Positions 1 through 64,000 of a stretch of DNA of 64,000 nt are shown one piece after another. Origin of the DNA: Flavobacterium sp. (lineage in GTDB: Bacteria; Bacteroidota; Bacteroidia; Flavobacteriales; Flavobacteriaceae). Numbering within the stretch: the first letter of the stretch is position 1; each line of letters starts with the position of its first letter. The stretch covers positions 186,001-250,000 of the forward strand of contig NZ_JAQSDH010000022.1 in NCBI RefSeq assembly GCF_029945805.1, written 5' to 3'. Below the pieces are notes generated by a model, which saw only the letters and a program-made list of their open reading frames with translations, was not told the DNA's origin and searched no databases. The position numbers and the translations under genes were made by a program.

Positions 1-2468
1 AATGCAGATATATCCATATAATTATCGGCAAGGTAGTTGGCATTAGCACCAATCCACCAGAATTTAGGATCTCTATATTCGATTCCGAATGAAGCAGCAG
101 TTTGTGGTCCACCAGAAAGTCGGTATCCTTTTAAGGAAGATTGTCCAAAATCTGTAATAGGATTCGTATTCGTTGGGCTCGCCAAATCATCTCTATTCAA
201 AGATACATTTGGATTATTATTATAAGTGTATTCGCCATAGTTTCCACTAAATGATACTTTAATAGTAGAAGTCAATTGGTATTCCATACCTAATTCTACT
301 CCAATATTTTGTTTTTCAATGCCGGTAACTGTCTCAGCTACGAATGCATCTCCACCATCTCCACCGTCATCCGCAAAAATTCCTTCTCCAAAGAAAAATG
401 AAGTTTCTGTTGCGTTTTTAATGTTTGAGTAAAAAGCAGTAAGTCTTGATTTGAATTTTGGTGCTTTAATGATGTAACTCACATCACCACTAGTAATGTT
501 TTCTGGTTTAAGTCCAATAGTAGCGTTGTTGTTAAGACGTGCGTTAGGGAAAAGATTTCGCAACGTTGGTGCTTTGGTCAAATACGCGGCATTGAAAGCG
601 AAGAATTGTTTCCCTGTAATTTTATAAGTCAAACCACCTTTGAAACCAAAGTTTTCATAAATGAACTTTTCACTTTTTCCAAATGAATTGGTTGGATAAA
701 TACCATTTTTATATAAACCTTCTCTTTGATACTGAGTTCTTGCGAATGATTGAGCCAAAAAGAAATCAATTTTTTTGTAGCTAAATTTGAATTGGGTGAA
801 TGCATCAAGGGTATTCGCTAACAAGTTATAGTTGTAAGCAAATTTGGTATCACCGTTATTATCTAGTGTTACAATTCTGTTTGGGTTGTTCAAATCAGAT
901 TGCTGTTCTGAGCCGGTCTGAAAATTATCATAATCTTGGAAATACTGACCTCCTAATAAATCTAAAAGATTAGCAAAGTTATGTGATTTCAATTTTCTGA
1001 AAGTCACGCCACCATTCATACTAATATTATCAGCCAATTGTGAGTTGATAAATGAGTTTGCTGTCCACGTTTTATCATCTGTTCTGTCTTCGTATAATAT
1101 ATAAGCACTATGACCGTCGGACGTATTAGTATTCGCTTGATACATTTGATTCCAGTTGATCTGTCGGTTTGCTAAGAAATTGGCTGTAGCTTGTTGACCT
1201 AGAGCAATATTTGCAGGATCATCACCTTGAAAATCTGTGTAATCATCAGGATTGTAAACCGAAGTATAGAAACTTGGTAAATTTCTGTAATAAGTTGGAT
1301 CTGGATTATCAGCTCCTTGGAAATCCAAACGGCTGTTCCCAATTCTACCAAACTGATGACTAACATTTGTAGTCATATTTGTTTTATCACTAATTTTCCA
1401 ATAATGCGTCAACAATAAGATTGGTTCATCAACAACTTTATCTCTTGAATTTCTTTTCTTTCCATCTTGCCAACCCCAGTAAGAGTTGTAAGTTTTCCCA
1501 GCCAATCCTCTAACCTCTTCTGTGTTTGGCGAACTTTTACCACGGCTATTTTCAGCATAGATAGAAGTAAAGTTCAACGAGTGATTATCATTGAATTTCT
1601 TTTCAACGCTGGCAAACAATGATTTTGCATCATAGTCTGTTCCTTCAAAAAACCCTTCTTTTGCCCAACGACCAGATGCAGAAATTACATAGGCCCAACC
1701 GCTCGTACTCATACCTGAAGCATGGGTTGCCATGGTTCTCCAAGTATAATTTGTGTTTGTTCCTGAAAATGAAATTCTTGAACCTTTTCTATATATAGAT
1801 GCTCTGGTATTAATTTCCTGTGTACCAAGGATACCGCCAAAAGTATAATCTGAAGGCGCTAAGCCACTTGTGAATTCTTGATTTCTTGTAGCGTCGTTCA
1901 ATCCACCCCAATTAGACCATTGCGGCCTACCATCGTAAATTTTATTCATTGTGACACCATTAATCATGGTTGTCCCGTACTCGTTGTCAAGACCTCTAAT
2001 TCTAAAACGCGCTTGACCCCAATTGAAAGCCGCAGCTTGTTGAAAAACGTCCCTTGAAGCCTGTAATAATCCAGCGGTGCTTTCAGAACCACTATTGTCA
2101 TCACCCAAATCACCTTCAGTAATCGTGATTAAACTTAGTTGTTGTTCTGACGTGATATCCTCTTCAAGAACAATTACGCCTAAGTCTAGCATTTTACCTT
2201 CCTCAACTTCAATTGATAACAACTGATCTTTAAAACCAGCACTTTTAATTTGTACTAACTGACCACCTTTAGGAAGGTCTTTAAAAGTAAACACACCACT
2301 ACGATCTGTTAAAGCAGTTAAAGCACTGTTTTGAATAGAAGCGACAACATTTTGTAATGGCTTTTGAGCTTTAGAATCAACAACTTTTCCAGTTATTCCC
2401 GTTGTTGTTTGCGCAAAACTAAAAAGCACTTGCATTACGAATAATGTACTAATAACAAGTTTTTTCAT
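1..2468 (-). CDS. TonB-dependent receptor, C-terminus cut by window edge
   Basis: Outer-membrane TonB-dependent receptor. The ORF track misses it, presumably because it has no stop in the window, but the minus strand reads open from ATG at 2468 to base 1 (about 822 codons). It starts with a signal peptide (MKKLVISTLFVMQVLFSFAQ), then a carboxypeptidase-regulatory-like domain at about residues 20-110 (GKVVDSKAQKPLQNV, FKDLPKGGQ), then a plug domain (FRIRGLDNEYGTTMINGV) and a long beta-barrel with aromatic strands. The ligand cannot be told from sequence, and no SusD-like partner is visible in the window. It is divergent from the gene at 2607, with a TACATTTG element upstream. Confidence 0.93.
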   Translation of the reverse strand, partial: MKKLVISTLFVMQVLFSFAQTTTGITGKVVDSKAQKPLQNVVASIQNSALTALTDRSGVFTFKDLPKGGQLVQIKSAGFKDQLLSIEVEEGKMLDLGVIVLEEDITSEQQLSLITITEGDLGDDNSGSESTAGLLQASRDVFQQAAAFNWGQARFRIRGLDNEYGTTMINGVTMNKIYDGRPQWSNWGGLNDATRNQEFTSGLAPSDYTFGGILGTQEINTRASIYRKGSRISFSGTNTNYTWRTMATHASGMSTSGWAYVISASGRWAKEGFFEGTDYDAKSLFASVEKKFNDNHSLNFTSIYAENSRGKSSPNTEEVRGLAGKTYNSYWGWQDGKKRNSRDKVVDEPILLLTHYWKISDKTNMTTNVSHQFGRIGNSRLDFQGADNPDPTYYRNLPSFYTSVYNPDDYTDFQGDDPANIALGQQATANFLANRQINWNQMYQANTNTSDGHSAYILYEDRTDDKTWTANSFINSQLADNISMNGGVTFRKLKSHNFANLLDLLGGQYFQDYDNFQTGSEQQSDLNNPNRIVTLDNNGDTKFAYNYNLLANTLDAFTQFKFSYKKIDFFLAQSFARTQYQREGLYKNGIYPTNSFGKSEKFIYENFGFKGGLTYKITGKQFFAFNAAYLTKAPTLRNLFPNARLNNNATIGLKPENITSGDVSYIIKAPKFKSRLTAFYSNIKNATETSFFFGEGIFADDGGDGGDAFVAETVTGIEKQNIGVELGMEYQLTSTIKVSFSGNYGEYTYNNNPNVSLNRDDLASPTNTNPITDFGQSSLKGYRLSGGPQTAASFGIEYRDPKFWWIGANANYLADNYMDISA

Positions 2469-2525
2469 AAATAAAATAAAATTAATTTTTTCTTTAATTA
2501 AGTCTTAACTAAAACTTAAAGCGGG

Positions 2526-2533
2526 CAAATGTA
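2526..2533 (-). promoter_or_regulatory. Bacteroidetes -7 element of the TonB receptor
   Basis: On the minus strand this reads TACATTTG followed by GC, a full match to the flavobacterial -7 consensus TAnnTTTG, 58 bases before the receptor ATG. A clear -33 TTG at the usual distance was not found. Confidence 0.55.
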
Positions 2534-2606
2534 CATCTTTTAATAATATTATATACATTTGGCCCAAAGTTTGTATAAAACTTGACATTAAATTAATATA
2601 CGTTTT

Positions 2607-3716
2607 ATGAGAATTAGAAAATCAGTAGCCATTTTTTTTGTTTTATTCGCAATTTTTAACTCAAATGCACAGTCAAAAAAATACATTGTGCATACTGTAG
2701 CATTTTACAATTTCGAAAATTTATTTGATACTATCAATCAGGCAAACAACGATGAAGAATGGTTGCCAAACGGTGCTCAAAATTGGACTTCCAGAAAATA
2801 CAAACAAAAATTACACAATTTAGCAAGAGTTATTTCAGAAATAGGCACTACTGAAAACCCAAATAATGCACCAACATTAATTGGTGGTTCTGAAATTGAA
2901 AACAGAGGTGTACTCGAAGATCTTATAAAAGAACCTTTACTTATTAATAAAGACTACGGAATTGTCCACTTTGATTCTCCAGACAGAAGGGGAATTGATG
3001 TAGCGTTACTTTATCAAAAAAAACACTTTAAACCTACTAGTTATAAAAATATCCCTTTACTGATTTATAAAAATCAAATGAACGCTAATGCCAAACGAAA
3101 AAATGCAACAGATGATGCTTCTGATGATAAATCTGAGGTTGAAGCAAGTTCGGAAAGAGTGTATACCAGAGATATTCTGTTAGTAACCGGTTTTCTTGAT
3201 GGTGAAGAAATTAATGTCATGGTAAATCACTGGCCATCACGGTCTGGTGGTGAGAAAAAAAGTTCTCCTTTCCGAGAAGCTGCGGGAAGATTAAATCGGA
3301 AAATAATGGATTCCCTTTACAAAATAAATCCAAATGCCAAAATTATAACCATGGGTGATTTGAATGACGGAACTTACAATAAAAGTGTAAAAGAAGGCAT
3401 TGGAGCAATGCGTAAAAAAGAGGAAGTAAAACCATATGGGGTATACAACCCATTTGAAGAAATGTTCTACAAAGGAAATGCAACCCTTTTCTATCGTGAC
3501 GCCGGAGATATATTTGACCAAATTCTGGTTTCTGAAAGTTTGATTCAAAATGATCGCTCTTCTTTCCGTTACTGGAAAGCTGGAATTTACAACAAACCTT
3601 ATATGATAACAACCATCGGACAATATAAAGGTTACCCATTAAGACACGGCGCTACCGAAATTGGTTATAGCGATCACTTTCCTTCCTTCATTTATCTGAT
3701 TAAGGAAACCAAATAA
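2607..3716 (+). CDS. secreted endonuclease/exonuclease/phosphatase family protein
   Basis: A 369-residue exported protein with a signal peptide ending near NSNAQS. It has the endonuclease/exonuclease/phosphatase fold: YNFENLFD near the start of the mature protein, GGSEIENRG with the metal-binding Glu, VNHWPSRSGG in the middle, TMGDLNDG, and the terminal SDHFPSFIY carrying the catalytic Asp-His pair. The metal-dependent phosphoesterase activity is inferred from the fold; the substrate (nucleic acid, lipid or other phosphodiester) is not shown. It is transcribed alone and ends in a hairpin. Confidence 0.88.
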   Translation: MRIRKSVAIFFVLFAIFNSNAQSKKYIVHTVAFYNFENLFDTINQANNDEEWLPNGAQNWTSRKYKQKLHNLARVISEIGTTENPNNAPTLIGGSEIENRGVLEDLIKEPLLINKDYGIVHFDSPDRRGIDVALLYQKKHFKPTSYKNIPLLIYKNQMNANAKRKNATDDASDDKSEVEASSERVYTRDILLVTGFLDGEEINVMVNHWPSRSGGEKKSSPFREAAGRLNRKIMDSLYKINPNAKIITMGDLNDGTYNKSVKEGIGAMRKKEEVKPYGVYNPFEEMFYKGNATLFYRDAGDIFDQILVSESLIQNDRSSFRYWKAGIYNKPYMITTIGQYKGYPLRHGATEIGYSDHFPSFIYLIKETK

Positions 3717-3719
3717 ATT

Positions 3720-3752
3720 TTAAAAGGTTAGTTCGCGCTAGCCTTTTTTATT
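3720..3752 (+). terminator. Rho-independent terminator after the EEP gene
   Basis: Hairpin AAAGGTTAG / CTAGCCTTT (one G-U pair) around a short TTCGCG loop, followed by a T-run, directly after the stop codon. Confidence 0.75.
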
Positions 3753-3780
3753 TTTACTAACTTCGTGAAAACATTTTATC

Positions 3781-4317
3781 ATGTCCATATCAAAACCATT
3801 CAACCTCACGAAATGGCTCGAAAACAACCGTCATTTATTGAAACCCCCTGTTGGAAATAAGAATCTGTATATCGATTCCGAAGACTATATCGTAATGGTA
3901 GTTGCTGGTCCAAACGCCCGAAAAGACTATCATTATAACGAAACTGAAGAATTATTCTATCAGCTCGAAGGCGAAATAACCGTCTATGTTCAGGACGACG
4001 GCGAAAAGAAAGCTATGTCTCTTTCTGCTGGCGACATGTACCTGCATCCGGCAAAAACACCACATTCTCCAAACAGAAGTAAAGACTCCATTGGCTTAGT
4101 AATAGAAAGAAAACGTGCAGGTTCTGATGCAAAAGACGGCTTGCTTTGGTTTTGCGACAACTGCAACCACAAACTCTACGAAGTCTATTTTCCACTAACC
4201 GATATCGAAAAAGATTTTCTGCGGCATTTCGAACATTTCTATAACTCAAAAGAATTGCGAACGTGTGATAAATGTGGAACCGTAATGGAAACTGATCCGC
4301 GATTTACAGCAAAATAA
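3781..4317 (+). CDS. nbaC: 3-hydroxyanthranilate 3,4-dioxygenase
   Basis: Cytosolic cupin dioxygenase that opens the ring of 3-hydroxyanthranilate, giving 2-amino-3-carboxymuconate semialdehyde (kynurenine pathway, NAD synthesis or tryptophan breakdown). All known landmarks of the bacterial enzyme are in place: iron ligands H51, E57 and H95, substrate Arg R47 and R99, and the rubredoxin-like C-terminal cysteines C125/C128 and C162/C165. At 178 residues the length is normal. It is also called haaO. No other kynurenine-pathway gene lies in the window except possibly the aldehyde dehydrogenase that follows. Confidence 0.96.
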   Translation: MSISKPFNLTKWLENNRHLLKPPVGNKNLYIDSEDYIVMVVAGPNARKDYHYNETEELFYQLEGEITVYVQDDGEKKAMSLSAGDMYLHPAKTPHSPNRSKDSIGLVIERKRAGSDAKDGLLWFCDNCNHKLYEVYFPLTDIEKDFLRHFEHFYNSKELRTCDKCGTVMETDPRFTAK

Positions 4318-4343
4318 TTCACAATATCCATTTTGGTTTTTGT

Positions 4344-4398
4344 ACCATATAAGAAATATAAGTTCATCGAAGTCTTTTCTAACATATCTTATATGGTT
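4344..4398. repeat. AACCATATAAG palindromic repeat, gene-less copy
   Basis: Imperfect palindrome: ACCATATAAG, AAATATAAG, a short spacer, then ATCTTATATGGTT. It belongs to the same family as the arms around the GxxExxY gene at 44485 and the half-arm at 54859. It sits in the 242-base gap between nbaC and the aldehyde dehydrogenase. Confidence 0.7.
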
Positions 4399-4410
4399 AA
4401 ATTTTTTCAG

Positions 4411-4488
4411 GAGCTGTTTCCCGCTTTACACTTCAATCTTTTATTCCATTGCATTCCATAAAAGGATTTCCGTTGCAATCAGGGCTAG
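4411..4488 (+). repeat. LFPA-type interspersed intergenic repeat, copy 1
   Basis: A roughly 78-base element beginning GAGCTGTTTCCCGC and ending GTTGCAATCAGGGCTA. It matches the element at 24148 except for a different middle. Translated, it reads LFPALHFNL, a variable part with a stop, then KDFRCNQG. There is no plausible start codon, so this is a repeat rather than a gene. Confidence 0.7.
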
Positions 4489-4512
4489 GGTTGTAATTCA
4501 AAAATAAACCAC

Positions 4513-4520
4513 TATTTTTG
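4513..4520 (+). promoter_or_regulatory. -7 element of the aldehyde dehydrogenase gene
   Basis: TATTTTTG followed by C matches TAnnTTTG, about 40 bases before the ATG at 4560. Confidence 0.55.
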
Positions 4521-4559
4521 CATCAGGTTTTTTAAAAATCAAAACATAAATAATATATA

Positions 4560-6113
4560 ATGTCAACAATTGCTAAACAATTCGGCATGACCGAAGCGCT
4601 AGAAACTCTTGGAGTAAAAGCCATAAACGAAGGAACTTCAACAGGAAACAGCTGGTTTTCAAATGGAGAAGCTTTCGAATCCTATTCTCCGGTAGACGGA
4701 CAATTAATCGGAAAAGTTAAAGCAACAACCGCCGAAGATTACGAAAAAGTAATGCAATCAGCAACTGCTGCTTTCAAAACATTCAAACTAATGCCAGCGC
4801 CTCAACGTGGTGAAATCGTACGTCAGTTTGGTGAAAAATTACGTAAAAACAAAGATGCCTTAGGAAAATTAGTTTCTTACGAAATGGGGAAATCTTTGCA
4901 AGAAGGTTATGGAGAAGTTCAGGAAATGATCGATATCTGTGATTTCGCTGTTGGACTTTCACGTCAGCTTCACGGATTAACCATGCACTCGGAGCGTCCT
5001 GGACACAGAATGTACGAGCAATACCATCCGCTTGGCGTAGTCGGAATCATTTCTGCATTCAACTTTCCGGTGGCAGTTTGGGCTTGGAACACAGCCTTAG
5101 CTTGGATTGCTGGAGATGTTTGCGTTTGGAAACCCTCTGAAAAAACACCTTTATGTGGCATCGCATGCCAAAATATCATTGCCGAAGTTTTAAAAGAAAA
5201 TAACCTTCCGGAAGGAATTTCTTGTTTGATAAACGGAGATTATAAAGTAGGTGAATTAATGACGCATGACAAACGAATTCCTTTGATTTCAGCAACTGGT
5301 TCTACTCGTATGGGTAAAATTGTAGCTCAGGCTTGTGCGGCGCGTTTAGGAAATTCTTTATTAGAATTAGGCGGAAACAACGCCATTATCGTAACTCCAG
5401 ATGCCGACATCAAAATGACCGTTATCGGTGCCGTATTTGGAGCTGTTGGAACTGCAGGACAACGTTGTACTTCAACACGCCGTTTGATCATCCACGAAAG
5501 TATTTATGACAAAGTAAGAGACGCTATTGTTGGCGCTTATAGTCAATTAAGAATCGGAAATCCACTAGATCAAAACAATCACGTTGGACCACTTATCGAT
5601 ACGCATGCTGTTGAAATGTACAACAAAGCACTGTCAAAAGTTGTGGAAGAAGGTGGAAAAATCTTGGTTGAAGGCGGCGTTTTATCTGGCGCTGGATATG
5701 AAAGTGGCTGTTACGTAAAACCGGCGATTGCAGAAGCTAAAAATTCATTTGAAATCGTTCAGCGCGAAACATTCGCACCTGTTTTATATTTATTAAAATA
5801 TGCTGGAGATGTTCATGATGCTATTGCTGTTCAAAACGGCGTAGCTCAAGGTTTATCCTCAGCCATTATGACCAACAATCTTCGTGAAGCAGAAGCCTTT
5901 TTATCTGTAGCGGGTTCTGATTGTGGAATCGCTAACGTAAACATCGGAACTTCCGGAGCTGAAATCGGCGGTGCTTTTGGTGGTGAAAAAGAAACGGGTG
6001 GTGGAAGAGAATCAGGTTCTGATGCCTGGAAAGTGTATATGAGAAGACAAACAAATACAATCAATTATACTACTAGTTTACCCTTAGCGCAAGGAATTAA
6101 ATTTGATTTGTAA
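4560..6113 (+). CDS. amaB: ALDH7-family aldehyde dehydrogenase (piperideine-6-carboxylate / aminoadipate semialdehyde type)
   Basis: NAD(P)-dependent aldehyde dehydrogenase of 517 residues. Hallmarks are NFPVAVWAWN (cofactor region), the general-base motif LLELGGNNA and the nucleophile motif GTAGQRCTSTRR. The GQRCTSTRR form and the C-terminus INYTTSLPLAQGIKF are typical of the ALDH7/antiquitin group, which oxidises 2-aminoadipate 6-semialdehyde in lysine breakdown. Because it follows nbaC, a role with aminomuconate semialdehyde was considered, but the motifs favour ALDH7. Its 3' end is duplicated in decayed form at 7160-7312. Confidence 0.9.
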   Translation: MSTIAKQFGMTEALETLGVKAINEGTSTGNSWFSNGEAFESYSPVDGQLIGKVKATTAEDYEKVMQSATAAFKTFKLMPAPQRGEIVRQFGEKLRKNKDALGKLVSYEMGKSLQEGYGEVQEMIDICDFAVGLSRQLHGLTMHSERPGHRMYEQYHPLGVVGIISAFNFPVAVWAWNTALAWIAGDVCVWKPSEKTPLCGIACQNIIAEVLKENNLPEGISCLINGDYKVGELMTHDKRIPLISATGSTRMGKIVAQACAARLGNSLLELGGNNAIIVTPDADIKMTVIGAVFGAVGTAGQRCTSTRRLIIHESIYDKVRDAIVGAYSQLRIGNPLDQNNHVGPLIDTHAVEMYNKALSKVVEEGGKILVEGGVLSGAGYESGCYVKPAIAEAKNSFEIVQRETFAPVLYLLKYAGDVHDAIAVQNGVAQGLSSAIMTNNLREAEAFLSVAGSDCGIANVNIGTSGAEIGGAFGGEKETGGGRESGSDAWKVYMRRQTNTINYTTSLPLAQGIKFDL

Positions 6114-6131
6114 TCTTGAAATATATCCCAA

Positions 6132-6164
6132 CAAAAAAGTCCCGAATATATCGGGACTTTTTTG
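6132..6164 (+). terminator. Rho-independent terminator (both strands)
   Basis: Near-perfect hairpin AAAAAAGTCCCGA / TCGGGACTTTTTT with an ATATA loop, between the convergent aldehyde dehydrogenase and the gene ending at 6179. The A-run and T-run make it usable in both directions. Confidence 0.92.
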
Positions 6165-6178
6165 TTTAACTATACTAA

Positions 6179-6997
6179 TTATTCATTAATATCTTTGAAA
6201 AATTTAGGCCCTATTTGTGCTTGATTGAATCCTGTCATTACACGTCCATACAGCAGTTCGCTATTTTTTGCATTGATAAAAAGGACAAATTTTAAATTCC
6301 GGTAATTCATCACTTTCGCATAAACCACATCTTCTTTTTGATCTACAATTGCTTGTTGTATTCTGTCCTCGGTAGTAAATTCAAGTTTATGTTTATATAT
6401 TTTTTTCATTTCCTCCTCGCTGTCGATATCATCTTTAAGATTGCTTCGGGTTAGGTATAATGTTTTTTCCTTTATCGTGTTTTTCTTTTTTTCGATTACT
6501 TCTTCCAGTAAATCTTTTAAATCTAAATCTTTTTTCGTGTTCAATTCGAAAACAAAATTAATTTGACTTTGTAGAAGCTGTATTCCAACAAGGATTTCTA
6601 TTGGCGATATTTTATCTAATTGTATTAAAGACATAACCCCTTTGGGCGCGCCTTTTTTATATTCTTTAAACATCGCAAGTTTTGGCACTCCATATTCCAT
6701 GTTTAAAGCTCCTGTTGTTCCTCCTGTTCTAGAAAAACTGTACTCAACCTGATCAACAAAGAAGGAACTGTCTCCTTTTAATTTTTCGACTTGATTGGAA
6801 GTAATCATTTCAAATTTATTTACTGTCCAATATTTTATTAAAATGTCATTAACAATCTTATTATATTTTGAGTCATTAGACTTAACAAAATAAGTTGTCC
6901 CTTCTTTAAAAGATATATACTCTCTGATATCTGTATTAATTTCTTGGCTATAGCAATTTGAAATTATTAGCAATACAATAAGACTTAGTTTTTTCAT
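6179..6997 (-). CDS. hypothetical exported protein
   Basis: A 272-residue protein with a clear signal peptide (MKKLSLIVLLIISNCYSQ). The mature part is charged and mixed alpha/beta, with no catalytic motif that I recognise; KKGAPKGVMSLIQLDKISP and the Lys-rich helix near residues 150-180 stand out. It lies alone on the minus strand between the aldehyde dehydrogenase and its pseudogene copy, so it may have arrived when the region was rearranged. Function unknown. Confidence 0.75.
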   Translation of the reverse strand: MKKLSLIVLLIISNCYSQEINTDIREYISFKEGTTYFVKSNDSKYNKIVNDILIKYWTVNKFEMITSNQVEKLKGDSSFFVDQVEYSFSRTGGTTGALNMEYGVPKLAMFKEYKKGAPKGVMSLIQLDKISPIEILVGIQLLQSQINFVFELNTKKDLDLKDLLEEVIEKKKNTIKEKTLYLTRSNLKDDIDSEEEMKKIYKHKLEFTTEDRIQQAIVDQKEDVVYAKVMNYRNLKFVLFINAKNSELLYGRVMTGFNQAQIGPKFFKDINE

Positions 6998-7159
6998 TAT
7001 AATAATTTTTAAAATTTGGTTAGGTTAATTTGTTTTTTTGTGATTTTAATAATAAATCTTGCAAGTATATGCATAATTGATTGAAATTTCAATCTATAAT
7101 TATAAGTTTTGTCCCTTTATAAAAAATATGAAGTTACTTGGTTAAAGGTAAAGTCAATT

Positions 7160-7312
7160 AAGAAATTGGTAGTTTTCTTAGGTGGCAAGAGAGCAACTAG
7201 TGGTAGTCGTGAATGGGGTTGTAATGAATGGAAAGCACAGCTGAGGAGACAAACAAATACAATTAATTATACTATTAGTTTGCCCTGAATACACCAAATT
7301 AATTTTGATTTG
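7160..7312 (+). pseudogene. decayed duplicate of the aldehyde dehydrogenase 3' end
   Basis: Read from 7160 in one frame, this gives FLGGKRATSGSREWG, then EWKAQLRRQTNTINYTISLP, a stop, and INFDL. It aligns with the intact enzyme's FGGEKETGGGRESGS, AWKVYMRRQTNTINYTTSLP and IKFDL. DNA identity is high over the last 40 bases, with about four differences. An internal stop and diverged upstream codons show it is dead. It is the main content of the 424-base gap 6998-7421; the rest of that gap is AT-rich with nothing recognised. Confidence 0.85.
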
Positions 7313-7421
7313 CAATACCTCCTTTTTATAAAAAATTCAAAATCAACTAAATTTAGTCGGCTTTTTTACGCAACTTTATATGCCAAATCCTATCTAGGGT
7401 TAAACCAATATTTTTAGAACT

Positions 7422-7796
7422 ATGAAAAAATTACTATTTGTATTCCTATTAACCCCTTTATTATTGACTACTTCATGCGAAAGCAGTGAAGACCCAATTG
7501 TTTGTACCACAGAATTTGTGTACGGATTAAATGTTGTGGTTCTTGACGCTGTTACGCAACAACCCTTAGTTGATGGCGTTCAGGTTTTAGCTGTAGATGG
7601 TTCGTATCAGGAAGTTTTGTATAATCTTTCAGGTTTGGATACCACATTCTTCGGAGCTGGAGAACGAATTGGCACCTACACTATAACAGTTACAAAAGAA
7701 GGATACCAAACCTTTATAGCACCACCAATTAACGTTCCGGCGAATGTTTGTCATGTAATAGCACAATCTTTAACGGTCAATTTACAACCGGAATAA
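7422..7796 (+). CDS. hypothetical lipoprotein with carboxypeptidase-like beta-sandwich
   Basis: A 124-residue protein with a lipoprotein signal peptide; the lipobox ends LLTTSC and the first mature residues are CESSEDP. The rest looks like one carboxypeptidase-regulatory-like beta-sandwich (VVLDAVTQQPLVDGVQVLA, then GTYTITVTKEGYQTF), a fold used for surface binding or assembly. No enzyme motif. It is monocistronic and ends in a strong terminator. The precise function is unknown. Confidence 0.8.
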   Translation: MKKLLFVFLLTPLLLTTSCESSEDPIVCTTEFVYGLNVVVLDAVTQQPLVDGVQVLAVDGSYQEVLYNLSGLDTTFFGAGERIGTYTITVTKEGYQTFIAPPINVPANVCHVIAQSLTVNLQPE

Positions 7797-7800
7797 ACAT

Positions 7801-7840
7801 AAAAAAGCGTCCCGATTCTATTGGATTCGGGACGCTTTTA
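7801..7840 (+). terminator. Rho-independent terminator (both strands)
   Basis: Strong hairpin AAAAGCGTCCCGA / TCGGGACGCTTTT between convergent genes ending at 7796 and 7860. The loop is about ten bases. Confidence 0.92.
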
Positions 7841-7859
7841 AATTTACAGTAAAATTGAA

Positions 7860-8441
7860 CTATTTCGTTTTCTTCACGTATTGTGTCAAAATAACAATAT
7901 GCTGTCCGTCAACTCTTCCTTCAATTTGTTCCGCATTGTCCCAAACCAATTTAATATTGTGAACGGCAGCACCACGTTTTGCTGTAAAATTAGCTCCTTT
8001 TACATCCAAATCCTTTGTTAAAACAACCGAATCGCCATCTTTTAGAATATTCCCGTTACCGTCTTTATGAACTATTTTACCCTCTTCATCTTCTCCTTCA
8101 CCAGTTGCGCCCGCCCAAACTAAGGTTTCTTCATCAAGATACATCATGTCGAGTAAATCCTGTGGCCAACCTTCAGATCGTAATCGGTTCAGCATACGCC
8201 ATGCTACAACTTGTACCGGTTTATTCTCATTCCACATACTTTCGCTCAGACACCTCCAATGATTAGCATCTGTTGCTGTGGTATTCTCTATTTGGTCTTT
8301 GCACGTTTTACATACCAAAACAGAATTGTCAAGTGAAATGGCTTCTTCTTTAGTGAGGTGAATTCTTAAATCTTCAGTAGCGCCACACATTTCGCATTTA
8401 GAGCCACTTCTCTCGTCTAACTTTTTATCTATAACACTCAT
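7860..8441 (-). CDS. phnA: PhnA/YjdM-like zinc-ribbon protein
   Basis: A 193-residue cytosolic protein. The N-terminal zinc ribbon has CEMC at about 16-19 and CKTC at about 44-47. The C-terminal PhnA domain carries the typical KDGNGNILKDGDSVVLTKDLDVKGA. The family was named from a phosphonate-utilisation locus, but its role is not firmly known and no other phosphonate gene is nearby. It is encoded two bases after the small barrel protein at 8444, so the two are probably co-transcribed. Confidence 0.9.
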   Translation of the reverse strand: MSVIDKKLDERSGSKCEMCGATEDLRIHLTKEEAISLDNSVLVCKTCKDQIENTTATDANHWRCLSESMWNENKPVQVVAWRMLNRLRSEGWPQDLLDMMYLDEETLVWAGATGEGEDEEGKIVHKDGNGNILKDGDSVVLTKDLDVKGANFTAKRGAAVHNIKLVWDNAEQIEGRVDGQHIVILTQYVKKTK

Positions 8442-8443
8442 GA

Positions 8444-8935
8444 CTATAAATTAAAAGATGCTCCAATTTGAAATACAAACTGATTGTTAAGACGCTCATA
8501 TCCTTCAGCATTTGTATTGTATTTTGCTAATGGAATTCCGGCTTCTGTATAAATTCCAAATCCATTAGTAAAAAAATAACGTGCTCCTAGATGCGCTCCA
8601 AAATTACGTAACCCCAAATCTAAGCCTGGATATACATCGAATTTATCACTAATTTTTAAAACGTTTCCAATGTTAGCATTGAAACGAAATTTAGCATCAA
8701 ATCGATCATCAAATTTTGGCGTCCCAACGGCATTTGTTGTATTTAACAAGTACGATATTTGTCCGCCAATCGAAATATTTTCTCCAAGACCATAATCATA
8801 AGTAGTTGCAATACCGGCAGCATGTTCTTGTAATGTTGCGCCAACTTGTAATTTCATATCCCCTTTTCCTTTAAAAGCTTGCGCGTTTGCCAAACTCACG
8901 AATACAATGGCGACTAATGTAATTATTCTTCTCAT
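8444..8935 (-). CDS. small outer-membrane beta-barrel protein (DUF6646-like)
   Basis: A 163-residue exported protein with a signal peptide ending ANAQA. Alternating hydrophobic/polar strands with Gly and aromatic residues (LGARYFFTNGFGIYTEAG) and a C-terminal Phe (FQIGASFNL) are typical of an outer-membrane barrel of six to eight strands. It resembles a small flavobacterial family of unknown function; the DUF name is from memory. A good promoter lies upstream, and phnA follows after two bases. Confidence 0.78.
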   Translation of the reverse strand: MRRIITLVAIVFVSLANAQAFKGKGDMKLQVGATLQEHAAGIATTYDYGLGENISIGGQISYLLNTTNAVGTPKFDDRFDAKFRFNANIGNVLKISDKFDVYPGLDLGLRNFGAHLGARYFFTNGFGIYTEAGIPLAKYNTNAEGYERLNNQFVFQIGASFNL

Positions 8936-8953
8936 TTTATTTTATTTTAATTG

Positions 8954-8985
8954 CAAATATACAGATTTTGAAAATTCTGACCCAA
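8954..8985 (-). promoter_or_regulatory. Bacteroidetes-type promoter of the barrel-phnA pair
   Basis: On the minus strand, TTG, 21 bases, then TATATTTG match the flavobacterial consensus TTG-N17-23-TAnnTTTG, about 20 bases before the ATG at 8935. Confidence 0.6.
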
Positions 8986-9028
8986 GACTTACAGCCGAAT
9001 TGTATGAAGCACTGAATAAATCAAAAAT

Positions 9029-9766
9029 CTAATTCCTTCCTTTCTCGTTAAAATACAATTCGTATAGGGGTTCGCTTTGCCAAAACTGTTTCGTATCAAT
9101 ATCCATCAACGTTAATGGTCCCATGAAGGCTGCTCCAGTGTCCACATTCCAAACGCAAGCTTTGTTAATGGGAACGATTTCGTTTATTTTAGTTACTGGC
9201 GTGTGCCCGATATAAATTTCATCATATAAAGTGAATCTTTTTGGATAATACAAACTGTCTTTCGGAAAGGATTCGTTCAATGCCAATGCCATTTCCCAAA
9301 GGGATCGATCCCAATAAAACATTCTTGGAAAATATTCGTGTTCTACCCCATTGATGTTAGTAAATCCCGCATGAATAAACAATCGATTTTGTTCGTCTAA
9401 ATAAAAATCCTTCAGCGACCTAAGAAACTCCATGTGAATGTGCTTTTTTTCATTGGTCACGCAGGAATAGGCCAAAACAGTTGCTTTTCCGCCGTGTTTG
9501 AACCACATTCCTTCATCAATGTTTTTATTGTCATTTAGCATCCAATCCAGCAGTAATTCATCGTGATTTCCACGAAGGAAAATGCATTCATTAGTTCTAC
9601 TTACCTCCATTAGAAAATCTATGACTTGTGGCGATTCACTCCAGCCATCTACATAATCTCCGAGAAAAATTAAGGTATCCTCATTCGTGACAACGGCTCT
9701 TTCTAAAACTTGTCTCAAAGCTTTCAATCCACCATGAATATCGCCAATTACTAATGTTCGTTTCAT
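9029..9766 (-). CDS. metallophosphatase of the PPP / Ap4A-hydrolase type
   Basis: A roughly 245-residue calcineurin-like phosphoesterase. The dinuclear metal motifs are ordered as expected: VIGDIHGG, then LGDYVDGW, then RGNHDELL, and a later IHAGF and IGHTPV. The family dephosphorylates Ser/Thr proteins or hydrolyses dinucleoside polyphosphates; sequence alone does not decide. The ORF track begins two codons earlier (MYMKRT). The second Met was chosen because homologs usually begin MKRTLVIGD or similar, but either start is possible. Transcribed alone. Confidence 0.9.
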   Translation of the reverse strand: MKRTLVIGDIHGGLKALRQVLERAVVTNEDTLIFLGDYVDGWSESPQVIDFLMEVSRTNECIFLRGNHDELLLDWMLNDNKNIDEGMWFKHGGKATVLAYSCVTNEKKHIHMEFLRSLKDFYLDEQNRLFIHAGFTNINGVEHEYFPRMFYWDRSLWEMALALNESFPKDSLYYPKRFTLYDEIYIGHTPVTKINEIVPINKACVWNVDTGAAFMGPLTLMDIDTKQFWQSEPLYELYFNEKGRN

Positions 9767-9874
9767 ATACATACTATAAATGTAAAAATAACAGAAATAA
9801 ACGTAGCATGTTATTTTACTTGGAAAATTATTTACTTTTGAAGTTGCATTTTATAACCCAAAATTCTTTCATAT

Positions 9875-11050
9875 ATGAAAAAAATTTGCGCCATTTTTTT
9901 AATTCTTTTTATTAATTTCAGTTTTTCACAATCAAAAACTATTTCTGGAATTATCAAAGACATTTCTTCTTTAGTGCCCATACAAAGCGTTTCCATTGGT
10001 GTAAGCAATTCCAATTTGGGAACTATTTCAAATGAGGATGGAAAGTTCCGCATAACACTGCCGGAAAATAGCAGCAAAATAGAGTTTACGCATTTGCTAT
10101 ATAATTCAGAAACGCATACCATTAACAAAAATGACAGCGAAATCGAAATACTGCTAACGCCAAAATCCTTTATATTGGATGAAGTAGTCATAAATCACAG
10201 ACCTGGAAAAGAATTGCTTATTAATGCTATCGATGCTTCAAAAGAGAAATTGGAGCGATCAATACTACTCAACACCTATTATCGTGAATTTGTAAATGTT
10301 GACACTAAATACACTTCCTTTTCTGAAGGTCTTGTAGATTATTATGTGAAAAGGAAAAGTGGCGCTTCTGAAGTAGAGGTAAGGCAAAGCCGAGTTTTTG
10401 ATTTAAAGGATGAAAAGGCTTCCGAAAGAGAAAAAGCCATTCAGTCTGTCAATTTAAATGATATAAGGGATGCTGTTACTACTGCTTATAACTTTAAAGC
10501 AGTAAGTAAAATAATAAAAGATGATAATTATTTTTTTGAAGTTGAAACCAAAACAGAGGAGAACGGAAATAGCATTGAAGTTATAACCATTCAGCCAAAA
10601 GCAGGCGTTGAAGAGGAACAAATATATGAAGGCTCCGTAACATACGATGCTAAAACTAAACTCATATTGGAGATTGATTTACGCTTTTCTCCTGAGCATA
10701 AAAAATTTAATATTCTTCATAATTTAATAATCGCTAAAGCAAAATTTAATGATTTTGCCCGAAAAACAAAGTTTAAAATAGATGGCGATAAATATGTAAT
10801 GATTTACAATCAGATTAAGATTAATTTCTATATGAAGTTTGGCAAAATGATAAATAATACATTTGAAAGCGTCTATGATATGACCACATTGGATTATGCT
10901 GAAGGAGAGTTCAAGTTGGCTAAAGACAAAAAATACAAAGAGAGAAGTTTATTTGAAAATGGGAATAAATACACAGAAGAATTCTGGAAGAAGTACAACA
11001 TAGTCTTGTTAAGCGATTCTGAAGAAAAAATAATCAACAGCCTTAAATAG
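9875..11050 (+). CDS. exported protein with carboxypeptidase-like regulatory domain
   Basis: A 391-residue protein with a signal peptide (MKKICAIFLILFINFSFSQ) and an N-terminal carboxypeptidase-regulatory-like beta-sandwich at about 20-100 (ISGIIKDISSLVPIQSVSI, then LDEVVINHRPGKELLINAI). The C-terminal 280 residues are beta-rich and resemble the body of flavobacterial DUF5686-type outer-membrane proteins, but the protein is shorter and no full barrel is evident. A TACTTTTG element lies at 9833-9840. Function unknown, probably at the cell envelope. Confidence 0.8.
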   Translation: MKKICAIFLILFINFSFSQSKTISGIIKDISSLVPIQSVSIGVSNSNLGTISNEDGKFRITLPENSSKIEFTHLLYNSETHTINKNDSEIEILLTPKSFILDEVVINHRPGKELLINAIDASKEKLERSILLNTYYREFVNVDTKYTSFSEGLVDYYVKRKSGASEVEVRQSRVFDLKDEKASEREKAIQSVNLNDIRDAVTTAYNFKAVSKIIKDDNYFFEVETKTEENGNSIEVITIQPKAGVEEEQIYEGSVTYDAKTKLILEIDLRFSPEHKKFNILHNLIIAKAKFNDFARKTKFKIDGDKYVMIYNQIKINFYMKFGKMINNTFESVYDMTTLDYAEGEFKLAKDKKYKERSLFENGNKYTEEFWKKYNIVLLSDSEEKIINSLK

Positions 11051-12202
11051 TTATTTAGTTTCCGAATCGTATTTCATTTTCCGTAATATTCGCATAGCTT
11101 CTTTAAAACTCAAATAAACTGTTGGGCTTTTCTGTGCCTTTAATAATGGTTTCGCTTCTACTAGTTTCTGTTTTGCGTTATCAAAACCATTGAGGTAACA
11201 AATCATCAAAGTTGAGGGAAGATTTTCCAGATCTTTATCATCGCGTTCTGATAACACCATTCCTTTTTGCATTTTATGAATCAAGCTGATATTTGAATTA
11301 TAAATATGATGCAGCATTTTTTTGTTGTAAGCTGGTGGCTCAAACAACATTTTGTTTTCCATTTTATAATAACCGTTGTCAAAAAAATGAATCGTCAATT
11401 GTTCCAATGGATAATAACTTGTTTTATCATTCAACCCGAGTGGCACATATTCAACAATAGTAAAACTTTGCTCATTATAGCTAATGGAAACCACATCAAG
11501 CGCAGAATAAAATAGCTTGACTTGTTCGTTTATTAATTCAATATCGACCCGTGAAAGATAGGTTACATCCCTAATTTTTTTTGGAACACCGGCCCAGCAA
11601 ATAACGAACAATTCTTTAAAAACATTATATTTTGAGGTCATGTCTTTATGCCGGTTATATATAAAATCGACTACGCCATCCAAAGTGTGTGCAATGCTAT
11701 TATGCGAGCCATTTTCGATACTGATAACCGTTTCAATATTCTGTTTTGAATACGGAATCTTATCTTCCGTGGGCATCGTATTGCTTCCGATACGAACAAA
11801 AACACTATTTGCCAAAATAGTATGAATGTTTTTTTTGAACCTCGAAGTTTTATTCTTGGGCTTAATGGTGACCAATCCCACTACTTTATCTTTGGAAAGA
11901 TTCGGAAACGGGACATTCTCATATTGAATTTTTGGTGGATTTTCCAAATACGCATTTACCAAATTTTGAATCCGACTGTCATCAAAAAAATCATCGCCAA
12001 CAATTTCGTTGTCCTGATCTTCGACACCAACAACAATGTAAGAATTATTGGAAGGATTAGAATTCGACAACGCGCAAATGTGTTTCAAAAACTTCGCCTT
12101 TCCTTCTTTAGTATGTAAATTCAACTGACGCTTTTTATCATAAAAACTGCTCTCATCATTGTGAGCTAAAAGGTTTTTAATCAAAAGACGCTTATTTATC
12201 AT
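11051..12202 (-). CDS. AlbA_2 (Schlafen-type) DNA-binding domain protein
   Basis: A 383-residue cytosolic protein. Residues about 10-155 fit the AlbA_2/Schlafen-like divergent nucleotide- or DNA-binding domain (FLKHICALSNSN, then YIVVGVEDQDNEIVGDDFF and FVRIGSNTMPT). The C-terminal 220 residues are helical and unassigned. Such proteins are usually described as putative regulators or helicase-like ATP-binding proteins, but no Walker motif is seen. It ends one base after the convergent gene at 11050 and may be read through from the aldo/keto reductase upstream. Confidence 0.8.
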   Translation of the reverse strand: MINKRLLIKNLLAHNDESSFYDKKRQLNLHTKEGKAKFLKHICALSNSNPSNNSYIVVGVEDQDNEIVGDDFFDDSRIQNLVNAYLENPPKIQYENVPFPNLSKDKVVGLVTIKPKNKTSRFKKNIHTILANSVFVRIGSNTMPTEDKIPYSKQNIETVISIENGSHNSIAHTLDGVVDFIYNRHKDMTSKYNVFKELFVICWAGVPKKIRDVTYLSRVDIELINEQVKLFYSALDVVSISYNEQSFTIVEYVPLGLNDKTSYYPLEQLTIHFFDNGYYKMENKMLFEPPAYNKKMLHHIYNSNISLIHKMQKGMVLSERDDKDLENLPSTLMICYLNGFDNAKQKLVEAKPLLKAQKSPTVYLSFKEAMRILRKMKYDSETK

Positions 12203-12218
12203 AAAGTGGTCAGTGGTA

Positions 12219-12268
12219 ATTTTTTTAGTGTTCAGTTGCTGCCAACTAATTACTGAACACTGAATGCT
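12219..12268. repeat. GTGTTCAGT-type short repeat with hairpin potential
   Basis: Direct and inverted copies of TGGTCAGTGG, GTGTTCAGT and CTGAACACTGAA in the gap between two minus-strand genes. AGTGTTCAG pairs with CTGAACACT. Similar text recurs at 38584-38643. Confidence 0.55.
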
Positions 12269-12273
12269 CTTTT

Positions 12274-13140
12274 TTAAGGCACTTTATTTCCCATACTTTC
12301 GGTCCAAATGGCAAACCAATCCAACGGATCCAACTCCATTTCAACGGCTTTCATTAAGGCCTGAATTCGGGCAATATTAACAGTTCCCGCAACTGGAATA
12401 ACCTTGGCAGGATGTTTCATAACCCATGCCAAAAGAATAGTATCGGATCCCAAATGGTATTTTTCAACCAACTGTGCCAAGAGTTTCTTAAGTCTTCTAG
12501 TTTGCTCAATGTCTTCTCTAAAAACTGTTCCAAGCGGATTCCAGGACATTGGGCGAATTTTATGCAACTCCATATAATCTAAACTTCCGTCGACCATTGC
12601 TTCGTGATGCGTAGCTGAAAACTGTATCTGGTTGTAATTAACTTCTGTTTTTTGACGGATTAATTCGGTTTGCGATGGCGTAAAATTGGAAAGTCCAAAG
12701 TCAATAATTTTCCCTTCTTTTTTTAATTGGGCAACAGCCTCAGCAATTTCATCAGCAACCATTAACGGACTTGGTCGGTGCAATAATAAAACATCAATAT
12801 AATCCGTTTGCAAGTTTTTTAAAGAGTTTTCTACCGACCAAATAATATACTTTTTCGAATAATCATAATGCTTAACCGGATTATTTCTTCCATTAGTATG
12901 CTGAATTCCACATTTTGAAATTAGCTGCATTTTCTTTCTGTCGATTTTACTTTGCTTAAAAGCTTTACCAAAATCAGATTCTGTAGTATAATCTCCGTAA
13001 ATATCCGCAAGATCAAAAGTCGTTATTTTATTTTCGATGCAAATATTCATGAGATGCTCCATTTCCGAGGTAGCTAATTTCTTGTCCCAAATTCCCCAAT
13101 TCATAGTTCCGGCAACGATGGGCGATAATTTTGTTTTCAT
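12274..13140 (-). CDS. aldo/keto reductase (YdhF-like)
   Basis: NADPH-dependent aldo/keto reductase of 288 residues. Visible landmarks are FDLADIYGDY (catalytic Asp and Tyr), LISKCGIQ (catalytic Lys), LLLHRPSPL (catalytic His), GLSNFTP and the cofactor-binding end VIPVAGTVNIARI. The AGTMNWG and RPSPL spelling is close to E. coli YdhF. The ORF track extends 41 codons upstream through a low-quality stretch; the start at MKTKLSPIVAG gives the normal family length. Physiological substrate unknown. Confidence 0.9.
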   Translation of the reverse strand: MKTKLSPIVAGTMNWGIWDKKLATSEMEHLMNICIENKITTFDLADIYGDYTTESDFGKAFKQSKIDRKKMQLISKCGIQHTNGRNNPVKHYDYSKKYIIWSVENSLKNLQTDYIDVLLLHRPSPLMVADEIAEAVAQLKKEGKIIDFGLSNFTPSQTELIRQKTEVNYNQIQFSATHHEAMVDGSLDYMELHKIRPMSWNPLGTVFREDIEQTRRLKKLLAQLVEKYHLGSDTILLAWVMKHPAKVIPVAGTVNIARIQALMKAVEMELDPLDWFAIWTESMGNKVP

Positions 13141-13384
13141 TTTAATTTCTTTTTTACTGTTATGGAAGTTTTTAATGAATTTCGAAAATTTTAGTATTTT
13201 GCCAACGAAAATTTCCGCAAACGTATTCGGTCTTAAAATTATAAAAAGAAAATCATAAATCATCCTTAAAATGGTGACGATTTCTAAAGTTTTAACGCAT
13301 TGTTAACATCTGTTACGGGATAAAATTTTCATTTTTGAAATGTTAAATTTATAACGGTCTCACATTAGAATAAATAGAGTAACT

Positions 13385-14389
13385 ATGGAAGAAAATGGTA
13401 CAGCTTTAGACATTAGAGCAATTAATGAAAAAATAGAAAGAGAAAGTGCTTTTATTGACTTGCTGACTATGGAAATGAACAAAGTCATTGTCGGCCAAAA
13501 ACACATGATAGAACGATTGCTAATTGGACTTTTGGGTCAAGGACACATTTTGTTAGAAGGCGTACCCGGATTAGCAAAAACTTTAGCCATAAACACGCTA
13601 TCGCAAGCGGTTCAAGGAAGTTTCAGCCGTATCCAATTTACGCCAGATTTATTGCCCGCCGATGTTGTGGGAACCATGATTTATAATATTAAAGCCAACG
13701 AATTCTCAATCAAAAAAGGACCAATTTTTGCAAATTTCGTTCTAGCCGATGAGATCAATCGTGCGCCAGCCAAAGTGCAGTCTGCTTTGCTAGAAGCGAT
13801 GCAAGAAAAACAAGTTACGATTGGCGATACCACTTTTAAATTAGACCGACCCTTTTTAGTTTTGGCTACGCAAAACCCCATTGAGCAAGAAGGTACGTAT
13901 CCGTTACCAGAAGCGCAAGTGGATCGATTTATGTTGAAAACCGTGATCGATTATCCAAAAATGGACGAAGAACGAATGGTTATTCGTCAGAATCTTAAAG
14001 GTGCTTACGAAAAAGTAAATGCCGTAGTTTCTGTCGAACAAATTCTAAGAGCACAAGAAGCCGTTCGAGAAGTGTATATGGATGAAAAAATCGAAAAATA
14101 CATCTTAGATATTGTCTTTGCAACACGTTATCCTGAAAAATATAAATTAGAAAGTTTAAAACCATTGATTGGATTTGGAGCTTCTCCTCGAGGAAGTATC
14201 AACTTGGCGAACGCTGCTAAATGTTATGCTTTCATCAAACGTCGTGGTTATGTAATTCCAGAAGACGTTCGTGCTGTAGTTCATGATGTGTTGCGTCACA
14301 GAATTGGCATCACTTATGAAGCTGAAGCGGAAAACATTACTTCTGTTGACATCATCAACAAAATCGTTAACGAAATCGAAGTACCTTAA
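13385..14389 (+). CDS. moxR: MoxR-type AAA ATPase
   Basis: A 334-residue AAA+ chaperone-like ATPase that leads the Bat operon. Walker A is GVPGLAKT (59-66), Walker B FVLADEINRAP, sensor ATQNPIEQEGTYPLPEAQ, with the arginine-finger sequence AQVDRFM and the lid helices after it. MoxR proteins act with VWA-domain partners, which follow immediately. The gap before DUF58 (14390-14472) holds short repeats, so the operon continues through repeat DNA. TTTTTG at 13334-13339 may be part of the promoter but is an imperfect match. Confidence 0.96.
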   Translation: MEENGTALDIRAINEKIERESAFIDLLTMEMNKVIVGQKHMIERLLIGLLGQGHILLEGVPGLAKTLAINTLSQAVQGSFSRIQFTPDLLPADVVGTMIYNIKANEFSIKKGPIFANFVLADEINRAPAKVQSALLEAMQEKQVTIGDTTFKLDRPFLVLATQNPIEQEGTYPLPEAQVDRFMLKTVIDYPKMDEERMVIRQNLKGAYEKVNAVVSVEQILRAQEAVREVYMDEKIEKYILDIVFATRYPEKYKLESLKPLIGFGASPRGSINLANAAKCYAFIKRRGYVIPEDVRAVVHDVLRHRIGITYEAEAENITSVDIINKIVNEIEVP

Positions 14390-14392
14390 ATT

Positions 14393-14471
14393 AGCTTCTA
14401 GCTTTCAGCAGTCAGCAGTCAGCATAATACTGATAGCTAATAGCTGAAGGCTAACCGCTGAAGGCTAAAAA
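14393..14471. repeat. short direct repeats (AGCAGTC / AGCTGAAGGCTAA) between moxR and DUF58
   Basis: Tandem and near-tandem units: CAGCAGTCAGCAGTCAGCA, then AGCTAATAGCTGAAGGCTAACCGCTGAAGGCTAA. Non-coding filler inside the operon, of the same style as the repeats at 22520, 23024 and 36978. Confidence 0.65.
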
Positions 14472-14472
14472 A

Positions 14473-15339
14473 ATGGAAACAAAAGACTTACTCAAAAAAG
14501 TTCGTAAAATCGAAATCAAAACCCGAAGACTGAGCGATCATATCTTCTCGGGCGAATACCACACGTCGTTTAAAGGCCGTGGTATGACGTTTTCAGAAGT
14601 GCGACAATACCAATTTGGTGACGACATACGTGCGATTGACTGGAATGTTACGGCGCGTTATAACGAACCTTACGTGAAAGTTTTTGAAGAAGAACGCGAA
14701 TTAACCATGATGCTAATGGTTGATATTTCGGGTTCGGAAGGATTTGGAACCAAAAACCAATTGAAAAGTGAAATCGTAACTGAAATCGCGGCAACGATGG
14801 CTTTTTCGGCGACACAGAATAATGATAAAATTGGGTTGATCTTATTTTCAGACCAAATCGAATTGTACATTCCGCCAAAAAAGGGAAAATCTCATGTTTT
14901 GCGAATCATCCGTGAGTTAATTGAATTTAAACCTAAAAGCAATAAAACCGATTTGTCACAAGCCTTAAAATTCTTATCAGGAACACAAAAAAAGAAAGCG
15001 ATTGTATTCGTGATTTCTGATTTTATGGTCGATGACGATTACGAAAAAACATTAAAAATTGCTGCAAAAAAACACGATATTACGGGAGTTCGCGTCTATG
15101 ATATTCGGGAAGAAAAAATGCCAAATATCGGAATGGTCGAAATGGAAGATGCTGAAACTGGAGAGATTTTAGTGGTAAATACCGGTTCAAAAAAAGCGCG
15201 CTTGAGTTATGAAAAACACTATCAAGAAAAAGTGAATTACTTTAAAGATATCTTTTCAAAATGTGGTTCAGGAACGGTTAATACTCGTGTTGACGAAAGT
15301 TACGTTACAAAATTATTGGGTTATTTTAAATCGAGATAA
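14473..15339 (+). CDS. DUF58 (VWA-like) protein of the Bat operon
   Basis: A 288-residue cytosolic DUF58 protein. The DUF58 signature YQFGDDIRAIDWNVTARYNEPYVKVFEEERE lies at about 47-78. It is followed by a VWA-like core whose metal site reads MLMVDISGSE (DxSGS) and a later VFVISDF. DUF58 proteins pair with MoxR ATPases; here the two are adjacent and co-oriented. The exact role in envelope stress or protein complex assembly is not established. Confidence 0.94.
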   Translation: METKDLLKKVRKIEIKTRRLSDHIFSGEYHTSFKGRGMTFSEVRQYQFGDDIRAIDWNVTARYNEPYVKVFEEERELTMMLMVDISGSEGFGTKNQLKSEIVTEIAATMAFSATQNNDKIGLILFSDQIELYIPPKKGKSHVLRIIRELIEFKPKSNKTDLSQALKFLSGTQKKKAIVFVISDFMVDDDYEKTLKIAAKKHDITGVRVYDIREEKMPNIGMVEMEDAETGEILVVNTGSKKARLSYEKHYQEKVNYFKDIFSKCGSGTVNTRVDESYVTKLLGYFKSR

Positions 15340-15342
15340 AAG

Positions 15343-15447
15343 TTTAACCGCAAGGTTCGCAAAAATATACGCACAGTACACCAGCTTTGTTGTTTAAAAT
15401 TTCATCTTTGCGAAACTTGTGAAAACCTTGTGCTCTTTGCGGTTAAA
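15343..15447. repeat. AACCGCAAGG palindromic repeat
   Basis: Long imperfect palindrome starting GTTTAACCGCAAGGTTCGCA and ending CTCTTTGCGGTTAAA. The inside is built of short units of the type CGCAAAG/CTTTGCG, with TTGTGAAAACCTTGTG on the right arm. It fills the 119-base gap between DUF58 and the next Bat gene. Confidence 0.75.
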
Positions 15448-15458
15448 TAAAAAAATAA

Positions 15459-17087
15459 ATGAGAATTAAATTATATATATTATTACTTTTCACATCTTCG
15501 CTTTTTGCCCAAAAAGTGACGACGTTGGTGAATGTTACCAAAAATAAAATTGGTGCCGAATTCAAGCTTACGCTGAAAACAGATGTGGATACTTTATCGA
15601 AAGTAAAATTTCCGGAAGCTAAAAACTTTGGAGCTCTTGAAGTTATTCAATCGTATAAAATGGATACGGTTAAAAGCGGCGCGCGTTACCAATTAATCAA
15701 GAATTATGGTCTAACGCAATTCGATAGCGGAAAATATATGATTCCGAGAATTCCGGTTTTAATTAATGGAAAACCGGTATTTTCAGACAGTATTAAAGTA
15801 GAAGTTAATGATGTAAAAGTCGATACATTGAAACAAAAAATGTACGACATTAAAGATATCGCTAAGGTTGAAAGTCCGCTTGGAACTTGGTGGATTTATC
15901 TTTTAATCCTTTTTGCAATTGGTGTTGCTGGTTATTTCATTTACAAATACATCAAGAAAAGACAAAGCGAACCTAAAGTTGAAGAAATCATTTTCAAATC
16001 GCCAATCGAAAAAGCGACGACTTTATTACAACAATTGGAAGGAAAAGAACTTTGGCAGAAAGGGGAAATCAAGCATTATTATTCTGAATTAACCGATATT
16101 GCTCGTAATTATATTGAAGAAGAAATTCATATTCCAGCAATGGAAAGCACTACCTCTGAACTAATAGAAGCCTTGCGAAAAGCGGCAAAACAACAAAAAT
16201 TAAAGCTTTCAAACGAAACCGTTCAGAATCTCGAAAAAGTTCTGATGCAAGCTGATTTAGTAAAATTCGCTAAAGTAAAACCACTGGATTTTGAAATTGA
16301 AGAAGACAAAAAACGGATTTCAAATTCGATTGTAACCATTCACAAATCGATTCCAGAAATTGTAGTAGTTGATGACGAATTAACAGAATGGAACGAACAA
16401 CAAAAAGAGTTAGCGCGATTAGAAAAGCTAAAAAAACAAAAACGGACAAGAATCATTTCCGCTATCGGAATTGCTTTTGCAATGCTATTTATTTTTGTTT
16501 TGGGATTGATCTATTTCAAAGGATTTGACTATGTAAAAGATAATCTTATCGGGAATCCAACTAAAGAATTAGTAGAAGGAAAATGGATTTACAGCGAATA
16601 TGGAAATCCGGGCGTTAAAATTGAAACACCAAAAGTTTTAAAACGAATTGATGCTTCCAAATCGCTTCCAAAAGATGCGGCTGCCTTGATAAAAGAAATG
16701 CAAACCTTTATTTATGGTAGTTTAGTAGACGATTTTTACATCGTGGTCAACACAACTAAATTCAAACAGGAAAGTCAATTGGATTTAGATAAGGTTGCCG
16801 AAACTTCATTGAAATTATTCGAGCAACAAGGTGCGACAAACATCATTGTCAAAACAGAAGATTTTGATACGCAAAAGGGCATTTCGGGCAAGAAAGCTTA
16901 TGGTACAATGACTATTATTGATAAAATTAGAAACAAATCGACCAAGATGTATTATGAAGTCATAATTTTTGGACAAAATGGCGGCATCCAACAAATAACC
17001 GTAATGTATAAAGAAGACGATAAATACGGAAAACAAATTTCTGATCGAATGTTAAACTCGGTTGAATTACAAACACCAGCACAATAA
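15459..17087 (+). CDS. membrane protein of the Bat operon (BatD-like N-terminal domain)
   Basis: A 542-residue protein with a signal peptide (LLLFTSSLFAQ), a periplasmic beta-rich domain to about 140, a membrane segment at about 143-163 (TWWIYLLILFAIGVAGYFIYK), a charged helical cytosolic part and a second membrane segment near 335-352 (ISAIGIAFAMLFIFVLGLIYF) followed by another soluble domain. It occupies the place taken in other Bat operons by a DUF4381-type protein. Its stop overlaps the BatA start by one base (TAATG), so the two are translationally coupled. Confidence 0.85.
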   Translation: MRIKLYILLLFTSSLFAQKVTTLVNVTKNKIGAEFKLTLKTDVDTLSKVKFPEAKNFGALEVIQSYKMDTVKSGARYQLIKNYGLTQFDSGKYMIPRIPVLINGKPVFSDSIKVEVNDVKVDTLKQKMYDIKDIAKVESPLGTWWIYLLILFAIGVAGYFIYKYIKKRQSEPKVEEIIFKSPIEKATTLLQQLEGKELWQKGEIKHYYSELTDIARNYIEEEIHIPAMESTTSELIEALRKAAKQQKLKLSNETVQNLEKVLMQADLVKFAKVKPLDFEIEEDKKRISNSIVTIHKSIPEIVVVDDELTEWNEQQKELARLEKLKKQKRTRIISAIGIAFAMLFIFVLGLIYFKGFDYVKDNLIGNPTKELVEGKWIYSEYGNPGVKIETPKVLKRIDASKSLPKDAAALIKEMQTFIYGSLVDDFYIVVNTTKFKQESQLDLDKVAETSLKLFEQQGATNIIVKTEDFDTQKGISGKKAYGTMTIIDKIRNKSTKMYYEVIIFGQNGGIQQITVMYKEDDKYGKQISDRMLNSVELQTPAQ

Positions 17088-18088
17088 TGAAAGACGTTAG
17101 TTTTTTAAATCCTGAATTCTTCTGGTTGTTTTTACTACTTCCGGCAGCTGTTGCATGGTTTATTTGGAAAAGAAAACAGCAAACTGCCACTTTAAAAATA
17201 AGTTCAGTTAAAGGTTTCAAAGCGCAAAAATCGCTGTTGGCCAAATTAAAACCGTTCTTATTTGTATTGCGTTTATTAGCGTTGAGTTCATTGATTATTG
17301 CGATGGCGCGACCAAGAAAAGTGGATATCAGCAGTCAAACAAAATCTACAAAAGGAATTGACATCGTAATGGCGATTGACGTTTCGGGAAGTATGCTAGC
17401 TAAAGATTTAAAGCCAAACCGTATGGAAGCTTTAAAAAAAGTAGCCGAAAATTTTGTTGAAGGAAGGCCAAATGACCGAATCGGAATCGTAGTTTATGCT
17501 TCTGAAGCGTATACGAAAACACCGGTTACAAGCGACAAAGCTGTTGTCCAACAAGCAATTAAAAGCATTGAATACAACAATGTGCTACAGGATGGAACTG
17601 GAATTGGAATGGGTTTAACAACAGCTGTAAACCGTTTGAAAGACAGCAAAGCCAAAAGCAAAGTGATTATTCTTTTGACGGATGGTGTTAACAATGCTGG
17701 ATTTATTGAACCCGAAACTGCTTCTCAAATCGCAAAAGAATACGGAATTAAGGTTTACACCATCGGAATTGGAACCAACGGGAATGCACTATTTCCATAT
17801 GCTTATGGCCCGAATGGCGGATTTTTATTCCGAATGATGCCCGTTGAAATTGATGTTAAATTGCTACAAACTATTGCCCGAAATACGGGTGGAAAATATT
17901 TCCGTGCAAGCAGCAACAGTAAATTAGAATCCATTTATTCCGAAATCAACAAACTAGAAACTACTGAAATTCAGGAATTAAAATTCTATGATTATGATGA
18001 AAAATACAGACCATTTGTTTGGATTGCGGGGATTTTAGTTTTGGTGGAATTTGGTTTGAGAAACACAATTTACAGAAGTTTTATATAA
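17087..18088 (+). CDS. batA: BatA, VWA-domain membrane protein
   Basis: A 333-residue protein with two N-terminal membrane helices (about 8-24 and 60-80), a VWA domain at about 90-290 and a C-terminal membrane helix (FVWIAGILVLVEFGL). The MIDAS metal site is intact: MAIDVSGSM, a Thr in KTPVTSDK, and LLTDGVNNAG. It belongs to the Bacteroides aerotolerance (Bat) set, linked to oxygen tolerance and envelope function in some Bacteroidetes. Confidence 0.95.
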   Translation: MKDVSFLNPEFFWLFLLLPAAVAWFIWKRKQQTATLKISSVKGFKAQKSLLAKLKPFLFVLRLLALSSLIIAMARPRKVDISSQTKSTKGIDIVMAIDVSGSMLAKDLKPNRMEALKKVAENFVEGRPNDRIGIVVYASEAYTKTPVTSDKAVVQQAIKSIEYNNVLQDGTGIGMGLTTAVNRLKDSKAKSKVIILLTDGVNNAGFIEPETASQIAKEYGIKVYTIGIGTNGNALFPYAYGPNGGFLFRMMPVEIDVKLLQTIARNTGGKYFRASSNSKLESIYSEINKLETTEIQELKFYDYDEKYRPFVWIAGILVLVEFGLRNTIYRSFI

Positions 18089-18151
18089 TTACGAAATACG
18101 AATAGGCACTATGCAGATGAAAATTCATAATTTAAAATTCATAATTCATAA

Positions 18152-19198
18152 TTGAACATGTACGAGTTAGAAGAAAAATGGTATTTGTATTTCTTGGCTG
18201 TCATTCCGCTGATGGCATTGCTTTTCTTGTATATTCAATTCTGGAAAAGAAAAAAACAACGCGAGTTTGGTGATCTGGAATTAATCAAAAAATTAAGCCC
18301 GGAAAAATCAACTTTCAAACCTGCGTTAAAATTGGTTGTAATTTTATTAGCGTTGACATGTCTGATTATTGGTTTGGTAAATCCAAAAATCGGAACAAAA
18401 TTAGAAACCGTAAAACGAGAAGGAATTGATATTATTTTTGCTGTCGATGTTTCAAAAAGTATGCTTGCCGAAGACGTTGCGCCAAGCCGATTGGAAAAAA
18501 GCAAGCAATTGGTTTCGCAAATCATCAATAATTTAGGCAACGACCGAATCGGAATCATTGCTTATTCTGGAAGCGCTTTCCCAGTTTTACCCATCACCAC
18601 AGATTATAGTGTTGGTAAAATGTTTTTGCAAAGTATGAATCCCGGAATGATTTCATCGCAAGGAACTTCGATTGATCAAGCAATAAATTTGGCAACCACT
18701 TTCATTGATAAAAAAGATAAAACCAACAAACTTCTAATCATTATTACAGATGGTGAAGATCATTCAGACAGCGCCAAACAAGCAGCAGAAGAAGCTAAAA
18801 AGTTAGGTTTAAAAATAATGACAATAGGTGTTGGAACGGAAAAAGGCGGAACGATTCCACTAAAAAGAAACAGAATTGTGGAGAGTTTTCAGCGCGATCA
18901 AAATGGAGAAGTGGTCATTACCAAACGAAATGCAGAAGTTTTAAAAGACATTGCTAAAAGTTCTGGCGGAGGCTATGTAGACGGAAATTCTACTAAAGAA
19001 GTTATAGATTATGTAAAAAATGCATTGGATAATATTCAAAAAACAGAATTCGAAAGTACCCAAATGACCGATTTTAAATCGCAGTTTCAATGGTTTTTAG
19101 GATTTGGCTTTTTCCTTTTGATTTTAGATGTTTTCCTTTTAGAGAAAAAGACAAAATGGGTGAAAAAGATGAATCTGTTTAATGAAAAAGATAATTAG
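18152..19198 (+). CDS. batB: BatB, VWA-domain membrane protein
   Basis: A 348-residue paralog of BatA with the same plan: helices at about 12-30 and 60-78, a VWA domain with IFAVDVSKSM (the MIDAS DxSxS), TTDYSVGK and IITDGEDHSD, and a C-terminal helix (WFLGFGFFLLILDVFLL). The gap from BatA is 63 bases and contains the small repeat TTCATAATTCATAATTG. BatA and BatB are expected to form a membrane complex. Confidence 0.95.
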   Translation: MNMYELEEKWYLYFLAVIPLMALLFLYIQFWKRKKQREFGDLELIKKLSPEKSTFKPALKLVVILLALTCLIIGLVNPKIGTKLETVKREGIDIIFAVDVSKSMLAEDVAPSRLEKSKQLVSQIINNLGNDRIGIIAYSGSAFPVLPITTDYSVGKMFLQSMNPGMISSQGTSIDQAINLATTFIDKKDKTNKLLIIITDGEDHSDSAKQAAEEAKKLGLKIMTIGVGTEKGGTIPLKRNRIVESFQRDQNGEVVITKRNAEVLKDIAKSSGGGYVDGNSTKEVIDYVKNALDNIQKTEFESTQMTDFKSQFQWFLGFGFFLLILDVFLLEKKTKWVKKMNLFNEKDN

Positions 19199-19213
19199 AT
19201 AATCGACAGATAG

Positions 19214-19993
19214 ATGAGAGACAGAAACAAATATTTGACCTTACTTTTTCTATTGTTATTTTCTTTTTTGGCGAAAGCACAAAACAAGGAAAAAGATAAA
19301 GATTTGCCCAAAGGAAACGATTCTTTTGCTGAGAAAAAATATGCCGAGGCTGAAGCAGATTACCGAGTTTCCGAATCAAAAAACCCTAAGAAATCTATTG
19401 GGTCTTACAACTTGGGAAATGCTATTTACAGACAAAATCAATCGGGAGAAGCTAAATATCATTATGCAAAAGCATTGAAAAACGCCAAAAATAGAACTGA
19501 AAAACATCAGGCATTTCATAATATTGGAAACACGTTTATGAAAGACAAAGATTATTCAAATGCTGTTGAAGCTTATAAAAATGCATTGCGAAATAATCCG
19601 TCTGACGAAGAAACACGTTACAATTATGCTTTGGCAAAAGAATACCTGAAAAACAATCCGCCTAAAAAAGACGGTGACAAGAACAAGGATAAAAACAAAG
19701 ACAAGAAGGACGATAAAAAAGATAAGAACCAGGATAAGGACAAAAAAGACGACAAAAAAGACGAACGAAAAGACAAAGACAAGGATAAAAAAGAAGGAGA
19801 CAAAAACAAGGACAAAGACCAAAAGGATAAGAATAATGATCAAGGAAAACCGCAACCTCAGCCTGGTGGAATTTCCAAACAACGTTTAGAAAATTTATTA
19901 GATGCTGTTAACAACGAAGAGAAAAAAGTTCAAGACAAAGTAAATAAACAAAAGGTGCCAACCAATCCGAAGAAAGCCGAGAAAGATTGGTAG
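19214..19993 (+). CDS. batC: BatC, exported TPR protein with long Lys/Asp tract
   Basis: A 259-residue protein with a signal peptide ending LAKAQN and about three TPR units at 35-145 (SYNLGNAIYRQNQSGEAKYHYAKAL, AFHNIGNTFMKDKDYSNAVEAYKNAL). From about 150 to 215 it becomes almost pure Lys/Asp (KDKNKDKKDDKKDKNQDKDK), then a PQPQPGG hinge and a short tail. TPRs suggest protein binding in the periplasm. The tract is unusual in length and is treated as a finding. Confidence 0.92.
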   Translation: MRDRNKYLTLLFLLLFSFLAKAQNKEKDKDLPKGNDSFAEKKYAEAEADYRVSESKNPKKSIGSYNLGNAIYRQNQSGEAKYHYAKALKNAKNRTEKHQAFHNIGNTFMKDKDYSNAVEAYKNALRNNPSDEETRYNYALAKEYLKNNPPKKDGDKNKDKNKDKKDDKKDKNQDKDKKDDKKDERKDKDKDKKEGDKNKDKDQKDKNNDQGKPQPQPGGISKQRLENLLDAVNNEEKKVQDKVNKQKVPTNPKKAEKDW

Positions 19994-20011
19994 TTTTAAT
20001 GTAATTTGAAG

Positions 20012-21775
20012 ATGAAAAAGATTTTAATTTTATTGTTTTTAATCACCAATTCGCTTTTTGCCCAAGTACAATTTGAGGCGAAAGTGAGCAAGACTTCTTT
20101 GGGTTTAAATGAACGTCTTCGCGTGGATTTTACAATGAATGCGGACGGTGATGATTTTGTGGCGCCCAATTTTGAAGCATGCGGTTTTAAAGTTGTAGGT
20201 GGCCCAAGTCAATCAGTAAGTCAGTCGTGGGTTAACGGAAGAAGTTCCTTTAACAAATCGTATATTTTTATTCTATTACCGACTCAAAAAGGCACTTTAA
20301 CATTAAAACAAGCCTCAATTGAAATTAATGGACAGATTTATAAAACATTGCCCGTCAAAATCAATGTGACCAATGCGGTTGAAATTCCAAAAGATCCGAA
20401 CGAAATGCCCGCAGTTAGCGCTGACGACAATTTATATTTGGTTGCCGATATTTCAAAAACGAACCCTTACCTCAACGAACCGATTACTGTGGTTTACAAA
20501 TTATATTTCAGTTATAATATCGGAATTACAAACTGGCGCGAGCTGAACAAACCAAAATACAACGATTTTTGGAGCCAGAATATCGACATCAAACAACTCA
20601 AAGCCGAAGATGGAACGTTCAAAGGAGAACGCTATCGTTATGTAGTTTTACGAAAAACGGTTTTATATCCACAAAAATCTGGAAAACTAGAAATTGAACC
20701 ACTTTCTTTAGATATTGATTGTCAAGTACCAACCAATAAAAGAAATTTTTGGGGACAAGCTTTACTAACCGAAGACAGCAAACGTGTTTCGGCAGGAAGC
20801 AAAATAATCAATGTAAGAGCTTTGCCAGAAAAAGGAAAACCAGAAGATTTTTCGGGAGCTGTGGGTCGTTTTGATTTTAAAGTTAAACCTTCGAAAACGA
20901 CTTTAAAAAATGGGGAATCTATGGATCTAGACATTAGCGTTGCCGGAACGGGAAATCTCAAATTATTCACTTTGCCTAAACCAGTTTTACCTTCTGCGTT
21001 AGAAATGTATGATCCGGTACACGATGAAAATGTGACAACACCACTAACCGGAATGACAGGAAGAATTTCGGATAAATACACTATAATTCCACAATACAAA
21101 GGAAATTATCAAATCAAACCTTTGAGTTTTACTTATTTTGATTTGGGCTCAGGCAGTTACAAAACCATTACTTCTGAACCAATAACGGTCAATGTTCTTG
21201 ACGGTCCAAGTAGCGCAAGTTCAGGAAAAACCAATCCAAATGATGTAACCAAAGCCAAGTTGGAAGTTGCTAAATCATTTGCTTACATCAAACAGAAAAC
21301 GTCTTTAATGTCGATGGAAAAAGAGGATTTCATAGGTTCAGGATTATTCTATTCGTTGGTATTTTTACCGTTCTTAGCGATTCCGTTTTTTGTAGTTGGT
21401 AAGAAACGTAAAGAAGCCTCAGACAATGATGTTGTTGGAAACAGAATCAAAAAATCTAATGCTTTGGCGAAGAAATATCTTGGTGAAGCAAAGAAACATT
21501 TGGGTAACAAAGAACCTTTTTATATCGCATTAGAAAAGGCCATGCACAATTTCCTAAAAGCGAAATTACACATCGAAACTTCGGAAATGAGCAAAGAAAA
21601 AATTAGTGAAATTCTACTTTCGCGTAAAGCAAATCCTGAAACGGTTTCCAATTTTATCCAATTGACCGAAAACTGTGAATTGGCACGTTATGCTTTTTCT
21701 TCTGAATCGGCAATTCAAAACGATTACGATAAAGCGGTTGTTATTATTTCTGAATTGGAAAAGCAATTAAAATAA
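20012..21775 (+). CDS. batD: BatD, BatD-family membrane protein
   Basis: A protein of about 587 residues. The ORF track starts two codons upstream at TTG; ATG at 20012 (MKKILILLFLI) gives a normal signal peptide and is preferred. The periplasmic part has repeated immunoglobulin-like BatD domains (FEAKVSKTSLGLNERLRVDF, FDFKVKPSKTTLKNGESMDL). A membrane helix lies near 450 (FYSLVFLPFLAIPFFVVG), and the cytosolic tail is helical. The stop overlaps the BatE start by one base. Confidence 0.94.
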   Translation: MKKILILLFLITNSLFAQVQFEAKVSKTSLGLNERLRVDFTMNADGDDFVAPNFEACGFKVVGGPSQSVSQSWVNGRSSFNKSYIFILLPTQKGTLTLKQASIEINGQIYKTLPVKINVTNAVEIPKDPNEMPAVSADDNLYLVADISKTNPYLNEPITVVYKLYFSYNIGITNWRELNKPKYNDFWSQNIDIKQLKAEDGTFKGERYRYVVLRKTVLYPQKSGKLEIEPLSLDIDCQVPTNKRNFWGQALLTEDSKRVSAGSKIINVRALPEKGKPEDFSGAVGRFDFKVKPSKTTLKNGESMDLDISVAGTGNLKLFTLPKPVLPSALEMYDPVHDENVTTPLTGMTGRISDKYTIIPQYKGNYQIKPLSFTYFDLGSGSYKTITSEPITVNVLDGPSSASSGKTNPNDVTKAKLEVAKSFAYIKQKTSLMSMEKEDFIGSGLFYSLVFLPFLAIPFFVVGKKRKEASDNDVVGNRIKKSNALAKKYLGEAKKHLGNKEPFYIALEKAMHNFLKAKLHIETSEMSKEKISEILLSRKANPETVSNFIQLTENCELARYAFSSESAIQNDYDKAVVIISELEKQLK

Positions 21776-22521
21776 TGAAAAAGATACTAATCCTACTTCT
21801 TATTATTTCTCAAATTTCTTGGGCACAAACAGCTTTTGAAAAAGGCAATCAATTCTATGCAAAAGAGAATTATGACGCTGCTATTTCTAGTTATGAAAGT
21901 GTTGTGAATTCTGGAAAACAATCGGCTGAATTGTATTTCAACTTAGGAAATTCCTATTATAAGTTGCATAAAGTAGCGCCTGCGATTTATAATTATGAAA
22001 AAGCATTATTGTTAAGTCCGAATGATGCTGAGATAAAAACGAACTTAGATTTCGCCAAAAAAATGGCCGTTGACGACATCAAAGTCATTCCGAAAGTGGG
22101 CTTTAATAAACTACTCGCCGATTTTACTTCTAAATACCATTATGACACTTGGGCTTGGATTGCCGTTAGTTTTGCATTTGTATTTTTATTGTTTTTTGTC
22201 GGATATTATTTTTCGGAGAAAACGTTTTTGAAACGCATTTTCTTTATCGGAATGTTCCTTTGGTTAGTTGGAATTTTACTTAGTACCGCTTCTGGATTCT
22301 TTGAAAAAAATCGAAATGATAACGAAAGACCAGCCATTGTTTTTGCTGAAGATGCCCCTTTAAAAAGCGAACCAAAATTGAGCGGACAAGAAACAACCGT
22401 GCTGCATGAAGGAACAAAAGTGTTCATCTTAGAAAGCATCGCGAACTGGAAAAAAGTAGAACTAACCGACGAAACTACCGGATGGATTGAAGAAAGCGCG
22501 ATTAAAGAAATTAAGAATTAG
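21775..22521 (+). CDS. batE: BatE, TPR and SH3-like membrane protein
   Basis: A 248-residue protein closing the Bat operon. After the signal peptide (LLIISQISWAQ) come two TPR units (AFEKGNQFYAKENYDAAISSYE, AELYFNLGNSYYKLHKVAPAI), two membrane helices at about 120-180 (TWAWIAVSFAFVFLLFFVGYYF) and a C-terminal bacterial SH3-like domain (LKSEPKLSGQETTVLHEGTKV, then GWIEESAIKEI). This order is the usual BatE plan. Confidence 0.94.
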   Translation: MKKILILLLIISQISWAQTAFEKGNQFYAKENYDAAISSYESVVNSGKQSAELYFNLGNSYYKLHKVAPAIYNYEKALLLSPNDAEIKTNLDFAKKMAVDDIKVIPKVGFNKLLADFTSKYHYDTWAWIAVSFAFVFLLFFVGYYFSEKTFLKRIFFIGMFLWLVGILLSTASGFFEKNRNDNERPAIVFAEDAPLKSEPKLSGQETTVLHEGTKVFILESIANWKKVELTDETTGWIEESAIKEIKN

Positions 22522-22660
22522 CATTTAGCTGCCTGCTTTTAGCTTTTAGCTAACTATCTTTGCAAACTAATTTAGAAATAAGAAATCTGAATTTAAAAAT
22601 AAAGTTCTCGACACTAAACTCATTTTTAAACTTCTAACTTCTAACGTCTAACTTCTAACT
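22520..22660. repeat. short repeats TAGCTTTTAGC and TTCTAAC
   Basis: Between batE and the next gene are two runs of short repeats: GCTTTTAGCTTTTAGC at about 22535-22550, and four or more copies of CTTCTAAC/GTCTAAC at 22631-22659. Same style as at 23024-23090. Confidence 0.65.
22555..22562 (+). promoter_or_regulatory. -7 element TATCTTTG
   Basis: TATCTTTG followed by C is a full match to TAnnTTTG in the gap after the Bat operon. It would start a transcript about 100 bases before the gene at 22667. Confidence 0.5.
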
Positions 22661-22666
22661 TTCACT

Positions 22667-23023
22667 ATGTCAAGAGACGAACAATTAAAAAACCGCTGGA
22701 ACAACGTTGTAGAAATCCTTTCCAATCAGTTTGCTGAAGGAGATGTATTGGATTTAGACGCAATCATATATTTAATCGGTGTACAAGAATTAGGCAAAGT
22801 ACACGAAACCTTCAAAAAAGACGAAAAACTAAACCTCATGCACATCGCCATTTGTCGCTTGTTGGTGCCGTATGGTTATTACGAATTTGATTTCGTAGAC
22901 AAAGACGGTTGGCCACATTACAGCGTCAAAGAAGAATTGCCTGCCTTAAAAGCTGGTGAACAATCGGTTTTGATGAAAGAAGCAATTGTCAATTATTTTT
23001 TAGAGAACGAAGTGATTAAATAG
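22667..23023 (+). CDS. conserved hypothetical protein next to pheS
   Basis: A 118-residue cytosolic, acidic, mostly helical protein (SRDEQLKNRWNNVVEILSNQF, then LDLDAIIYLIGVQELGKVH). No signal peptide, membrane helix or catalytic motif. It has the look of a small family restricted to Flavobacteriia. It probably has its own promoter and lies 99 bases before pheS, separated by short repeats and the pheS promoter. Function unknown. Confidence 0.8.
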   Translation: MSRDEQLKNRWNNVVEILSNQFAEGDVLDLDAIIYLIGVQELGKVHETFKKDEKLNLMHIAICRLLVPYGYYEFDFVDKDGWPHYSVKEELPALKAGEQSVLMKEAIVNYFLENEVIK

Positions 23024-23090
23024 TGCTCAGTATTCAGAAGGCAGTATTCGGTATAAAAACTTCTGACTTCTAGCTTCTAGCTTCTAACTT
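23024..23090. repeat. short repeats CAGTATTC and CTTCTAGCTTCTAGC
   Basis: Direct repeats CAGTATTCAGAAGGCAGTATTC followed by TTCTGACTTCTAGCTTCTAGCTTCTAAC before pheS. Non-coding. Confidence 0.65.
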
Positions 23091-23095
23091 TTCCC

Positions 23096-23103
23096 TAAAT
23101 TTG
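23096..23103 (+). promoter_or_regulatory. -7 element of pheS
   Basis: TAAATTTG followed by C, a perfect TAnnTTTG match, lies 19 bases before the pheS ATG, implying a very short leader. Confidence 0.6.
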
Positions 23104-23122
23104 CACCTTTACAAAATGACCG

Positions 23123-24142
23123 ATGATAGACAAGATTAAAGAATATATTGGCGAAGCAACCGCTTTTAATACGGAGGATGCTGCAACTTTAGAGCAATTC
23201 CGAATTAAATTCTTAGGAAGCAAAGGCTTGCTGAAAGACTTATTTGCCGAATTCAAAAATGTTCCAAACGAACAAAAAAAAGAATTTGGACAAGTAATTA
23301 ATACGCTTAAAACTACTTGCGAAGACAAGGTAAAAGGAATCCAAGAAGCTTTAGAAAGTAAAGTGGAAAATATCGGAATCTATGGCGATTTATCGCGCCC
23401 TTCTGAACCGACAATTATCGGTTCTCGTCACCCTATTTCATTGGTAAAAAACCAAATTATCGATATTTTTTCAACCATTGGATTCAATGTTTCTGACGGT
23501 CCTGAAATAGAAGACGATTGGCATAATTTTTCTGCGCTAAACTTACCAGAATACCATCCGGCAAGAGACATGCAAGATACTTTTTTCATCCAAACCAACC
23601 CCGATGTTTTATTGCGTACGCATACTTCATCCGTTCAGGTGCGTTATATGGAAAATAGCAAACCACCAATCCGTACAATTTCACCAGGAAGAGTTTTCAG
23701 AAATGAAGCGGTGTCTTCACGTTCGCACTGTATTTTTCACCAAGTGGAAGGATTGTACATTGACAAAGAGGTTTCGTTTGCCGACTTGAAGCAAACGCTT
23801 TTATATTTCACCAAAGAAATGTTCGGAAAGTCAAAAATCCGTTTGAGACCAAGTTATTTTCCGTTTACGGAACCAAGTGCTGAAGTCGATATTTATTGGG
23901 GTTTAAAAACCGAAACCGATTACCGCATCACCAAAGGAACTGGTTGGTTGGAAATCATGGGTTGCGGAATGGTCGATCCAAATGTTTTGAAAAATTGTGG
24001 CATCAATCCTGACGAATACAACGGTTTCGCATTCGGAATGGGAATTGAACGTATCGCGATGTTACTGTATCAAATTGGCGATATCCGAATGTTCTACGAA
24101 AACGACGTGCGTTTTTTAGAGCAGTTTAAGTCAAGTATATAA
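23123..24142 (+). CDS. pheS: phenylalanine-tRNA ligase alpha subunit
   Basis: Class II aminoacyl-tRNA synthetase subunit (339 residues) that charges tRNA-Phe with the beta subunit PheT. The N-terminal coiled coil (FRIKFLGSKGLLKDLFAEF) binds tRNA. Class II motif 2 reads PGRVFRNEAVSSRSHCIFHQVEGLYID and motif 3 GFAFGMGIERIAMLLY. The active-site FTEPSAEVDIYWG and GCGMVDPNVL are present. pheT is not in the window, so the two subunits are unlinked here, as is common in this phylum. Confidence 0.98.
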   Translation: MIDKIKEYIGEATAFNTEDAATLEQFRIKFLGSKGLLKDLFAEFKNVPNEQKKEFGQVINTLKTTCEDKVKGIQEALESKVENIGIYGDLSRPSEPTIIGSRHPISLVKNQIIDIFSTIGFNVSDGPEIEDDWHNFSALNLPEYHPARDMQDTFFIQTNPDVLLRTHTSSVQVRYMENSKPPIRTISPGRVFRNEAVSSRSHCIFHQVEGLYIDKEVSFADLKQTLLYFTKEMFGKSKIRLRPSYFPFTEPSAEVDIYWGLKTETDYRITKGTGWLEIMGCGMVDPNVLKNCGINPDEYNGFAFGMGIERIAMLLYQIGDIRMFYENDVRFLEQFKSSI

Positions 24143-24147
24143 AATTT

Positions 24148-24236
24148 AGGAGCGGAAAGGCTTGCAAACTTTTACAAACCTTGTTCCCGCTTTCCATTAC
24201 AATCTCTGCGAGGATTTCCATTGCAATCGGGGCTAA
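24148..24236 (+). repeat. LFPA-type interspersed intergenic repeat, copy 2
   Basis: Begins GGAGCGGAAAGGCTTGC, six bases after the pheS stop, and ends TTGCAATCGGGGCTA. It shares TTCCCGCTTT, CAATC, AGGATTTCC and TTGCAATC with the copy at 4411. In one frame it reads LFPAFHYNLCEDFHCNRG without a stop. Confidence 0.72.
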
Positions 24237-24294
24237 ATGGCATCTTTAGTTAATCTAAGCAGTCTAAAAATCTAATTCTTCTAAGTAGTCTATC

Positions 24295-24702
24295 ATGAAA
24301 AGCGACATCCAAATTCCCGAAGTTGAAAACGTTTTCCTCGCTGCCGTTCAGGAATGGAGCGATGACTTTATGGAAAAGGTTTGGTATGTGTATCTAATCA
24401 ACGATTCTGACTTTGATTTAGACTCGGTAATGGTCGTTTCTAAAGCTTTTGGTACTCTAGATGGTGAAATGAAAAAAACGTCATTATTGCGTCACGCTTT
24501 TATCCATGTTCCTGCAGTATCCGTAGTAAAAATAGAAATGGTCGAACAAAATGTGCTTCGCCTCAACAATGAGTTTATGGTAACCTATTTCATCGACAAC
24601 ATACTTTATGACAAAAAATTCATCTTCAAAGCTCAAAGTATAACCCCGGATTATGTTGAAGAAGTGCCTATTCTTTTTATAGATGGCGTTATTGTACGAT
24701 AG
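24295..24702 (+). CDS. conserved hypothetical protein
   Basis: A 135-residue cytosolic protein, beta-rich with little charge pattern (VWYVYLINDSDFDLDSVMVVSKAFGTLDGEMKKT, NEFMVTYFIDNILYDKKF). No catalytic motif recognised. The upstream gap carries repeated CTAAGCAGTCTA / CTAAGTAGTCTA. It ends convergently with the YitT gene, 11 bases apart. It is likely a lineage-restricted family; function unknown. Confidence 0.78.
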   Translation: MKSDIQIPEVENVFLAAVQEWSDDFMEKVWYVYLINDSDFDLDSVMVVSKAFGTLDGEMKKTSLLRHAFIHVPAVSVVKIEMVEQNVLRLNNEFMVTYFIDNILYDKKFIFKAQSITPDYVEEVPILFIDGVIVR

Positions 24703-24713
24703 AAAACTCTTTA

Positions 24714-25580
24714 TTAATGTGCTTTAATACGCTTTAATACACCGCCTGCAGCCTCTTTTATAGTGTAAGTAAAGATAAAAGCTTTTTCATCAATATTCAT
24801 TACGATATTTTTCAAACGCCTTACCTCAAGTCTTGTGATAATTGTAAATATAATATCACAGTCGTGACTTTCCTCAAATTTGTCTTTTAAAAATCCGCGT
24901 TCGCCTTTATATATTGTAATACCGCGTCCAAGTTCCAGCACCAGTTTTTCTTTAATTAATTCGCTTTGACCAGAAATTATTGTAATTCCAGTATATTCCT
25001 CCAGCCCTTCGACAATATAATCGATCGTTTTAGTAACCGTGTAATAGGTAAGGCAAGCATAAAGTGATGTTTCAAATCCAAGATAAAAGGCGGCTATTAA
25101 AAATAAAATCACATTTATTCCAAGAATAATTTCACTCATGGTAAATCCGGTCCGTTTTAAGGTGTAAAGCGCTAAGACTTCGATTCCGTCTAAGGCGCAT
25201 CCGCCGCGCATTCCTAGGCCAATTCCTAATCCAAGAAAAAAACCTCCAAAAGTTGAAGTAAGCAATTTATCGTAATGAAACTCAGGATAGGGAAAAAAAC
25301 TAAGACACAACGCAAAGATGACCGAACCTACTAGTGATTTAATTGCAAAACCCTTACCTATCTGTCTGGCGCCCAGAATAATAAAGGGAAGATTGGATAG
25401 TATAATCAACAGCGCGATATTCCAACCGTAAATCTCATGGAGAAGCAACGATATTCCAGTAACCCCACCGTCAAGAAAATGTTCTGGAACTAAAAAACTC
25501 ATTAAAGCAAAACCACTTATAATAGCCCCAACGGAAATGTATAAATAATCAAATACTAGTAACTTTTTGGCTTCACTCAT
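24714..25580 (-). CDS. YitT family membrane protein (DUF161/DUF2179)
   Basis: An inner-membrane protein of about 288 residues with five or six membrane helices in the first 200 residues (FDYLYISVGAIISGFALMSFLVP, GGFFLGLGIGLGMRGGCALDGIEVL) and a C-terminal DUF2179 domain with a ferredoxin-like fold (GITIYKGERGFLKDKFEESHDCDIIFTIITRLEVRRL). The family is common but its transported or sensed ligand is unknown. The track starts at a TTG three codons earlier; ATG at 25580 overlaps the HD gene stop as ATGAGTGA, so it is translationally coupled and third in the cyclase operon. Confidence 0.93.
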   Translation of the reverse strand: MSEAKKLLVFDYLYISVGAIISGFALMSFLVPEHFLDGGVTGISLLLHEIYGWNIALLIILSNLPFIILGARQIGKGFAIKSLVGSVIFALCLSFFPYPEFHYDKLLTSTFGGFFLGLGIGLGMRGGCALDGIEVLALYTLKRTGFTMSEIILGINVILFLIAAFYLGFETSLYACLTYYTVTKTIDYIVEGLEEYTGITIISGQSELIKEKLVLELGRGITIYKGERGFLKDKFEESHDCDIIFTIITRLEVRRLKNIVMNIDEKAFIFTYTIKEAAGGVLKRIKAH

Positions 25581-26160
25581 TGCTTTCAATTTTTTCTTTT
25601 AAAAGTTTAAAATACATATCTTTTTGAGGCTTTCGTAAAGTAATAGAAGTTTTTGTAAAATAATTATGTTGCTCCAAAAAACGAATTTGTAAAAGGTTCC
25701 AATCTCGTTTTGTATTGACTATCTTATAGCACTTTAACTCCTCAAAAAGATGGTTACCAATTTTAAAAAAGTCCTCCCTACCAAGATAATCAAGATCGGC
25801 ATCACATAAAATTTCTTCCAAATGATTTTTAGGATCTTGTGGAATCTTAGTTGCCATAATCATACCGCAGATTTTTTTGACTTGTTCTGGTGAAAATCCA
25901 AAATCAGGAAGTGTTTCCTTAACTATAGTGCAAGAGAGTTTCTCGTGGTTTTTCGCCTGAACCATAAATCCACTATCGTGATACATTGCGGCAATCAAAA
26001 GCAATTTAAGATTTTCGCCTTTAACTCCTTCTGCTGCTGCAATTTGTTTTACGGCATTATACACATCTTTAATATGCTCTGTACTATGATAGTATAAGTA
26101 CTTTGGCAATTCATTTTTGAGGCGTTTATTTATGTGTGATTTTGCTTTTAAAAATTCCAT
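25573..26160 (-). CDS. HD-domain phosphohydrolase
   Basis: A 195-residue cytosolic protein with an HD metal-binding fold: YYHSTEHIKDVYNAV, then MYHDSGFMVQAKNHE with the HD pair, and CDADLDYLGR with the distal Asp. HD proteins hydrolyse phosphate esters, including cyclic nucleotides. It begins at the base after the stop of the adenylate cyclase gene and overlaps yitT by eight bases, so the three form a tight operon. A role in removing a product of the cyclase is an inference. Confidence 0.9.
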   Translation of the reverse strand: MEFLKAKSHINKRLKNELPKYLYYHSTEHIKDVYNAVKQIAAAEGVKGENLKLLLIAAMYHDSGFMVQAKNHEKLSCTIVKETLPDFGFSPEQVKKICGMIMATKIPQDPKNHLEEILCDADLDYLGREDFFKIGNHLFEELKCYKIVNTKRDWNLLQIRFLEQHNYFTKTSITLRKPQKDMYFKLLKEKIESNE

Positions 26161-28371
26161 TTATATCTTTTTTTCTGCAAAATACATATCTATTTCTCCT
26201 TTGTTCTTGGCGCTTATTTTTCCTCTGTAGGTACATTGGAAGTCCTCTTTTACTAATTCTTGGGTACTTTGACTGATATTTACTTTTCCTGCTTCACCGC
26301 TACTTTCCATTCTAGAGGCAGTATTTACGGTATCACCCCAAATGTCATACGCGAATTTTTTTACACCTACAATTCCGGCCACAACTTGACCACTGTTTAT
26401 TCCTATTCGAATTTCAAATACATTTTCGTTCTTTTTCCTTTCGTTGATGAAATCCCTAATTTCTATTGCTGCCTGGACTGTCTTTTTTGCATGATCCTCT
26501 GAAAAATCAGGCAAACCGCATACTGCCATATAGGAATCTCCTATGGTCTTGATTTTCTCTAAACCATTTCGTCCAATGATTTCATCGAAAGCAGAAAAAC
26601 AAGCATGAAGTTCATCTACTAATTGCTCTGGTTTGAGTTTTTCTGAAGTATGCGTAAAGTCGACAAAGTCAGTAAACAAGACTGAAACTTCATTATAAAA
26701 ACGTGCCTTAATTTTTCCACTTGTTTTTAATTCTTCTGCGATTTCAATTGGAAGAATATTTAAAAGAAGGTCTTCTGAACGTTGTTTTTCAATAAGAATT
26801 ATGCGATTGGCTTCCGTTATTAATTTATATGATTTCTTTTGATTTCGATAATTTCTATAAACAAGAAAGGCCATTATCAGCATCAATACTGCAAAAACAG
26901 TAGTAGCATTGCGTATGTTCTTTTGCCGTTTAATTTCTATTTGGGCTAAAACATTTTTCTTTTCTTGTTTTGCTTGGGCCAATGCCTTTTCAGTTTGAAC
27001 CGCATTAATCAATGTTTTATAATTGCTCTCAATCCGCTGACGTTTGGCTTCTTCTTCTTGTTTTAATTGAAGTCGCTCTTCATCAGTCTTAGCCTGCGCT
27101 TGTTTTTTTTCATACTCAAATTTTAACTGCTGCAAATCCATTTCTTTACTTAAACTTAGCTCCTTATTTCGGCTTTCTAGTTTAATAGAATCTTGTTTAC
27201 GACTGTATTCTGATTTTAAATTCGCTTGTGCCTGACTGTATTCTTTTGATCGGTCTTCGCGTATATAAACGGTGTCTTTTTTAGTGCGTTTTACGCTACT
27301 TTCTTTTGTAGAAATATCTCCTGCTGATAAACTTTTAGCAAAAGATAAGGATTTGGAAAATTGCTGGCTAACATCATTACTGCCGATAGCTGTAAGTTGT
27401 TTAATGGCACTGTCAAGTTTATCCATTGCTTGTTGAAGTAATTGCTGACGGTCCGCGGTGTTTTTAGCATCTTGCGCCATCTCTAAATACGTAATCCCAA
27501 TATTACCTATATTCCTTGAAGCACCTTCTTTATTTCCAATTTGTTCGAAGGCCTTTTGTGATTTCGAATAATACTCAAGTGCATTCGTATAATTATTCAG
27601 CGAAAAATAGAGCGAACCAATACTATTGGCATTTAGCGCCTCACCTTTTACATTATCCAGCGACTCATGGATTTTAAGAGATTTTAGATAATAATCTAAT
27701 GCTTTAGGATTGTTCTGGCTTCTGTAGATGTTGCCAATGTTTGTAGAAGTACTAGCAACTTCTTTTTGGTTTCCAACTGCTTCATTTAAATCGGATGATT
27801 TTACGAAGTATTCAAGTGCTTTTGGAGTATTGGACATATCATTATAAACATTTCCAATGTTACTGTACAATACTGGAAGACTTTTCTTGTTACCAAGTTC
27901 TTCGTTTAATTTAGCTGCCCGCAAGTAATAATCTAATGCATTAGAATTATCCTTTTTACTGTAATACAAAGAGCCGATATTTGCTGTTAAAGAAGCCATG
28001 TTCTTTTTATTCCCGGCGTCTTCGTTAATTTTAAGTGCTTTCAAATAGTATTCGATGGCGCTATCATAATTTTTTATCCTTTGGTAATTCATCCCCAACA
28101 AATTATAAGAACGAGACAAAACATCTTTCCATCCATTTTTCTGGGCTAAGCTCAAGGCGCTTTCACCATATTGAATTGCTTTTTTGGAATCGATTGGACC
28201 GTAGGTGTTTGAAAGGTCGTTGAGGAGCATGGCTTTTTGCTTCTCTGACTTTGCTCTTGGAAGTTCCGTTAGAAGAGAATCTATAAGTGATTGTCCTTGT
28301 TTCTGGGCATAAATTTGCACTACGGAAAAGAGAATCAAAGTGCTAACTACAACTTTATAATTTTTCACCAT
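26161..28371 (-). CDS. TPR-containing adenylate cyclase (class III)
   Basis: A 736-residue receptor-like cyclase. Order: signal peptide (to IYAQKQ), six or so TPR units at about 60-300, a Gln/Lys-rich coiled coil at 370-485, a membrane helix near 490-510 (FAVLMLIMAFLVY), then a class III cyclase domain at 555-736. The metal-binding Asp residues are in VLFTDFVDFT and IGDSYMAVCG. The adenine-selecting Lys and Asp are in LEKIKTIGD and AYDIWGDTVN, and the transition-state Asn/Arg in NTASRMES. So cAMP is the likely product. The TPRs face the periplasm and may sense a protein partner. Confidence 0.93.
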   Translation of the reverse strand: MVKNYKVVVSTLILFSVVQIYAQKQGQSLIDSLLTELPRAKSEKQKAMLLNDLSNTYGPIDSKKAIQYGESALSLAQKNGWKDVLSRSYNLLGMNYQRIKNYDSAIEYYLKALKINEDAGNKKNMASLTANIGSLYYSKKDNSNALDYYLRAAKLNEELGNKKSLPVLYSNIGNVYNDMSNTPKALEYFVKSSDLNEAVGNQKEVASTSTNIGNIYRSQNNPKALDYYLKSLKIHESLDNVKGEALNANSIGSLYFSLNNYTNALEYYSKSQKAFEQIGNKEGASRNIGNIGITYLEMAQDAKNTADRQQLLQQAMDKLDSAIKQLTAIGSNDVSQQFSKSLSFAKSLSAGDISTKESSVKRTKKDTVYIREDRSKEYSQAQANLKSEYSRKQDSIKLESRNKELSLSKEMDLQQLKFEYEKKQAQAKTDEERLQLKQEEEAKRQRIESNYKTLINAVQTEKALAQAKQEKKNVLAQIEIKRQKNIRNATTVFAVLMLIMAFLVYRNYRNQKKSYKLITEANRIILIEKQRSEDLLLNILPIEIAEELKTSGKIKARFYNEVSVLFTDFVDFTHTSEKLKPEQLVDELHACFSAFDEIIGRNGLEKIKTIGDSYMAVCGLPDFSEDHAKKTVQAAIEIRDFINERKKNENVFEIRIGINSGQVVAGIVGVKKFAYDIWGDTVNTASRMESSGEAGKVNISQSTQELVKEDFQCTYRGKISAKNKGEIDMYFAEKKI

Positions 28372-28375
28372 ATAT

Positions 28376-28383
28376 CAAAAATA
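28376..28383 (-). promoter_or_regulatory. -7 element immediately before the cyclase ATG
   Basis: On the minus strand TATTTTTG ends only four bases before the ATG at 28371, with TTG 16-19 bases further up. If used, the transcript would be leaderless or the true start lies downstream. Confidence 0.45.
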
Positions 28384-28527
28384 ATTGTTATTTGTTAATC
28401 AACAACTGTTTAGGCTAAAAAATTTGTAAAAATTATATTTATCAGACAATAAAATTGTTAATTTTTATACTATATTCATTTTTAAAGATAAAGTAGTTTT
28501 AATTTGCTAGTTCAATTTCCGCTGCTA

Positions 28528-29523
28528 TTAATCAAGTTCGTCCGTTAGTTTTTTAAATACTGATTTCGCATCTTTTCCTTCATACAAAATTTGATAAACG
28601 GCATCAATGATAGGTGTTTTAGCTTTGTATTCTTGGTTTAATTTATAAGCGCTTTTCACCGCATAATAGCCTTCTGCAACCATGGACATCTCCATCATGG
28701 CTGATTTAACCGTATATCCTTTTCCAATCATGTTTCCGAACATTCTATTTCTTGAAAAGACCGAATAGCCTGTAACCAATAAATCGCCCAAATAAGCTGA
28801 ATTATTAATATTTCGTTTCATCTTATGCACTTTGCGGATGAACTTTTTCATTTCACGAATGGCGTTACTCATAATCACCGACTGGAAGTTATCTCCGTAA
28901 CCCAAACCGTGGGCAATTCCGGCCGCAATAGCATAAATATTTTTCAACATTGCAGCATATTCTGTTCCGATGATGTCGTCTGAGATTTTAGTTTTGATAT
29001 AATTTCCGGCTAAAACTTTGGCAACAACTTTAGCCTTATCCGAATCGCCACAGGCAATCGTAAGATAGGAAAGACGCTCTAATGCAACCTCTTCTGCATG
29101 ACATGGACCCGTAATCACACCTATATTCTCAAACGGAATATCAAACTTCCTGTTGAAATGTTCGCCCACAATTAAAGAAGTTTCGGGAACAATTCCCTTA
29201 ATTGCTGAAAAGATAACTTTGTCTTTTAAACTAACGGTCAACTTCGCTAATTCAGCACTTAAGAAAGCGGAAGGAATCGCAAAAATTAGGTAATCTGCAT
29301 ATTCCACCGCTTCATTTATATCCGATGTGAGTCGGAGTTTTTTAATATCAAATTCAACCGAACTTAAATAATTTGGATTGTGTTTTTGGGTTTTTATATG
29401 ATCAATTGCCGATTCATTTCGCATGTACCAAGCAATTTCGTCAAGATTGACACACAACATTTTTGCAATGGCTGTAGCCCAACTTCCACCGCCAATTACT
29501 GCAAACTTTGGATAGTTATTCAT
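28528..29523 (-). CDS. gpsA: glycerol-3-phosphate dehydrogenase (NAD(P)+)
   Basis: A 331-residue cytosolic enzyme that reduces dihydroxyacetone phosphate to sn-glycerol 3-phosphate for phospholipid synthesis. The nucleotide-binding motif VIGGGSWATAIAKML, the middle motif ITGPCHAEEVA and the catalytic lysine region EYAAMLKNIYAIAAGIAHGLGYGDN are present. The track begins at a TTG seven codons upstream; ATG at 29523 (MNNYPKFAVIGGG) is preferred because the Rossmann motif then sits at the usual place. Confidence 0.97.
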   Translation of the reverse strand: MNNYPKFAVIGGGSWATAIAKMLCVNLDEIAWYMRNESAIDHIKTQKHNPNYLSSVEFDIKKLRLTSDINEAVEYADYLIFAIPSAFLSAELAKLTVSLKDKVIFSAIKGIVPETSLIVGEHFNRKFDIPFENIGVITGPCHAEEVALERLSYLTIACGDSDKAKVVAKVLAGNYIKTKISDDIIGTEYAAMLKNIYAIAAGIAHGLGYGDNFQSVIMSNAIREMKKFIRKVHKMKRNINNSAYLGDLLVTGYSVFSRNRMFGNMIGKGYTVKSAMMEMSMVAEGYYAVKSAYKLNQEYKAKTPIIDAVYQILYEGKDAKSVFKKLTDELD

Positions 29524-29712
29524 AAAAATAAACTTTTGTTTCAATCAAAAATACTGATTTTTAAACGAACTAAATACCTTTTTAGAGCACAAAATCTCTT
29601 ACCCTTTATCAATCAATTTGTTGCCGAATATATTTTCATCTTGACGTAATAAAAAACCAATGTTAATTGTGGCTTAACTTTCAATTTCTTTTAATAAATT
29701 GTGAACTAAATC

Positions 29713-30973
29713 ATGCAAAACTCTACTTTTTATACTAATTTAGTAGCATACCAAAAACAACAAATAGCACGCCTTGAAACCATTTCCATTCCAATGCCAA
29801 TTACGGGATTATTTTAAAAATCAAACCAAAACCTGGGCTTGGTTTTTAGATAAAAATGTACAGAAAGAACAAATCGAAAGTTTTAAAACCGATTTACTCA
29901 AAAATGCCTATCGAATAGATCCAGTAACCGAACCGGAATGGTACGCGCTGCTGCAAAAGGCGAAGGACAAACTCAACTTATCACTATCCGTAACTTTGTA
30001 CCAATCACAGCAGGTTGATTATAATAACGGCGCAATCGTATCCTTTGAAAATGAAGCGCATTTAATACTTTCAGGCTCGATATTGAAACTTTTAAATCAT
30101 GATGAATTGTTGGCTTTATTTGGACACGAACTGAGTCATATTCATTTAAATTCGATTGAAAATGGCGATTTTGAAGTCACCAACCGAATCATAAATGCAA
30201 TTGCCAACGACTATAAAAGTGAATTGTTCTATCACGAAACAGCACGGATTTTTCAACTGTTTACCGAATTATACTGCGATTTAGGCGCATTAAAAGTAAC
30301 CGAAAACCTCGAAACTGTAATTACAACTTTGGTTAAAATTGAAACCGGATTAGAGAAAGTTTCGGCCGAGAGTTACCTGAAACAGGCGGACGAAATTCTG
30401 ACCCGAATTGAAGTTGGTTCTTCGGGAGAATCACATCCTGAAATTTATATTCGTGCCAAATCATTGCAGCTTTTATCGAATTACACTGATGAAAATGTTG
30501 CCAAAATAGAAGAAATTGTTAAAGGAAAACTCGATTTGCAGTTGCTTACACTTTTCAGCAAAAAGGAAGTTTATGGCATAACTAAAAACCTGATTGATCT
30601 TTTTACGAAGCCCAAATGGATGCAGTCGGAACATAATATCGTGTTATACAAACAGTATTTTGGACAATACAATCCGAATCGAGACTTGCTTTTGGATGCT
30701 GATTTCAAAACCAAGATTGCTAACAGCAGAGACAATCTGAAAAATTATTACGCGTACATTTTGTTCGATTTTGCTATGTGCGATACCGAACTCAAGGAAA
30801 TTGCGATTGGTCATGCTTTAGATGTTTCAGAACAATTGGAACTCGATACATTTCTGAAAATTATCATCAAAAAAGAATACAAACTCACTGAGAAAAGCTT
30901 TAAAGATTTTTGCAAAAACTGTACGGTTGCGCTAAATCAAATTCTGGAATCTGAATCTGAAAGCAGCTATTAG
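29713..30973 (+). CDS. M48-like metallopeptidase, apparently frameshifted near its start
   Basis: A zinc metallopeptidase-like protein of about 419 residues if repaired. The zinc motif is LFGHELSHIHLN (HExxH), with FTELYCDLGALK downstream as the likely third ligand. The ORF track starts at TTG 29774. However, ATG at 29713 in the neighbouring frame reads MQNSTFYTNLVAYQKQQI, continues to IPMPIT, and would join DYFKNQTKTWAWF if one G were dropped from GGG at 29805-29807. The join is smooth, so a single-base insertion is likely. The gene ends three bases before the helicase gene, so the two form one operon. Target of the peptidase unknown. Confidence 0.75.
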
Positions 30974-30976
30974 AAC

Positions 30977-33900
30977 ATGAAAATACAAGATACCAAATTT
31001 TATAAATTCCTGACTTCCCATTTTGATAAAGGCCTTTTTGCCAATGACGATGTAGTTGCCGTAATGATGCCGTTGCTTCAAACCGTTGCTAAAATTCACA
31101 ACCAAGGAAAAGTTGCAGGGTTAGAAAAACTCGAAACTATTTTTGTTGAAGATGAAAAATTAAATATTGTTTCAGACGAATTCAAAACACAAAATAACGC
31201 ATCGCAATTTGCTTCTTTTTTTTCCGATCAAAGTAAAACGTTTAACATCAGCAGTGAAGTAGTTCAAAAAGTAGCCGTTGGTGAAGACGACACGACCGAA
31301 GCATATTTTGACCAATCCGTTCAAAGTTCAGACGAACCGATTGTAAAACCAATGTATCTCAAAAATTATGATTGTTTTGAGTTTGCCTTCAACCATCATG
31401 ATCCGCTTTCCGACATTTATGTTCTGGGAATGATTATGGCGAGCCAAGCGCTAAACCTAGATTTTACAGATGTAGATGATTTAAATGAATTTGTTGCAAA
31501 CCGAAAAAGTATGGTTTTTGTTAATCCGAAAATTCATCCGGCGATTGCAAATATTATTTTGGGTATGACCCAACTCGACAGAAGAAAACGTTGGAAAGAT
31601 TTAAACGAAATCATCGAAAAACTCAAAAATTATCGCGATTACAATCCGGAAACGGAATATGATATTTCAAAAATTATTCAGCCAAAGAAAACCAGCAAAC
31701 AACAATACATTCAAGAAAAACTGCGAAATCGTTTGTTTGACAACAGCCGAAGAAACCGTTTGCTCTATTATAAACCGAATTTAAAATTTCTAAATCTTAC
31801 GATTGCTTCGGTGCCGCAAGTGCTAAATTATAAAAATATTGACCCCAATTCGTTGTTTTATTGGAATACAGAAATCTCTAAAAAAATAAGCAACAACAGT
31901 TCCATTTCACTGAATAAATACTTGCGTTTTGAGGACAATCCGTACATCGTTCCAACACTCGATAAGATTCGTTTGGAAGCCAATAAAGACGTAAATGAAT
32001 ATGGTTTTAGTCAATTAAAACTGGTTTTATGTTTTCTAAATTGGTACAACACTAAAGAAAATGCAACCGAAAAAATCGAAACGCCATTCTTGCTAACACC
32101 CATTAATCTAACCAAAAAGAAAGGCGTTAAAGATGAATTTACGTTAGATTTTGTAGATGATGAAGTTGAAATTAATCCGGTTTTGGCGAATATGCTAAAG
32201 GATTTGTACGGCATCAAATTGCCTGAAAGAATTCAGCTTTCTGAAACGAGTATTACCGATGTTTTTCAGTTATTGAAACATCAAATTGAAAGCAATAATT
32301 CGGGGATAACATTAGAAAATATTGACAAGCCCAGAATAAAATTGATTCATACACAAGCGCAAAGCACGTTACATCAATTCAAAAAAAGAAACTCGAAACG
32401 TCAGGCTGTAGCCGACATTAAGAACATTGCCTATTCGTATTCGCAAGATGATTTTCAGCCTTTTGGACTGCAATTATTCAAGCAATATATTGAAGATGAA
32501 GCTTCGGGATTGGAGTTTTTAATCGACTCTGACATCAAACTCAACCCGAAACAATTCAGCGAAAATAAGACGATTGATCGCGAATTTTATACCTTGGATG
32601 AAGGTGAAGTAAATCCGTTTATTTGGGAATTTGATACCTGTAATATGGTTATCGGAAACTTCAATTACAAGAAAATGTCGCTCGTGCGCGATTACAATAT
32701 GGTAATTGAGAACGAATTGAATAGTCAGGTTTTTGATCATTTGTTTGCCGATTTATCGCAACGGAATTTCAAAGCCGAAACCAATTCGGTCAACGCTTTT
32801 ACCAAAACATATAATGTCGTAGCATCGGATCCAACGCAGAACAAAGCAGTTTTACTTTCGGAAGCTGGCGAAAATTATATTATTCAAGGGCCGCCCGGAA
32901 CCGGAAAGTCACAAACGATTGCCAATCTTGTAGCAAATTTTGTAGCGAATGGAAAAAAGATATTATTCGTTTGCGAAAAAAGAGCCGCACTTGACGTCGT
33001 TTTCTATCGATTGAAAAATCAAGGATTAGACGAATTGTGTTGCTTGATTCACGATTCACAATCGGATAAAAAAGAGTTTGTTCTGAACTTAAAAAGTACT
33101 TATGAAAGTTTTACAAAAGCAAAAAAAATATTCGAATCTACCAAAAAAGAACGCGATACTGTTGCTCAATCTTTGGAAAGTGAACTAAATATTCTACATG
33201 AATTTCATCAGTTTATGAAATTCAAAAATCCAAAATCAGATGCTTCGATTAAAGATATTCTGGAAGTTTTGGTCTTTAATTCGGAAACTATTTCTTCCGC
33301 AGATTTGGTTGCGCTTGATCCTTTTGCAAGTTATTCCGATTGGGAAATTTACAATGAAAAAATCAATGCACTTTACCAAATCAATCTGGAAACGAACAAA
33401 AATGAGTATTTGAGCCAGCATCCTTTTCAATATTTCTCTATGGAAGCGATGCGAAAACTCAATAATGTTGCCGAAATTGTAGAAAACCTGCAATTGGCAA
33501 ATGAAAAAATTGATGATTTAACGGAAATTCTCGATACGGCTGGATTTTTAGTCAATTCTGATTCGAGTTTTAACGATGTTCAATCATTTTTAACGCGATG
33601 TCGTCAAGCGATTCCGTTTTATGAAACCAATCAGGAAACGATTTTATCAGACAAGAAAAATACTGTTATTACTTTGGATAACGAATTGGAACAGCTTGAA
33701 AAATATTCGATTGAAATTGGAAAACTAGAAAGTCAATATCCGTATTGGAGCGAAAAAATTTCTGAAATTGATGCTCAAAATGCGTTGCCAATTCTAGAAA
33801 AAAGTGAGGATAGTTTCTTGAATATCTTTAATGGAAATTACAAGAATATCAAGAATCAGATTTTAAAATTATATGATGTTTCAAAGCACAACATCAAGCC

Positions 33901-36385
33901 AAAATTGAGTTTAGTTATCAAAAACATGCTCCAACAGCATGTAGTTTTAAATGCTAAACATGAACTTGAAATCCGCATTAAAAAGAAATACAATCTGGGC
34001 GAAATTCCGTTTATCAAAATCAATTTAAAAGCGCTTCACGAAACTATTGATAACGAAATTCTTTCGTTTTTGAGTCAGCAAAATCAAGATGTTTATGATG
34101 AAATTCGAAAAATAGACTCGTTGACGGAAAGTTTAAATCAAACACTGAAAAAATATTTGGTTCATTTTGAAAACTTGTCGCTATTGCAATTGGACGATAA
34201 AATCAAAAAAATAATTGACAATCAGCATTACTTTCAATTGTATGCGAATCAGTTTGAAGAATTGACGGGATTGAATGCTTCGGTGATTTCATTATTGCGA
34301 AAAGAGCCGATTTCGTTAGACAAATTGCAAAAACTTTTAGCTGAAAAAACATTGCAAAACTACTATGCGAGTCATTTCAATCATCAGAAGTTTAATTTGG
34401 ATTTATTGCATCATACGATTCAGAAAATTGGTTTGCTAAACAAAGAACTGCTGACTTTAAACGGAAAATTCATCATTCAAAAACAGCAAAACGATTTCAA
34501 CGAACTCATCAAAAAATCAGAACTATCCGTTGCTGGAATGGGTGAAGCGGCAAAAGTCGAAAAAAAATCAATTCTGGAAGGTCGAAAAATTCTAGAAAAT
34601 GAATTCGGGAAATCGATGCGTTATAAATCAATCCGCGAGTTATCTACATCAGAATCAGGAAAAATCATCCGGGAACTGAAACCGATTTGGCTAATGAGTC
34701 CGCTGAGTGTTTCCGATACTTTACCGTTAGATGAAAATTATTTTGACGTAGTAATTTTTGACGAAGCCAGCCAGATTACTTTGGAAGAAGGCTTGCCACC
34801 AATTTACAGAGCCAAACAAACGATTATTGTGGGTGATGAAATGCAAATGCCGCCGAGTAATTTCTTTGGAAGTTCTTCTGGAAATACGGATGATTTATGG
34901 TTTGAAGCGGATTCCGAAAATGAATCATTCTCCATTGATGCTGATAGTTTCTTGACACAAGGCGCGCGCAAATTCCCTTCAATTATGTTGGGTTGGCATT
35001 ACCGAAGCAAGCATGAAGCGTTGATCGGATTTTCGAATGCCTCGTTTTATAATAATCAATTGTTGACAATTCCGGATGTGAAAGATCATCAGAATGAATC
35101 GCAGGAAATCAGTGTAGAAAACACGACTGATGCTGTTCAAAACATTCAACATCTTTATGATAAACCAATTTCGTATCACTATATCAACAAAGGAATTTAT
35201 GAAGCGCGTAGCAATGTTTTAGAAGCGCAATATATTGCTGAAATGACCAGAAGCCTTCTTTTTGAAAACAATGGCTACAGCGTCGGAATTGTGGCTTTCT
35301 CAATGGAACAACAAAACGAAATTGAAACGGCACTTCAGGATTTATGTGTGAAAGATAAAGTTTTTGAGAATTTACTCGAAGAAGAATACAAGCGAATTGA
35401 AGACAATCAGTTTGTTGGGTTATTCATCAAAAACCTTGAAAATGTTCAGGGCGACGAGCGCGATATTATCATCATGAGTACGTGTTATGGTTATGATCCA
35501 CGTGGAAAAATGCTGATGAATTTTGGCCCAATCAACAAACGCGGCGGCGAAAAACGTCTAAATGTTTTGTTTTCAAGAGCGAAGAAAAGCATGTGTGTCG
35601 TGAGTTCAATCAAATACACAGATATCAAAAATGAATACAATGACGGTGCGAATTACTTTAGAAAATACCTTCAATATGCCGAATTAGTGAGCCTCGGAAA
35701 TTTGGAAGCGGCGAATAATGTACTGAACAGTATTTCGAATAATTCGGCTGCAGCCAATGTGTCACCAACGGCTGTTGCTGTAAAATTAGAACTTGAAAAA
35801 CAAGGGTATTTCGTTACAGAAAACGTGGGTCAAAGTAGTTTCAAATGCAGTCTTGGCGTTAAAAAACATAATGATGATACCGAATTTATTCTAGGAATTA
35901 GCATTGACGATGAAACTCATTATGGCAACGATGATGTTTTGGAACAATACTTTTTGAAACCCGAATTACTGAAACACAACGGTTGGAAATTGTGCCAAAT
36001 TTATACCAAAGACTGGATTGACAATCAAAATCGCGTGATCAAAATGCTGAAAAGTGCGTTGAATAATGAAGCTTTTTTTGAACCAGTTCTCATTGAAAAA
36101 AGAGTGCCTTTTGAAGTCGAAAAACCTGTAACTGTTTTGCTGAGCGAAGAGCCGGCAGTTATTTCTAATTCGAATCAGAATGCGACCAAATTAATCAGCA
36201 CTGAAAACGGCAGCAATAAGTTTTGGGAAGTTTCGGTAACGAATGGAGAATTGATAATTCAATATGGTAAAATTGGAACCAAAGGACAAAAACTCATAAA
36301 AGCATTTGATTCTGAAGAAATTGCAACACGCGAAATGCAGACATTAATTCGCCAGAAATTAGCGCGTGGTTACAGAGAAGTGTAG
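30977..36385 (+). CDS. kinase-like / DUF4011 / SF1 helicase / nuclease-like / WGR protein
   Basis: A 1802-residue multidomain protein. Residues 30-220 resemble a kinase C-lobe (VAKIHNQGKVAGLEKLETIFV, SDIYVLGMIMA, DRRKRWKDLNEI) but lack HRD and DFG. From about 240 comes a DUF4011-type region (LRNRLFDNSRRNRLLYY). The split SF1 helicase has Walker A GPPGTGKS (638-645), Walker B DEASQ (from 1262), GDEMQMPP, VQGDERDIIIMS and LFSRAKK. Residues about 1600-1690 look like the Vsr/REase-like domain that ends such proteins, but with Ser at two expected acid positions (1625, 1642). A WGR domain ends the protein (about 1746-1802). It abuts nadD with no gap. An anti-phage or nucleic-acid surveillance role is inferred. 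Confidence 0.88.
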   Translation: MKIQDTKFYKFLTSHFDKGLFANDDVVAVMMPLLQTVAKIHNQGKVAGLEKLETIFVEDEKLNIVSDEFKTQNNASQFASFFSDQSKTFNISSEVVQKVAVGEDDTTEAYFDQSVQSSDEPIVKPMYLKNYDCFEFAFNHHDPLSDIYVLGMIMASQALNLDFTDVDDLNEFVANRKSMVFVNPKIHPAIANIILGMTQLDRRKRWKDLNEIIEKLKNYRDYNPETEYDISKIIQPKKTSKQQYIQEKLRNRLFDNSRRNRLLYYKPNLKFLNLTIASVPQVLNYKNIDPNSLFYWNTEISKKISNNSSISLNKYLRFEDNPYIVPTLDKIRLEANKDVNEYGFSQLKLVLCFLNWYNTKENATEKIETPFLLTPINLTKKKGVKDEFTLDFVDDEVEINPVLANMLKDLYGIKLPERIQLSETSITDVFQLLKHQIESNNSGITLENIDKPRIKLIHTQAQSTLHQFKKRNSKRQAVADIKNIAYSYSQDDFQPFGLQLFKQYIEDEASGLEFLIDSDIKLNPKQFSENKTIDREFYTLDEGEVNPFIWEFDTCNMVIGNFNYKKMSLVRDYNMVIENELNSQVFDHLFADLSQRNFKAETNSVNAFTKTYNVVASDPTQNKAVLLSEAGENYIIQGPPGTGKSQTIANLVANFVANGKKILFVCEKRAALDVVFYRLKNQGLDELCCLIHDSQSDKKEFVLNLKSTYESFTKAKKIFESTKKERDTVAQSLESELNILHEFHQFMKFKNPKSDASIKDILEVLVFNSETISSADLVALDPFASYSDWEIYNEKINALYQINLETNKNEYLSQHPFQYFSMEAMRKLNNVAEIVENLQLANEKIDDLTEILDTAGFLVNSDSSFNDVQSFLTRCRQAIPFYETNQETILSDKKNTVITLDNELEQLEKYSIEIGKLESQYPYWSEKISEIDAQNALPILEKSEDSFLNIFNGNYKNIKNQILKLYDVSKHNIKPKLSLVIKNMLQQHVVLNAKHELEIRIKKKYNLGEIPFIKINLKALHETIDNEILSFLSQQNQDVYDEIRKIDSLTESLNQTLKKYLVHFENLSLLQLDDKIKKIIDNQHYFQLYANQFEELTGLNASVISLLRKEPISLDKLQKLLAEKTLQNYYASHFNHQKFNLDLLHHTIQKIGLLNKELLTLNGKFIIQKQQNDFNELIKKSELSVAGMGEAAKVEKKSILEGRKILENEFGKSMRYKSIRELSTSESGKIIRELKPIWLMSPLSVSDTLPLDENYFDVVIFDEASQITLEEGLPPIYRAKQTIIVGDEMQMPPSNFFGSSSGNTDDLWFEADSENESFSIDADSFLTQGARKFPSIMLGWHYRSKHEALIGFSNASFYNNQLLTIPDVKDHQNESQEISVENTTDAVQNIQHLYDKPISYHYINKGIYEARSNVLEAQYIAEMTRSLLFENNGYSVGIVAFSMEQQNEIETALQDLCVKDKVFENLLEEEYKRIEDNQFVGLFIKNLENVQGDERDIIIMSTCYGYDPRGKMLMNFGPINKRGGEKRLNVLFSRAKKSMCVVSSIKYTDIKNEYNDGANYFRKYLQYAELVSLGNLEAANNVLNSISNNSAAANVSPTAVAVKLELEKQGYFVTENVGQSSFKCSLGVKKHNDDTEFILGISIDDETHYGNDDVLEQYFLKPELLKHNGWKLCQIYTKDWIDNQNRVIKMLKSALNNEAFFEPVLIEKRVPFEVEKPVTVLLSEEPAVISNSNQNATKLISTENGSNKFWEVSVTNGELIIQYGKIGTKGQKLIKAFDSEEIATREMQTLIRQKLARGYREV

Positions 36386-36967
36386 TTACTTTTTGTAGAA
36401 AGAACTACTGTCAATGTACTCCCAAACTTTTTGTGGTAGCATTGGCGAAACATTCTTTTTATTTTTAATGTTTTCGCGGATGAACGTTGACGACAGTTCA
36501 ATCACTGGAGCACCAACTCTGTGAATTTTTGGACTGTTGATAAACTGATTATCCATTTCACCCGAATTCAATCTTGGATAGACATAAATGTTATGGTTGG
36601 CTAAAATCACTTCGTAGTTTTTCCACTTATGAAGCGAGTTGAGATTGTCCTCACCCATGATTAAGGCAAACTCATATTTTGGATATTTCTCTTCTAAATG
36701 TGCCAAAGTTGTGACCGTATAATTCGGTTGTGGTAATTTAAATTCGATATCAGAAGGTTTAATTTTAATAAAATCTTCCGTTGCTAGATTGACCATGTGC
36801 AAACGCTGATAATCGTCTAGTAAAGTATTTTTTTGCTTAAGCGGATTGTGCGGCGTAACGACCATCCAAACTTGATCCAAATCAGAATGTTCGGCCATAT
36901 GATTGGCAATAATCATGTGCCCGATATGAATGGGATTGAAGGTTCCGAAGTATAATCCGATTTTCAT
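36386..36967 (-). CDS. nadD: nicotinate-nucleotide adenylyltransferase
   Basis: A 193-residue enzyme that adenylates nicotinate mononucleotide in NAD synthesis. The nucleotidyltransferase motifs are textbook: GTFNPIHIGHM at the N-terminus (GxFxPxHxGH) and SSTFIRENI near the C-terminus (SxTxxR). It follows gmk and yicC on the same strand, a common flavobacterial order. Its stop is directly next to the stop of the convergent helicase gene. Confidence 0.97.
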   Translation of the reverse strand: MKIGLYFGTFNPIHIGHMIIANHMAEHSDLDQVWMVVTPHNPLKQKNTLLDDYQRLHMVNLATEDFIKIKPSDIEFKLPQPNYTVTTLAHLEEKYPKYEFALIMGEDNLNSLHKWKNYEVILANHNIYVYPRLNSGEMDNQFINSPKIHRVGAPVIELSSTFIRENIKNKKNVSPMLPQKVWEYIDSSSFYKK

Positions 36968-36977
36968 TTTTTAAAAA

Positions 36978-37008
36978 GATAACAACTAACAGCTAACGGC
37001 TGACAGCT
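36978..37008. repeat. short repeat CAACTAACAGCTAACGGCTGACAGC
   Basis: Tandem seven-base units AACTAAC, AGCTAAC, GGCTGAC in the gap between nadD and gmk. Same style as at 14393. Confidence 0.55.
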
Positions 37009-37013
37009 TTTAT

Positions 37014-37583
37014 TTACTTAACAAATTCTTTCACCAACTGATATGCGTCTTCTTTGGCTACATCCAAATCGTAATTTTTGATGATAGTGTCAAATTGTGG
37101 TGCCGTTGCCAATTCAACGTGTGCTTTCGCGATTCGCATATTAATTTTGTCTTCACTTTCTGTTGAGCGTTCTTTTAAGCGGCGTTTCAGTTCGTCAACA
37201 CTTGGTGGTTTTACAAAAACGGCTAAGGTTTCTTTAGGAAATTTTGACTTAATTCGCAATCCGCCAGAAACATCAATGTCGAAAATTACGTTTTTCCCTT
37301 TTGCCCAAATTCTCTCGACTTCACTTTTCAAAGTTCCGTAAAAGTTATCGCGGTATACTTCTTCCCATTCGATAAAATCATCAGCCTTAATGTGCTTTTT
37401 AAACTCTTCAATCGACATGAAATAATAATCTTTTCCGTGTGCTTCTTCACCACGAAGTTCGCGAGTTGCAGCTGAAATAGAAAACTCCAAATTCAATTCG
37501 GGTTGTGCCAATAAATGCCTTACTATAGTGGTTTTTCCCGATCCTGATGGCGCTGAGAATACTAATAATTTTCCTTTGTTCAT
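37014..37583 (-). CDS. gmk: guanylate kinase
   Basis: A 189-residue cytosolic kinase that makes GDP from GMP. P-loop FSAPSGSGKTTIVRHL (residues about 8-23), GMP-binding EFSISAATRELRGEEAHGKDYYF and FIEWEEVYRDNFYGT, and the lid region RLKERSTESEDKINMR. Normal length. It lies between yicC and nadD; the gap to yicC contains a palindromic repeat. Confidence 0.98.
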   Translation of the reverse strand: MNKGKLLVFSAPSGSGKTTIVRHLLAQPELNLEFSISAATRELRGEEAHGKDYYFMSIEEFKKHIKADDFIEWEEVYRDNFYGTLKSEVERIWAKGKNVIFDIDVSGGLRIKSKFPKETLAVFVKPPSVDELKRRLKERSTESEDKINMRIAKAHVELATAPQFDTIIKNYDLDVAKEDAYQLVKEFVK

Positions 37584-37624
37584 TATATGCTGAATTTATT
37601 TCAGTAGTCTTAAAATTTATTTTT

Positions 37625-37684
37625 GCCACAGATTAACGGATTACAATGATTTTTCAATCTGTGCGAATCTGTGAAATCTGTGTC
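37625..37684. repeat. CACAGATT-type palindromic repeat
   Basis: GCCACAGATTAACGGATTAC, a short spacer, then repeated CAATCTGTGCGAATCTGTG and AATCTGTGTCA. The left arm carries CACAGATT and the right arm AATCTGTG three times. It sits inside the yicC-gmk operon. Confidence 0.75.
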
Positions 37685-37689
37685 AAATA

Positions 37690-38550
37690 TTACAATACGT
37701 TTAGTACTTGCTCTTTAATTTTCTCCAATTCGTCCTTCATCATTACAACCAATTTTTGCATTTCGGTATGATTTGATTTGGAACCCATTGTATTGATTTC
37801 GCGTCCCATTTCTTGGGTAATGAAACCTAATTTTCTACCGTTAGCTTCAGTTCCTGCAATGGTTTCGATGAAATAATTTAAATGATTCTCCAAACGCACT
37901 TTTTCTTCAGTTATATCGTATTTTTCAAGATAAAAAATTAATTCTTGTTCGAAACGACTTTCATCTACGTTCTCTTTTAATTCATCCAAAGCAGTTCGCA
38001 AACGTGTTTTTACCGTTTCCACTCGTTCTGAATCATACGCAACCGCATTGTTCATTAACGTCATGATATTGGCAATACGATGCAAAAATTCTCTTTCTAA
38101 TGAAACGCCTTCATCTTTTCTGAATTGGGCAATATTTTCTAAAGCTTCATCGATTACTGTTTGGATTTTTTTCCATTCATTTTCATCGATTTCGTCACGC
38201 TCCGTTTTTAGTGCATCTGGCATTCTGACAGCCATTTTCATCAATTCGGTTTCATCTGCATTTGGAATCACCGCTTTCATTTGATTGATATAGCCTCGAA
38301 CTATTGGAACATTTATTTTAGATGTCGTTTCCTCGCCAGTAACTTCGATATACAATGAAAAATCTATTTTTCCACGTTCCAATCTTACGGAAAGTTGGTT
38401 TCTTAATCCCAATTCCATTTCGCGGAAAACAGACGGCATTCTGGTATTTAAATCCAAACCTTTAGAGTTTAACGATTTGATTTCTACGGTAATTTTTTTA
38501 GTTGGGAGTTGCAAAGTTGCTTTTCCAAAACCCGTCATTGATTGTATCAT
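37690..38550 (-). CDS. yicC: YicC/YloC family endoribonuclease
   Basis: A 286-residue protein of the YicC family, members of which act as RNA endonucleases in stress and small-RNA control in other bacteria. The N-terminus MIQSMTGFGKA and the C-terminal signature HLNYFIETIAGTEANGRKLGFITQEMGREINTMGSKSNH are characteristic, with the conserved Gln-Glu-Arg-Glu residues thought to bind metal and RNA. First gene of the yicC-gmk-nadD run. Confidence 0.96.
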   Translation of the reverse strand: MIQSMTGFGKATLQLPTKKITVEIKSLNSKGLDLNTRMPSVFREMELGLRNQLSVRLERGKIDFSLYIEVTGEETTSKINVPIVRGYINQMKAVIPNADETELMKMAVRMPDALKTERDEIDENEWKKIQTVIDEALENIAQFRKDEGVSLEREFLHRIANIMTLMNNAVAYDSERVETVKTRLRTALDELKENVDESRFEQELIFYLEKYDITEEKVRLENHLNYFIETIAGTEANGRKLGFITQEMGREINTMGSKSNHTEMQKLVVMMKDELEKIKEQVLNVL

Positions 38551-38583
38551 TGGTATTTTTTAATAGACTTCAAATATATGAAA

Positions 38584-38643
38584 AAGTGTTCAGTGTTCAG
38601 TGTTGCGTAATCAGTTCTACATTGTTTGCTGCAGACTAATTAC
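38584..38643. repeat. GTGTTCAGT tandem repeat
   Basis: AGTGTTCAGTGTTCAGTGTT, then a spacer and ACTAATTACTGCTCACT, between the DMT transporter stop and the yicC start. It shares text with the repeat at 12219-12268. Confidence 0.6.
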
Positions 38644-39526
38644 TGCTCACTTTCTTTTGTGTGACCAAGTAAACGCCAACAAATATCAAAACTGCCGAAA
38701 CAATTTTAACTAAAGTTAGTTCGTCTTTTCCTAAACCGATGGCAAAAATGGTAGCGAAAAGCGGCTGCAGATAAATGAAAACAGCTACGGTCGTTGGTTT
38801 GAGCTCGCGCATTGAAACTAAGTTGAACAAATAGGTGAAAAATGTGGTAAAGAGCACTACAAACCCAATTTCCCAAAGAATGTAAGTGGGAATTGTGGTC
38901 CAATGTATTTCATGATATTCGCTCCATCCGAAAGGCAAAACCATCAGTAAACCAAAAGCATAAATCCATTTTACAAACGTAAATGCATTGTACTTATCCA
39001 TTAATTTTTTGACTACTATTAGATAAAAACCATAGGACACCGCATTGACAAAAACGAGAAAATTTCCCAGCATTGCATTGGAAGCGTTACCAATAGATTT
39101 GCCATACAAAATTAAAAATCCGGTGCCGAAAAGGCCAAGTAAAATACCGATTATTTTTCTGAATTTCATTTTTTCTTTCATAATAATAGCCGAAAGAATC
39201 AATACAATTATTGGTGTGGTAACCATGAGAACCGCTGCTGAAATTGGAGAAGTTAGGCTCAATCCTTTGAAAAAAGTCAGCATATTTAGTGCTACTCCAA
39301 AAAAAGCGGCCGCAATAATTCGTGGAAAATCGTTCAGTTGAATTTTCTCTTTGGGACCAAAAAAAGAAACGGCCCAAAACAATACTGTGGCGCCTAAAAC
39401 GCGGAGCAAAATAAATCCGTAGGGCTTCACATAAGTAGGCATTACATCTTTGGCAATCGTAAACGAAACTCCATAAATTATTGAAACCATCATGGCGGCT
39501 AGTAACGCCCATGTTCTTTTTGACAT
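38636..39526 (-). CDS. DMT-superfamily (EamA) transporter
   Basis: A 296-residue inner-membrane protein with ten predicted helices and two EamA repeats (WALLAAMMVSIIYGVSFTIAK at the start, NASNAMLGNFLVFVNAVSYGFYLIVVKKL in the second half). Drug/metabolite transporters export amino acids, nucleosides or other small molecules; the substrate cannot be told. The start codon overlaps the stop of the ArsC-like gene by one base, so the two are likely co-translated. Confidence 0.93.
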   Translation of the reverse strand: MSKRTWALLAAMMVSIIYGVSFTIAKDVMPTYVKPYGFILLRVLGATVLFWAVSFFGPKEKIQLNDFPRIIAAAFFGVALNMLTFFKGLSLTSPISAAVLMVTTPIIVLILSAIIMKEKMKFRKIIGILLGLFGTGFLILYGKSIGNASNAMLGNFLVFVNAVSYGFYLIVVKKLMDKYNAFTFVKWIYAFGLLMVLPFGWSEYHEIHWTTIPTYILWEIGFVVLFTTFFTYLFNLVSMRELKPTTVAVFIYLQPLFATIFAIGLGKDELTLVKIVSAVLIFVGVYLVTQKKVSSN

Positions 39527-39879
39527 TAGCTAAGCACTTTTGTAACTTCAATAATATTTTTTTGTCCGTTGCCGATATAAATTTTGTCGTCAATGATAAA
39601 AACAGGACGACTCAAAAAGGTATAATGTTCTAAGAGATATTTCTTGAAATCGGCTTCAGTCAATGCTTTATTTTTCAAATCCATCGATTTATACAGTTGG
39701 GCTTTTTTGCTGAAAAGTGCTTCGTAACTTCCGGAAAGAGAATGCATTTCTTCCAATTCCTTCTCGGTAATTGGATTTTGACGAATGTCGTGAAATTCCA
39801 ATCGATCCGTATTTGGCAGTGATTTTATAATTTTTCGACACGTATCGCACGAAGCTAAATAGTAGATTTTATTCGTCAT
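39526..39879 (-). CDS. ArsC/Spx-family thioredoxin-fold protein
   Basis: A 117-residue protein of the ArsC-like group. The N-terminal motif YLASCDTCRKI carries a CxxC pair and resembles Spx/YffB. IRQNPITEKELEEM and LSRPVFIIDDKIYIG (with the cis-Pro) complete the fold. It may be a reductase using glutathione or thioredoxin, but arsenate reduction is not shown and no arsenic-resistance gene is close. Upstream member of a pair with the EamA transporter. Confidence 0.88.
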   Translation of the reverse strand: MTNKIYYLASCDTCRKIIKSLPNTDRLEFHDIRQNPITEKELEEMHSLSGSYEALFSKKAQLYKSMDLKNKALTEADFKKYLLEHYTFLSRPVFIIDDKIYIGNGQKNIIEVTKVLS

Positions 39880-39948
39880 GAAATTTCTTTTTGCAAAGGA
39901 AAATCATTTGAAACTTATAATCTGTATTTTTATCAAAAATTTAAAATA

Positions 39949-40386
39949 ATGCAAACATTTACAAAAGAAGTTTCGGTTCGTTGGTCAGATTTAGATCCTA
40001 ATTTTCATGTTCGACACAGCGTTTATTATGATTTTGGCGCGCAACATAGAGTTGAAATTCTGGAGCAGTTGGGATTGAATATGCGAATTATGCAGGAAAA
40101 CAATTTTGGTCCCATTTTATTTCGGGAAGAATGTATTTTCAGAAAAGAGATTAGACAAAATACCAAAGTTTTCATTAGCACTAAAGTGGGGAAAATAAGA
40201 GACGATGCTTCTCGTTGGACGCTTGTACACGAATTAAAAAACGAAAAAGAGGAACTTCTGGCTACAATTACTGTTGATGGCGCTTGGATGGATACAAAAC
40301 TCCGAAAAATTGCAAATCCGACGCCACAAATTGCGATTGATGTTATGAACTTAATGCCTAAATCGGATCATTTTACACAATTATAA
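39949..40386 (+). CDS. acyl-CoA thioesterase (4HBT hotdog fold)
   Basis: A 145-residue hotdog-fold thioesterase. VRWSDLDPNFHVRHSVYYDF contains the catalytic Asp and the Asn/His region, followed by the long hotdog helix (GAQHRVEILEQLGL). Single-domain proteins of this kind hydrolyse acyl-CoA or hydroxybenzoyl-CoA thioesters; the chain preference is not known. It is followed three bases later by the DinB gene, suggesting an operon. Confidence 0.92.
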   Translation: MQTFTKEVSVRWSDLDPNFHVRHSVYYDFGAQHRVEILEQLGLNMRIMQENNFGPILFREECIFRKEIRQNTKVFISTKVGKIRDDASRWTLVHELKNEKEELLATITVDGAWMDTKLRKIANPTPQIAIDVMNLMPKSDHFTQL

Positions 40387-40389
40387 AAA

Positions 40390-40845
40390 ATGGAAGCTAC
40401 ATTCAACATCAATAAAAGCAGTCGAAATATAGTACTGACTTTTTTAGAAAATCATTCTTTGGAAAAACTTAATACCATTCCCGAAGGATTTAATAATAAT
40501 TTAATTTGGAATATTGGGCACATTATTGTGGTTCAACAAATGCTCGTTTACAAATTATCTGGTTTGCCAATGATGATTTCGGATGAAATGGTTGAGCACT
40601 ATAAAAAAGGCACAAAACCAGAACATAATGTTGAGCAAAGACAGGTAGACGAAATCAAAGCACTTTTGTTTTCTACCTTGGAACAAACCAAAAAAGATTT
40701 TTCAGAAAATGTATTTCAAAACTATGCAGAATTTACGACAGGAACTGGATACTACTTATCATCCGCTAAAGAAGCGATCGAATTTAACAACTTTCACGAA
40801 GCACTTCACATTGGATTTATGATGCAAATTAAGAAGTTTATATAA
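40390..40845 (+). CDS. DinB-like metal-binding protein
   Basis: A 151-residue four-helix-bundle protein of the DinB/YfiT group. The three metal-binding histidines fit IWNIGHIIVVQQ, LHIGFMM and the N-terminal/central His positions, though the second is less clear. Family members act as thiol-dependent transferases in some actinobacteria and bacilli; function here is unknown. Second gene after the thioesterase. Confidence 0.86.
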   Translation: MEATFNINKSSRNIVLTFLENHSLEKLNTIPEGFNNNLIWNIGHIIVVQQMLVYKLSGLPMMISDEMVEHYKKGTKPEHNVEQRQVDEIKALLFSTLEQTKKDFSENVFQNYAEFTTGTGYYLSSAKEAIEFNNFHEALHIGFMMQIKKFI

Positions 40846-40879
40846 CGTTAAACTCGTTTCGACATCCGAAAAATTAAAA

Positions 40880-40887
40880 TATCTTTG
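40880..40887 (+). promoter_or_regulatory. -7 element of the cystathionine gamma-synthase gene
   Basis: TATCTTTG followed by C, a full TAnnTTTG match, 17 bases before the ATG at 40905. Confidence 0.6.
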
Positions 40888-40904
40888 CCCAAAATTACAA
40901 ACAG

Positions 40905-42047
40905 ATGAAATTCAATACCAAAGTAATACATGGTGGCCAACATCATGAACCAGTTACCGGAGCCGTAATGCCGCCGGTATTTCAAACCTCAACATATGTA
41001 CAAACTTCACCGGGAAAACCAGTTGGAGATTATGAATACTCAAGAGCTGCAAATCCAACGCGTCAGGCTTTAGAAGATGCTTTGGCTTCTATAGAAAATG
41101 GAGCTCGTGGTTTAGCGTTTTCATCGGGATTAGCGGCTACCGATTGTTTACTAAGAATGTTCAAAGCGGGTGATGAAATCATCGCAATGGACGATTTATA
41201 TGGTGGAACTTACCGTCTTTTTACAAGATTATATAAAGACAGTGGTATCAAATTTCACTTTGTAGATATGAATGATACAACCAAATTCCAGTCTTTGATT
41301 AACGAAAATACGAAATTGGTTTGGGTTGAAACGCCAACAAATCCATTGATGAAATTGGCAGACATTGCTGAAATCGCAAAAATCACAAAAAAACACAATA
41401 TTCTTTTTGCTGTAGACAATACGTTTGCAACACCTTATCTTCAAAAACCATTGGATTTGGGTGCTGATATCGTAATGCATTCGGCTACAAAATACCTTGG
41501 CGGACATTCAGATGTTATTGCTGGCGCTTTGATCATTAAAGACAAAGATTTGGGAGACGAATTGCATTTTAAACAATTTGCAACTGGCGCAACGTTAGGA
41601 CCAATGGACAGTTTCTTGGTTTTAAGAGGAATCAAAACCTTGCATTTACGTGTACAACGTCATTGTGAAAACGGTGAAAAAGTAGCCGCGTTCCTTAGCA
41701 ATCATCCAGAAGTTGCTACTGTTTATTATCCTGGATTGCCGAGCCATCCGTATCATGAAATTGCTAAAAAGCAAATGAGTGGTTTTGGCGGAATGGTTTC
41801 TTTCACCTTCAAATCTGGGAAAATGCAAGATGCTATTTCATTTTTAGAAAAACTAAAAGTATTCACTTTAGCAGAGTCGCTTGGTGGTGTAGAATCTCTT
41901 GCCAATCATCCAACCTTGATGACACACGCTTCAATTCCGGCAGAAAAACGACTGGAAGTTGGGATAACTGATGATTTAGTGCGTTTGAGCGTTGGCGTTG
42001 AAGATATCGCCGATTTATTAGCCGATTTAGAGCAGGCATTTAGATAA
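40905..42047 (+). CDS. metB: cystathionine gamma-synthase / PLP-dependent trans-sulfuration enzyme
   Basis: A 380-residue PLP enzyme of the Cys/Met metabolism family. The PLP lysine is K196 in MHSATKYLGGHSD. Other landmarks are YEYSRAANPTRQALE, SSGLAATDCLL, DDLYGGTYRLF and VDNTFATPYLQ. The family makes or breaks cystathionine; the match fits cystathionine gamma-synthase best, but a lyase or homocysteine-forming role cannot be excluded from sequence. A strong terminator follows. Confidence 0.93.
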   Translation: MKFNTKVIHGGQHHEPVTGAVMPPVFQTSTYVQTSPGKPVGDYEYSRAANPTRQALEDALASIENGARGLAFSSGLAATDCLLRMFKAGDEIIAMDDLYGGTYRLFTRLYKDSGIKFHFVDMNDTTKFQSLINENTKLVWVETPTNPLMKLADIAEIAKITKKHNILFAVDNTFATPYLQKPLDLGADIVMHSATKYLGGHSDVIAGALIIKDKDLGDELHFKQFATGATLGPMDSFLVLRGIKTLHLRVQRHCENGEKVAAFLSNHPEVATVYYPGLPSHPYHEIAKKQMSGFGGMVSFTFKSGKMQDAISFLEKLKVFTLAESLGGVESLANHPTLMTHASIPAEKRLEVGITDDLVRLSVGVEDIADLLADLEQAFR

Positions 42048-42066
42048 AATCATTTTTTTAAAGAGT

Positions 42067-42097
42067 AAAAAACCAGAAAAATATTTCTGGTTTTTTT
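42067..42097 (+). terminator. Rho-independent terminator after metB
   Basis: Hairpin AAAAAACCAGAAA / TTTCTGGTTTTTT with a four-base loop and a T-run. Confidence 0.9.
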
Positions 42098-42235
42098 ATT
42101 TAAAGTATCTTTATTATACTAAGAAAAAGCTTATTTATATTGAAATATTATGCTTTTTAACGATTATTATGAGCGTTTTGTCGATTTTTATTTTTTTTTC
42201 TTTAAGTTTAACTTGTATAATTAAAATCTTAACCC

Positions 42236-42481
42236 ATGAAAACAATTACCCCAAAAAGTTTTTTTAAATTAGTCCTATTTATGCTAATATTATTTAGCGC
42301 AAAAACATTTTCTCATCCGAGACTTCCCATGGAAAGTAATTCTAGTGATTATGGAACAAAAATGGGAGATGTAAAAAAAACAACAAATATGACTCCAATT
42401 ATTGTGCATTCTAAGAATAATACTGCTTTAAAAAATAATGGCAGTTCTAGGATAAAGCTAAAAGTCACAAATAGTAAATAA
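42236..42481 (+). CDS. small exported hypothetical protein
   Basis: An 81-residue protein with a signal peptide (FKLVLFMLILFSAKTFSHP); the mature part is about 55 residues, polar and rich in Asn, Ser, Thr and Lys. No cysteine or fold motif. It is supported as a gene by its signal peptide and the terminator directly after. The 188-base upstream region is very AT-rich and shows no clear promoter match. Function unknown. Confidence 0.65.
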   Translation: MKTITPKSFFKLVLFMLILFSAKTFSHPRLPMESNSSDYGTKMGDVKKTTNMTPIIVHSKNNTALKNNGSSRIKLKVTNSK

Positions 42482-42502
42482 TTAATATGGTTAAAAAAAA
42501 AC

Positions 42503-42538
42503 GAGCCAATTCACAGTTTGAATTGGCTCCTTTTTTTA
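42503..42538 (+). terminator. Rho-independent terminator (both strands)
   Basis: Perfect hairpin GAGCCAATTCA / TGAATTGGCTC with loop CAGTT, flanked by an A-run and a T-run, between the convergent small gene and the DUF3078 gene. Confidence 0.92.
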
Positions 42539-42552
42539 TGTGAATATTAGAA

Positions 42553-43443
42553 TTAGAAACCATAATTAACTCCTACTCCAATTACTTGACGCGTTTGGAA
42601 ACCTCTAAAAGCATTATCGTCATAAATAGTTTGGAAGGCAAAGTTTGTGGTAAGGTATTTATTAACTTTCAAAACAATATTCAAAGTATAATCAACATCA
42701 ACATTTTGTGGATCTTCTAAATAGTTAGAATATAAATTTAAGATGTTTTCAACCGAAACATTTTCCATAAGATTAAATTTGTAGTAACCATTAATGGCTG
42801 CTCCAAATTCATAACGCGAAGAATCACCTTGCTCTACACCAAATGATGGTCCTAATTCAGTAAAATGAGGATGAACAACAATTAATTTAGAGGTTGCTGG
42901 CGCAAAGTTTACTTTTAAATTGTCGTTTTTTTTCCATAACATACCCGGTCCAAATTGGAAATATGCTGGTGAAAAGAAATGTGATGTTTTAATTCCAGAA
43001 GCTAAATTGATACCAGAATCAAATTGTGTCTGAAAATTAAAAAATAGGGAGTAAAACCATTCTCCACTAGCTTTTCTTCCTGCTAACGAATTGAAAATAA
43101 ATCTGTCATCCGATTTTTGAAGATCTTGTCCTTTTAATTTTGTCAAACCATACGCTGCAATGATTTTGTTATCCCAATTCCATTTGTCATTTTTGTAATT
43201 GAAATCATAGTTAACACCAATATTTCCAGAGATATTACTTTGTCCTCCTGCTAACCAGTTGTTAAAACTTGCTTGATTGGCCAAAAACGTAAACATGCCT
43301 TTATTAGTCCAGCCCATAGGCTTATCTTCTTTCATTTTAGCTGCAGCTTCTTCATTTTTTTTAAGCAATTCTTTCTCGTTTACTTGAGCAGAAACAGTAG
43401 CAACAGCAAACAATACTAGTGCTGAAAATAAAATTTTTTTCAT
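42553..43443 (-). CDS. DUF3078 outer-membrane protein
   Basis: A 296-residue exported protein. The track begins 19 codons upstream; ATG at 43443 (MKKILFSALVLFAVATVSAQ) gives a clean signal peptide and lies just after a promoter. The mature part is a DUF3078 barrel: WTNKGMFTFLANQASFNNWLAGGQSNISGN is the family hallmark, followed by alternating barrel strands and an aromatic last residue (YGF). It lies at the end of the SUF cluster but has its own promoter. Confidence 0.93.
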   Translation of the reverse strand: MKKILFSALVLFAVATVSAQVNEKELLKKNEEAAAKMKEDKPMGWTNKGMFTFLANQASFNNWLAGGQSNISGNIGVNYDFNYKNDKWNWDNKIIAAYGLTKLKGQDLQKSDDRFIFNSLAGRKASGEWFYSLFFNFQTQFDSGINLASGIKTSHFFSPAYFQFGPGMLWKKNDNLKVNFAPATSKLIVVHPHFTELGPSFGVEQGDSSRYEFGAAINGYYKFNLMENVSVENILNLYSNYLEDPQNVDVDYTLNIVLKVNKYLTTNFAFQTIYDDNAFRGFQTRQVIGVGVNYGF

Positions 43444-43470
43444 TTTGTTTAGATTTAAATTTTTCGGGTG

Positions 43471-43500
43471 CAAAGGTACAGATACATTTTTCTTATGCAA
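43471..43500 (-). promoter_or_regulatory. Bacteroidetes-type promoter of the DUF3078 gene
   Basis: On the minus strand TTG, 19 bases, then TACCTTTG and GC, a complete match to the flavobacterial consensus, 27 bases before the ATG at 43443. Confidence 0.75.
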
Positions 43501-43537
43501 GAAAAAATATAACTATTTGAAAACAAATTATTTAAGT

Positions 43538-44044
43538 TTATTTAGCTTTTTTATATAATGGAACTGCAGAACATGCTTCGCCATACATAATACTTTTGGC
43601 AAAAGGTTGCAATTTTTGAACAGCCATTATATAGGCGCTCTCAGGAACAGGTTTCTTGGAACAGCCTTTTAAGATGACTGGTTTGTCTTGATATATTGAA
43701 TAATCTACTGTGGGAAGAATTTCTTGATATAGTGAAGTTTCTAAATCCGAAAGACTTCCGGCAATTACTTTTTTAGCGAACGGAGCAAGATAAACCGTTA
43801 CCAAAATAGTCGCCCAAGCTGGAATTATAGCATCGGTAGCACAATGAATCGCTACGAAATGATTTTCATATTGCTTCCAATCATGATTTTTCAATGCTTC
43901 ACGAAAGTCTTTTTCTTTCAATAAAAAACCTTCCAAAAGCCATTGAGAAATGTCAATTTGTGTTCGAATTCCTTTTGGATAATAATCTTCCAAGTCGAAA
44001 ACTTCGAGGGTAGAACTGGCAACTTTATTAATTATATCGTCCAT
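43538..44044 (-). CDS. DUF2480 family protein
   Basis: A 168-residue cytosolic protein. FDLEDYYPKGIRTQIDISQWLLEGFLLKEKDFREAL and the ending GCSKKPVPESAYIMAVQKLQPFAKSIMYGEACSAVPLYK are features of the Bacteroidetes DUF2480 family, regularly found with SUF genes. Cys residues near GCSKK and GEACS hint at metal or cluster contact, but this is inference. Downstream of the SufT-like gene. Confidence 0.9.
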   Translation of the reverse strand: MDDIINKVASSTLEVFDLEDYYPKGIRTQIDISQWLLEGFLLKEKDFREALKNHDWKQYENHFVAIHCATDAIIPAWATILVTVYLAPFAKKVIAGSLSDLETSLYQEILPTVDYSIYQDKPVILKGCSKKPVPESAYIMAVQKLQPFAKSIMYGEACSAVPLYKKAK

Positions 44045-44049
44045 TTTTT

Positions 44050-44112
44050 TAGTCTATAGCCGCAATTCACAGTCGCAGTATTCTCAAAACTGAGACTGAA
44101 AACCGAATACTA
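44050..44112. repeat. short repeats of CGCA(A)TTC/GACTGA type
   Basis: The gap between two SUF-cluster genes contains GCCGCAATTCACAGTCGCAG and CTGAGACTGAAAACCGAATAC, a weak direct-repeat run. Non-coding. Confidence 0.35.
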
Positions 44113-44115
44113 TTT

Positions 44116-44439
44116 TTAAAGCATTCCTAATTCTAATTTTGCTTCTTCACTCATCAAATCTTTGCTCCATGGCGGATCGAAAGTAATTTCTACTTCGCAA
44201 GCTTTAACGGTGTCAATTTTTTTGATTTTTTCTTCTACTTCACGTGGAAGCGTTTCTGCAACGGGACAATTTGGTGAAGTTAATGTCATCAAGACTTTCA
44301 CTTCATTATCTTCATTAATCATCACATCGTAAATCAATCCCAATTCGTATATATCAACAGGAATTTCAGGATCATAAATGCCTTTTAAGGTTTTCACCAC
44401 ATTTTCCCCTAAGTTGATATCATCTTTAAATTCTTCCAT
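44116..44439 (-). CDS. sufT: SUF-associated MIP18/DUF59 protein (SufT-like)
   Basis: A 107-residue protein with the MIP18/PaaD-like fold: LKGIYDPEIPVDIYELGLIYDV is the family core with its conserved DPE and GLI, followed by MTLTSPNCPVAETLP (the conserved Cys) and ITFDPPWSKDLMSEEAK. Such proteins help deliver iron-sulfur clusters to target proteins. It follows SufE in the SUF cluster, with a GxxExxY gene placed in between. Confidence 0.93.
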   Translation of the reverse strand: MEEFKDDINLGENVVKTLKGIYDPEIPVDIYELGLIYDVMINEDNEVKVLMTLTSPNCPVAETLPREVEEKIKKIDTVKACEVEITFDPPWSKDLMSEEAKLELGML

Positions 44440-44452
44440 ATTATTTGTTTTT

Positions 44453-44482
44453 AACCATTTAAGGCATATAAGGGCATATAAG
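44453..44482. repeat. AACCATATAAG-family arm downstream of the GxxExxY gene
   Basis: AACCATTTAAG, GCATATAAG, GGCATATAAG: three tandem units of the family. Inverted partner at 44913-44939. Confidence 0.72.
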
Positions 44483-44484
44483 TG

Positions 44485-44898
44485 TTATTCTTCAAGTTTT
44501 CTAAAGAGGTCATTGACATATGTTTTTTGACCTTCTTTATAAATATTCGTTACGTTAAAATTAATCATTAAACCCATTGGCACGTTTAAAAGCTTCATAT
44601 AAGTTAAAAGTTGTGCTTCGTGAATTGGCATAACTTTCTCAACTGATTTCAACTCGACTATCAAACAATTTTCAATAAATAAATCACATCTCAAATCAAT
44701 TTCTATTTCTAGTCCTTTATAATTAATTGGAACACTATATTCCGAATGAAAATCGAAATTTTTGATAGCTAATTCTTTCTCAAGACATTTATGATAAATT
44801 TTTTCCAGCAAACCAGGCCCAAGATTTTTATGAACTTCTATTGCAGCACCATTAATTTGATATACTAAATCTTTTAAATATGTTTTTGACAATTCCAT
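44485..44898 (-). CDS. GxxExxY protein, PD-(D/E)XK nuclease-like
   Basis: A 137-residue member of the GxxExxY family. The name motif reads GLLEKIY (29-35). Putative nuclease residues are D72 (RCDLFIEN), E82-x-K84 (IVELKSV) and the following HEAQLLTYMKLL. The family (PDDEXK_3-like) is scattered and often multicopy, with no settled function. Here it interrupts the SufE-SufT part of the SUF operon and lies between inverted arms of the AACCATATAAG repeat (44453-44482 and 44913-44939). Confidence 0.9.
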   Translation of the reverse strand: MELSKTYLKDLVYQINGAAIEVHKNLGPGLLEKIYHKCLEKELAIKNFDFHSEYSVPINYKGLEIEIDLRCDLFIENCLIVELKSVEKVMPIHEAQLLTYMKLLNVPMGLMINFNVTNIYKEGQKTYVNDLFRKLEE

Positions 44899-44912
44899 AA
44901 TCTACTCAACTT

Positions 44913-44939
44913 AAATGCGCTTCCATTTCTTATATGGTT
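44913..44939. repeat. AACCATATAAG-family arm upstream of the GxxExxY gene
   Basis: Reads AATGCGCTTCCATTTCTTATATGGTT; on the other strand AACCATATAAG, AAATGGAAG, CGCATTTAAG. Inverted partner of 44453-44482. Confidence 0.7.
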
Positions 44940-44948
44940 GAATTAAAT

Positions 44949-45368
44949 TTATTTTTTTGCTTCAAATGCCAAAGCGTACATTTTTATTTTTTTTATCATT
45001 GAAACCAGTCCGTTGGCACGTGTTGGAGACAAATGTTCTTTCAATCCAATTTCTTCAATAAACTCGGTGTCAGCGTCTAAAATATCGCTTGCTTTTTGAT
45101 TGGAAAAAGCCCGAATCAGAATTGCAATAATTCCTTTGGTCAAAATTGCATCGCTATCGGCAGTAAAAACTACTTTATCGTCAATCATTTCGGCATGAAC
45201 CCAAACTTTTGATTGACATCCTTTAATAATATTGTCGTCTGTTTTGTAGTGTTCATTGATCAACGGCAAGGATTTTCCTAAATCGATCATGAATTCATAA
45301 CGCTGCATCCAATCGTCAAACATTGAAAATTCATCAACAATTTCGTTCTGTATTTCTTTAATGCTCAT
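44949..45368 (-). CDS. sufE: SufE sulfur-transfer protein
   Basis: A 139-residue cysteine-desulfurase partner. The sulfur-accepting Cys lies in NIIKGCQSKVWV, with the family features YEFMIDLGKSLP before it and the end SPTRANGLVSMIKKIKMYA. It takes persulfide from SufS (encoded upstream) and passes it to SufB. Its start overlaps the stop of the preceding small gene by four bases (ATGA), so translation is coupled. Confidence 0.96.
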   Translation of the reverse strand: MSIKEIQNEIVDEFSMFDDWMQRYEFMIDLGKSLPLINEHYKTDDNIIKGCQSKVWVHAEMIDDKVVFTADSDAILTKGIIAILIRAFSNQKASDILDADTEFIEEIGLKEHLSPTRANGLVSMIKKIKMYALAFEAKK

Positions 45369-45802
45369 TCTTTTTCTTTGACTAATGAAACTATTTTATT
45401 GACGAATTTCTCAATTGCTGCCGGCGGAAATCCATGGTCAAAAGCAACAGTTTCATAATTTTTACCTTGATATTTTATTTTTAGTGTGGCAATAGCAGCA
45501 CCGTCATAAAATCGTTTTTGTGTTGGGTCTTTCAAATTTGGAATCTCAGCTAAATTTAATGTTTGGAATTCCGCTACCAATGCTTTCCACTCCGCATCAG
45601 AAATCGCAACTTCTTGTGACCGATTTTCTGGTTCAATTCCTTGTGAAATAATCGCTTTTTGATTGACAATCATTATAGTCAAATGATATCCTCTCGTATG
45701 TGCAGCATATTCTATCACCGAATTTGCGATGTCATTCTGCGTTTCTTTTGAGCAACTTTTACTCATCATAAAGGTTAATAAAATCAAACTTAGTGTTTTC
45801 AT
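45365..45802 (-). CDS. hypothetical lipoprotein in the SUF operon
   Basis: A 145-residue protein with a signal sequence and a Cys likely to be lipidated (TFMMSKSCSKE). The mature part is a small alpha/beta domain (GYHLTIMIVNQKAIISQGI, YDGAAIATLKIKYQGKNYETVAFDHGFPPAAIEKF). No catalytic motif. It lies between SufS and SufE, ten bases from the first and overlapping the second, so it is expressed with them, although a lipoprotein and a cytosolic cluster-assembly enzyme would work in different compartments. Function unknown. Confidence 0.85.
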   Translation of the reverse strand: MKTLSLILLTFMMSKSCSKETQNDIANSVIEYAAHTRGYHLTIMIVNQKAIISQGIEPENRSQEVAISDAEWKALVAEFQTLNLAEIPNLKDPTQKRFYDGAAIATLKIKYQGKNYETVAFDHGFPPAAIEKFVNKIVSLVKEKE

Positions 45803-45812
45803 GGCTCTTGTT

Positions 45813-47033
45813 TTATGACAACATCATTTGTGCTTTTTTCAGCGCTTCAATCATCGAGTCTATTTCTTCTTTCGTATTGTAAAAAGCAAAACTTGCTCTT
45901 ATTGTTCCTGGTATTTTATAATAATCCATAATCGGTTGTGCGCAATGATGTCCGGTTCGTACTGCGATTCCAAGCTTATCGATTATCGTACCGACATCAT
46001 ATGGATGAATTCCTTTTAGATTAAACGAAATTACCGAAGCTTTTTTATTCAAGTCTTTCGGGCCATAAATTTCAATACCTTCCAATTCTAACAACTTTTG
46101 AGTTCCGTATTTCAACAATTCTTTTTCATAAACTGCAATAGCATCAAAACCAACATCATTCATATAATCAATTGCAACGCCAAAGGCAATTCCGCCACAA
46201 ATATTGGGCGTTCCTGCTTCAAATTTATGAGGTAAATCAGCATACGTAGTTTTTTCGAAAGTAACTGTAGCTATCATTTCGCCTCCACCTTTATATGGTG
46301 GCAATTTTCTAAGCCATTCTTCTTTGGCGTAAAGCATTCCAACGCCTGTTGGACCACACATTTTGTGAGCCGAAGTTACATAAAAATCAGCGTCCAAAGC
46401 TTGAACATCTGGTTTTAAGTGCGGACAAGCTTGTGCGCCATCAATTAGAACTGCCGCTCCAACTTTATGTGCTTTTTCAATTATAAATTCGATTGGATTT
46501 ATAGTTCCTAATGCATTAGAAATATGATTACAACATACCAATTTAGTTTTATCCGAAAGTAATTTCTCGTAATCCTCCATCACTAATTCGCCATCAGAAT
46601 TCATTGGGATAACCCGTAATTTTGCGCCTGTATGTTCGCAAACCATTTGCCAAGGAACAATATCACTATGATGTTCTAATGCTGAAACTATAATTTCGTC
46701 CCCTTTTTTTAACAACGACGCAAAACCGTTAGCAACCAAATTAATGCTTTCGGTTGTTCCTGATGTAAAGATAATTTCGTAATTGTGTTTAGCATTAAAA
46801 TGCTTTTGGATTTTTAGCCGTGCTTGCTCGTAAGCATCAGTCGCGATTTGGCTCAAAGAATGAACGCCACGATGAATATTGGAATTGTATCGGGAATAAT
46901 AATCTACAATAGCATCAATTACGACTTGTGGTTTTTGTGAAGTGGCTCCGTTGTCGAAATAAACAAGCGGTTTTCCGTTTATTTGTTGAGAAAGTATTGG
47001 AAATTCAGCTCTTATTTTTTGTATATCTAACAT
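45813..47033 (-). CDS. sufS: SufS cysteine desulfurase
   Basis: A 406-residue PLP enzyme that removes sulfur from cysteine and hands it to SufE. The PLP Lys is in VTSAHKMCGPTGVGMLYA, and the active-site Cys lies in RTGHHCAQPIM, the short-loop group II (SufS) form. The track starts 22 codons earlier; MLDIQKIRAEFPILSQQI at 47033 is the standard beginning. The rest of the SUF genes (sufD and upstream) lie about 5.6 kb away, past an accessory block. Confidence 0.96.
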   Translation of the reverse strand: MLDIQKIRAEFPILSQQINGKPLVYFDNGATSQKPQVVIDAIVDYYSRYNSNIHRGVHSLSQIATDAYEQARLKIQKHFNAKHNYEIIFTSGTTESINLVANGFASLLKKGDEIIVSALEHHSDIVPWQMVCEHTGAKLRVIPMNSDGELVMEDYEKLLSDKTKLVCCNHISNALGTINPIEFIIEKAHKVGAAVLIDGAQACPHLKPDVQALDADFYVTSAHKMCGPTGVGMLYAKEEWLRKLPPYKGGGEMIATVTFEKTTYADLPHKFEAGTPNICGGIAFGVAIDYMNDVGFDAIAVYEKELLKYGTQKLLELEGIEIYGPKDLNKKASVISFNLKGIHPYDVGTIIDKLGIAVRTGHHCAQPIMDYYKIPGTIRASFAFYNTKEEIDSMIEALKKAQMMLS

Positions 47034-47189
47034 GCGTATATTTGGAAAAAATCTTATACAAAAGTAGAGAAATAGGACTGTAAAAAGCCATGAATTCACG
47101 AATATTTATGATTTGTTTTAGGTTTAAAATTGAAAAACATCTCCTGTATTCATAGTAAAAAAAGTAAATTGCATCAAATTCGGTTCCCT

Positions 47190-48527
47190 ATGAAAAAAAT
47201 CTTCAAAATTCTAGTTGCCCTTTTGCTTATTGCCTTTGTTTATTTAAGGATTGCCATTTATCCACAGCTTGATTTAATATCAGGATTTTCAGCTAAAAGT
47301 ATAGCTTCCGCTCATTTTATTGATGATCGAAATCTGAAAGCGATCCAACAAGGTGATAATGATATTCCAAAAATAGATTGGGCAACTAATGAAATCAATA
47401 ATGGAAGAAATTTTGTAACCTCATCCGTTCACGGATTGAAAGAACGCAAAGCAATTTACCGAGAAGGTTTGGGAGCAACTTTAATTAATGATGATTTTGA
47501 TGTAAACAAACCGTATGACATCCCGAAAAGAAAAAAAAGAAACACCAGACTGCCGTTTCCGTATGGAAATTTAGAACCAAAAGATACTTTTTTTGCCGAT
47601 ATTGATTATGATAAATTACAAAAAGCCTTAGACAACGCTTTTGACAAAAGAGGCGAAAAAAAGAAGAGAACGCGATCAGTTATTGTAGTTTACAAAGACA
47701 AAGTAATTGGCGAAAAATACGCTCGTGGTTTTTCTGAACGATCTAAAATTTTAGGTTGGTCGATGACTAAAAGTTTGACCGCAACTTATTTTGGAATTCT
47801 ACAAAAACAAGGTAAAATTGATATTATGGAACCTGCGCCAATTGGCGAGTGGAAGAATGATGAACGCTCTAAAATTACGATCAATGATTTACTTCACATG
47901 AATTCTGGTTTGGAATGGGATGAAGATTATGGTAAAATTTCCGATGCTACCAAAATGTTGTTTCAAGCTGAAGACATGACTAAATCACAAGTTGAAAAAA
48001 TCGCTAAATATAAACCAAATACGCATTGGAATTATTCGTCAGGCACAACCAATTTATTATCTGGAATTTTAAGAAAACAATTCAAAACACATCAGGAATA
48101 TTTAGATTTTTGGTACAATAGTTTATTCGATAAAATCGGAATGAATTCGGCTTTGGTTGAAACCGATATGGCAGGAAATTTTGTTGGTTCCTCTTATGGT
48201 TGGGCAACGACTAGAGATTGGGCGAAGTTTGGCTTGCTTTATTTACACAAAGGAAATTGGAATGGTGAACCGCTATTTGATGAAAGCTGGGCTCAATATG
48301 TTTCAACTCCAACTAACACTTCAAACGGAAGATATGGCGGACAATTTTGGTTGAATGCTGGCGGGTATTTTCCAGATGTTCCGAAAGATATGTTTTATGC
48401 TAGTGGTTTTCAAGGTCAAATGGTGGCGGTTTTCCCAACCCACGATTTGGTAATTGTACGAATGGGATTGAGCGAAGATTTTGATTTTAATGGATTTTTG
48501 AGTGGAGTTGTTGGGAGTTTAAAATAA
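47190..48527 (+). CDS. membrane-anchored serine hydrolase (beta-lactamase/class C PBP family)
   Basis: A 445-residue protein with an N-terminal membrane anchor (FKILVALLLIAFVYLRIAIYP). The beta-lactamase-like fold has the nucleophile motif GWSMTKSLTA (SxxK) and the second motif NYSSGTTNLLSG (YxS), with HDLVIVRMG near the end. Members include esterases and peptidases; a real beta-lactamase is unlikely. The track starts at TTG 47130; ATG 47190 (MKKIFKIL) is preferred. It lies within the block separating sufD from sufS. Confidence 0.88.
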   Translation: MKKIFKILVALLLIAFVYLRIAIYPQLDLISGFSAKSIASAHFIDDRNLKAIQQGDNDIPKIDWATNEINNGRNFVTSSVHGLKERKAIYREGLGATLINDDFDVNKPYDIPKRKKRNTRLPFPYGNLEPKDTFFADIDYDKLQKALDNAFDKRGEKKKRTRSVIVVYKDKVIGEKYARGFSERSKILGWSMTKSLTATYFGILQKQGKIDIMEPAPIGEWKNDERSKITINDLLHMNSGLEWDEDYGKISDATKMLFQAEDMTKSQVEKIAKYKPNTHWNYSSGTTNLLSGILRKQFKTHQEYLDFWYNSLFDKIGMNSALVETDMAGNFVGSSYGWATTRDWAKFGLLYLHKGNWNGEPLFDESWAQYVSTPTNTSNGRYGGQFWLNAGGYFPDVPKDMFYASGFQGQMVAVFPTHDLVIVRMGLSEDFDFNGFLSGVVGSLK

Positions 48528-48531
48528 AAAG

Positions 48532-49740
48532 TTATAGTTTCAATATTTCTATCCAACTTTCATAAAACTCAATATTCACAATATCATAACCAAAAGTTGT
48601 GATATCAATTTGTTTGAAATAAGCTTTTGTTTTTAAAACATCCTTTTTTAAATGATAATGAATGGCCAGAGATAGCAACAATAAATTGAATCTTCCTTTT
48701 TGAAAATAGTTTTTCACTGTTGGAAATTTCTCTATTGCAATGTGTTCTAAAAAATCGGTGGTTGCTTCTTTATCATAAATCCACAATAAGCGACTGGCAA
48801 TAACTGCAAAGTCAGCAATATCAAAAGGATTTTCTAGGCTGTTGAAATAGGCAGTAAGTTTTTTTGGGTTTTTATTTAAAATCAATTCCCAAACACCAAG
48901 ACGCGCTTTTAAAATAGGATGAATTTCAAAATCAGCAGTTTCTGCTTGTTTCAGAGCATTGCTATAATAGGTTTTCGCATTACTGATATTCTTTTCATTA
49001 TATGCTTTTTGGCACAATAATAAATTTTTGAATAATAATAAATTGGGTAACGTGTTATCTTCAATAACCGAAAACCATTCGCCTAAAAAAGAATCCAAAT
49101 AGGTTTCGTTTACATACGCTTGAAGCAAACATTTTTGCAAAACTAACGATGTAGCGATGTGTCTTTTTACAAAATCTATAATTTGTTTGTTGCCACTAAC
49201 CGATTGAAAATAGAGTGACTGAAAACCAATGGTAATGTGCTCATAAATGTGTTTATTATCTAAATCATAGTGATGAATAATTACTTTATCCAAAACCTCA
49301 AAATCATTTTTCTCAATAGCGACGTTAATACAATTTTGAAATTGATAGCCACCAATCCAAGTGTGAATAGGTAAATTGAGAATCGTTTCTAGCAGTACTA
49401 TTCGGTATTTTTCGGTATTGTTACAATACAACTGTAAGTTTTGATTGATGACATTCACATCAAAACTATGCACGTGTGTTTTAAAAACTTCCCAATTTTT
49501 GAACCCAACGGCAACCGACAATTGATTCAGAATAAACCGAGACGGTGCATTGGTATTGGTAACCAAATCAAACAACCGTCTTAAAGTAGAATAACTAATC
49601 TTGATGCCTTTTTGTTTGTCTATTAAAGCACACAGGTTTTGACAATCAAAAGCGTCTTTAATAACTACATCATAGGTTTCTTGCAGGTATTCTTTAATCC
49701 AGTTTTGTTCGTTGGAGGATATGATAATTGCTGCTGGCAT
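48532..49740 (-). CDS. hypothetical protein with N-terminal HTH-like module and helical repeats
   Basis: A 402-residue cytosolic protein. Residues about 35-90 (ISYSTLRRLFDLVTNTNAPSRFILNQLSVAVGFKNWEVF) resemble a DNA-binding-like module that begins many Bacteroidetes proteins. The rest is Leu-rich, all-helical and may form TPR-like repeats (LLLCQKAYNEKNISNAKTYYSNAL). It could be a regulator, but no operator is visible. It is convergent with the serine hydrolase and divergent from the small-protein cluster at 49871. Confidence 0.75.
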   Translation of the reverse strand: MPAAIIISSNEQNWIKEYLQETYDVVIKDAFDCQNLCALIDKQKGIKISYSTLRRLFDLVTNTNAPSRFILNQLSVAVGFKNWEVFKTHVHSFDVNVINQNLQLYCNNTEKYRIVLLETILNLPIHTWIGGYQFQNCINVAIEKNDFEVLDKVIIHHYDLDNKHIYEHITIGFQSLYFQSVSGNKQIIDFVKRHIATSLVLQKCLLQAYVNETYLDSFLGEWFSVIEDNTLPNLLLFKNLLLCQKAYNEKNISNAKTYYSNALKQAETADFEIHPILKARLGVWELILNKNPKKLTAYFNSLENPFDIADFAVIASRLLWIYDKEATTDFLEHIAIEKFPTVKNYFQKGRFNLLLLSLAIHYHLKKDVLKTKAYFKQIDITTFGYDIVNIEFYESWIEILKL

Positions 49741-49754
49741 CGCTTTAATTTTAT

Positions 49755-49762
49755 CAAAAATA
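49755..49762 (-). promoter_or_regulatory. -7 element of the gene at 48532-49740
   Basis: On the minus strand TATTTTTG, 14 bases before the ATG at 49740. Confidence 0.5.
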
Positions 49763-49836
49763 CTAAAACCTTTTCATTTGAACTCGTTTGAACGCATTTG
49801 AACTTATTAAAATAATTTTTGGATTGTTTTAACTTT

Positions 49837-49844
49837 TAGATTTG
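49837..49844 (+). promoter_or_regulatory. -7 element of the secreted-protein cluster
   Basis: TAGATTTG followed by T, a full TAnnTTTG match, 26 bases before the ATG at 49871. A TTG lies 15 bases before it, slightly closer than the usual 17-23. Confidence 0.5.
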
Positions 49845-49870
49845 TGGTGTAAAATTTAACAAATAACGTT

Positions 49871-50908
49871 ATGAAAAAAGAATTAAAATTATCTTTAATA
49901 TTATTATTGACAATTTCAATAAATACATATTCGCAGAGTATTTGGGATAAAGTAAAGAAAGAAACAAAAAAAGTAGATTCAAAGGTATTAGTTCAAGCTG
50001 GTGCTGAGGTTGTAAACCAAATAACAAAGAAATCAACTAAAAAATCAGATTTATTAAAAAAGGATGATAAAGTTTACTCTTGCAGTGAAATTTTTGGATT
50101 TGAAAATAATACTGTAATTGAAAAAATTGAATATTTTAAAGGTACTCTAATGGAGCAAGCAAATATAGTAGATAATATAAATTCTGAAATTAAAAACAAC
50201 AATAATTTTAATGGTCAAATTAAAATAAATGAAGAACTAAAATTAAAAATGAAAAATAATATTAGTAGCTATGTTCCTTTTCTTTCAATGACTGTTTCTG
50301 ATTTAGAACAAAAAAACAATCGAAGTAAATTATGTGAAATATATAATACTTACAAACAAAATGAAATAGAAGTTCAATTACTACTCTCAAATTTTTCTCA
50401 AATTTACCAAAACGAAGAATTAATCAAACATAATGAAGTTGTTTCAAATCTAAAAAAAGAAGAAAAAGAAAAAGAAAAAATCAAACAAAAAGAAATTGAA
50501 AAGATAAATCAAGAAAACATAGAAAGGGAAAAACATGTTAGAGAAAGGTGTGAATGGTCAAAAACCACAAAACCATTTAATTTACCATATCAAAGGAAAT
50601 TTACTACTTCCTATTATCAATGCAAAGAATGTAAAAAGAAACATGAAGTTACACAACTAAAAATTAGCAAATATCCTAATTACTCAAAAACAGATAGCCC
50701 AAGTTTTGCCGAAGAAAGTTTTACAATTATGTACCTGTTCGATGCAATGATAACCAATTTTTTGGCTAATGATAACTCAATTAAAAAATCAGTTTGTGAA
50801 GAAAGTAAGTCTGGTAAACATGAATGGGCTGAGATAAATACTAGTGATGAAATTCAAGATATGAATTATACAAATAAAGATGCAGCAACAGCTAATAAAT
50901 GTAATTAA
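49871..50908 (+). CDS. hypothetical exported protein with zinc-ribbon-like cysteines
   Basis: A 345-residue protein with a signal peptide (LILLLTISINTYSQS), an Asn/Lys-rich helical body, a charged coiled coil at about 195-225 (EEKEKEKIKQKEIEKINQEN) and then YYQCKECKKKHEVTQ, which looks like half of a zinc ribbon, with further Cys and His near the end. AT-rich even for this genome. No known family recognised. First of four genes in a row that seem related by style. Confidence 0.75.
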   Translation: MKKELKLSLILLLTISINTYSQSIWDKVKKETKKVDSKVLVQAGAEVVNQITKKSTKKSDLLKKDDKVYSCSEIFGFENNTVIEKIEYFKGTLMEQANIVDNINSEIKNNNNFNGQIKINEELKLKMKNNISSYVPFLSMTVSDLEQKNNRSKLCEIYNTYKQNEIEVQLLLSNFSQIYQNEELIKHNEVVSNLKKEEKEKEKIKQKEIEKINQENIEREKHVRERCEWSKTTKPFNLPYQRKFTTSYYQCKECKKKHEVTQLKISKYPNYSKTDSPSFAEESFTIMYLFDAMITNFLANDNSIKKSVCEESKSGKHEWAEINTSDEIQDMNYTNKDAATANKCN

Positions 50909-50938
50909 ATCTTAAGTAGACCAATTAATTTATAGGAA

Positions 50939-51472
50939 ATGAATACTTACAAAAAGATGAATAAATTAACATTCCTCCTTTTATTATCTATTAGTGCTCT
51001 AGCTCAAAATAAATTTACATTACAAGTAACTAAAAATGGATTAAGTTTAAATGAAAATTATAATGAAAAAGGAATTCAATTAGTAATTCCAGAGGATTCT
51101 AAATTTTACTGTTTTGGAGAAAAAGTCATTTTAGGAATAGTTGAACTTGACGATAGAGAAACATACGAAGTTAAAAAAAAGTTGCTGTATTTAAAATATA
51201 GAGATGAACTAGAAAAATCGTTCAAATTAAAAGGTAAAAGTGCTGCTGATACTTTTCTTTATTATGAAATTCACGATGAACCTGAATTAAAAAATTTTAG
51301 AGTAATTTATTTTTATTATGATAGTTACTTAATCAATTCTGGCTTTAATTGGTGGTCCTCAATCTATGACGGAATTCATAATATAGTAATTACAAAAGAT
51401 GCTATCGCAATTTATAATTTCTATATACAGGTTAAAAATGGAGAATTAATAAAAATTGCATTTAATCTTTAA
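50939..51472 (+). CDS. hypothetical exported protein
   Basis: A 177-residue protein with a signal peptide ending ALAQNK. The start may instead be the Met six codons in (MNKLTFLLLL). The mature part is beta-rich (RVIYFYYDSYLINSGFNWWSSIYDG) with no motif I recognise. It lies 30 bases after the previous gene and 12 before the next, so it is likely co-transcribed. Confidence 0.72.
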   Translation: MNTYKKMNKLTFLLLLSISALAQNKFTLQVTKNGLSLNENYNEKGIQLVIPEDSKFYCFGEKVILGIVELDDRETYEVKKKLLYLKYRDELEKSFKLKGKSAADTFLYYEIHDEPELKNFRVIYFYYDSYLINSGFNWWSSIYDGIHNIVITKDAIAIYNFYIQVKNGELIKIAFNL

Positions 51473-51484
51473 TTAATATTTATT

Positions 51485-52033
51485 ATGAAAAAAGTAATTT
51501 TGATAATATTAATATTATTTATTAATAGTTCATATTCACAAAACTATAATGATGGAAAGAATGTATACAGTCCCTGTAATTATTGTAAAGGTACTGGAGT
51601 AATAAAAATAGAAAAATGGGTTCCATGTTATAATTGCAAAAGTTTCAATCAAGAATTTAACGAAGCAATACAAGAGGCTGCAGTGTTAGCAGTTGTTGAA
51701 ACGGTTATTGGTAAAGATGTGCATACTTCTAAAGTTAATGACTACAAATGGTGTAATGTATGTGAAAATAAAAAAGGAAAATATGAAATTATAAAATACG
51801 AATGCAAAAGATGTGGTGGTCGTGGTAAAATTAAAAATTCCAACTTTACATCAAATCAAAATGAATCTATCAATGCTTCGGAACCAACGGACGTAAGAAA
51901 AAAGATATGGATTAAATTAAAATTGAAAGAAAGAGAGAAAAAAGAAGAGTATGATAAACGCCCTTTTAAACCAGGTTCGGAAGCTGAAAAGATCTATAAG
52001 GAAGGAAAACTTAAAGATAGGGGTAGCTTTTAA
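51485..52033 (+). CDS. exported protein with DnaJ-type zinc-finger cysteines
   Basis: A 182-residue protein with a signal peptide ending NSSYSQN. The mature part carries four Cys pairs in the pattern of a DnaJ cysteine-rich domain: CNYCKGTG, CYNCKS, CNVCENKKG and CKRCGGRG. A charged helical tail follows. DnaJ fingers normally work in the cytosol, so a secreted version is odd. No J domain is present. Third gene of the cluster. Confidence 0.8.
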   Translation: MKKVILIILILFINSSYSQNYNDGKNVYSPCNYCKGTGVIKIEKWVPCYNCKSFNQEFNEAIQEAAVLAVVETVIGKDVHTSKVNDYKWCNVCENKKGKYEIIKYECKRCGGRGKIKNSNFTSNQNESINASEPTDVRKKIWIKLKLKEREKKEEYDKRPFKPGSEAEKIYKEGKLKDRGSF

Positions 52034-52094
52034 GAATTTAGAACTAGAATAAATTTTATAAAAAATAAATTTATAAATATTGAATTTGCAGAAA

Positions 52095-52427
52095 ATGGAT
52101 GACACCCGAGTTTATTACTTAAAAGGTGAAAATGGTAGAAAAATAGGACCATTAAAAGTTACTGATTTAGCTAAATACAATGTTTCTAGATATACATATA
52201 TTTGGCGGGAAGGTTTTAAAGATTATGTGCTTTTATCGGAACTCCCTGAAGCAGATGTCCTTTTAAGTAAAATACCTCCATCGGATAACATTAAAACAGA
52301 TTCAGGATGTGGTTTAGAAGTTGCGGGGTTAATATTAGGAATTGCTGCATCTTTTGTTGTTCCTTTTTTTTGGTTTTTTGTTGTCTGTTTGGTTATTTAT
52401 ATAATTGGTAAATTATTTAAGAATTGA
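52095..52427 (+). CDS. GYF_2/DUF4339 domain membrane protein
   Basis: A 110-residue protein starting at ATG 52095 (the track starts five codons upstream at TTG). The N-terminal 50 residues form a GYF_2-like domain (VYYLKGENGRKIGPLKVTDLAKY, then IWREGFKDYVLLSELPE), which in other proteins binds proline-rich peptides. A Gly-rich helix pair follows (LEVAGLILGIAASFVVPFFWFFVVCLVIYIIG). Last gene of the cluster. Confidence 0.8.
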   Translation: MDDTRVYYLKGENGRKIGPLKVTDLAKYNVSRYTYIWREGFKDYVLLSELPEADVLLSKIPPSDNIKTDSGCGLEVAGLILGIAASFVVPFFWFFVVCLVIYIIGKLFKN

Positions 52428-52570
52428 TTATTTAAATTTTTATTCTACTAAAATTTGCTTAATAAATAATTGCAGTTATAGCAATTTAATTGTAAAAATG
52501 ATTTTGTATCAAATTCATTAAATGTAAGAAACAAAAACCAATAAACTAGAAATCATCTACATTTAAAACC

Positions 52571-52591
52571 ATGAAAAAGATAATTTTATAG
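52571..52591 (+). pseudogene. possible remnant of a gene start (MKKIIL then stop)
   Basis: ATGAAAAAGATAATTTTATAG looks like the first codons of a signal peptide ended at once by a stop, about 20 bases before a terminator. It may be the fused start and end of a deleted gene. The rest of the gap 52428-52666 is AT-rich with nothing recognised. Confidence 0.3.
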
Positions 52592-52610
52592 TAAAATAGC
52601 TTAATTATTA

Positions 52611-52650
52611 AAAACCCTTTTCAGATTTCAAATGCTGAAAAGGTTTTTAT
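52611..52650. terminator. Rho-independent terminator between the cluster and sufD
   Basis: Hairpin AAAACCCTTTTCAG / CTGAAAAGGTTTTT with about a ten-base loop. It lies between the plus-strand cluster and the convergent sufD stop and could serve both strands. Confidence 0.8.
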
Positions 52651-52666
52651 TTTAAATCCGTATATT

Positions 52667-53983
52667 CTACAAATCAAACCCTAAATTAACGCCCAGTTTC
52701 ACAGCAATAATTTTGGTGATTCGTTGTTTTAATTCGGGGATTTTAATGCTTTCGATGACTTCATTTGAAAAAGCATACATCAACAATGCTTTGGCTTCTT
52801 TCTTCGGAATTCCACGTTGTTGCATGTAGAACATAGCATTTTCGTCTAGTTGACCGATGGTGCATCCGTGTGAACATTTTACATCGTCAGCAAAAATTTC
52901 CAATTGCGGTTTTGCGTTGATTGTGGCTTTATCGCCCAATAAAATATTGTTGTTTTGCTGAAAAGCATCGGTTTTCTGAGCTTCTCTTTCTACATAAATT
53001 TTTCCATTGAAAACTCCGGTAGAACTATCGCCTAAAATGGTTTTATAATTCTGATGACTTTCACAGTTTGGGGTGGCATGCTGCACTAAAGTGTGATGAT
53101 CAACGTGCTGCTTATCGCCAATAATCGTAATACCTTTTAAAGTGGAATCGATTCTTTCGCCAAAATGGTAGAAATTCAAGTTGTTTCTGGTAATGTTTCC
53201 ACCAAAAGAAAAGGTATGAACTGCAACTCTACTTTCTTGTTTTTGAGAAATATAAGTATTGTCAATCAGGTTCGCCGATTGCAAATCGTTTTGAATTTTA
53301 TAGTAATCAACGATAGCGCGTTTTTTTGCAAAAATCTCGGTTACTGAATTCGTCAGTACTGGATTTTCATTTAACGATTGATGTCTTTCGATAATTTGGA
53401 CATGCGCATTTTCTCCAACAATGACCAAGTTTCTTGGCTGAACCATCAATGCATCTTCAATTCCAGTTGAAAAATAGATTATTTCAATTGGCTTCTCAAC
53501 CACTTTACTTTTCGGGATATTGATATACGCTCCTTCATTGGCAAAAGCCGTATTCAAAGTCGTTAAACTTTCCTCTTTGCTGGCGATTTTATTGAAATAT
53601 TCATCAATTATCATCTTGTATTTTGGCTTATTCAATGCCGATGACATTAAGCAAACATCAATTCCGTCATGCGTCGTTGCTGATAAAAATGAACTGAATT
53701 TTCCATCTACAAAAATGACTTTGTGTGTGTCAATTTCGTGCATGAAATATTTCTTTACATCTTTAAATTCAATCGAATTTTCATGTTTTGGAAATACCGA
53801 ATAATCATTTTTCAGAATTGAATTCAGCGATGTATATTTCCAAGCTTCCTCTTTTTTAGTTGGGAAACCTTTATTTTCAAAGTTTTTTATAGCCGAAGTT
53901 CGAACGTCATGCAACGCATTGTGCACATCGATGCTTTCTTCAAACGCCATAAAAGACGAGATTAATTTATCTTTTAATTCCAT
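52667..53983 (-). CDS. sufD: SufD, Fe-S cluster scaffold subunit
   Basis: A 438-residue subunit of the SufBCD scaffold. It has the right-handed beta-helix core and the C-terminal signature DDVKCSHGCTIGQLDENAMFYMQQRGIPKKEAKALLMYAFSNEVIE. SufD supports cluster assembly on SufB. The sufC gene lies 107 bases upstream, the gap holding a palindromic repeat. Downstream the cluster is interrupted: sufS is next on this strand only after about 5.6 kb. Confidence 0.97.
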   Translation of the reverse strand: MELKDKLISSFMAFEESIDVHNALHDVRTSAIKNFENKGFPTKKEEAWKYTSLNSILKNDYSVFPKHENSIEFKDVKKYFMHEIDTHKVIFVDGKFSSFLSATTHDGIDVCLMSSALNKPKYKMIIDEYFNKIASKEESLTTLNTAFANEGAYINIPKSKVVEKPIEIIYFSTGIEDALMVQPRNLVIVGENAHVQIIERHQSLNENPVLTNSVTEIFAKKRAIVDYYKIQNDLQSANLIDNTYISQKQESRVAVHTFSFGGNITRNNLNFYHFGERIDSTLKGITIIGDKQHVDHHTLVQHATPNCESHQNYKTILGDSSTGVFNGKIYVEREAQKTDAFQQNNNILLGDKATINAKPQLEIFADDVKCSHGCTIGQLDENAMFYMQQRGIPKKEAKALLMYAFSNEVIESIKIPELKQRITKIIAVKLGVNLGFDL

Positions 53984-54020
53984 GATTTTTATTTACTGTA
54001 AACAATAAATGATTTTATTG

Positions 54021-54082
54021 GAACCATTAAGAAATTAAGTTTCATTAAACTTTCTTAATTCTCTTAATTTCTTAATGGTTCA
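54021..54082. repeat. AACCATTAAGAAATTAAG palindrome
   Basis: GAACCATTAAGAAATTAAG, then TTTCATTAAACTTTCTTAATTCT, then CTTAATTTCTTAATGGTTC. The terminal 19 bases of the arms are perfectly inverted. It lies between sufC and sufD. Confidence 0.82.
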
Positions 54083-54090
54083 AAATATTT

Positions 54091-54843
54091 TTAAACTTCC
54101 ATTTCCGCTTTAATCCAGTCGTATCCTTTTTCTTCTAGTTCGTAAGCGAGTTCTTTTCCGCCTGATTTTACGATTTTTCCATCCATTAAAACGTGAACGA
54201 AATCTGGAATAATATAATCCAATAATCGTTGGTAATGCGTGATTACGACAACGGCATTGTCTTTACTTTTCAATTTGTTTACACCATTGGCAACAATTCG
54301 CAACGCATCAATATCCAAACCTGAATCCGTTTCGTCAAGGATGGCCAGTTTTGGTTCCAACATCGCCATTTGAAAAATCTCATTACGTTTCTTTTCACCT
54401 CCCGAAAAACCTTCGTTTAATGAACGTGACAAGAACTTTCTATCGATTTCTAATAGTTCCGATTTTTCACGAATTAGTTTCAGCATTTCGTTCGCTGGCA
54501 TTTCTGCTTTTCCGTTGGCTTTTCTGCTTTCGTTGATGGCAGTTTTCATGAAGTTCGTTACCGAAACTCCCGGAATTTCTACTGGATATTGGAACGAAAG
54601 AAAAACACCTTTATGCGCTCTTTCTTCCGGAGCTAATTCTGCAATATTTTCGCCTTCCAAAAGGATTTCACCTTCTGAAACTTCGTATTTTTCATTCCCA
54701 GCAATGATGGATGCTAACGTACTTTTTCCGGCACCGTTTGGCCCCATAATCGCGTGAACTTCCCCAGCGTTTACGGTTAGATTGATTCCTTTTAATATTT
54801 CTTTGTCTTCTACTGAAGCGTGTAAATTTTTTATGCTTAGCAT
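54091..54843 (-). CDS. sufC: SufC, ATPase of the SUF scaffold
   Basis: A 250-residue ABC-type ATPase that powers the SufBCD complex. Walker [14 protein letters not shown]-loop region [12 protein letters not shown], signature [14 protein letters not shown] and Walker [17 protein letters not shown] followed by the switch His ([11 protein letters not shown]). Between sufB and sufD, as usual. Confidence 0.98.
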
Positions 54844-54858
54844 TTTATTTTTATTTTA

Positions 54859-54891
54859 AACCATTTAAGGCATGTAAGTTCATATAAGTAT
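54859..54891. repeat. AACCATATAAG-family half-arm
   Basis: AACCATTTAAG, GCATGTAAG, TTCATATAAG between sufC and the sufB stop, without a visible right arm. Confidence 0.65.
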
Positions 54892-56340
54892 TTATCCGAC
54901 AGATCCTTCTAACGAAATCTCCAATAATTTTTGTGCTTCAACAGCAAATTCCATTGGTAATTTATTCAATACATCTTTACTGAAACCGTTTACGATTAGC
55001 GCTATTGCTTTTTCGGTTGGGATTCCACGCTGATTGCAATAGAAAACTTGGTCTTCACCGATTTTTGAAGTTGTGGCTTCGTGTTCGATTATCGCGGATG
55101 AATTTTTGCTTTCGATGTAGGGAAAAGTATGCGCTCCACAATTATTTCCCATCAATAATGAATCGCATTGCGAAAAGTTACGCGCATTGTCTGCACGAGC
55201 ACTTATCTGAACCAAACCTCTATAACTGTTTTGAGATTTTCCGGCTGAAATTCCTTTGGAAATGATTGTTGATTTGGTATTTTTTCCCAAATGTATCATC
55301 TTCGTTCCCGTATCAGCTTGTTGGTAATTATTGGTAACTGCAATCGAGTAAAATTCACCAATTGAATTATCGCCTTTCAAAATTACCGAAGGATATTTCC
55401 ATGTAATTGCAGAACCCGTTTCCACTTGAGTCCAAGAAATTTTTGCGTTTTTCTCACACAAACCTCTTTTGGTTACAAAATTATAAACGCCGCCTTTTCC
55501 CTCTTTATTTCCAGGATACCAGTTTTGAACGGTTGAATATTTGATTTCGGCATTATCCAAGGCAATCAGTTCAACAACTGCCGCGTGCAATTGGTTTTCG
55601 TCCCGACTAGGTGCGGTACAACCTTCCAAATACGAGACATAACTTCCTTCATCGGCAATTAAAAGGGTTCTTTCAAATTGTCCTGTTCCGGCTTGATTGA
55701 TTCGGAAATAGGTAGAAAGTTCCATTGGGCAACGAACGCCTTTTGGAATATAACAGAAACTTCCGTCTGAAAAAACGGCTGAATTCAGTGCGGCATAAAA
55801 ATTATCTTTCTGCGGAACGATGGTCCCCAAATATTTTTTTACCAATTCGGGGTGTTCTTTGATGGCTTCCGAAATAGGACAGAAAATAATGCCCTTTTCA
55901 CTTAATGTTTTCTTGAATGTTGTAGCTACAGAAACCGAATCTACCACAATATCCATAGCGATATTGTTCATCTTTTTCTGTTCGTCAATGGAGATTCCAA
56001 GTTTTTTGTACATTTCCAAAAGTTCAGAATCTACATCATCCAATGTTTTGTTTGGATCGACTTGTTTTGGAGCCGAATAATAAGATATCGCCTGAAAATC
56101 GGGTTTTTCGTAATTCACATTCGCCCAATTAGGTTCAGTCATATCTTGCCAAGCGCGAAATGCTTCAATACGCCAATCCGTCATCCATTGTGGTTCCTCT
56201 TTTTTTAAAGAAATTGCCCGAACAATGTCTTCGTTTAAACCAATTGGAAACGTATCCGATTCTATATCTGTATAAAATCCATACTCGTATTCTTTGCTTT
56301 CGAGTTCAACTTTTAAATCGTCCTCCGTATATTTTGCCAT
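54892..56340 (-). CDS. sufB: SufB, Fe-S cluster scaffold subunit
   Basis: A 482-residue scaffold protein on which the cluster is built. The N-terminal helical part reads [22 protein letters not shown]. The beta-helix core includes [29 protein letters not shown], and the C-terminal part [42 protein letters not shown]. The track adds 25 codons of upstream [16 protein letters not shown] at 56340 is the natural start. It follows the IscA-like gene by 13 bases. Confidence 0.98.
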
Positions 56341-56353
56341 TTTGTTTGGTTTT

Positions 56354-56683
56354 TTATAGTGAAAACGATTCTCCGCATCCACAAGTTCTGCTCGCATTCG
56401 GATTATTGAATACAAACCCTTTTCCGTTTAATCCGCCAGAAAATTCTAAAACCGTTCCTGCTAAATACAAAAACGACTTTTTCTCCACGGCAATTTTAAC
56501 GTGATTATCTTCAAAAACTTTATCGTTTTCGCCAAGTTCTTTATCAAATTTCAGTTCATACGACAAACCCGAGCAACCACCACTCTTTACGCCTACTCGA
56601 ACGTAATCAATAGCGGCATCAAAACCGTCTTCCTGCATCATCGAAACGATTTTTTTACTAGCGCCATCTGATACTTTTATCAT
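56354..56683 (-). CDS. sufA: HesB/IscA-type Fe-S carrier (SufA)
   Basis: A 109-residue A-type carrier protein. The cluster-binding cysteines are at the expected places: [14 protein letters not shown] for the first and [12 protein letters not shown] at the C-terminus (CxC). It carries clusters or iron from SufBCD to targets. It is first in the SUF operon, with a strong promoter upstream. Confidence 0.97.
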
Positions 56684-56725
56684 AACTCTCTAATTTTGTT
56701 ATTTTGATTTTGTCTAAATTAAGCG

Positions 56726-56755
56726 CAAAGTTACTACAATTATCCTTTTTTTCAA
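56726..56755 (-). promoter_or_regulatory. Bacteroidetes-type promoter of the SUF operon
   Basis: On the minus strand TTG, 19 bases, then TAACTTTG and CGC, a full consensus match, about 43 bases before the sufA ATG. No regulator site (for example an IscR-like box) was recognised. Confidence 0.75.
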
Positions 56756-56813
56756 GAATCTATAACATTATTATAACGTATGTAGGAATAGAAAAAAATG
56801 ATTTTTAATTCTT

Positions 56814-56821
56814 TAAATTTG
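56814..56821 (+). promoter_or_regulatory. -7 element of the MBL hydrolase gene
   Basis: TAAATTTG followed by C, 15 bases before the ATG at 56837. It also falls inside the extended track ORF, which supports the later start. Confidence 0.6.
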
Positions 56822-56836
56822 CAAAAACAGTACACT

Positions 56837-57697
56837 ATGAAAATATATCCGATTGAAGCAGGAAACTTTAAACTCGACGGGGGCGCTATGTTTGGTGTGG
56901 TGCCAAAAACCATTTGGAACAAAACCAATCCTGCAGACGAAAATAATTTAATTGATATTGCAGCGAGATGCATGTTAATTCAAGATGGAAACCGGTTGGT
57001 TTTAATTGACAACGGAATGGGAAACAAACAATCGGATAAGTTCTTTGGTTATTATTCGCTTTGGGGCACTCATTCTCTAGACAGTTCGTTAGCGAAATAT
57101 GGATTTCACCGTGATGATGTTACCGATGTTTTTCTGACCCATTTGCATTTTGACCATTGTGGCGGAAGCGTGAATTGGAATAAAGATAAAACCGGTTATG
57201 AAGTGGCGTTTAAAAATGCTAAGTTTTGGTCGAATGACAACCATTGGGAATGGGCAACCAAACCAAATCAGAGAGAGAAAGCTTCGTTCCTTTCGGAAAA
57301 TATTTTACCAATTAAGGAAAGTGGGCAATTGAATTTTATTAAAAGACCAGATGGTGATTTTGGAATTTCAGAAGAATTCGGTTTCGGCATTTTTTATGTG
57401 GACGGTCATACCGAAAAAATGATGATTCCGCACATTCAATACCAAGGAAAAACAATAGTTTTTTGTGCCGATTTGATTCCAACTGCTGGACATTTACCTT
57501 TGCCTTATGTGATGGGTTACGATACTCGGCCACTTTTAACCATGCCCGAAAAATCGAAGTTTCTTCAATCAGCTGCGGAAAACAATTACTATTTATGGCT
57601 CGAGCATGATGCACACAATCAAATTATAACCGTTGAAAACACCGAAAAAGGCATCCGATTAAAAGAAGTTTTTAGCTGTGAAGATATCTTAACATAG
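56837..57697 (+). CDS. MBL-fold metallo-hydrolase
   Basis: A 286-residue metallo-beta-lactamase-fold hydrolase. The metal-binding motif LTHLHFDHCGGSVNW (HxHxDH) is complete; later ligands are in YVDGHTEKM and FCADLIPTAGHLPL. Such cytosolic enzymes cleave lactones, thioesters or phosphodiesters; the substrate is unknown. The track starts 13 codons earlier, but ATG at 56837 sits right after a promoter element. Confidence 0.92.
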   Translation: MKIYPIEAGNFKLDGGAMFGVVPKTIWNKTNPADENNLIDIAARCMLIQDGNRLVLIDNGMGNKQSDKFFGYYSLWGTHSLDSSLAKYGFHRDDVTDVFLTHLHFDHCGGSVNWNKDKTGYEVAFKNAKFWSNDNHWEWATKPNQREKASFLSENILPIKESGQLNFIKRPDGDFGISEEFGFGIFYVDGHTEKMMIPHIQYQGKTIVFCADLIPTAGHLPLPYVMGYDTRPLLTMPEKSKFLQSAAENNYYLWLEHDAHNQIITVENTEKGIRLKEVFSCEDILT

Positions 57698-57762
57698 TGT
57701 TAATCATTATAAAGGTCAAGTAAAACATTTTAAATTTACGCCAATTTAGAAATCAATCTACT

Positions 57763-59337
57763 ATGAGAGTTATACATTTTTTATTGCTATCCTTGTTTTC
57801 ATTATCAATTAATGCACAAGAAACAAGTCAAAATTTTGCTAAAAAAACAACGCTAACAGATGTTCAATTAAAACGTTGGAGCCATCTTGATTTAGAAAAA
57901 GATTCTATTCCCGGAATGAGTGTTGACAAAGCTTACACTGAACTTTTAAAAAATAAAAAAGGAGTAAAAGTAATTGTGGCAGTTGTTGACTCCGGAGTTG
58001 ATATTGACCATGAAGATTTGAAATCGGTTATCTGGACCAATCCAAAAGAAATTCCAAACAATGGAAAAGACGATGATAAAAATGGCTACGCTGATGATGT
58101 TCACGGATGGAACTTTTTAGGAAAATCAAATAATGAAAATCTTGAAATGGTGCGTATCCTAAAAAAAGCTGATGATGGAACGGAAGTATATAAAAAAGCT
58201 TTAGCTGATTACACCAGAGAATATAAGGATGCTCTAGATTCAAAAGAAAATGCGGATGTTGTACTTAACGCAGATAAAATGGTACGTGATTTTCTAAAAA
58301 AAGACAATTACACACTTTCTGAACTGAAAGATATGCCTTCGGTAAAATTTGAATTGTATGATAGTAAAAGAATTATGTTATCCTATGCAACACAAAAAGG
58401 AGCAACTTTTCATGATGATTTACAAGACTTCAAAGAAAGTGTTTACGATAGAATCGATTATAATCTAAATAAAGATTTCAGCCCAAGAAAGTTGGTTGGT
58501 GACAATCCTGATGATATTAACGATAAAAAATACGGCAACAATGTAGTGTATTCTAAAGACCGAAAAGATTCACTTCATGGAACTCATGTTGCAGGAATTA
58601 TTGCTCAAGTTAGAAATAACGGACTTGGTGGTGACGGTGTTGCCGAAAATGTTGAGATTATGCCAGTTCGTGCGGTACCAAATGGTGACGAGTATGATAA
58701 AGATATTGCCTTAGCGATTCGTTATGCGGTTGATAATGGTGCCAAAGTGATTAATGGAAGTTTTGGAAAAGACTATTCTCCGCACGCACAATGGGTTTAT
58801 GATGCTATAAAATATGCTGAAAGCAAAGACGTTTTAATCGTTCATGCGGCCGGAAATGATTCGAAAAATATTGATACGGAACCAAATTTTCCCTCAGATG
58901 AAGTTGATGGAAAAGAAATTGCTGATAACCTCTTAACTATTGGAGCCTTGAATTATCAATACGGGTCAAAAATTATTGCTGCTTTTTCTAACTATGGTAA
59001 AATGAACGTCGATGTTTATGCTCCTGGTGTTAAAATATATGCAACAGTTCCAGGAAATAAATATAAGTACCTTCAAGGAACGTCAATGGCTGCACCAAAT
59101 GCTGCTGGGGTAGCGGCTTTAGTTCGTTCGTATTATCCAAATTTGAAAGCTGCACAAGTAAAGCATATTCTAATGGAATCGGGAACACCTATTAATCTTG
59201 AGGTTATCGTTGATGAAAAGAAGATGTCAGTTCCTTTTTCGGAGGCAAGTGCTTCTGGGAAAATTGTAAACGCATACAATGCCTTAAAAATGGCAGAGGA
59301 AATGTCGACTAAGATGAAGAACAATCCAAAATTATAA
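57763..59337 (+). CDS. S8 family serine peptidase (subtilase)
   Basis: A 524-residue exported subtilisin-type peptidase. Signal peptide to about 18 (SLSINAQE). Catalytic triad D76 (VAVVDSGVD), H272 (HGTHVAG) and S441 (GTSMAAP). About 195 residues separate Asp from His, far more than in classical subtilisins, because of a helical insert typical of Bacteroidetes members. There is no C-terminal sorting domain of the type IX system, so the enzyme probably stays in the periplasm or outer membrane. Confidence 0.96.
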   Translation: MRVIHFLLLSLFSLSINAQETSQNFAKKTTLTDVQLKRWSHLDLEKDSIPGMSVDKAYTELLKNKKGVKVIVAVVDSGVDIDHEDLKSVIWTNPKEIPNNGKDDDKNGYADDVHGWNFLGKSNNENLEMVRILKKADDGTEVYKKALADYTREYKDALDSKENADVVLNADKMVRDFLKKDNYTLSELKDMPSVKFELYDSKRIMLSYATQKGATFHDDLQDFKESVYDRIDYNLNKDFSPRKLVGDNPDDINDKKYGNNVVYSKDRKDSLHGTHVAGIIAQVRNNGLGGDGVAENVEIMPVRAVPNGDEYDKDIALAIRYAVDNGAKVINGSFGKDYSPHAQWVYDAIKYAESKDVLIVHAAGNDSKNIDTEPNFPSDEVDGKEIADNLLTIGALNYQYGSKIIAAFSNYGKMNVDVYAPGVKIYATVPGNKYKYLQGTSMAAPNAAGVAALVRSYYPNLKAAQVKHILMESGTPINLEVIVDEKKMSVPFSEASASGKIVNAYNALKMAEEMSTKMKNNPKL

Positions 59338-59341
59338 ACAG

Positions 59342-59370
59342 AAAAGGAAGCGTAAAACCTTCCTTTTTTT
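59342..59370 (+). terminator. Rho-independent terminator after the S8 peptidase
   Basis: Hairpin AAAGGAAG / CTTCCTTT with loop CGTAAAAC, then a T-run, right after the stop and before the M1 peptidase ATG at 59383. Confidence 0.85.
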
Positions 59371-59382
59371 ATTTTATTTACC

Positions 59383-61269
59383 ATGAAGCAAGGAATTTTA
59401 TTAAGCTGGATTATAGTTAGTATTACCACAGTTTTTGCACAACCAAAGGGCTATTGGCAACAAAAAGTCAATTACAAAATGGACGTTGCTATGAATGTAG
59501 AAACGTACCAATATAAAGGCACGCAGAAACTGGTTTACACCAATAATTCAAGTGACACGCTGCGTAAAGTGTATTATCATTTGTTCAACAATGCTTTTCA
59601 ACCCGGAAGTGAAATGGACATGCGTGTGCAAACCATTTTTAATCCAGACACCCGATTTGTAACCGTAAAAAAAGACGCTGCTGGGAAAGAAATTGTTGAA
59701 AGCAGAATTGCCAAGTTGCAGCCGAATGAGATTGGATATCTTAAAATTTCTAATTTAAAGCAGGACGGTGCCTTTTCTCAAACAAAAGAAATTGGGACCA
59801 TACTTGAAGTGACCTTGGCAAAACCAATTCTTCCCGGAAAATCAACAACATTTACTTTAGACTTTGATGGACAAGTTCCTATTCAGATTCGGCGTTCGGG
59901 CAGAAACAATTCTGTTGGTGTGGCATTATCAATGACACAATGGTATCCAAAAATGGCAGAATTTGACTTTGAAGGTTGGCATACTGATCCTTATATTGCT
60001 AGAGAATTTCACGGAGTTTGGGGCGACTTTGATGTAAAAATCACAATCGATAAAGACTACATTCTCGGAGGGACTGGGTATCTGCAAAATAAAAATGAAA
60101 TTGGTTTTGGCTACGAAGACCAAGGAAAAGTGGTTAAGAAAGATCGGAATTCCAAAACATTAACTTGGCATTTTTTGGCACCAAATGTTCATGATTTTGC
60201 TTGGGCTGCCGACAAAGACTATCTGCACGATGTAGTTAAAGGGCCGAATAATATTGATTTGCATTTTCTTTATAAAAATGACAAAAAGTATATTGAAAAC
60301 TGGAAAAAACTCCAGCCTTGGATGGTACGAGTAATGGATCTTTTCAACAAAACTGTTGGTGATTATCCTTATAAACAATACTCCTTTCTTCAAGGTGGCG
60401 ATGGTGGAATGGAATATGCAATGTGTACGCTAATGCTTGGAACGGGAACTGCAGAAGGCATGTTGAAAGCAGCGCCACATGAATTAGCACATTCTTGGTT
60501 TCAGCACGTTTTAGCTTCTAATGAATCTAAGCATCCTTGGATGGATGAAGGTTTCTCAACTTATATTGAGTATTTGGCTTTGAACGAAATTCCGGTAAAA
60601 AAAGATGAAAATCCATTTAAATCTTTCTATACCGCTTATTATAGTTTAGTCGAATCGGGCAAGGAACAACCTTTATCAACGCAAGGCGACCGATTTGACC
60701 TTAATAAAAGTTACAGTACGGCTGCGTATTATAAAGGCGCACTTTTCTTAACACAATTGGAATATCTTATTGGAAAGGAAAATACCCGTAAAACATTGAA
60801 ACGTTTTTATAAAGAATTCAAGTTTAAACATCCAACACCTAACGACATCAAGCGCACTGCCGAAAAAGTTTCGGGAGCAAATTTAGATTGGTATTTAACC
60901 GATTGGACGGAAACTTTGAACACTATAGATTATGGAATAAAAAATGTAGAATCAGCAACGGAAGGAGTTCAAAGAACAGGTATTTCATTAGAAAGAATTG
61001 GGAGAACTCCAATGCCAATGGATATTCTGGTTGAATATAAAGACGGCTCCAAAGAGACTTTCTATATACCGTTACGCATGATGCTTTTCGAAAAAGAAAA
61101 TCCGACTCCGGAAATTAAGCGAACTATTTTAGCCGATTGGCCGTGGGCGAATCCGAATTATTTCTTTGAAATTCCGAGAGCCAAAGCGGATATTAAAAAG
61201 GTAACCATTGACCCAAGCACCTTAATGACCGATGTGAAAAGAGACAATAATATTTTTGAAGTAAAATAA
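59383..61269 (+). CDS. M1 family metallopeptidase (aminopeptidase-like)
   Basis: A 628-residue exported zinc peptidase. Signal peptide to about 19 (TTVFAQPK). The zinc motif is HELAH (366-370), with the third ligand in WMDEGFSTY. The exopeptidase motif reads GGMEYAM instead of GAMEN, which is usual for this bacterial subgroup. The N-terminal domain is beta-rich. No type IX sorting domain is seen. It lies between two terminators, so it is transcribed alone. Confidence 0.95.
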   Translation: MKQGILLSWIIVSITTVFAQPKGYWQQKVNYKMDVAMNVETYQYKGTQKLVYTNNSSDTLRKVYYHLFNNAFQPGSEMDMRVQTIFNPDTRFVTVKKDAAGKEIVESRIAKLQPNEIGYLKISNLKQDGAFSQTKEIGTILEVTLAKPILPGKSTTFTLDFDGQVPIQIRRSGRNNSVGVALSMTQWYPKMAEFDFEGWHTDPYIAREFHGVWGDFDVKITIDKDYILGGTGYLQNKNEIGFGYEDQGKVVKKDRNSKTLTWHFLAPNVHDFAWAADKDYLHDVVKGPNNIDLHFLYKNDKKYIENWKKLQPWMVRVMDLFNKTVGDYPYKQYSFLQGGDGGMEYAMCTLMLGTGTAEGMLKAAPHELAHSWFQHVLASNESKHPWMDEGFSTYIEYLALNEIPVKKDENPFKSFYTAYYSLVESGKEQPLSTQGDRFDLNKSYSTAAYYKGALFLTQLEYLIGKENTRKTLKRFYKEFKFKHPTPNDIKRTAEKVSGANLDWYLTDWTETLNTIDYGIKNVESATEGVQRTGISLERIGRTPMPMDILVEYKDGSKETFYIPLRMMLFEKENPTPEIKRTILADWPWANPNYFFEIPRAKADIKKVTIDPSTLMTDVKRDNNIFEVK

Positions 61270-61275
61270 ATATAA

Positions 61276-61304
61276 AAGCGAACTTTTACGGTTCGTTTTT
61301 TTTA
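61276..61304 (+). terminator. Rho-independent terminator after the M1 peptidase
   Basis: Short hairpin AAGCGAAC / GGTTCGTTT around TTTAC with a strong T-run. Confidence 0.75.
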
Positions 61305-61342
61305 GAATAGAATTTGTAGATTTACCACAAATATTTTTCACT

Positions 61343-61756
61343 ATGAACTACTTGAAAATCTTTTTCTTTTTAATTGCCCTAAACTTTGGAATACAAAAAA
61401 CTGCTGCCCAACCAATTCGTTTTCAAACCAGCAGTGTAAGTTACACTGATAAAAAAGACACTGGTACTTGGAACGAATGGTCCGATTTTGTTAATGCTAA
61501 AGTTTTAATTACACTTGATCCAAAGAAAGATTTGATTACTGTTAATTCTTCTGAAATACAGTCTTTCAAAATTAAGGCTTATGGTGAAATCACTGATAAT
61601 GAAGAAGTAAATATCGTTCCGTTTGAATGCGTGGACAATAAGTTTTCAAAGTGCACCATATTAATTATTACCAAGAAAAAAGAGAATAATAGAATACAAT
61701 TTTACATCACCTATAACGAAGTGAAATTTGTTTATAACATCTACAGTCTTAATTAA
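61343..61756 (+). CDS. hypothetical exported protein upstream of rnpA
   Basis: A 137-residue protein with a signal peptide ending KTAAQPI. The mature part is beta-rich and charged (RFQTSSVSYTDKKDTGTWNEWSDFVNAKVLITLD). No motif or family recognised. It ends two bases before rnpA and is likely to be co-transcribed with it. Confidence 0.75.
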   Translation: MNYLKIFFFLIALNFGIQKTAAQPIRFQTSSVSYTDKKDTGTWNEWSDFVNAKVLITLDPKKDLITVNSSEIQSFKIKAYGEITDNEEVNIVPFECVDNKFSKCTILIITKKKENNRIQFYITYNEVKFVYNIYSLN

Positions 61757-61758
61757 AA

Positions 61759-62148
61759 ATGGATTTTTCCTATCCGGCAGCAGAAAAACTTAAAAGTAAA
61801 AAAATCATTGATTCCTTATTTACTCAAGGAAAATCTGTGAGTAAATACCCTTTGCGATTGGTTTATGTGGCTCACGATTTTGAGGATGATGTTCCGCTGA
61901 AAATGGGTGTATCCGTTTCTAAGAAATATTTCAAACACGCCGTTGACCGGAACTATTTTAAGCGTGTTCTTCGCGAAACTTATCGGTTAAACAAACAGTT
62001 GTTAACTGAAAATCTTGAAACAAAATACTGTTGCATGCTTTTTTATCAAACGAAAGATAAATTGTCTTATCAGGAAATTAATGAAAAGACGATCCAACTT
62101 TTTGAAAAGTTCACCAAAGCGACCTGGGAAGAGAAAAATAAATCCTAA
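61759..62148 (+). CDS. rnpA: ribonuclease P protein component
   Basis: A 129-residue basic protein that helps the RNase P RNA cut tRNA precursors. The RNR-type motif is HAVDRNYFKRVLRETYRLNK, and the N-terminus has the usual LKSKKIIDSLFTQGKS. rpmH and dnaA are not adjacent, a departure from the gene order seen in many bacteria but common in Bacteroidetes. Confidence 0.95.
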   Translation: MDFSYPAAEKLKSKKIIDSLFTQGKSVSKYPLRLVYVAHDFEDDVPLKMGVSVSKKYFKHAVDRNYFKRVLRETYRLNKQLLTENLETKYCCMLFYQTKDKLSYQEINEKTIQLFEKFTKATWEEKNKS

Positions 62149-62207
62149 AAATCCTAGTACACAATAAATTAGAAGATTATACGTTTTTTTAGTAAAACCA
62201 ACTTGTT

Positions 62208-63077
62208 ATGAAAACAGCTGTTCTAATTTATACTATCCTAATTTCCCTTTTTGTTTCCTGCAATCAACCTGATGCCAATGCTGAATCAGCTATTCAGATG
62301 GTTTCTCTTTCAGCGGCTGATACTGCAGCAGTAGCCGTTATTGATCAGGAAACTTATTCTAATGATAAGATGGAGTTAAAACTTCCACCAAAAGTGGAAA
62401 ACATCGAATCGAAAATCATTAAAAGTGGAAATTTTCGATTTCAAACAGATGATTTAGATAAGACTTACAATCAAATTTTATCTGCCACAAAGAAATACAA
62501 ATCCTTTATTAAAAATGATTCGCAATCTAATGACGATTATCAACTTTCGCGAACCGTTTACATCCGTATTCCTAATGAAAACTTTGACGCTTTTATTTCG
62601 GAAATTTCAAAAGGGGTAAGCTATTTTGACCGAAAAGACATCTCCTCAGAGGACGTTACAGAAGAGTACATAGACGTTGTTTCCCGAATAAAAACAAAAA
62701 AAGTTTTAGAAGAGCGCTATTATGAACTTTTGAAAAAGGCTACTAAAGTATCGGAAATGCTTGAAATAGAGAAGCAGCTTTCAGAAATTCGAGAAGAAAT
62801 AGAAGCCAAAGAAGGTCGACTAAAATACCTTCAAAACAAAGTTGCTATGAGCACTTTAACCCTTGAGTTTTACAAACCCATTGCAAAAGGCAGTAAAGCA
62901 ACAGTTTCTTACGGTGGAAGAATTGGCAATGCCATAGTATCAGGCTTTAATGGGATTACAAATTTCTTCATAACGTTGTTAGGAATTTGGCCAGTTATTG
63001 TTACTTTAGTCGTCTTGTTCATTCTAATTAGAAAAAGATTTAAAAGAAAAAATAAAAATGATGTTATCGAAAATTAA
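62208..63077 (+). CDS. DUF4349 lipoprotein
   Basis: A 289-residue membrane-associated protein. The N-terminus is a lipoprotein signal (LISLFVSCNQ). The DUF4349 region is typical: IIKSGNFRFQTDDLDKTYNQI, then a coiled coil with SRIKTKKVLEERYYELLKKATKVSEMLEIEKQLSEI, and a C-terminal membrane helix (FFITLLGIWPVIVTLVVLFILI). Function unknown; often thought to act at the envelope. Overlaps the next gene by about 20 bases. Confidence 0.92.
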   Translation: MKTAVLIYTILISLFVSCNQPDANAESAIQMVSLSAADTAAVAVIDQETYSNDKMELKLPPKVENIESKIIKSGNFRFQTDDLDKTYNQILSATKKYKSFIKNDSQSNDDYQLSRTVYIRIPNENFDAFISEISKGVSYFDRKDISSEDVTEEYIDVVSRIKTKKVLEERYYELLKKATKVSEMLEIEKQLSEIREEIEAKEGRLKYLQNKVAMSTLTLEFYKPIAKGSKATVSYGGRIGNAIVSGFNGITNFFITLLGIWPVIVTLVVLFILIRKRFKRKNKNDVIEN

Positions 63078-64000
63078 AAAAAGATATATTATTCCAGCCG
63101 TATTGAGTGTTTTTCTATTTGTTGGTGTAAGTTTTAAGGATGATTTTTTTGAAATTTCAAAGCAAATTGAAATCTTCACGACACTTTTCAAAACCGTTAA
63201 TCAGAACTATGTTGACGAGACCAATCCAGCGGAATTAATGGACAAAGCTATTAAAAGCATGTTGGCCGATTTGGATCCGTATACCAATTATTTTAACGAA
63301 CAAGATGTTATTCGATTCAAGATAAACAATACAGGAGAATATACTGGAATTGGCGCAATGATTACGCGCAAGGAAGATAAACTTATTATCAGAGAACCTT
63401 ACAAAGATTATCCTGCAGATAAAGCCGGATTGCGCGCCGGTGATGAAATTATTCAAATAGGCGATGTACTTTTAGCAGATTTCAAAGACGATGCCTCCCA
63501 ATTGACAAAAGGCGCTAAAGGCACAAAAATCGACATTAAATATTTACGCCAAGGAAAATCAATGAGTACGCAATTGATTCTTGACGAAGTTGCCATAAAA
63601 GCGGTTCCATTTTATGGCATGGCAGATGATAAAACGGGTTATATCGTATTGTCACAATTCAATGCCAAAGCTTCATCGGAAACCAAAGAAGCATTAGAAA
63701 AATTAAAAAATGATGGTGCTAAACAAATTATTCTAGACTTGCGCGGAAATCCGGGCGGATTATTGCATGAAGCGGTGAACGTATGTAATCTATTTGTAGC
63801 AAAGGGTGAAATTATTGTAACGACCAAATCGAAAAATACTAAATATAATAATACCAATAAAACTACACGCGAACCGTTTGATACCGAAATTCCACTGGTA
63901 GTAATTGTAGATGGAAAAAGTGCTTCGGCATCTGAAATTGTATCGGGCGCTTTGCAAGATTTGGACCGAGCGGTTATTGTAGGAAGTAGAAGTTTCGGAA
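63058..64000 (+). CDS. S41 family C-terminal processing peptidase, cut by window end
   Basis: The first 314 codons of a carboxy-terminal processing protease; the track does not list it because it has no stop in the window. A membrane anchor (IIPAVLSVFLFVGVSF) is followed by a helical part (LDPYTNYFNEQDV), a PDZ domain at about 95-170 (YPADKAGLRAGDEIIQIGDVLLADF) and the S41 core (KQIILDLRGNPGGLLHEAVNV). The catalytic Ser lies in DGKSASASEIVSGALQD. ATG 63058 or 63061 may be used. Confidence 0.93.
   Translation, partial: MMLSKIKKRYIIPAVLSVFLFVGVSFKDDFFEISKQIEIFTTLFKTVNQNYVDETNPAELMDKAIKSMLADLDPYTNYFNEQDVIRFKINNTGEYTGIGAMITRKEDKLIIREPYKDYPADKAGLRAGDEIIQIGDVLLADFKDDASQLTKGAKGTKIDIKYLRQGKSMSTQLILDEVAIKAVPFYGMADDKTGYIVLSQFNAKASSETKEALEKLKNDGAKQIILDLRGNPGGLLHEAVNVCNLFVAKGEIIVTTKSKNTKYNNTNKTTREPFDTEIPLVVIVDGKSASASEIVSGALQDLDRAVIVGSRSFG

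What the first reader, a model, noticed from the sequence alone, without database searches (positions are those of the whole stretch)
29713..36385. Two-gene cassette: M48-like peptidase plus pseudokinase-helicase-nuclease-like-WGR giant protein
Seen: the two genes are three bases apart, co-oriented, and the second stop touches the stop of nadD. The large protein carries a kinase-like C-lobe without HRD/DFG, a DUF4011-like region, an SF1 helicase with all main motifs, a Vsr/REase-like module and a WGR domain. Known: Mokosh-type anti-phage systems pair a COG1112-type helicase with a Ser/Thr kinase domain and a nuclease, and WGR domains bind nucleic acid in PARP and other proteins. Inference: this may be an unlisted defense or nucleic-acid surveillance system in which a metallopeptidase is the effector or activator.
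Basis: partly seen in the sequence, partly recalled or inferred. Interest (0 to 1): 0.86.

Follow-up and report, generated by a model that had tools for sequence, protein, structure and literature searches.

The report
Protease-helicase pair from an ADP-ribose island
Two adjacent bacterial genes, a soluble zinc protease and a giant helicase whose built-in kinase and nuclease parts look dead, always travel together and mostly sit inside a cluster that rebuilds NAD and removes ADP-ribose, which suggests an uncharacterised virus- or toxin-conflict module whose working arm is the protease.

Summary
The pair is real and conserved. A soluble M48-like metallopeptidase (PEP, TTG start at 29774, not 29713) lies 3 bp upstream of a 1802-aa protein (HEL): kinase C-lobe-like region, DUF4011, SF1 helicase, MTES_1575 nuclease fold, WGR. 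PEP precedes HEL by 1-7 bp in every homologous locus where both could be seen (21 loci, Bacteroidota). Sequence distances track each other (r = 0.99). PEP's zinc motif and HEL's helicase motifs are invariant, but two acidic catalytic positions of the nuclease are lost in all 23 HELs and the kinase catalytic motifs are gone. PEP is therefore the likely effector.

The pair is patchy (6 of 250 species of the genus) but uses one site, between gpsA and nadD. In other Flavobacterium that site holds an island with an NrtR-type NUDIX regulator, Adps/Namat (NARP1) NAD+-rebuilding enzymes and ADP-ribose erasers; the pair is inserted just behind the regulator. The window keeps the pair without the island. 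In two non-Flavobacterium genomes it adjoins a MoxR-vWA-beta-propeller conflict system.

Best reading: a nucleic-acid-sensing ATPase controlling a protease effector, regulated with NAD/ADP-ribose stress. A SPRTN-like repair role is the main rival. It is not Mokosh, Hhe or ProA. No function was tested.

The parts
29774..30973 (+). PEP: soluble M48-like (gluzincin) metallopeptidase, 399 aa, TTG start; catalytic domain about residues 28-190 followed by an all-helical C-terminal domain
30125..30139 (+). HELSH zinc-binding and catalytic motif (residues 118-122), invariant in 22 PEPs
30266..30280 (+). E165-L-x-C-D169, putative third zinc ligand motif of M48 type, invariant in 22 PEPs except residue 167 (Y/F)
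30977..36385 (+). HEL: 1802-aa kinase-like / DUF4011 / SF1 helicase / MTES_1575 / WGR protein
30977..31696 (+). N-terminal region (residues 1-240) resembling a protein-kinase C-lobe, without N-lobe, HRD or DFG
   Evidence: (weak, E 0.04); structure model poor
31730..32197 (+). DUF4011 domain (residues 252-407)
32831..35608 (+). SF1 (COG1112/UPF1-like) helicase core: AAA_11 from residue 619, AAA_12 to residue 1544; GPPGTGKS, DEAS and the other motifs checked are invariant
35777..36061 (+). MTES_1575/Vsr-like nuclease fold (residues 1601-1695), predicted inactive: catalytic D -> S/H/N (1625), E -> S/M/L/I (1642)
36194..36379 (+). WGR domain (residues 1740-1801), Y-G-(K/R) in place of W-G-R
28528..29544 (-). 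gpsA, left core gene flanking the accessory site
36386..36967 (-). nadD, right core gene flanking the accessory site

Best explanation
The two genes are an obligate accessory module of biological conflict. HEL is an ATP-driven nucleic-acid sensor or translocase: SF1 helicase with a WGR domain for nucleic-acid ends, plus degenerate kinase-like and nuclease-like modules kept as binding or regulatory scaffolds. PEP is a soluble metallopeptidase that acts as its dedicated effector in place of HEL's dead nuclease. When HEL engages an abnormal nucleic acid (phage DNA, broken or ADP-ribosylated ends), it releases or activates PEP, which cleaves host or invader proteins. In most carriers the pair is transcribed behind an NrtR-type NUDIX regulator in an island that restores NAD+ (Adps/Namat) and strips ADP-ribose, so it is probably switched on by NAD/ADP-ribose stress. 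Shown: co-occurrence, operon spacing, motif conservation and loss, island context, patchiness. Inferred: sensing by HEL, activation of PEP by HEL, PEP's targets, and defence as the purpose.
For: PEP lies 1-7 bp upstream of HEL in all 21 homologous loci with both genes (the window adds one, 3 bp). In 396 Bacteroidota genomes, PEP full-length and the HEL N-terminus occur in exactly the same three genomes. PEP/HEL identities correlate at r = 0.991, against 0.754 for gpsA/HEL. HELSH and ELxCD invariant in 22 PEPs; helicase motifs invariant; nuclease D and E lost in 23/23 HELs, while four of five DUF4011 relatives, Hhe included, keep both and the Acinetobacter one keeps D. NrtR-type NUDIX gene 5-15 bp upstream in 17 loci. 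Island genes identified by Pfam; its NAMPT is closest to phage Namat 9W5X with all three ADPR-PP clamp residues kept. PADLOC and NCBIfam place HEL near anti-phage DUF4011 proteins. Two pairs adjoin MoxR-vWA-bpX genes. Site nearly empty in relatives; 6/250 patchiness.
Against: No phage assay; no pair found in viral contigs and PEP not found on plasmids. The window's genome lacks the island: KptA, the island NUDIX and the island PRPP-synthetase-like gene were not found. The fixed chromosomal site and lack of mobile-element genes are less typical of defence islands. That HEL controls PEP is not shown. Loss of two acidic residues does not prove the nuclease is dead. The kinase-like assignment is weak.
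Confidence: 0.42

Rival explanations
1. Repair module: PEP is a SPRTN/SprT-like protease that removes proteins or adducts covalently attached to nucleic acids, and HEL (WGR plus SF1 helicase) finds and unwinds the blocked end. The neighbouring PARG, NADAR and macrodomain enzymes remove the ADP-ribose part.
For: All 17 PEPs scanned also match SprT-like (best E 1e-5); Foldseek lists the DPC-repair protease 6mdw/6mdx among weak hits; WGR binds DNA breaks in PARPs (established knowledge); bacterial PARG and NADAR act on nucleic-acid ADP-ribosylation (PMC11833690).
Against: Patchy distribution (6/250), rapid divergence relative to core genes and a DUF4011 family background linked to anti-phage proteins fit conflict better than general repair. 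M48 scores better than SprT.
Confidence: 0.24
2. PEP is an activator, not the effector: it cleaves HEL (or a repressor, ImmA/IrrE-like) and so releases HEL's helicase or residual nuclease activity, as in nuclease-protease pairs.
For: Precedent: trypsin-like protease activates a pro-nuclease in Hachiman and AVAST (PMC12799240); HEL has many modules that could be released by cleavage.
Against: The nuclease-like module looks catalytically dead in all homologs. No pro-nuclease partner is conserved next to the non-Flavobacterium pairs.
Confidence: 0.18
3. The pair is a metabolic or proteostasis accessory of the NAD/ADP-ribose island with no role in defence, for example degrading ADP-ribosylated proteins.
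For: Insertion directly behind the NrtR-type regulator and before Adps in 5 of the 6 carriers found in the genus.
Against: The pair also stands without the island in the window, Hufsiella and MAG lineages, and HEL is a nucleic-acid enzyme related to anti-phage proteins.
Confidence: 0.12

Closest known systems
DUF4011/SF1-helicase/MTES_1575 anti-phage proteins: Hhe (NF042953), ProA (NF058533), PADLOC PDC-S37
   Same: DUF4011, SF1 helicase and MTES_1575 fold in one giant protein; profile matches of 443 bits, 644 bits and E 3e-203
   Different: Scores are far below the NCBIfam cut-offs (2000 and 1500); here the nuclease has lost two acidic positions, a WGR domain is added at the C-terminus, and a metallopeptidase is an obligate partner
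Mokosh (MkoA/MkoB/MkoC)
   Same: COG1112-type SF1 helicase; weak kinase-like N-terminus
   Different: Match confined to the helicase region; no PLD nuclease found by Pfam; kinase-like part lacks N-lobe and catalytic motifs
ARG-centred NAD+-ADPr conflict systems (PMC9503650)
   Same: NUDIX-type regulator, ADP-ribosylglycohydrolase, macro/NADAR, phosphatase, optional helicase/REase genes, in the islands of other Flavobacterium
   Different: The paper's text, searched for WGR, M48, SF1 and DUF4011, names none of them; the Flavobacterium islands also carry NARP1 enzymes and KptA; the window has the pair without the island
NARP1 (Adps + Namat)
   Same: Island carries a PRPP-synthetase-like gene and a Namat with all three clamp residues
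   Different: NARP1 itself has no protease-helicase pair; the pair is an optional insertion between regulator and Adps
Nuclease-protease pairs of Hachiman/AVAST (PMC12799240)
   Same: Protease coupled to a helicase-based defence complex
   Different: Trypsin-like protease and an active MBL-fold pro-nuclease there; zinc peptidase and a degenerate nuclease here
BepA / ZMPSTE24 / HtpX (M48) and SPRTN
   Same: Gluzincin fold; nearest structures by Foldseek
   Different: No transmembrane segment (max 19-residue Kyte-Doolittle mean 1.14 in the window PEP); own helical C-terminal domain

Membership tests
Peptidase family M48 | Pfam PF01435 above gathering score | tested here: met
   25.9 bits against 20.3; 17 of 17 members match
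Peptidase family M48 | HExxH plus downstream ExxxD | tested here: met
   HELSH 118-122 and E165-D169 invariant in 22 PEPs
Mokosh | Ser/Thr kinase domain with catalytic motifs | tested here: not met
   Only C-lobe-like similarity, no HRD/DFG
Mokosh | PLD-family nuclease, fused or adjacent | tested here: not met
   No PLD match in HEL or PEP; neighbours are core genes
Hhe | NF042953 score over 2000 | tested here: not met
   443 bits
ProA | NF058533 score over 1500 | tested here: not met
   644 bits
PADLOC candidate PDC-S37 | Profile match over most of its length | tested here: inconclusive
   E 3e-203, best stretch profile 185-1340 of 1550; PADLOC's own cut-offs not available here
MTES_1575 REase | Fold by Pfam PF18741 | tested here: met
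   48.7 bits against 38.2
MTES_1575 REase | Catalytic D and E of the ID...IECDG motif | tested here: not met
   S/H/N and S/M/L/I in 23 of 23 HELs
WGR domain proteins | Pfam PF05406 | tested here: met
   58.2 bits against 22
ARG-centred NAD+-ADPr conflict system | ADP-ribosylglycohydrolase and NUDIX-type regulator in the same neighbourhood | tested here: not met
   Absent around the window pair; present in other Flavobacterium carriers
Anti-phage defence system | Protection against phage | not testable with these tools
   Needs a plaque assay

The most novel reading that the evidence does not exclude
An effector swap inside the DUF4011 helicase defence family: the fused nuclease has decayed and a dedicated zinc protease, encoded in trans, has taken over as the effector. 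The module is wired to NAD+/ADP-ribose stress through an NrtR regulator and a chromosomal NARP1/ADP-ribose-eraser island, which would link NAD+ repair, ADP-ribose removal and a protease-based response in one locus.
Probability: 0.3. Interest if true: 0.82.

Novelty: new variant of a known kind. Interest (0 to 1): 0.62.

Why it matters
If the protease is the working arm, this would be a helicase-type defence family that changed from nuclease to protease output, testable with two point mutants. The island context also asks what chromosomal NARP1 and ADP-ribose erasers do for the bacterial host, since the pair is one of their recurrent optional partners.

Tried and rejected
Frameshift or longer PEP from the ATG at 29713: rejected, out of frame and homologs start at the TTG-equivalent. 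Mokosh membership: rejected (no PLD, no kinase motifs). Hhe and ProA equivalog status: below cut-offs. AF2 model of residues 1-248: low confidence, so not used in a fold search. C-terminal PEP hit in G022: spurious, an HNH-type protein by eye. NrtR-like operator (TGTGTA...TACACA-like) seen by eye upstream of the NUDIX gene in several loci but not upstream of the window pair: suggestive only. A recent transfer of the window pair by base composition: no signal, G+C 35.3% against 34.6% for the window. Literature searches found no description of this pair; the library lacks most subscription journals.
Full report
Observation. The two ORFs are present as described: PEP 29774-30973 and HEL 30977-36385, co-oriented, 3 bp apart, with HEL's stop touching nadD's. 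That ATG is out of frame and the reading frame it opens ends after 34 codons; the only in-frame start of PEP is TTG 29774, and homologs begin M-(I/L)KPFPF at the same point. Pfam gives M48 for PEP, and DUF4011, AAA_11/AAA_12, MTES_1575 and WGR for HEL, all above gathering cut-offs.

Conservation as a pair. A collection-wide search returned 22 loci encoding HEL. All 21 with upstream sequence carry PEP directly before HEL; the exception, L018, is cut by its contig end. Gaps are 1-7 bp. In a sample of 396 Bacteroidota genomes, the full-length PEP profile and the HEL N-terminal profile hit the same three genomes and no others; other PEP hits are short generic M48 matches. Pairwise PEP and HEL identities correlate at r = 0.991, against 0.754 for HEL and gpsA. 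No viral contig and no plasmid carried PEP.

Anatomy. In PEP, HELSH (118-122) and E165-L-x-C-D169 are invariant in 22 sequences. The AF2 model is confident (pLDDT 89). Its nearest solved structures are M48 proteases (BepA, ZMPSTE24, HtpX), with BlaR1 and the crosslink-repair protease SPRTN also listed, at weak E-values of 0.015 or worse but mostly high probability. There is no transmembrane segment by hydropathy, so PEP is probably cytosolic. In HEL, all helicase motifs checked are invariant. The kinase resemblance is weak and limited to C-lobe-like sequence with no HRD or DFG. The MTES_1575 module has S/H/N where the catalytic D stands and S/M/L/I where the catalytic E stands in 23 of 23 sequences. 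Four of five other DUF4011 proteins, including Klebsiella Hhe, keep both residues; the Acinetobacter one keeps D only. So the enzymes with intact motifs are the helicase ATPase and the peptidase. This is a prediction from sequence; it does not exclude an unusual nuclease site (D1644 and H1648 are invariant).

Locus. The pair is patchy: 6 of 250 genomes of the genus (a seventh hit at E 1e-3 is a fragmentary match). In the window it fills the interval between gpsA and nadD. In two relatives these genes lie only about 130-280 bp apart, and in others the interval holds only ADH, DJ-1 and LysR genes. In many other Flavobacterium the same interval carries an island: an NrtR-type NUDIX regulator, a PRPP-synthetase-like gene, then a variable set of microbial PARG, ADP-ribosylglycohydrolase, NADAR, macrodomain-like, KptA, DUF4291, a vWA-like gene, a PurA-like gene and a phosphatase, then a NAMPT-family gene, then nadD. 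The names vWA-like, PurA-like, phosphatase, macrodomain-like and deoxyribosyltransferase-like were read by eye; Pfam found nothing for the macrodomain-like and vWA-like proteins tested. The NAMPT gene is closest to SPbetaL1 phage Namat (PDB 9W5X, 609 bits, against 471 bits for 9KE8 and about 240 for the other NAMPT entries), and R40, F392 and Y396 of the ADPR-PP selectivity clamp are conserved in the 13 full-length copies (PMC12774641). The island is thus a likely chromosomal NARP1. KptA occurs in 58 of 250 genus genomes, so the island is much commoner than the pair. When both are present, the pair stands between the NUDIX regulator and the PRPP-synthetase-like gene, 5-15 bp behind the regulator's stop. 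Five of the six genus carriers have this arrangement; the window is the exception. In the window's nearest HEL relative (L018, 84-85% identity) the order is HEL, NUDIX, PRPP-synthetase-like, PARG, KptA. The window's own genome lacks the KptA family, the island NUDIX (positive controls found in other genomes) and the island PRPP-synthetase-like gene; only a 29% match to a 318-aa frame, probably housekeeping prs, was found.

Outside Flavobacterium the pair occurs alone in Hufsiella and in MAGs. In L015 and L025 it lies beside a MoxR-vWA-beta-propeller gene set; bpX0, bpX1, bpX2, bpMoxR and bpX4 were identified in L025, and L015 carries homologs. Such systems are predicted conflict systems (PMC7159879).

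History. The window pair is 58-63% identical to the pairs of other Flavobacterium, while gpsA is 86-97% and the other core neighbours 54-95% identical. Against L017, gpsA is 95% and HEL 58%, whereas L004 against L007 gives gpsA 87% and HEL 75%. This discordance suggests replacement or transfer at a fixed slot; gpsA alone may overstate the closeness of L017, since its other core genes are 67-90% identical to the window's.

Mechanism. I favour a conflict module: HEL senses abnormal nucleic acid by its WGR and ATPase, and PEP is the effector, with expression tied to NAD/ADP-ribose state through the NrtR-type regulator in most carriers. The steps 'HEL activates PEP' and 'PEP kills or protects' are inference. 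The nearest rival is SPRTN-like repair of protein or ADP-ribose adducts on nucleic acids, supported by SprT-like matches in all 17 PEPs scanned. A protease that activates HEL or another nuclease, as in PMC12799240, is a third option.

Known systems. HEL belongs to the broad DUF4011/SF1 helicase family that includes Hhe, ProA and the PADLOC candidate PDC-S37, but fails the Hhe and ProA cut-offs. It is not Mokosh. The island resembles the ARG-centred counter-ADP-ribosylation systems predicted in PMC9503650, which mention optional REases and helicases; a term search of that paper found no WGR, M48, SF1 or DUF4011. I found no paper describing the protease-helicase pair, within a library that lacks most subscription journals.

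Noticed in passing
L065, L066, L064, L053 and other Flavobacterium loci, between gpsA and nadD: A chromosomal island with an NrtR-type NUDIX regulator, Adps-like and Namat (NARP1) genes and many ADP-ribose-processing enzymes occupies one fixed site; the KptA family occurs in 58 of 250 genus genomes. It may be a host-owned NAD+ repair and de-ADP-ribosylation locus.
   Followed up: partly
L025:1765-8499 (-) and L015:17938-25400 (-): The pair adjoins a MoxR-vWA-beta-propeller (bpX) gene set on the opposite strand in two non-Flavobacterium genomes, on different sides of the pair.
   Followed up: partly
L091:836-7855 (+), Halomontanus rarus plasmid: An archaeal DUF4011 helicase with an intact nuclease motif is preceded by a 620-aa ADP-ribosylglycohydrolase-family gene, an independent link between DUF4011 helicases and ADP-ribose.
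   Followed up: no
upstream of the NUDIX gene in L005, L007, L011, L017, L018, L021: A palindrome-like element (TGTGTA-N-TACACA type, e.g. TGTGTATTATTTACACA in L011) near the TATATTTG promoter element; candidate NrtR operator. Not seen upstream of the window pair.
   Followed up: partly
window 26161-28371 (-): 736-aa protein that by eye carries tetratricopeptide-like repeats and a C-terminal class III adenylate/guanylate cyclase-like domain, two genes from the pair; not tested with profiles.
   Followed up: no
window 29713-29817 (+): Short out-of-frame ORF (34 codons, MQNSTFYTNLVAYQ...) overlapping the TTG start of PEP; not conserved upstream of homologs.
   Followed up: yes
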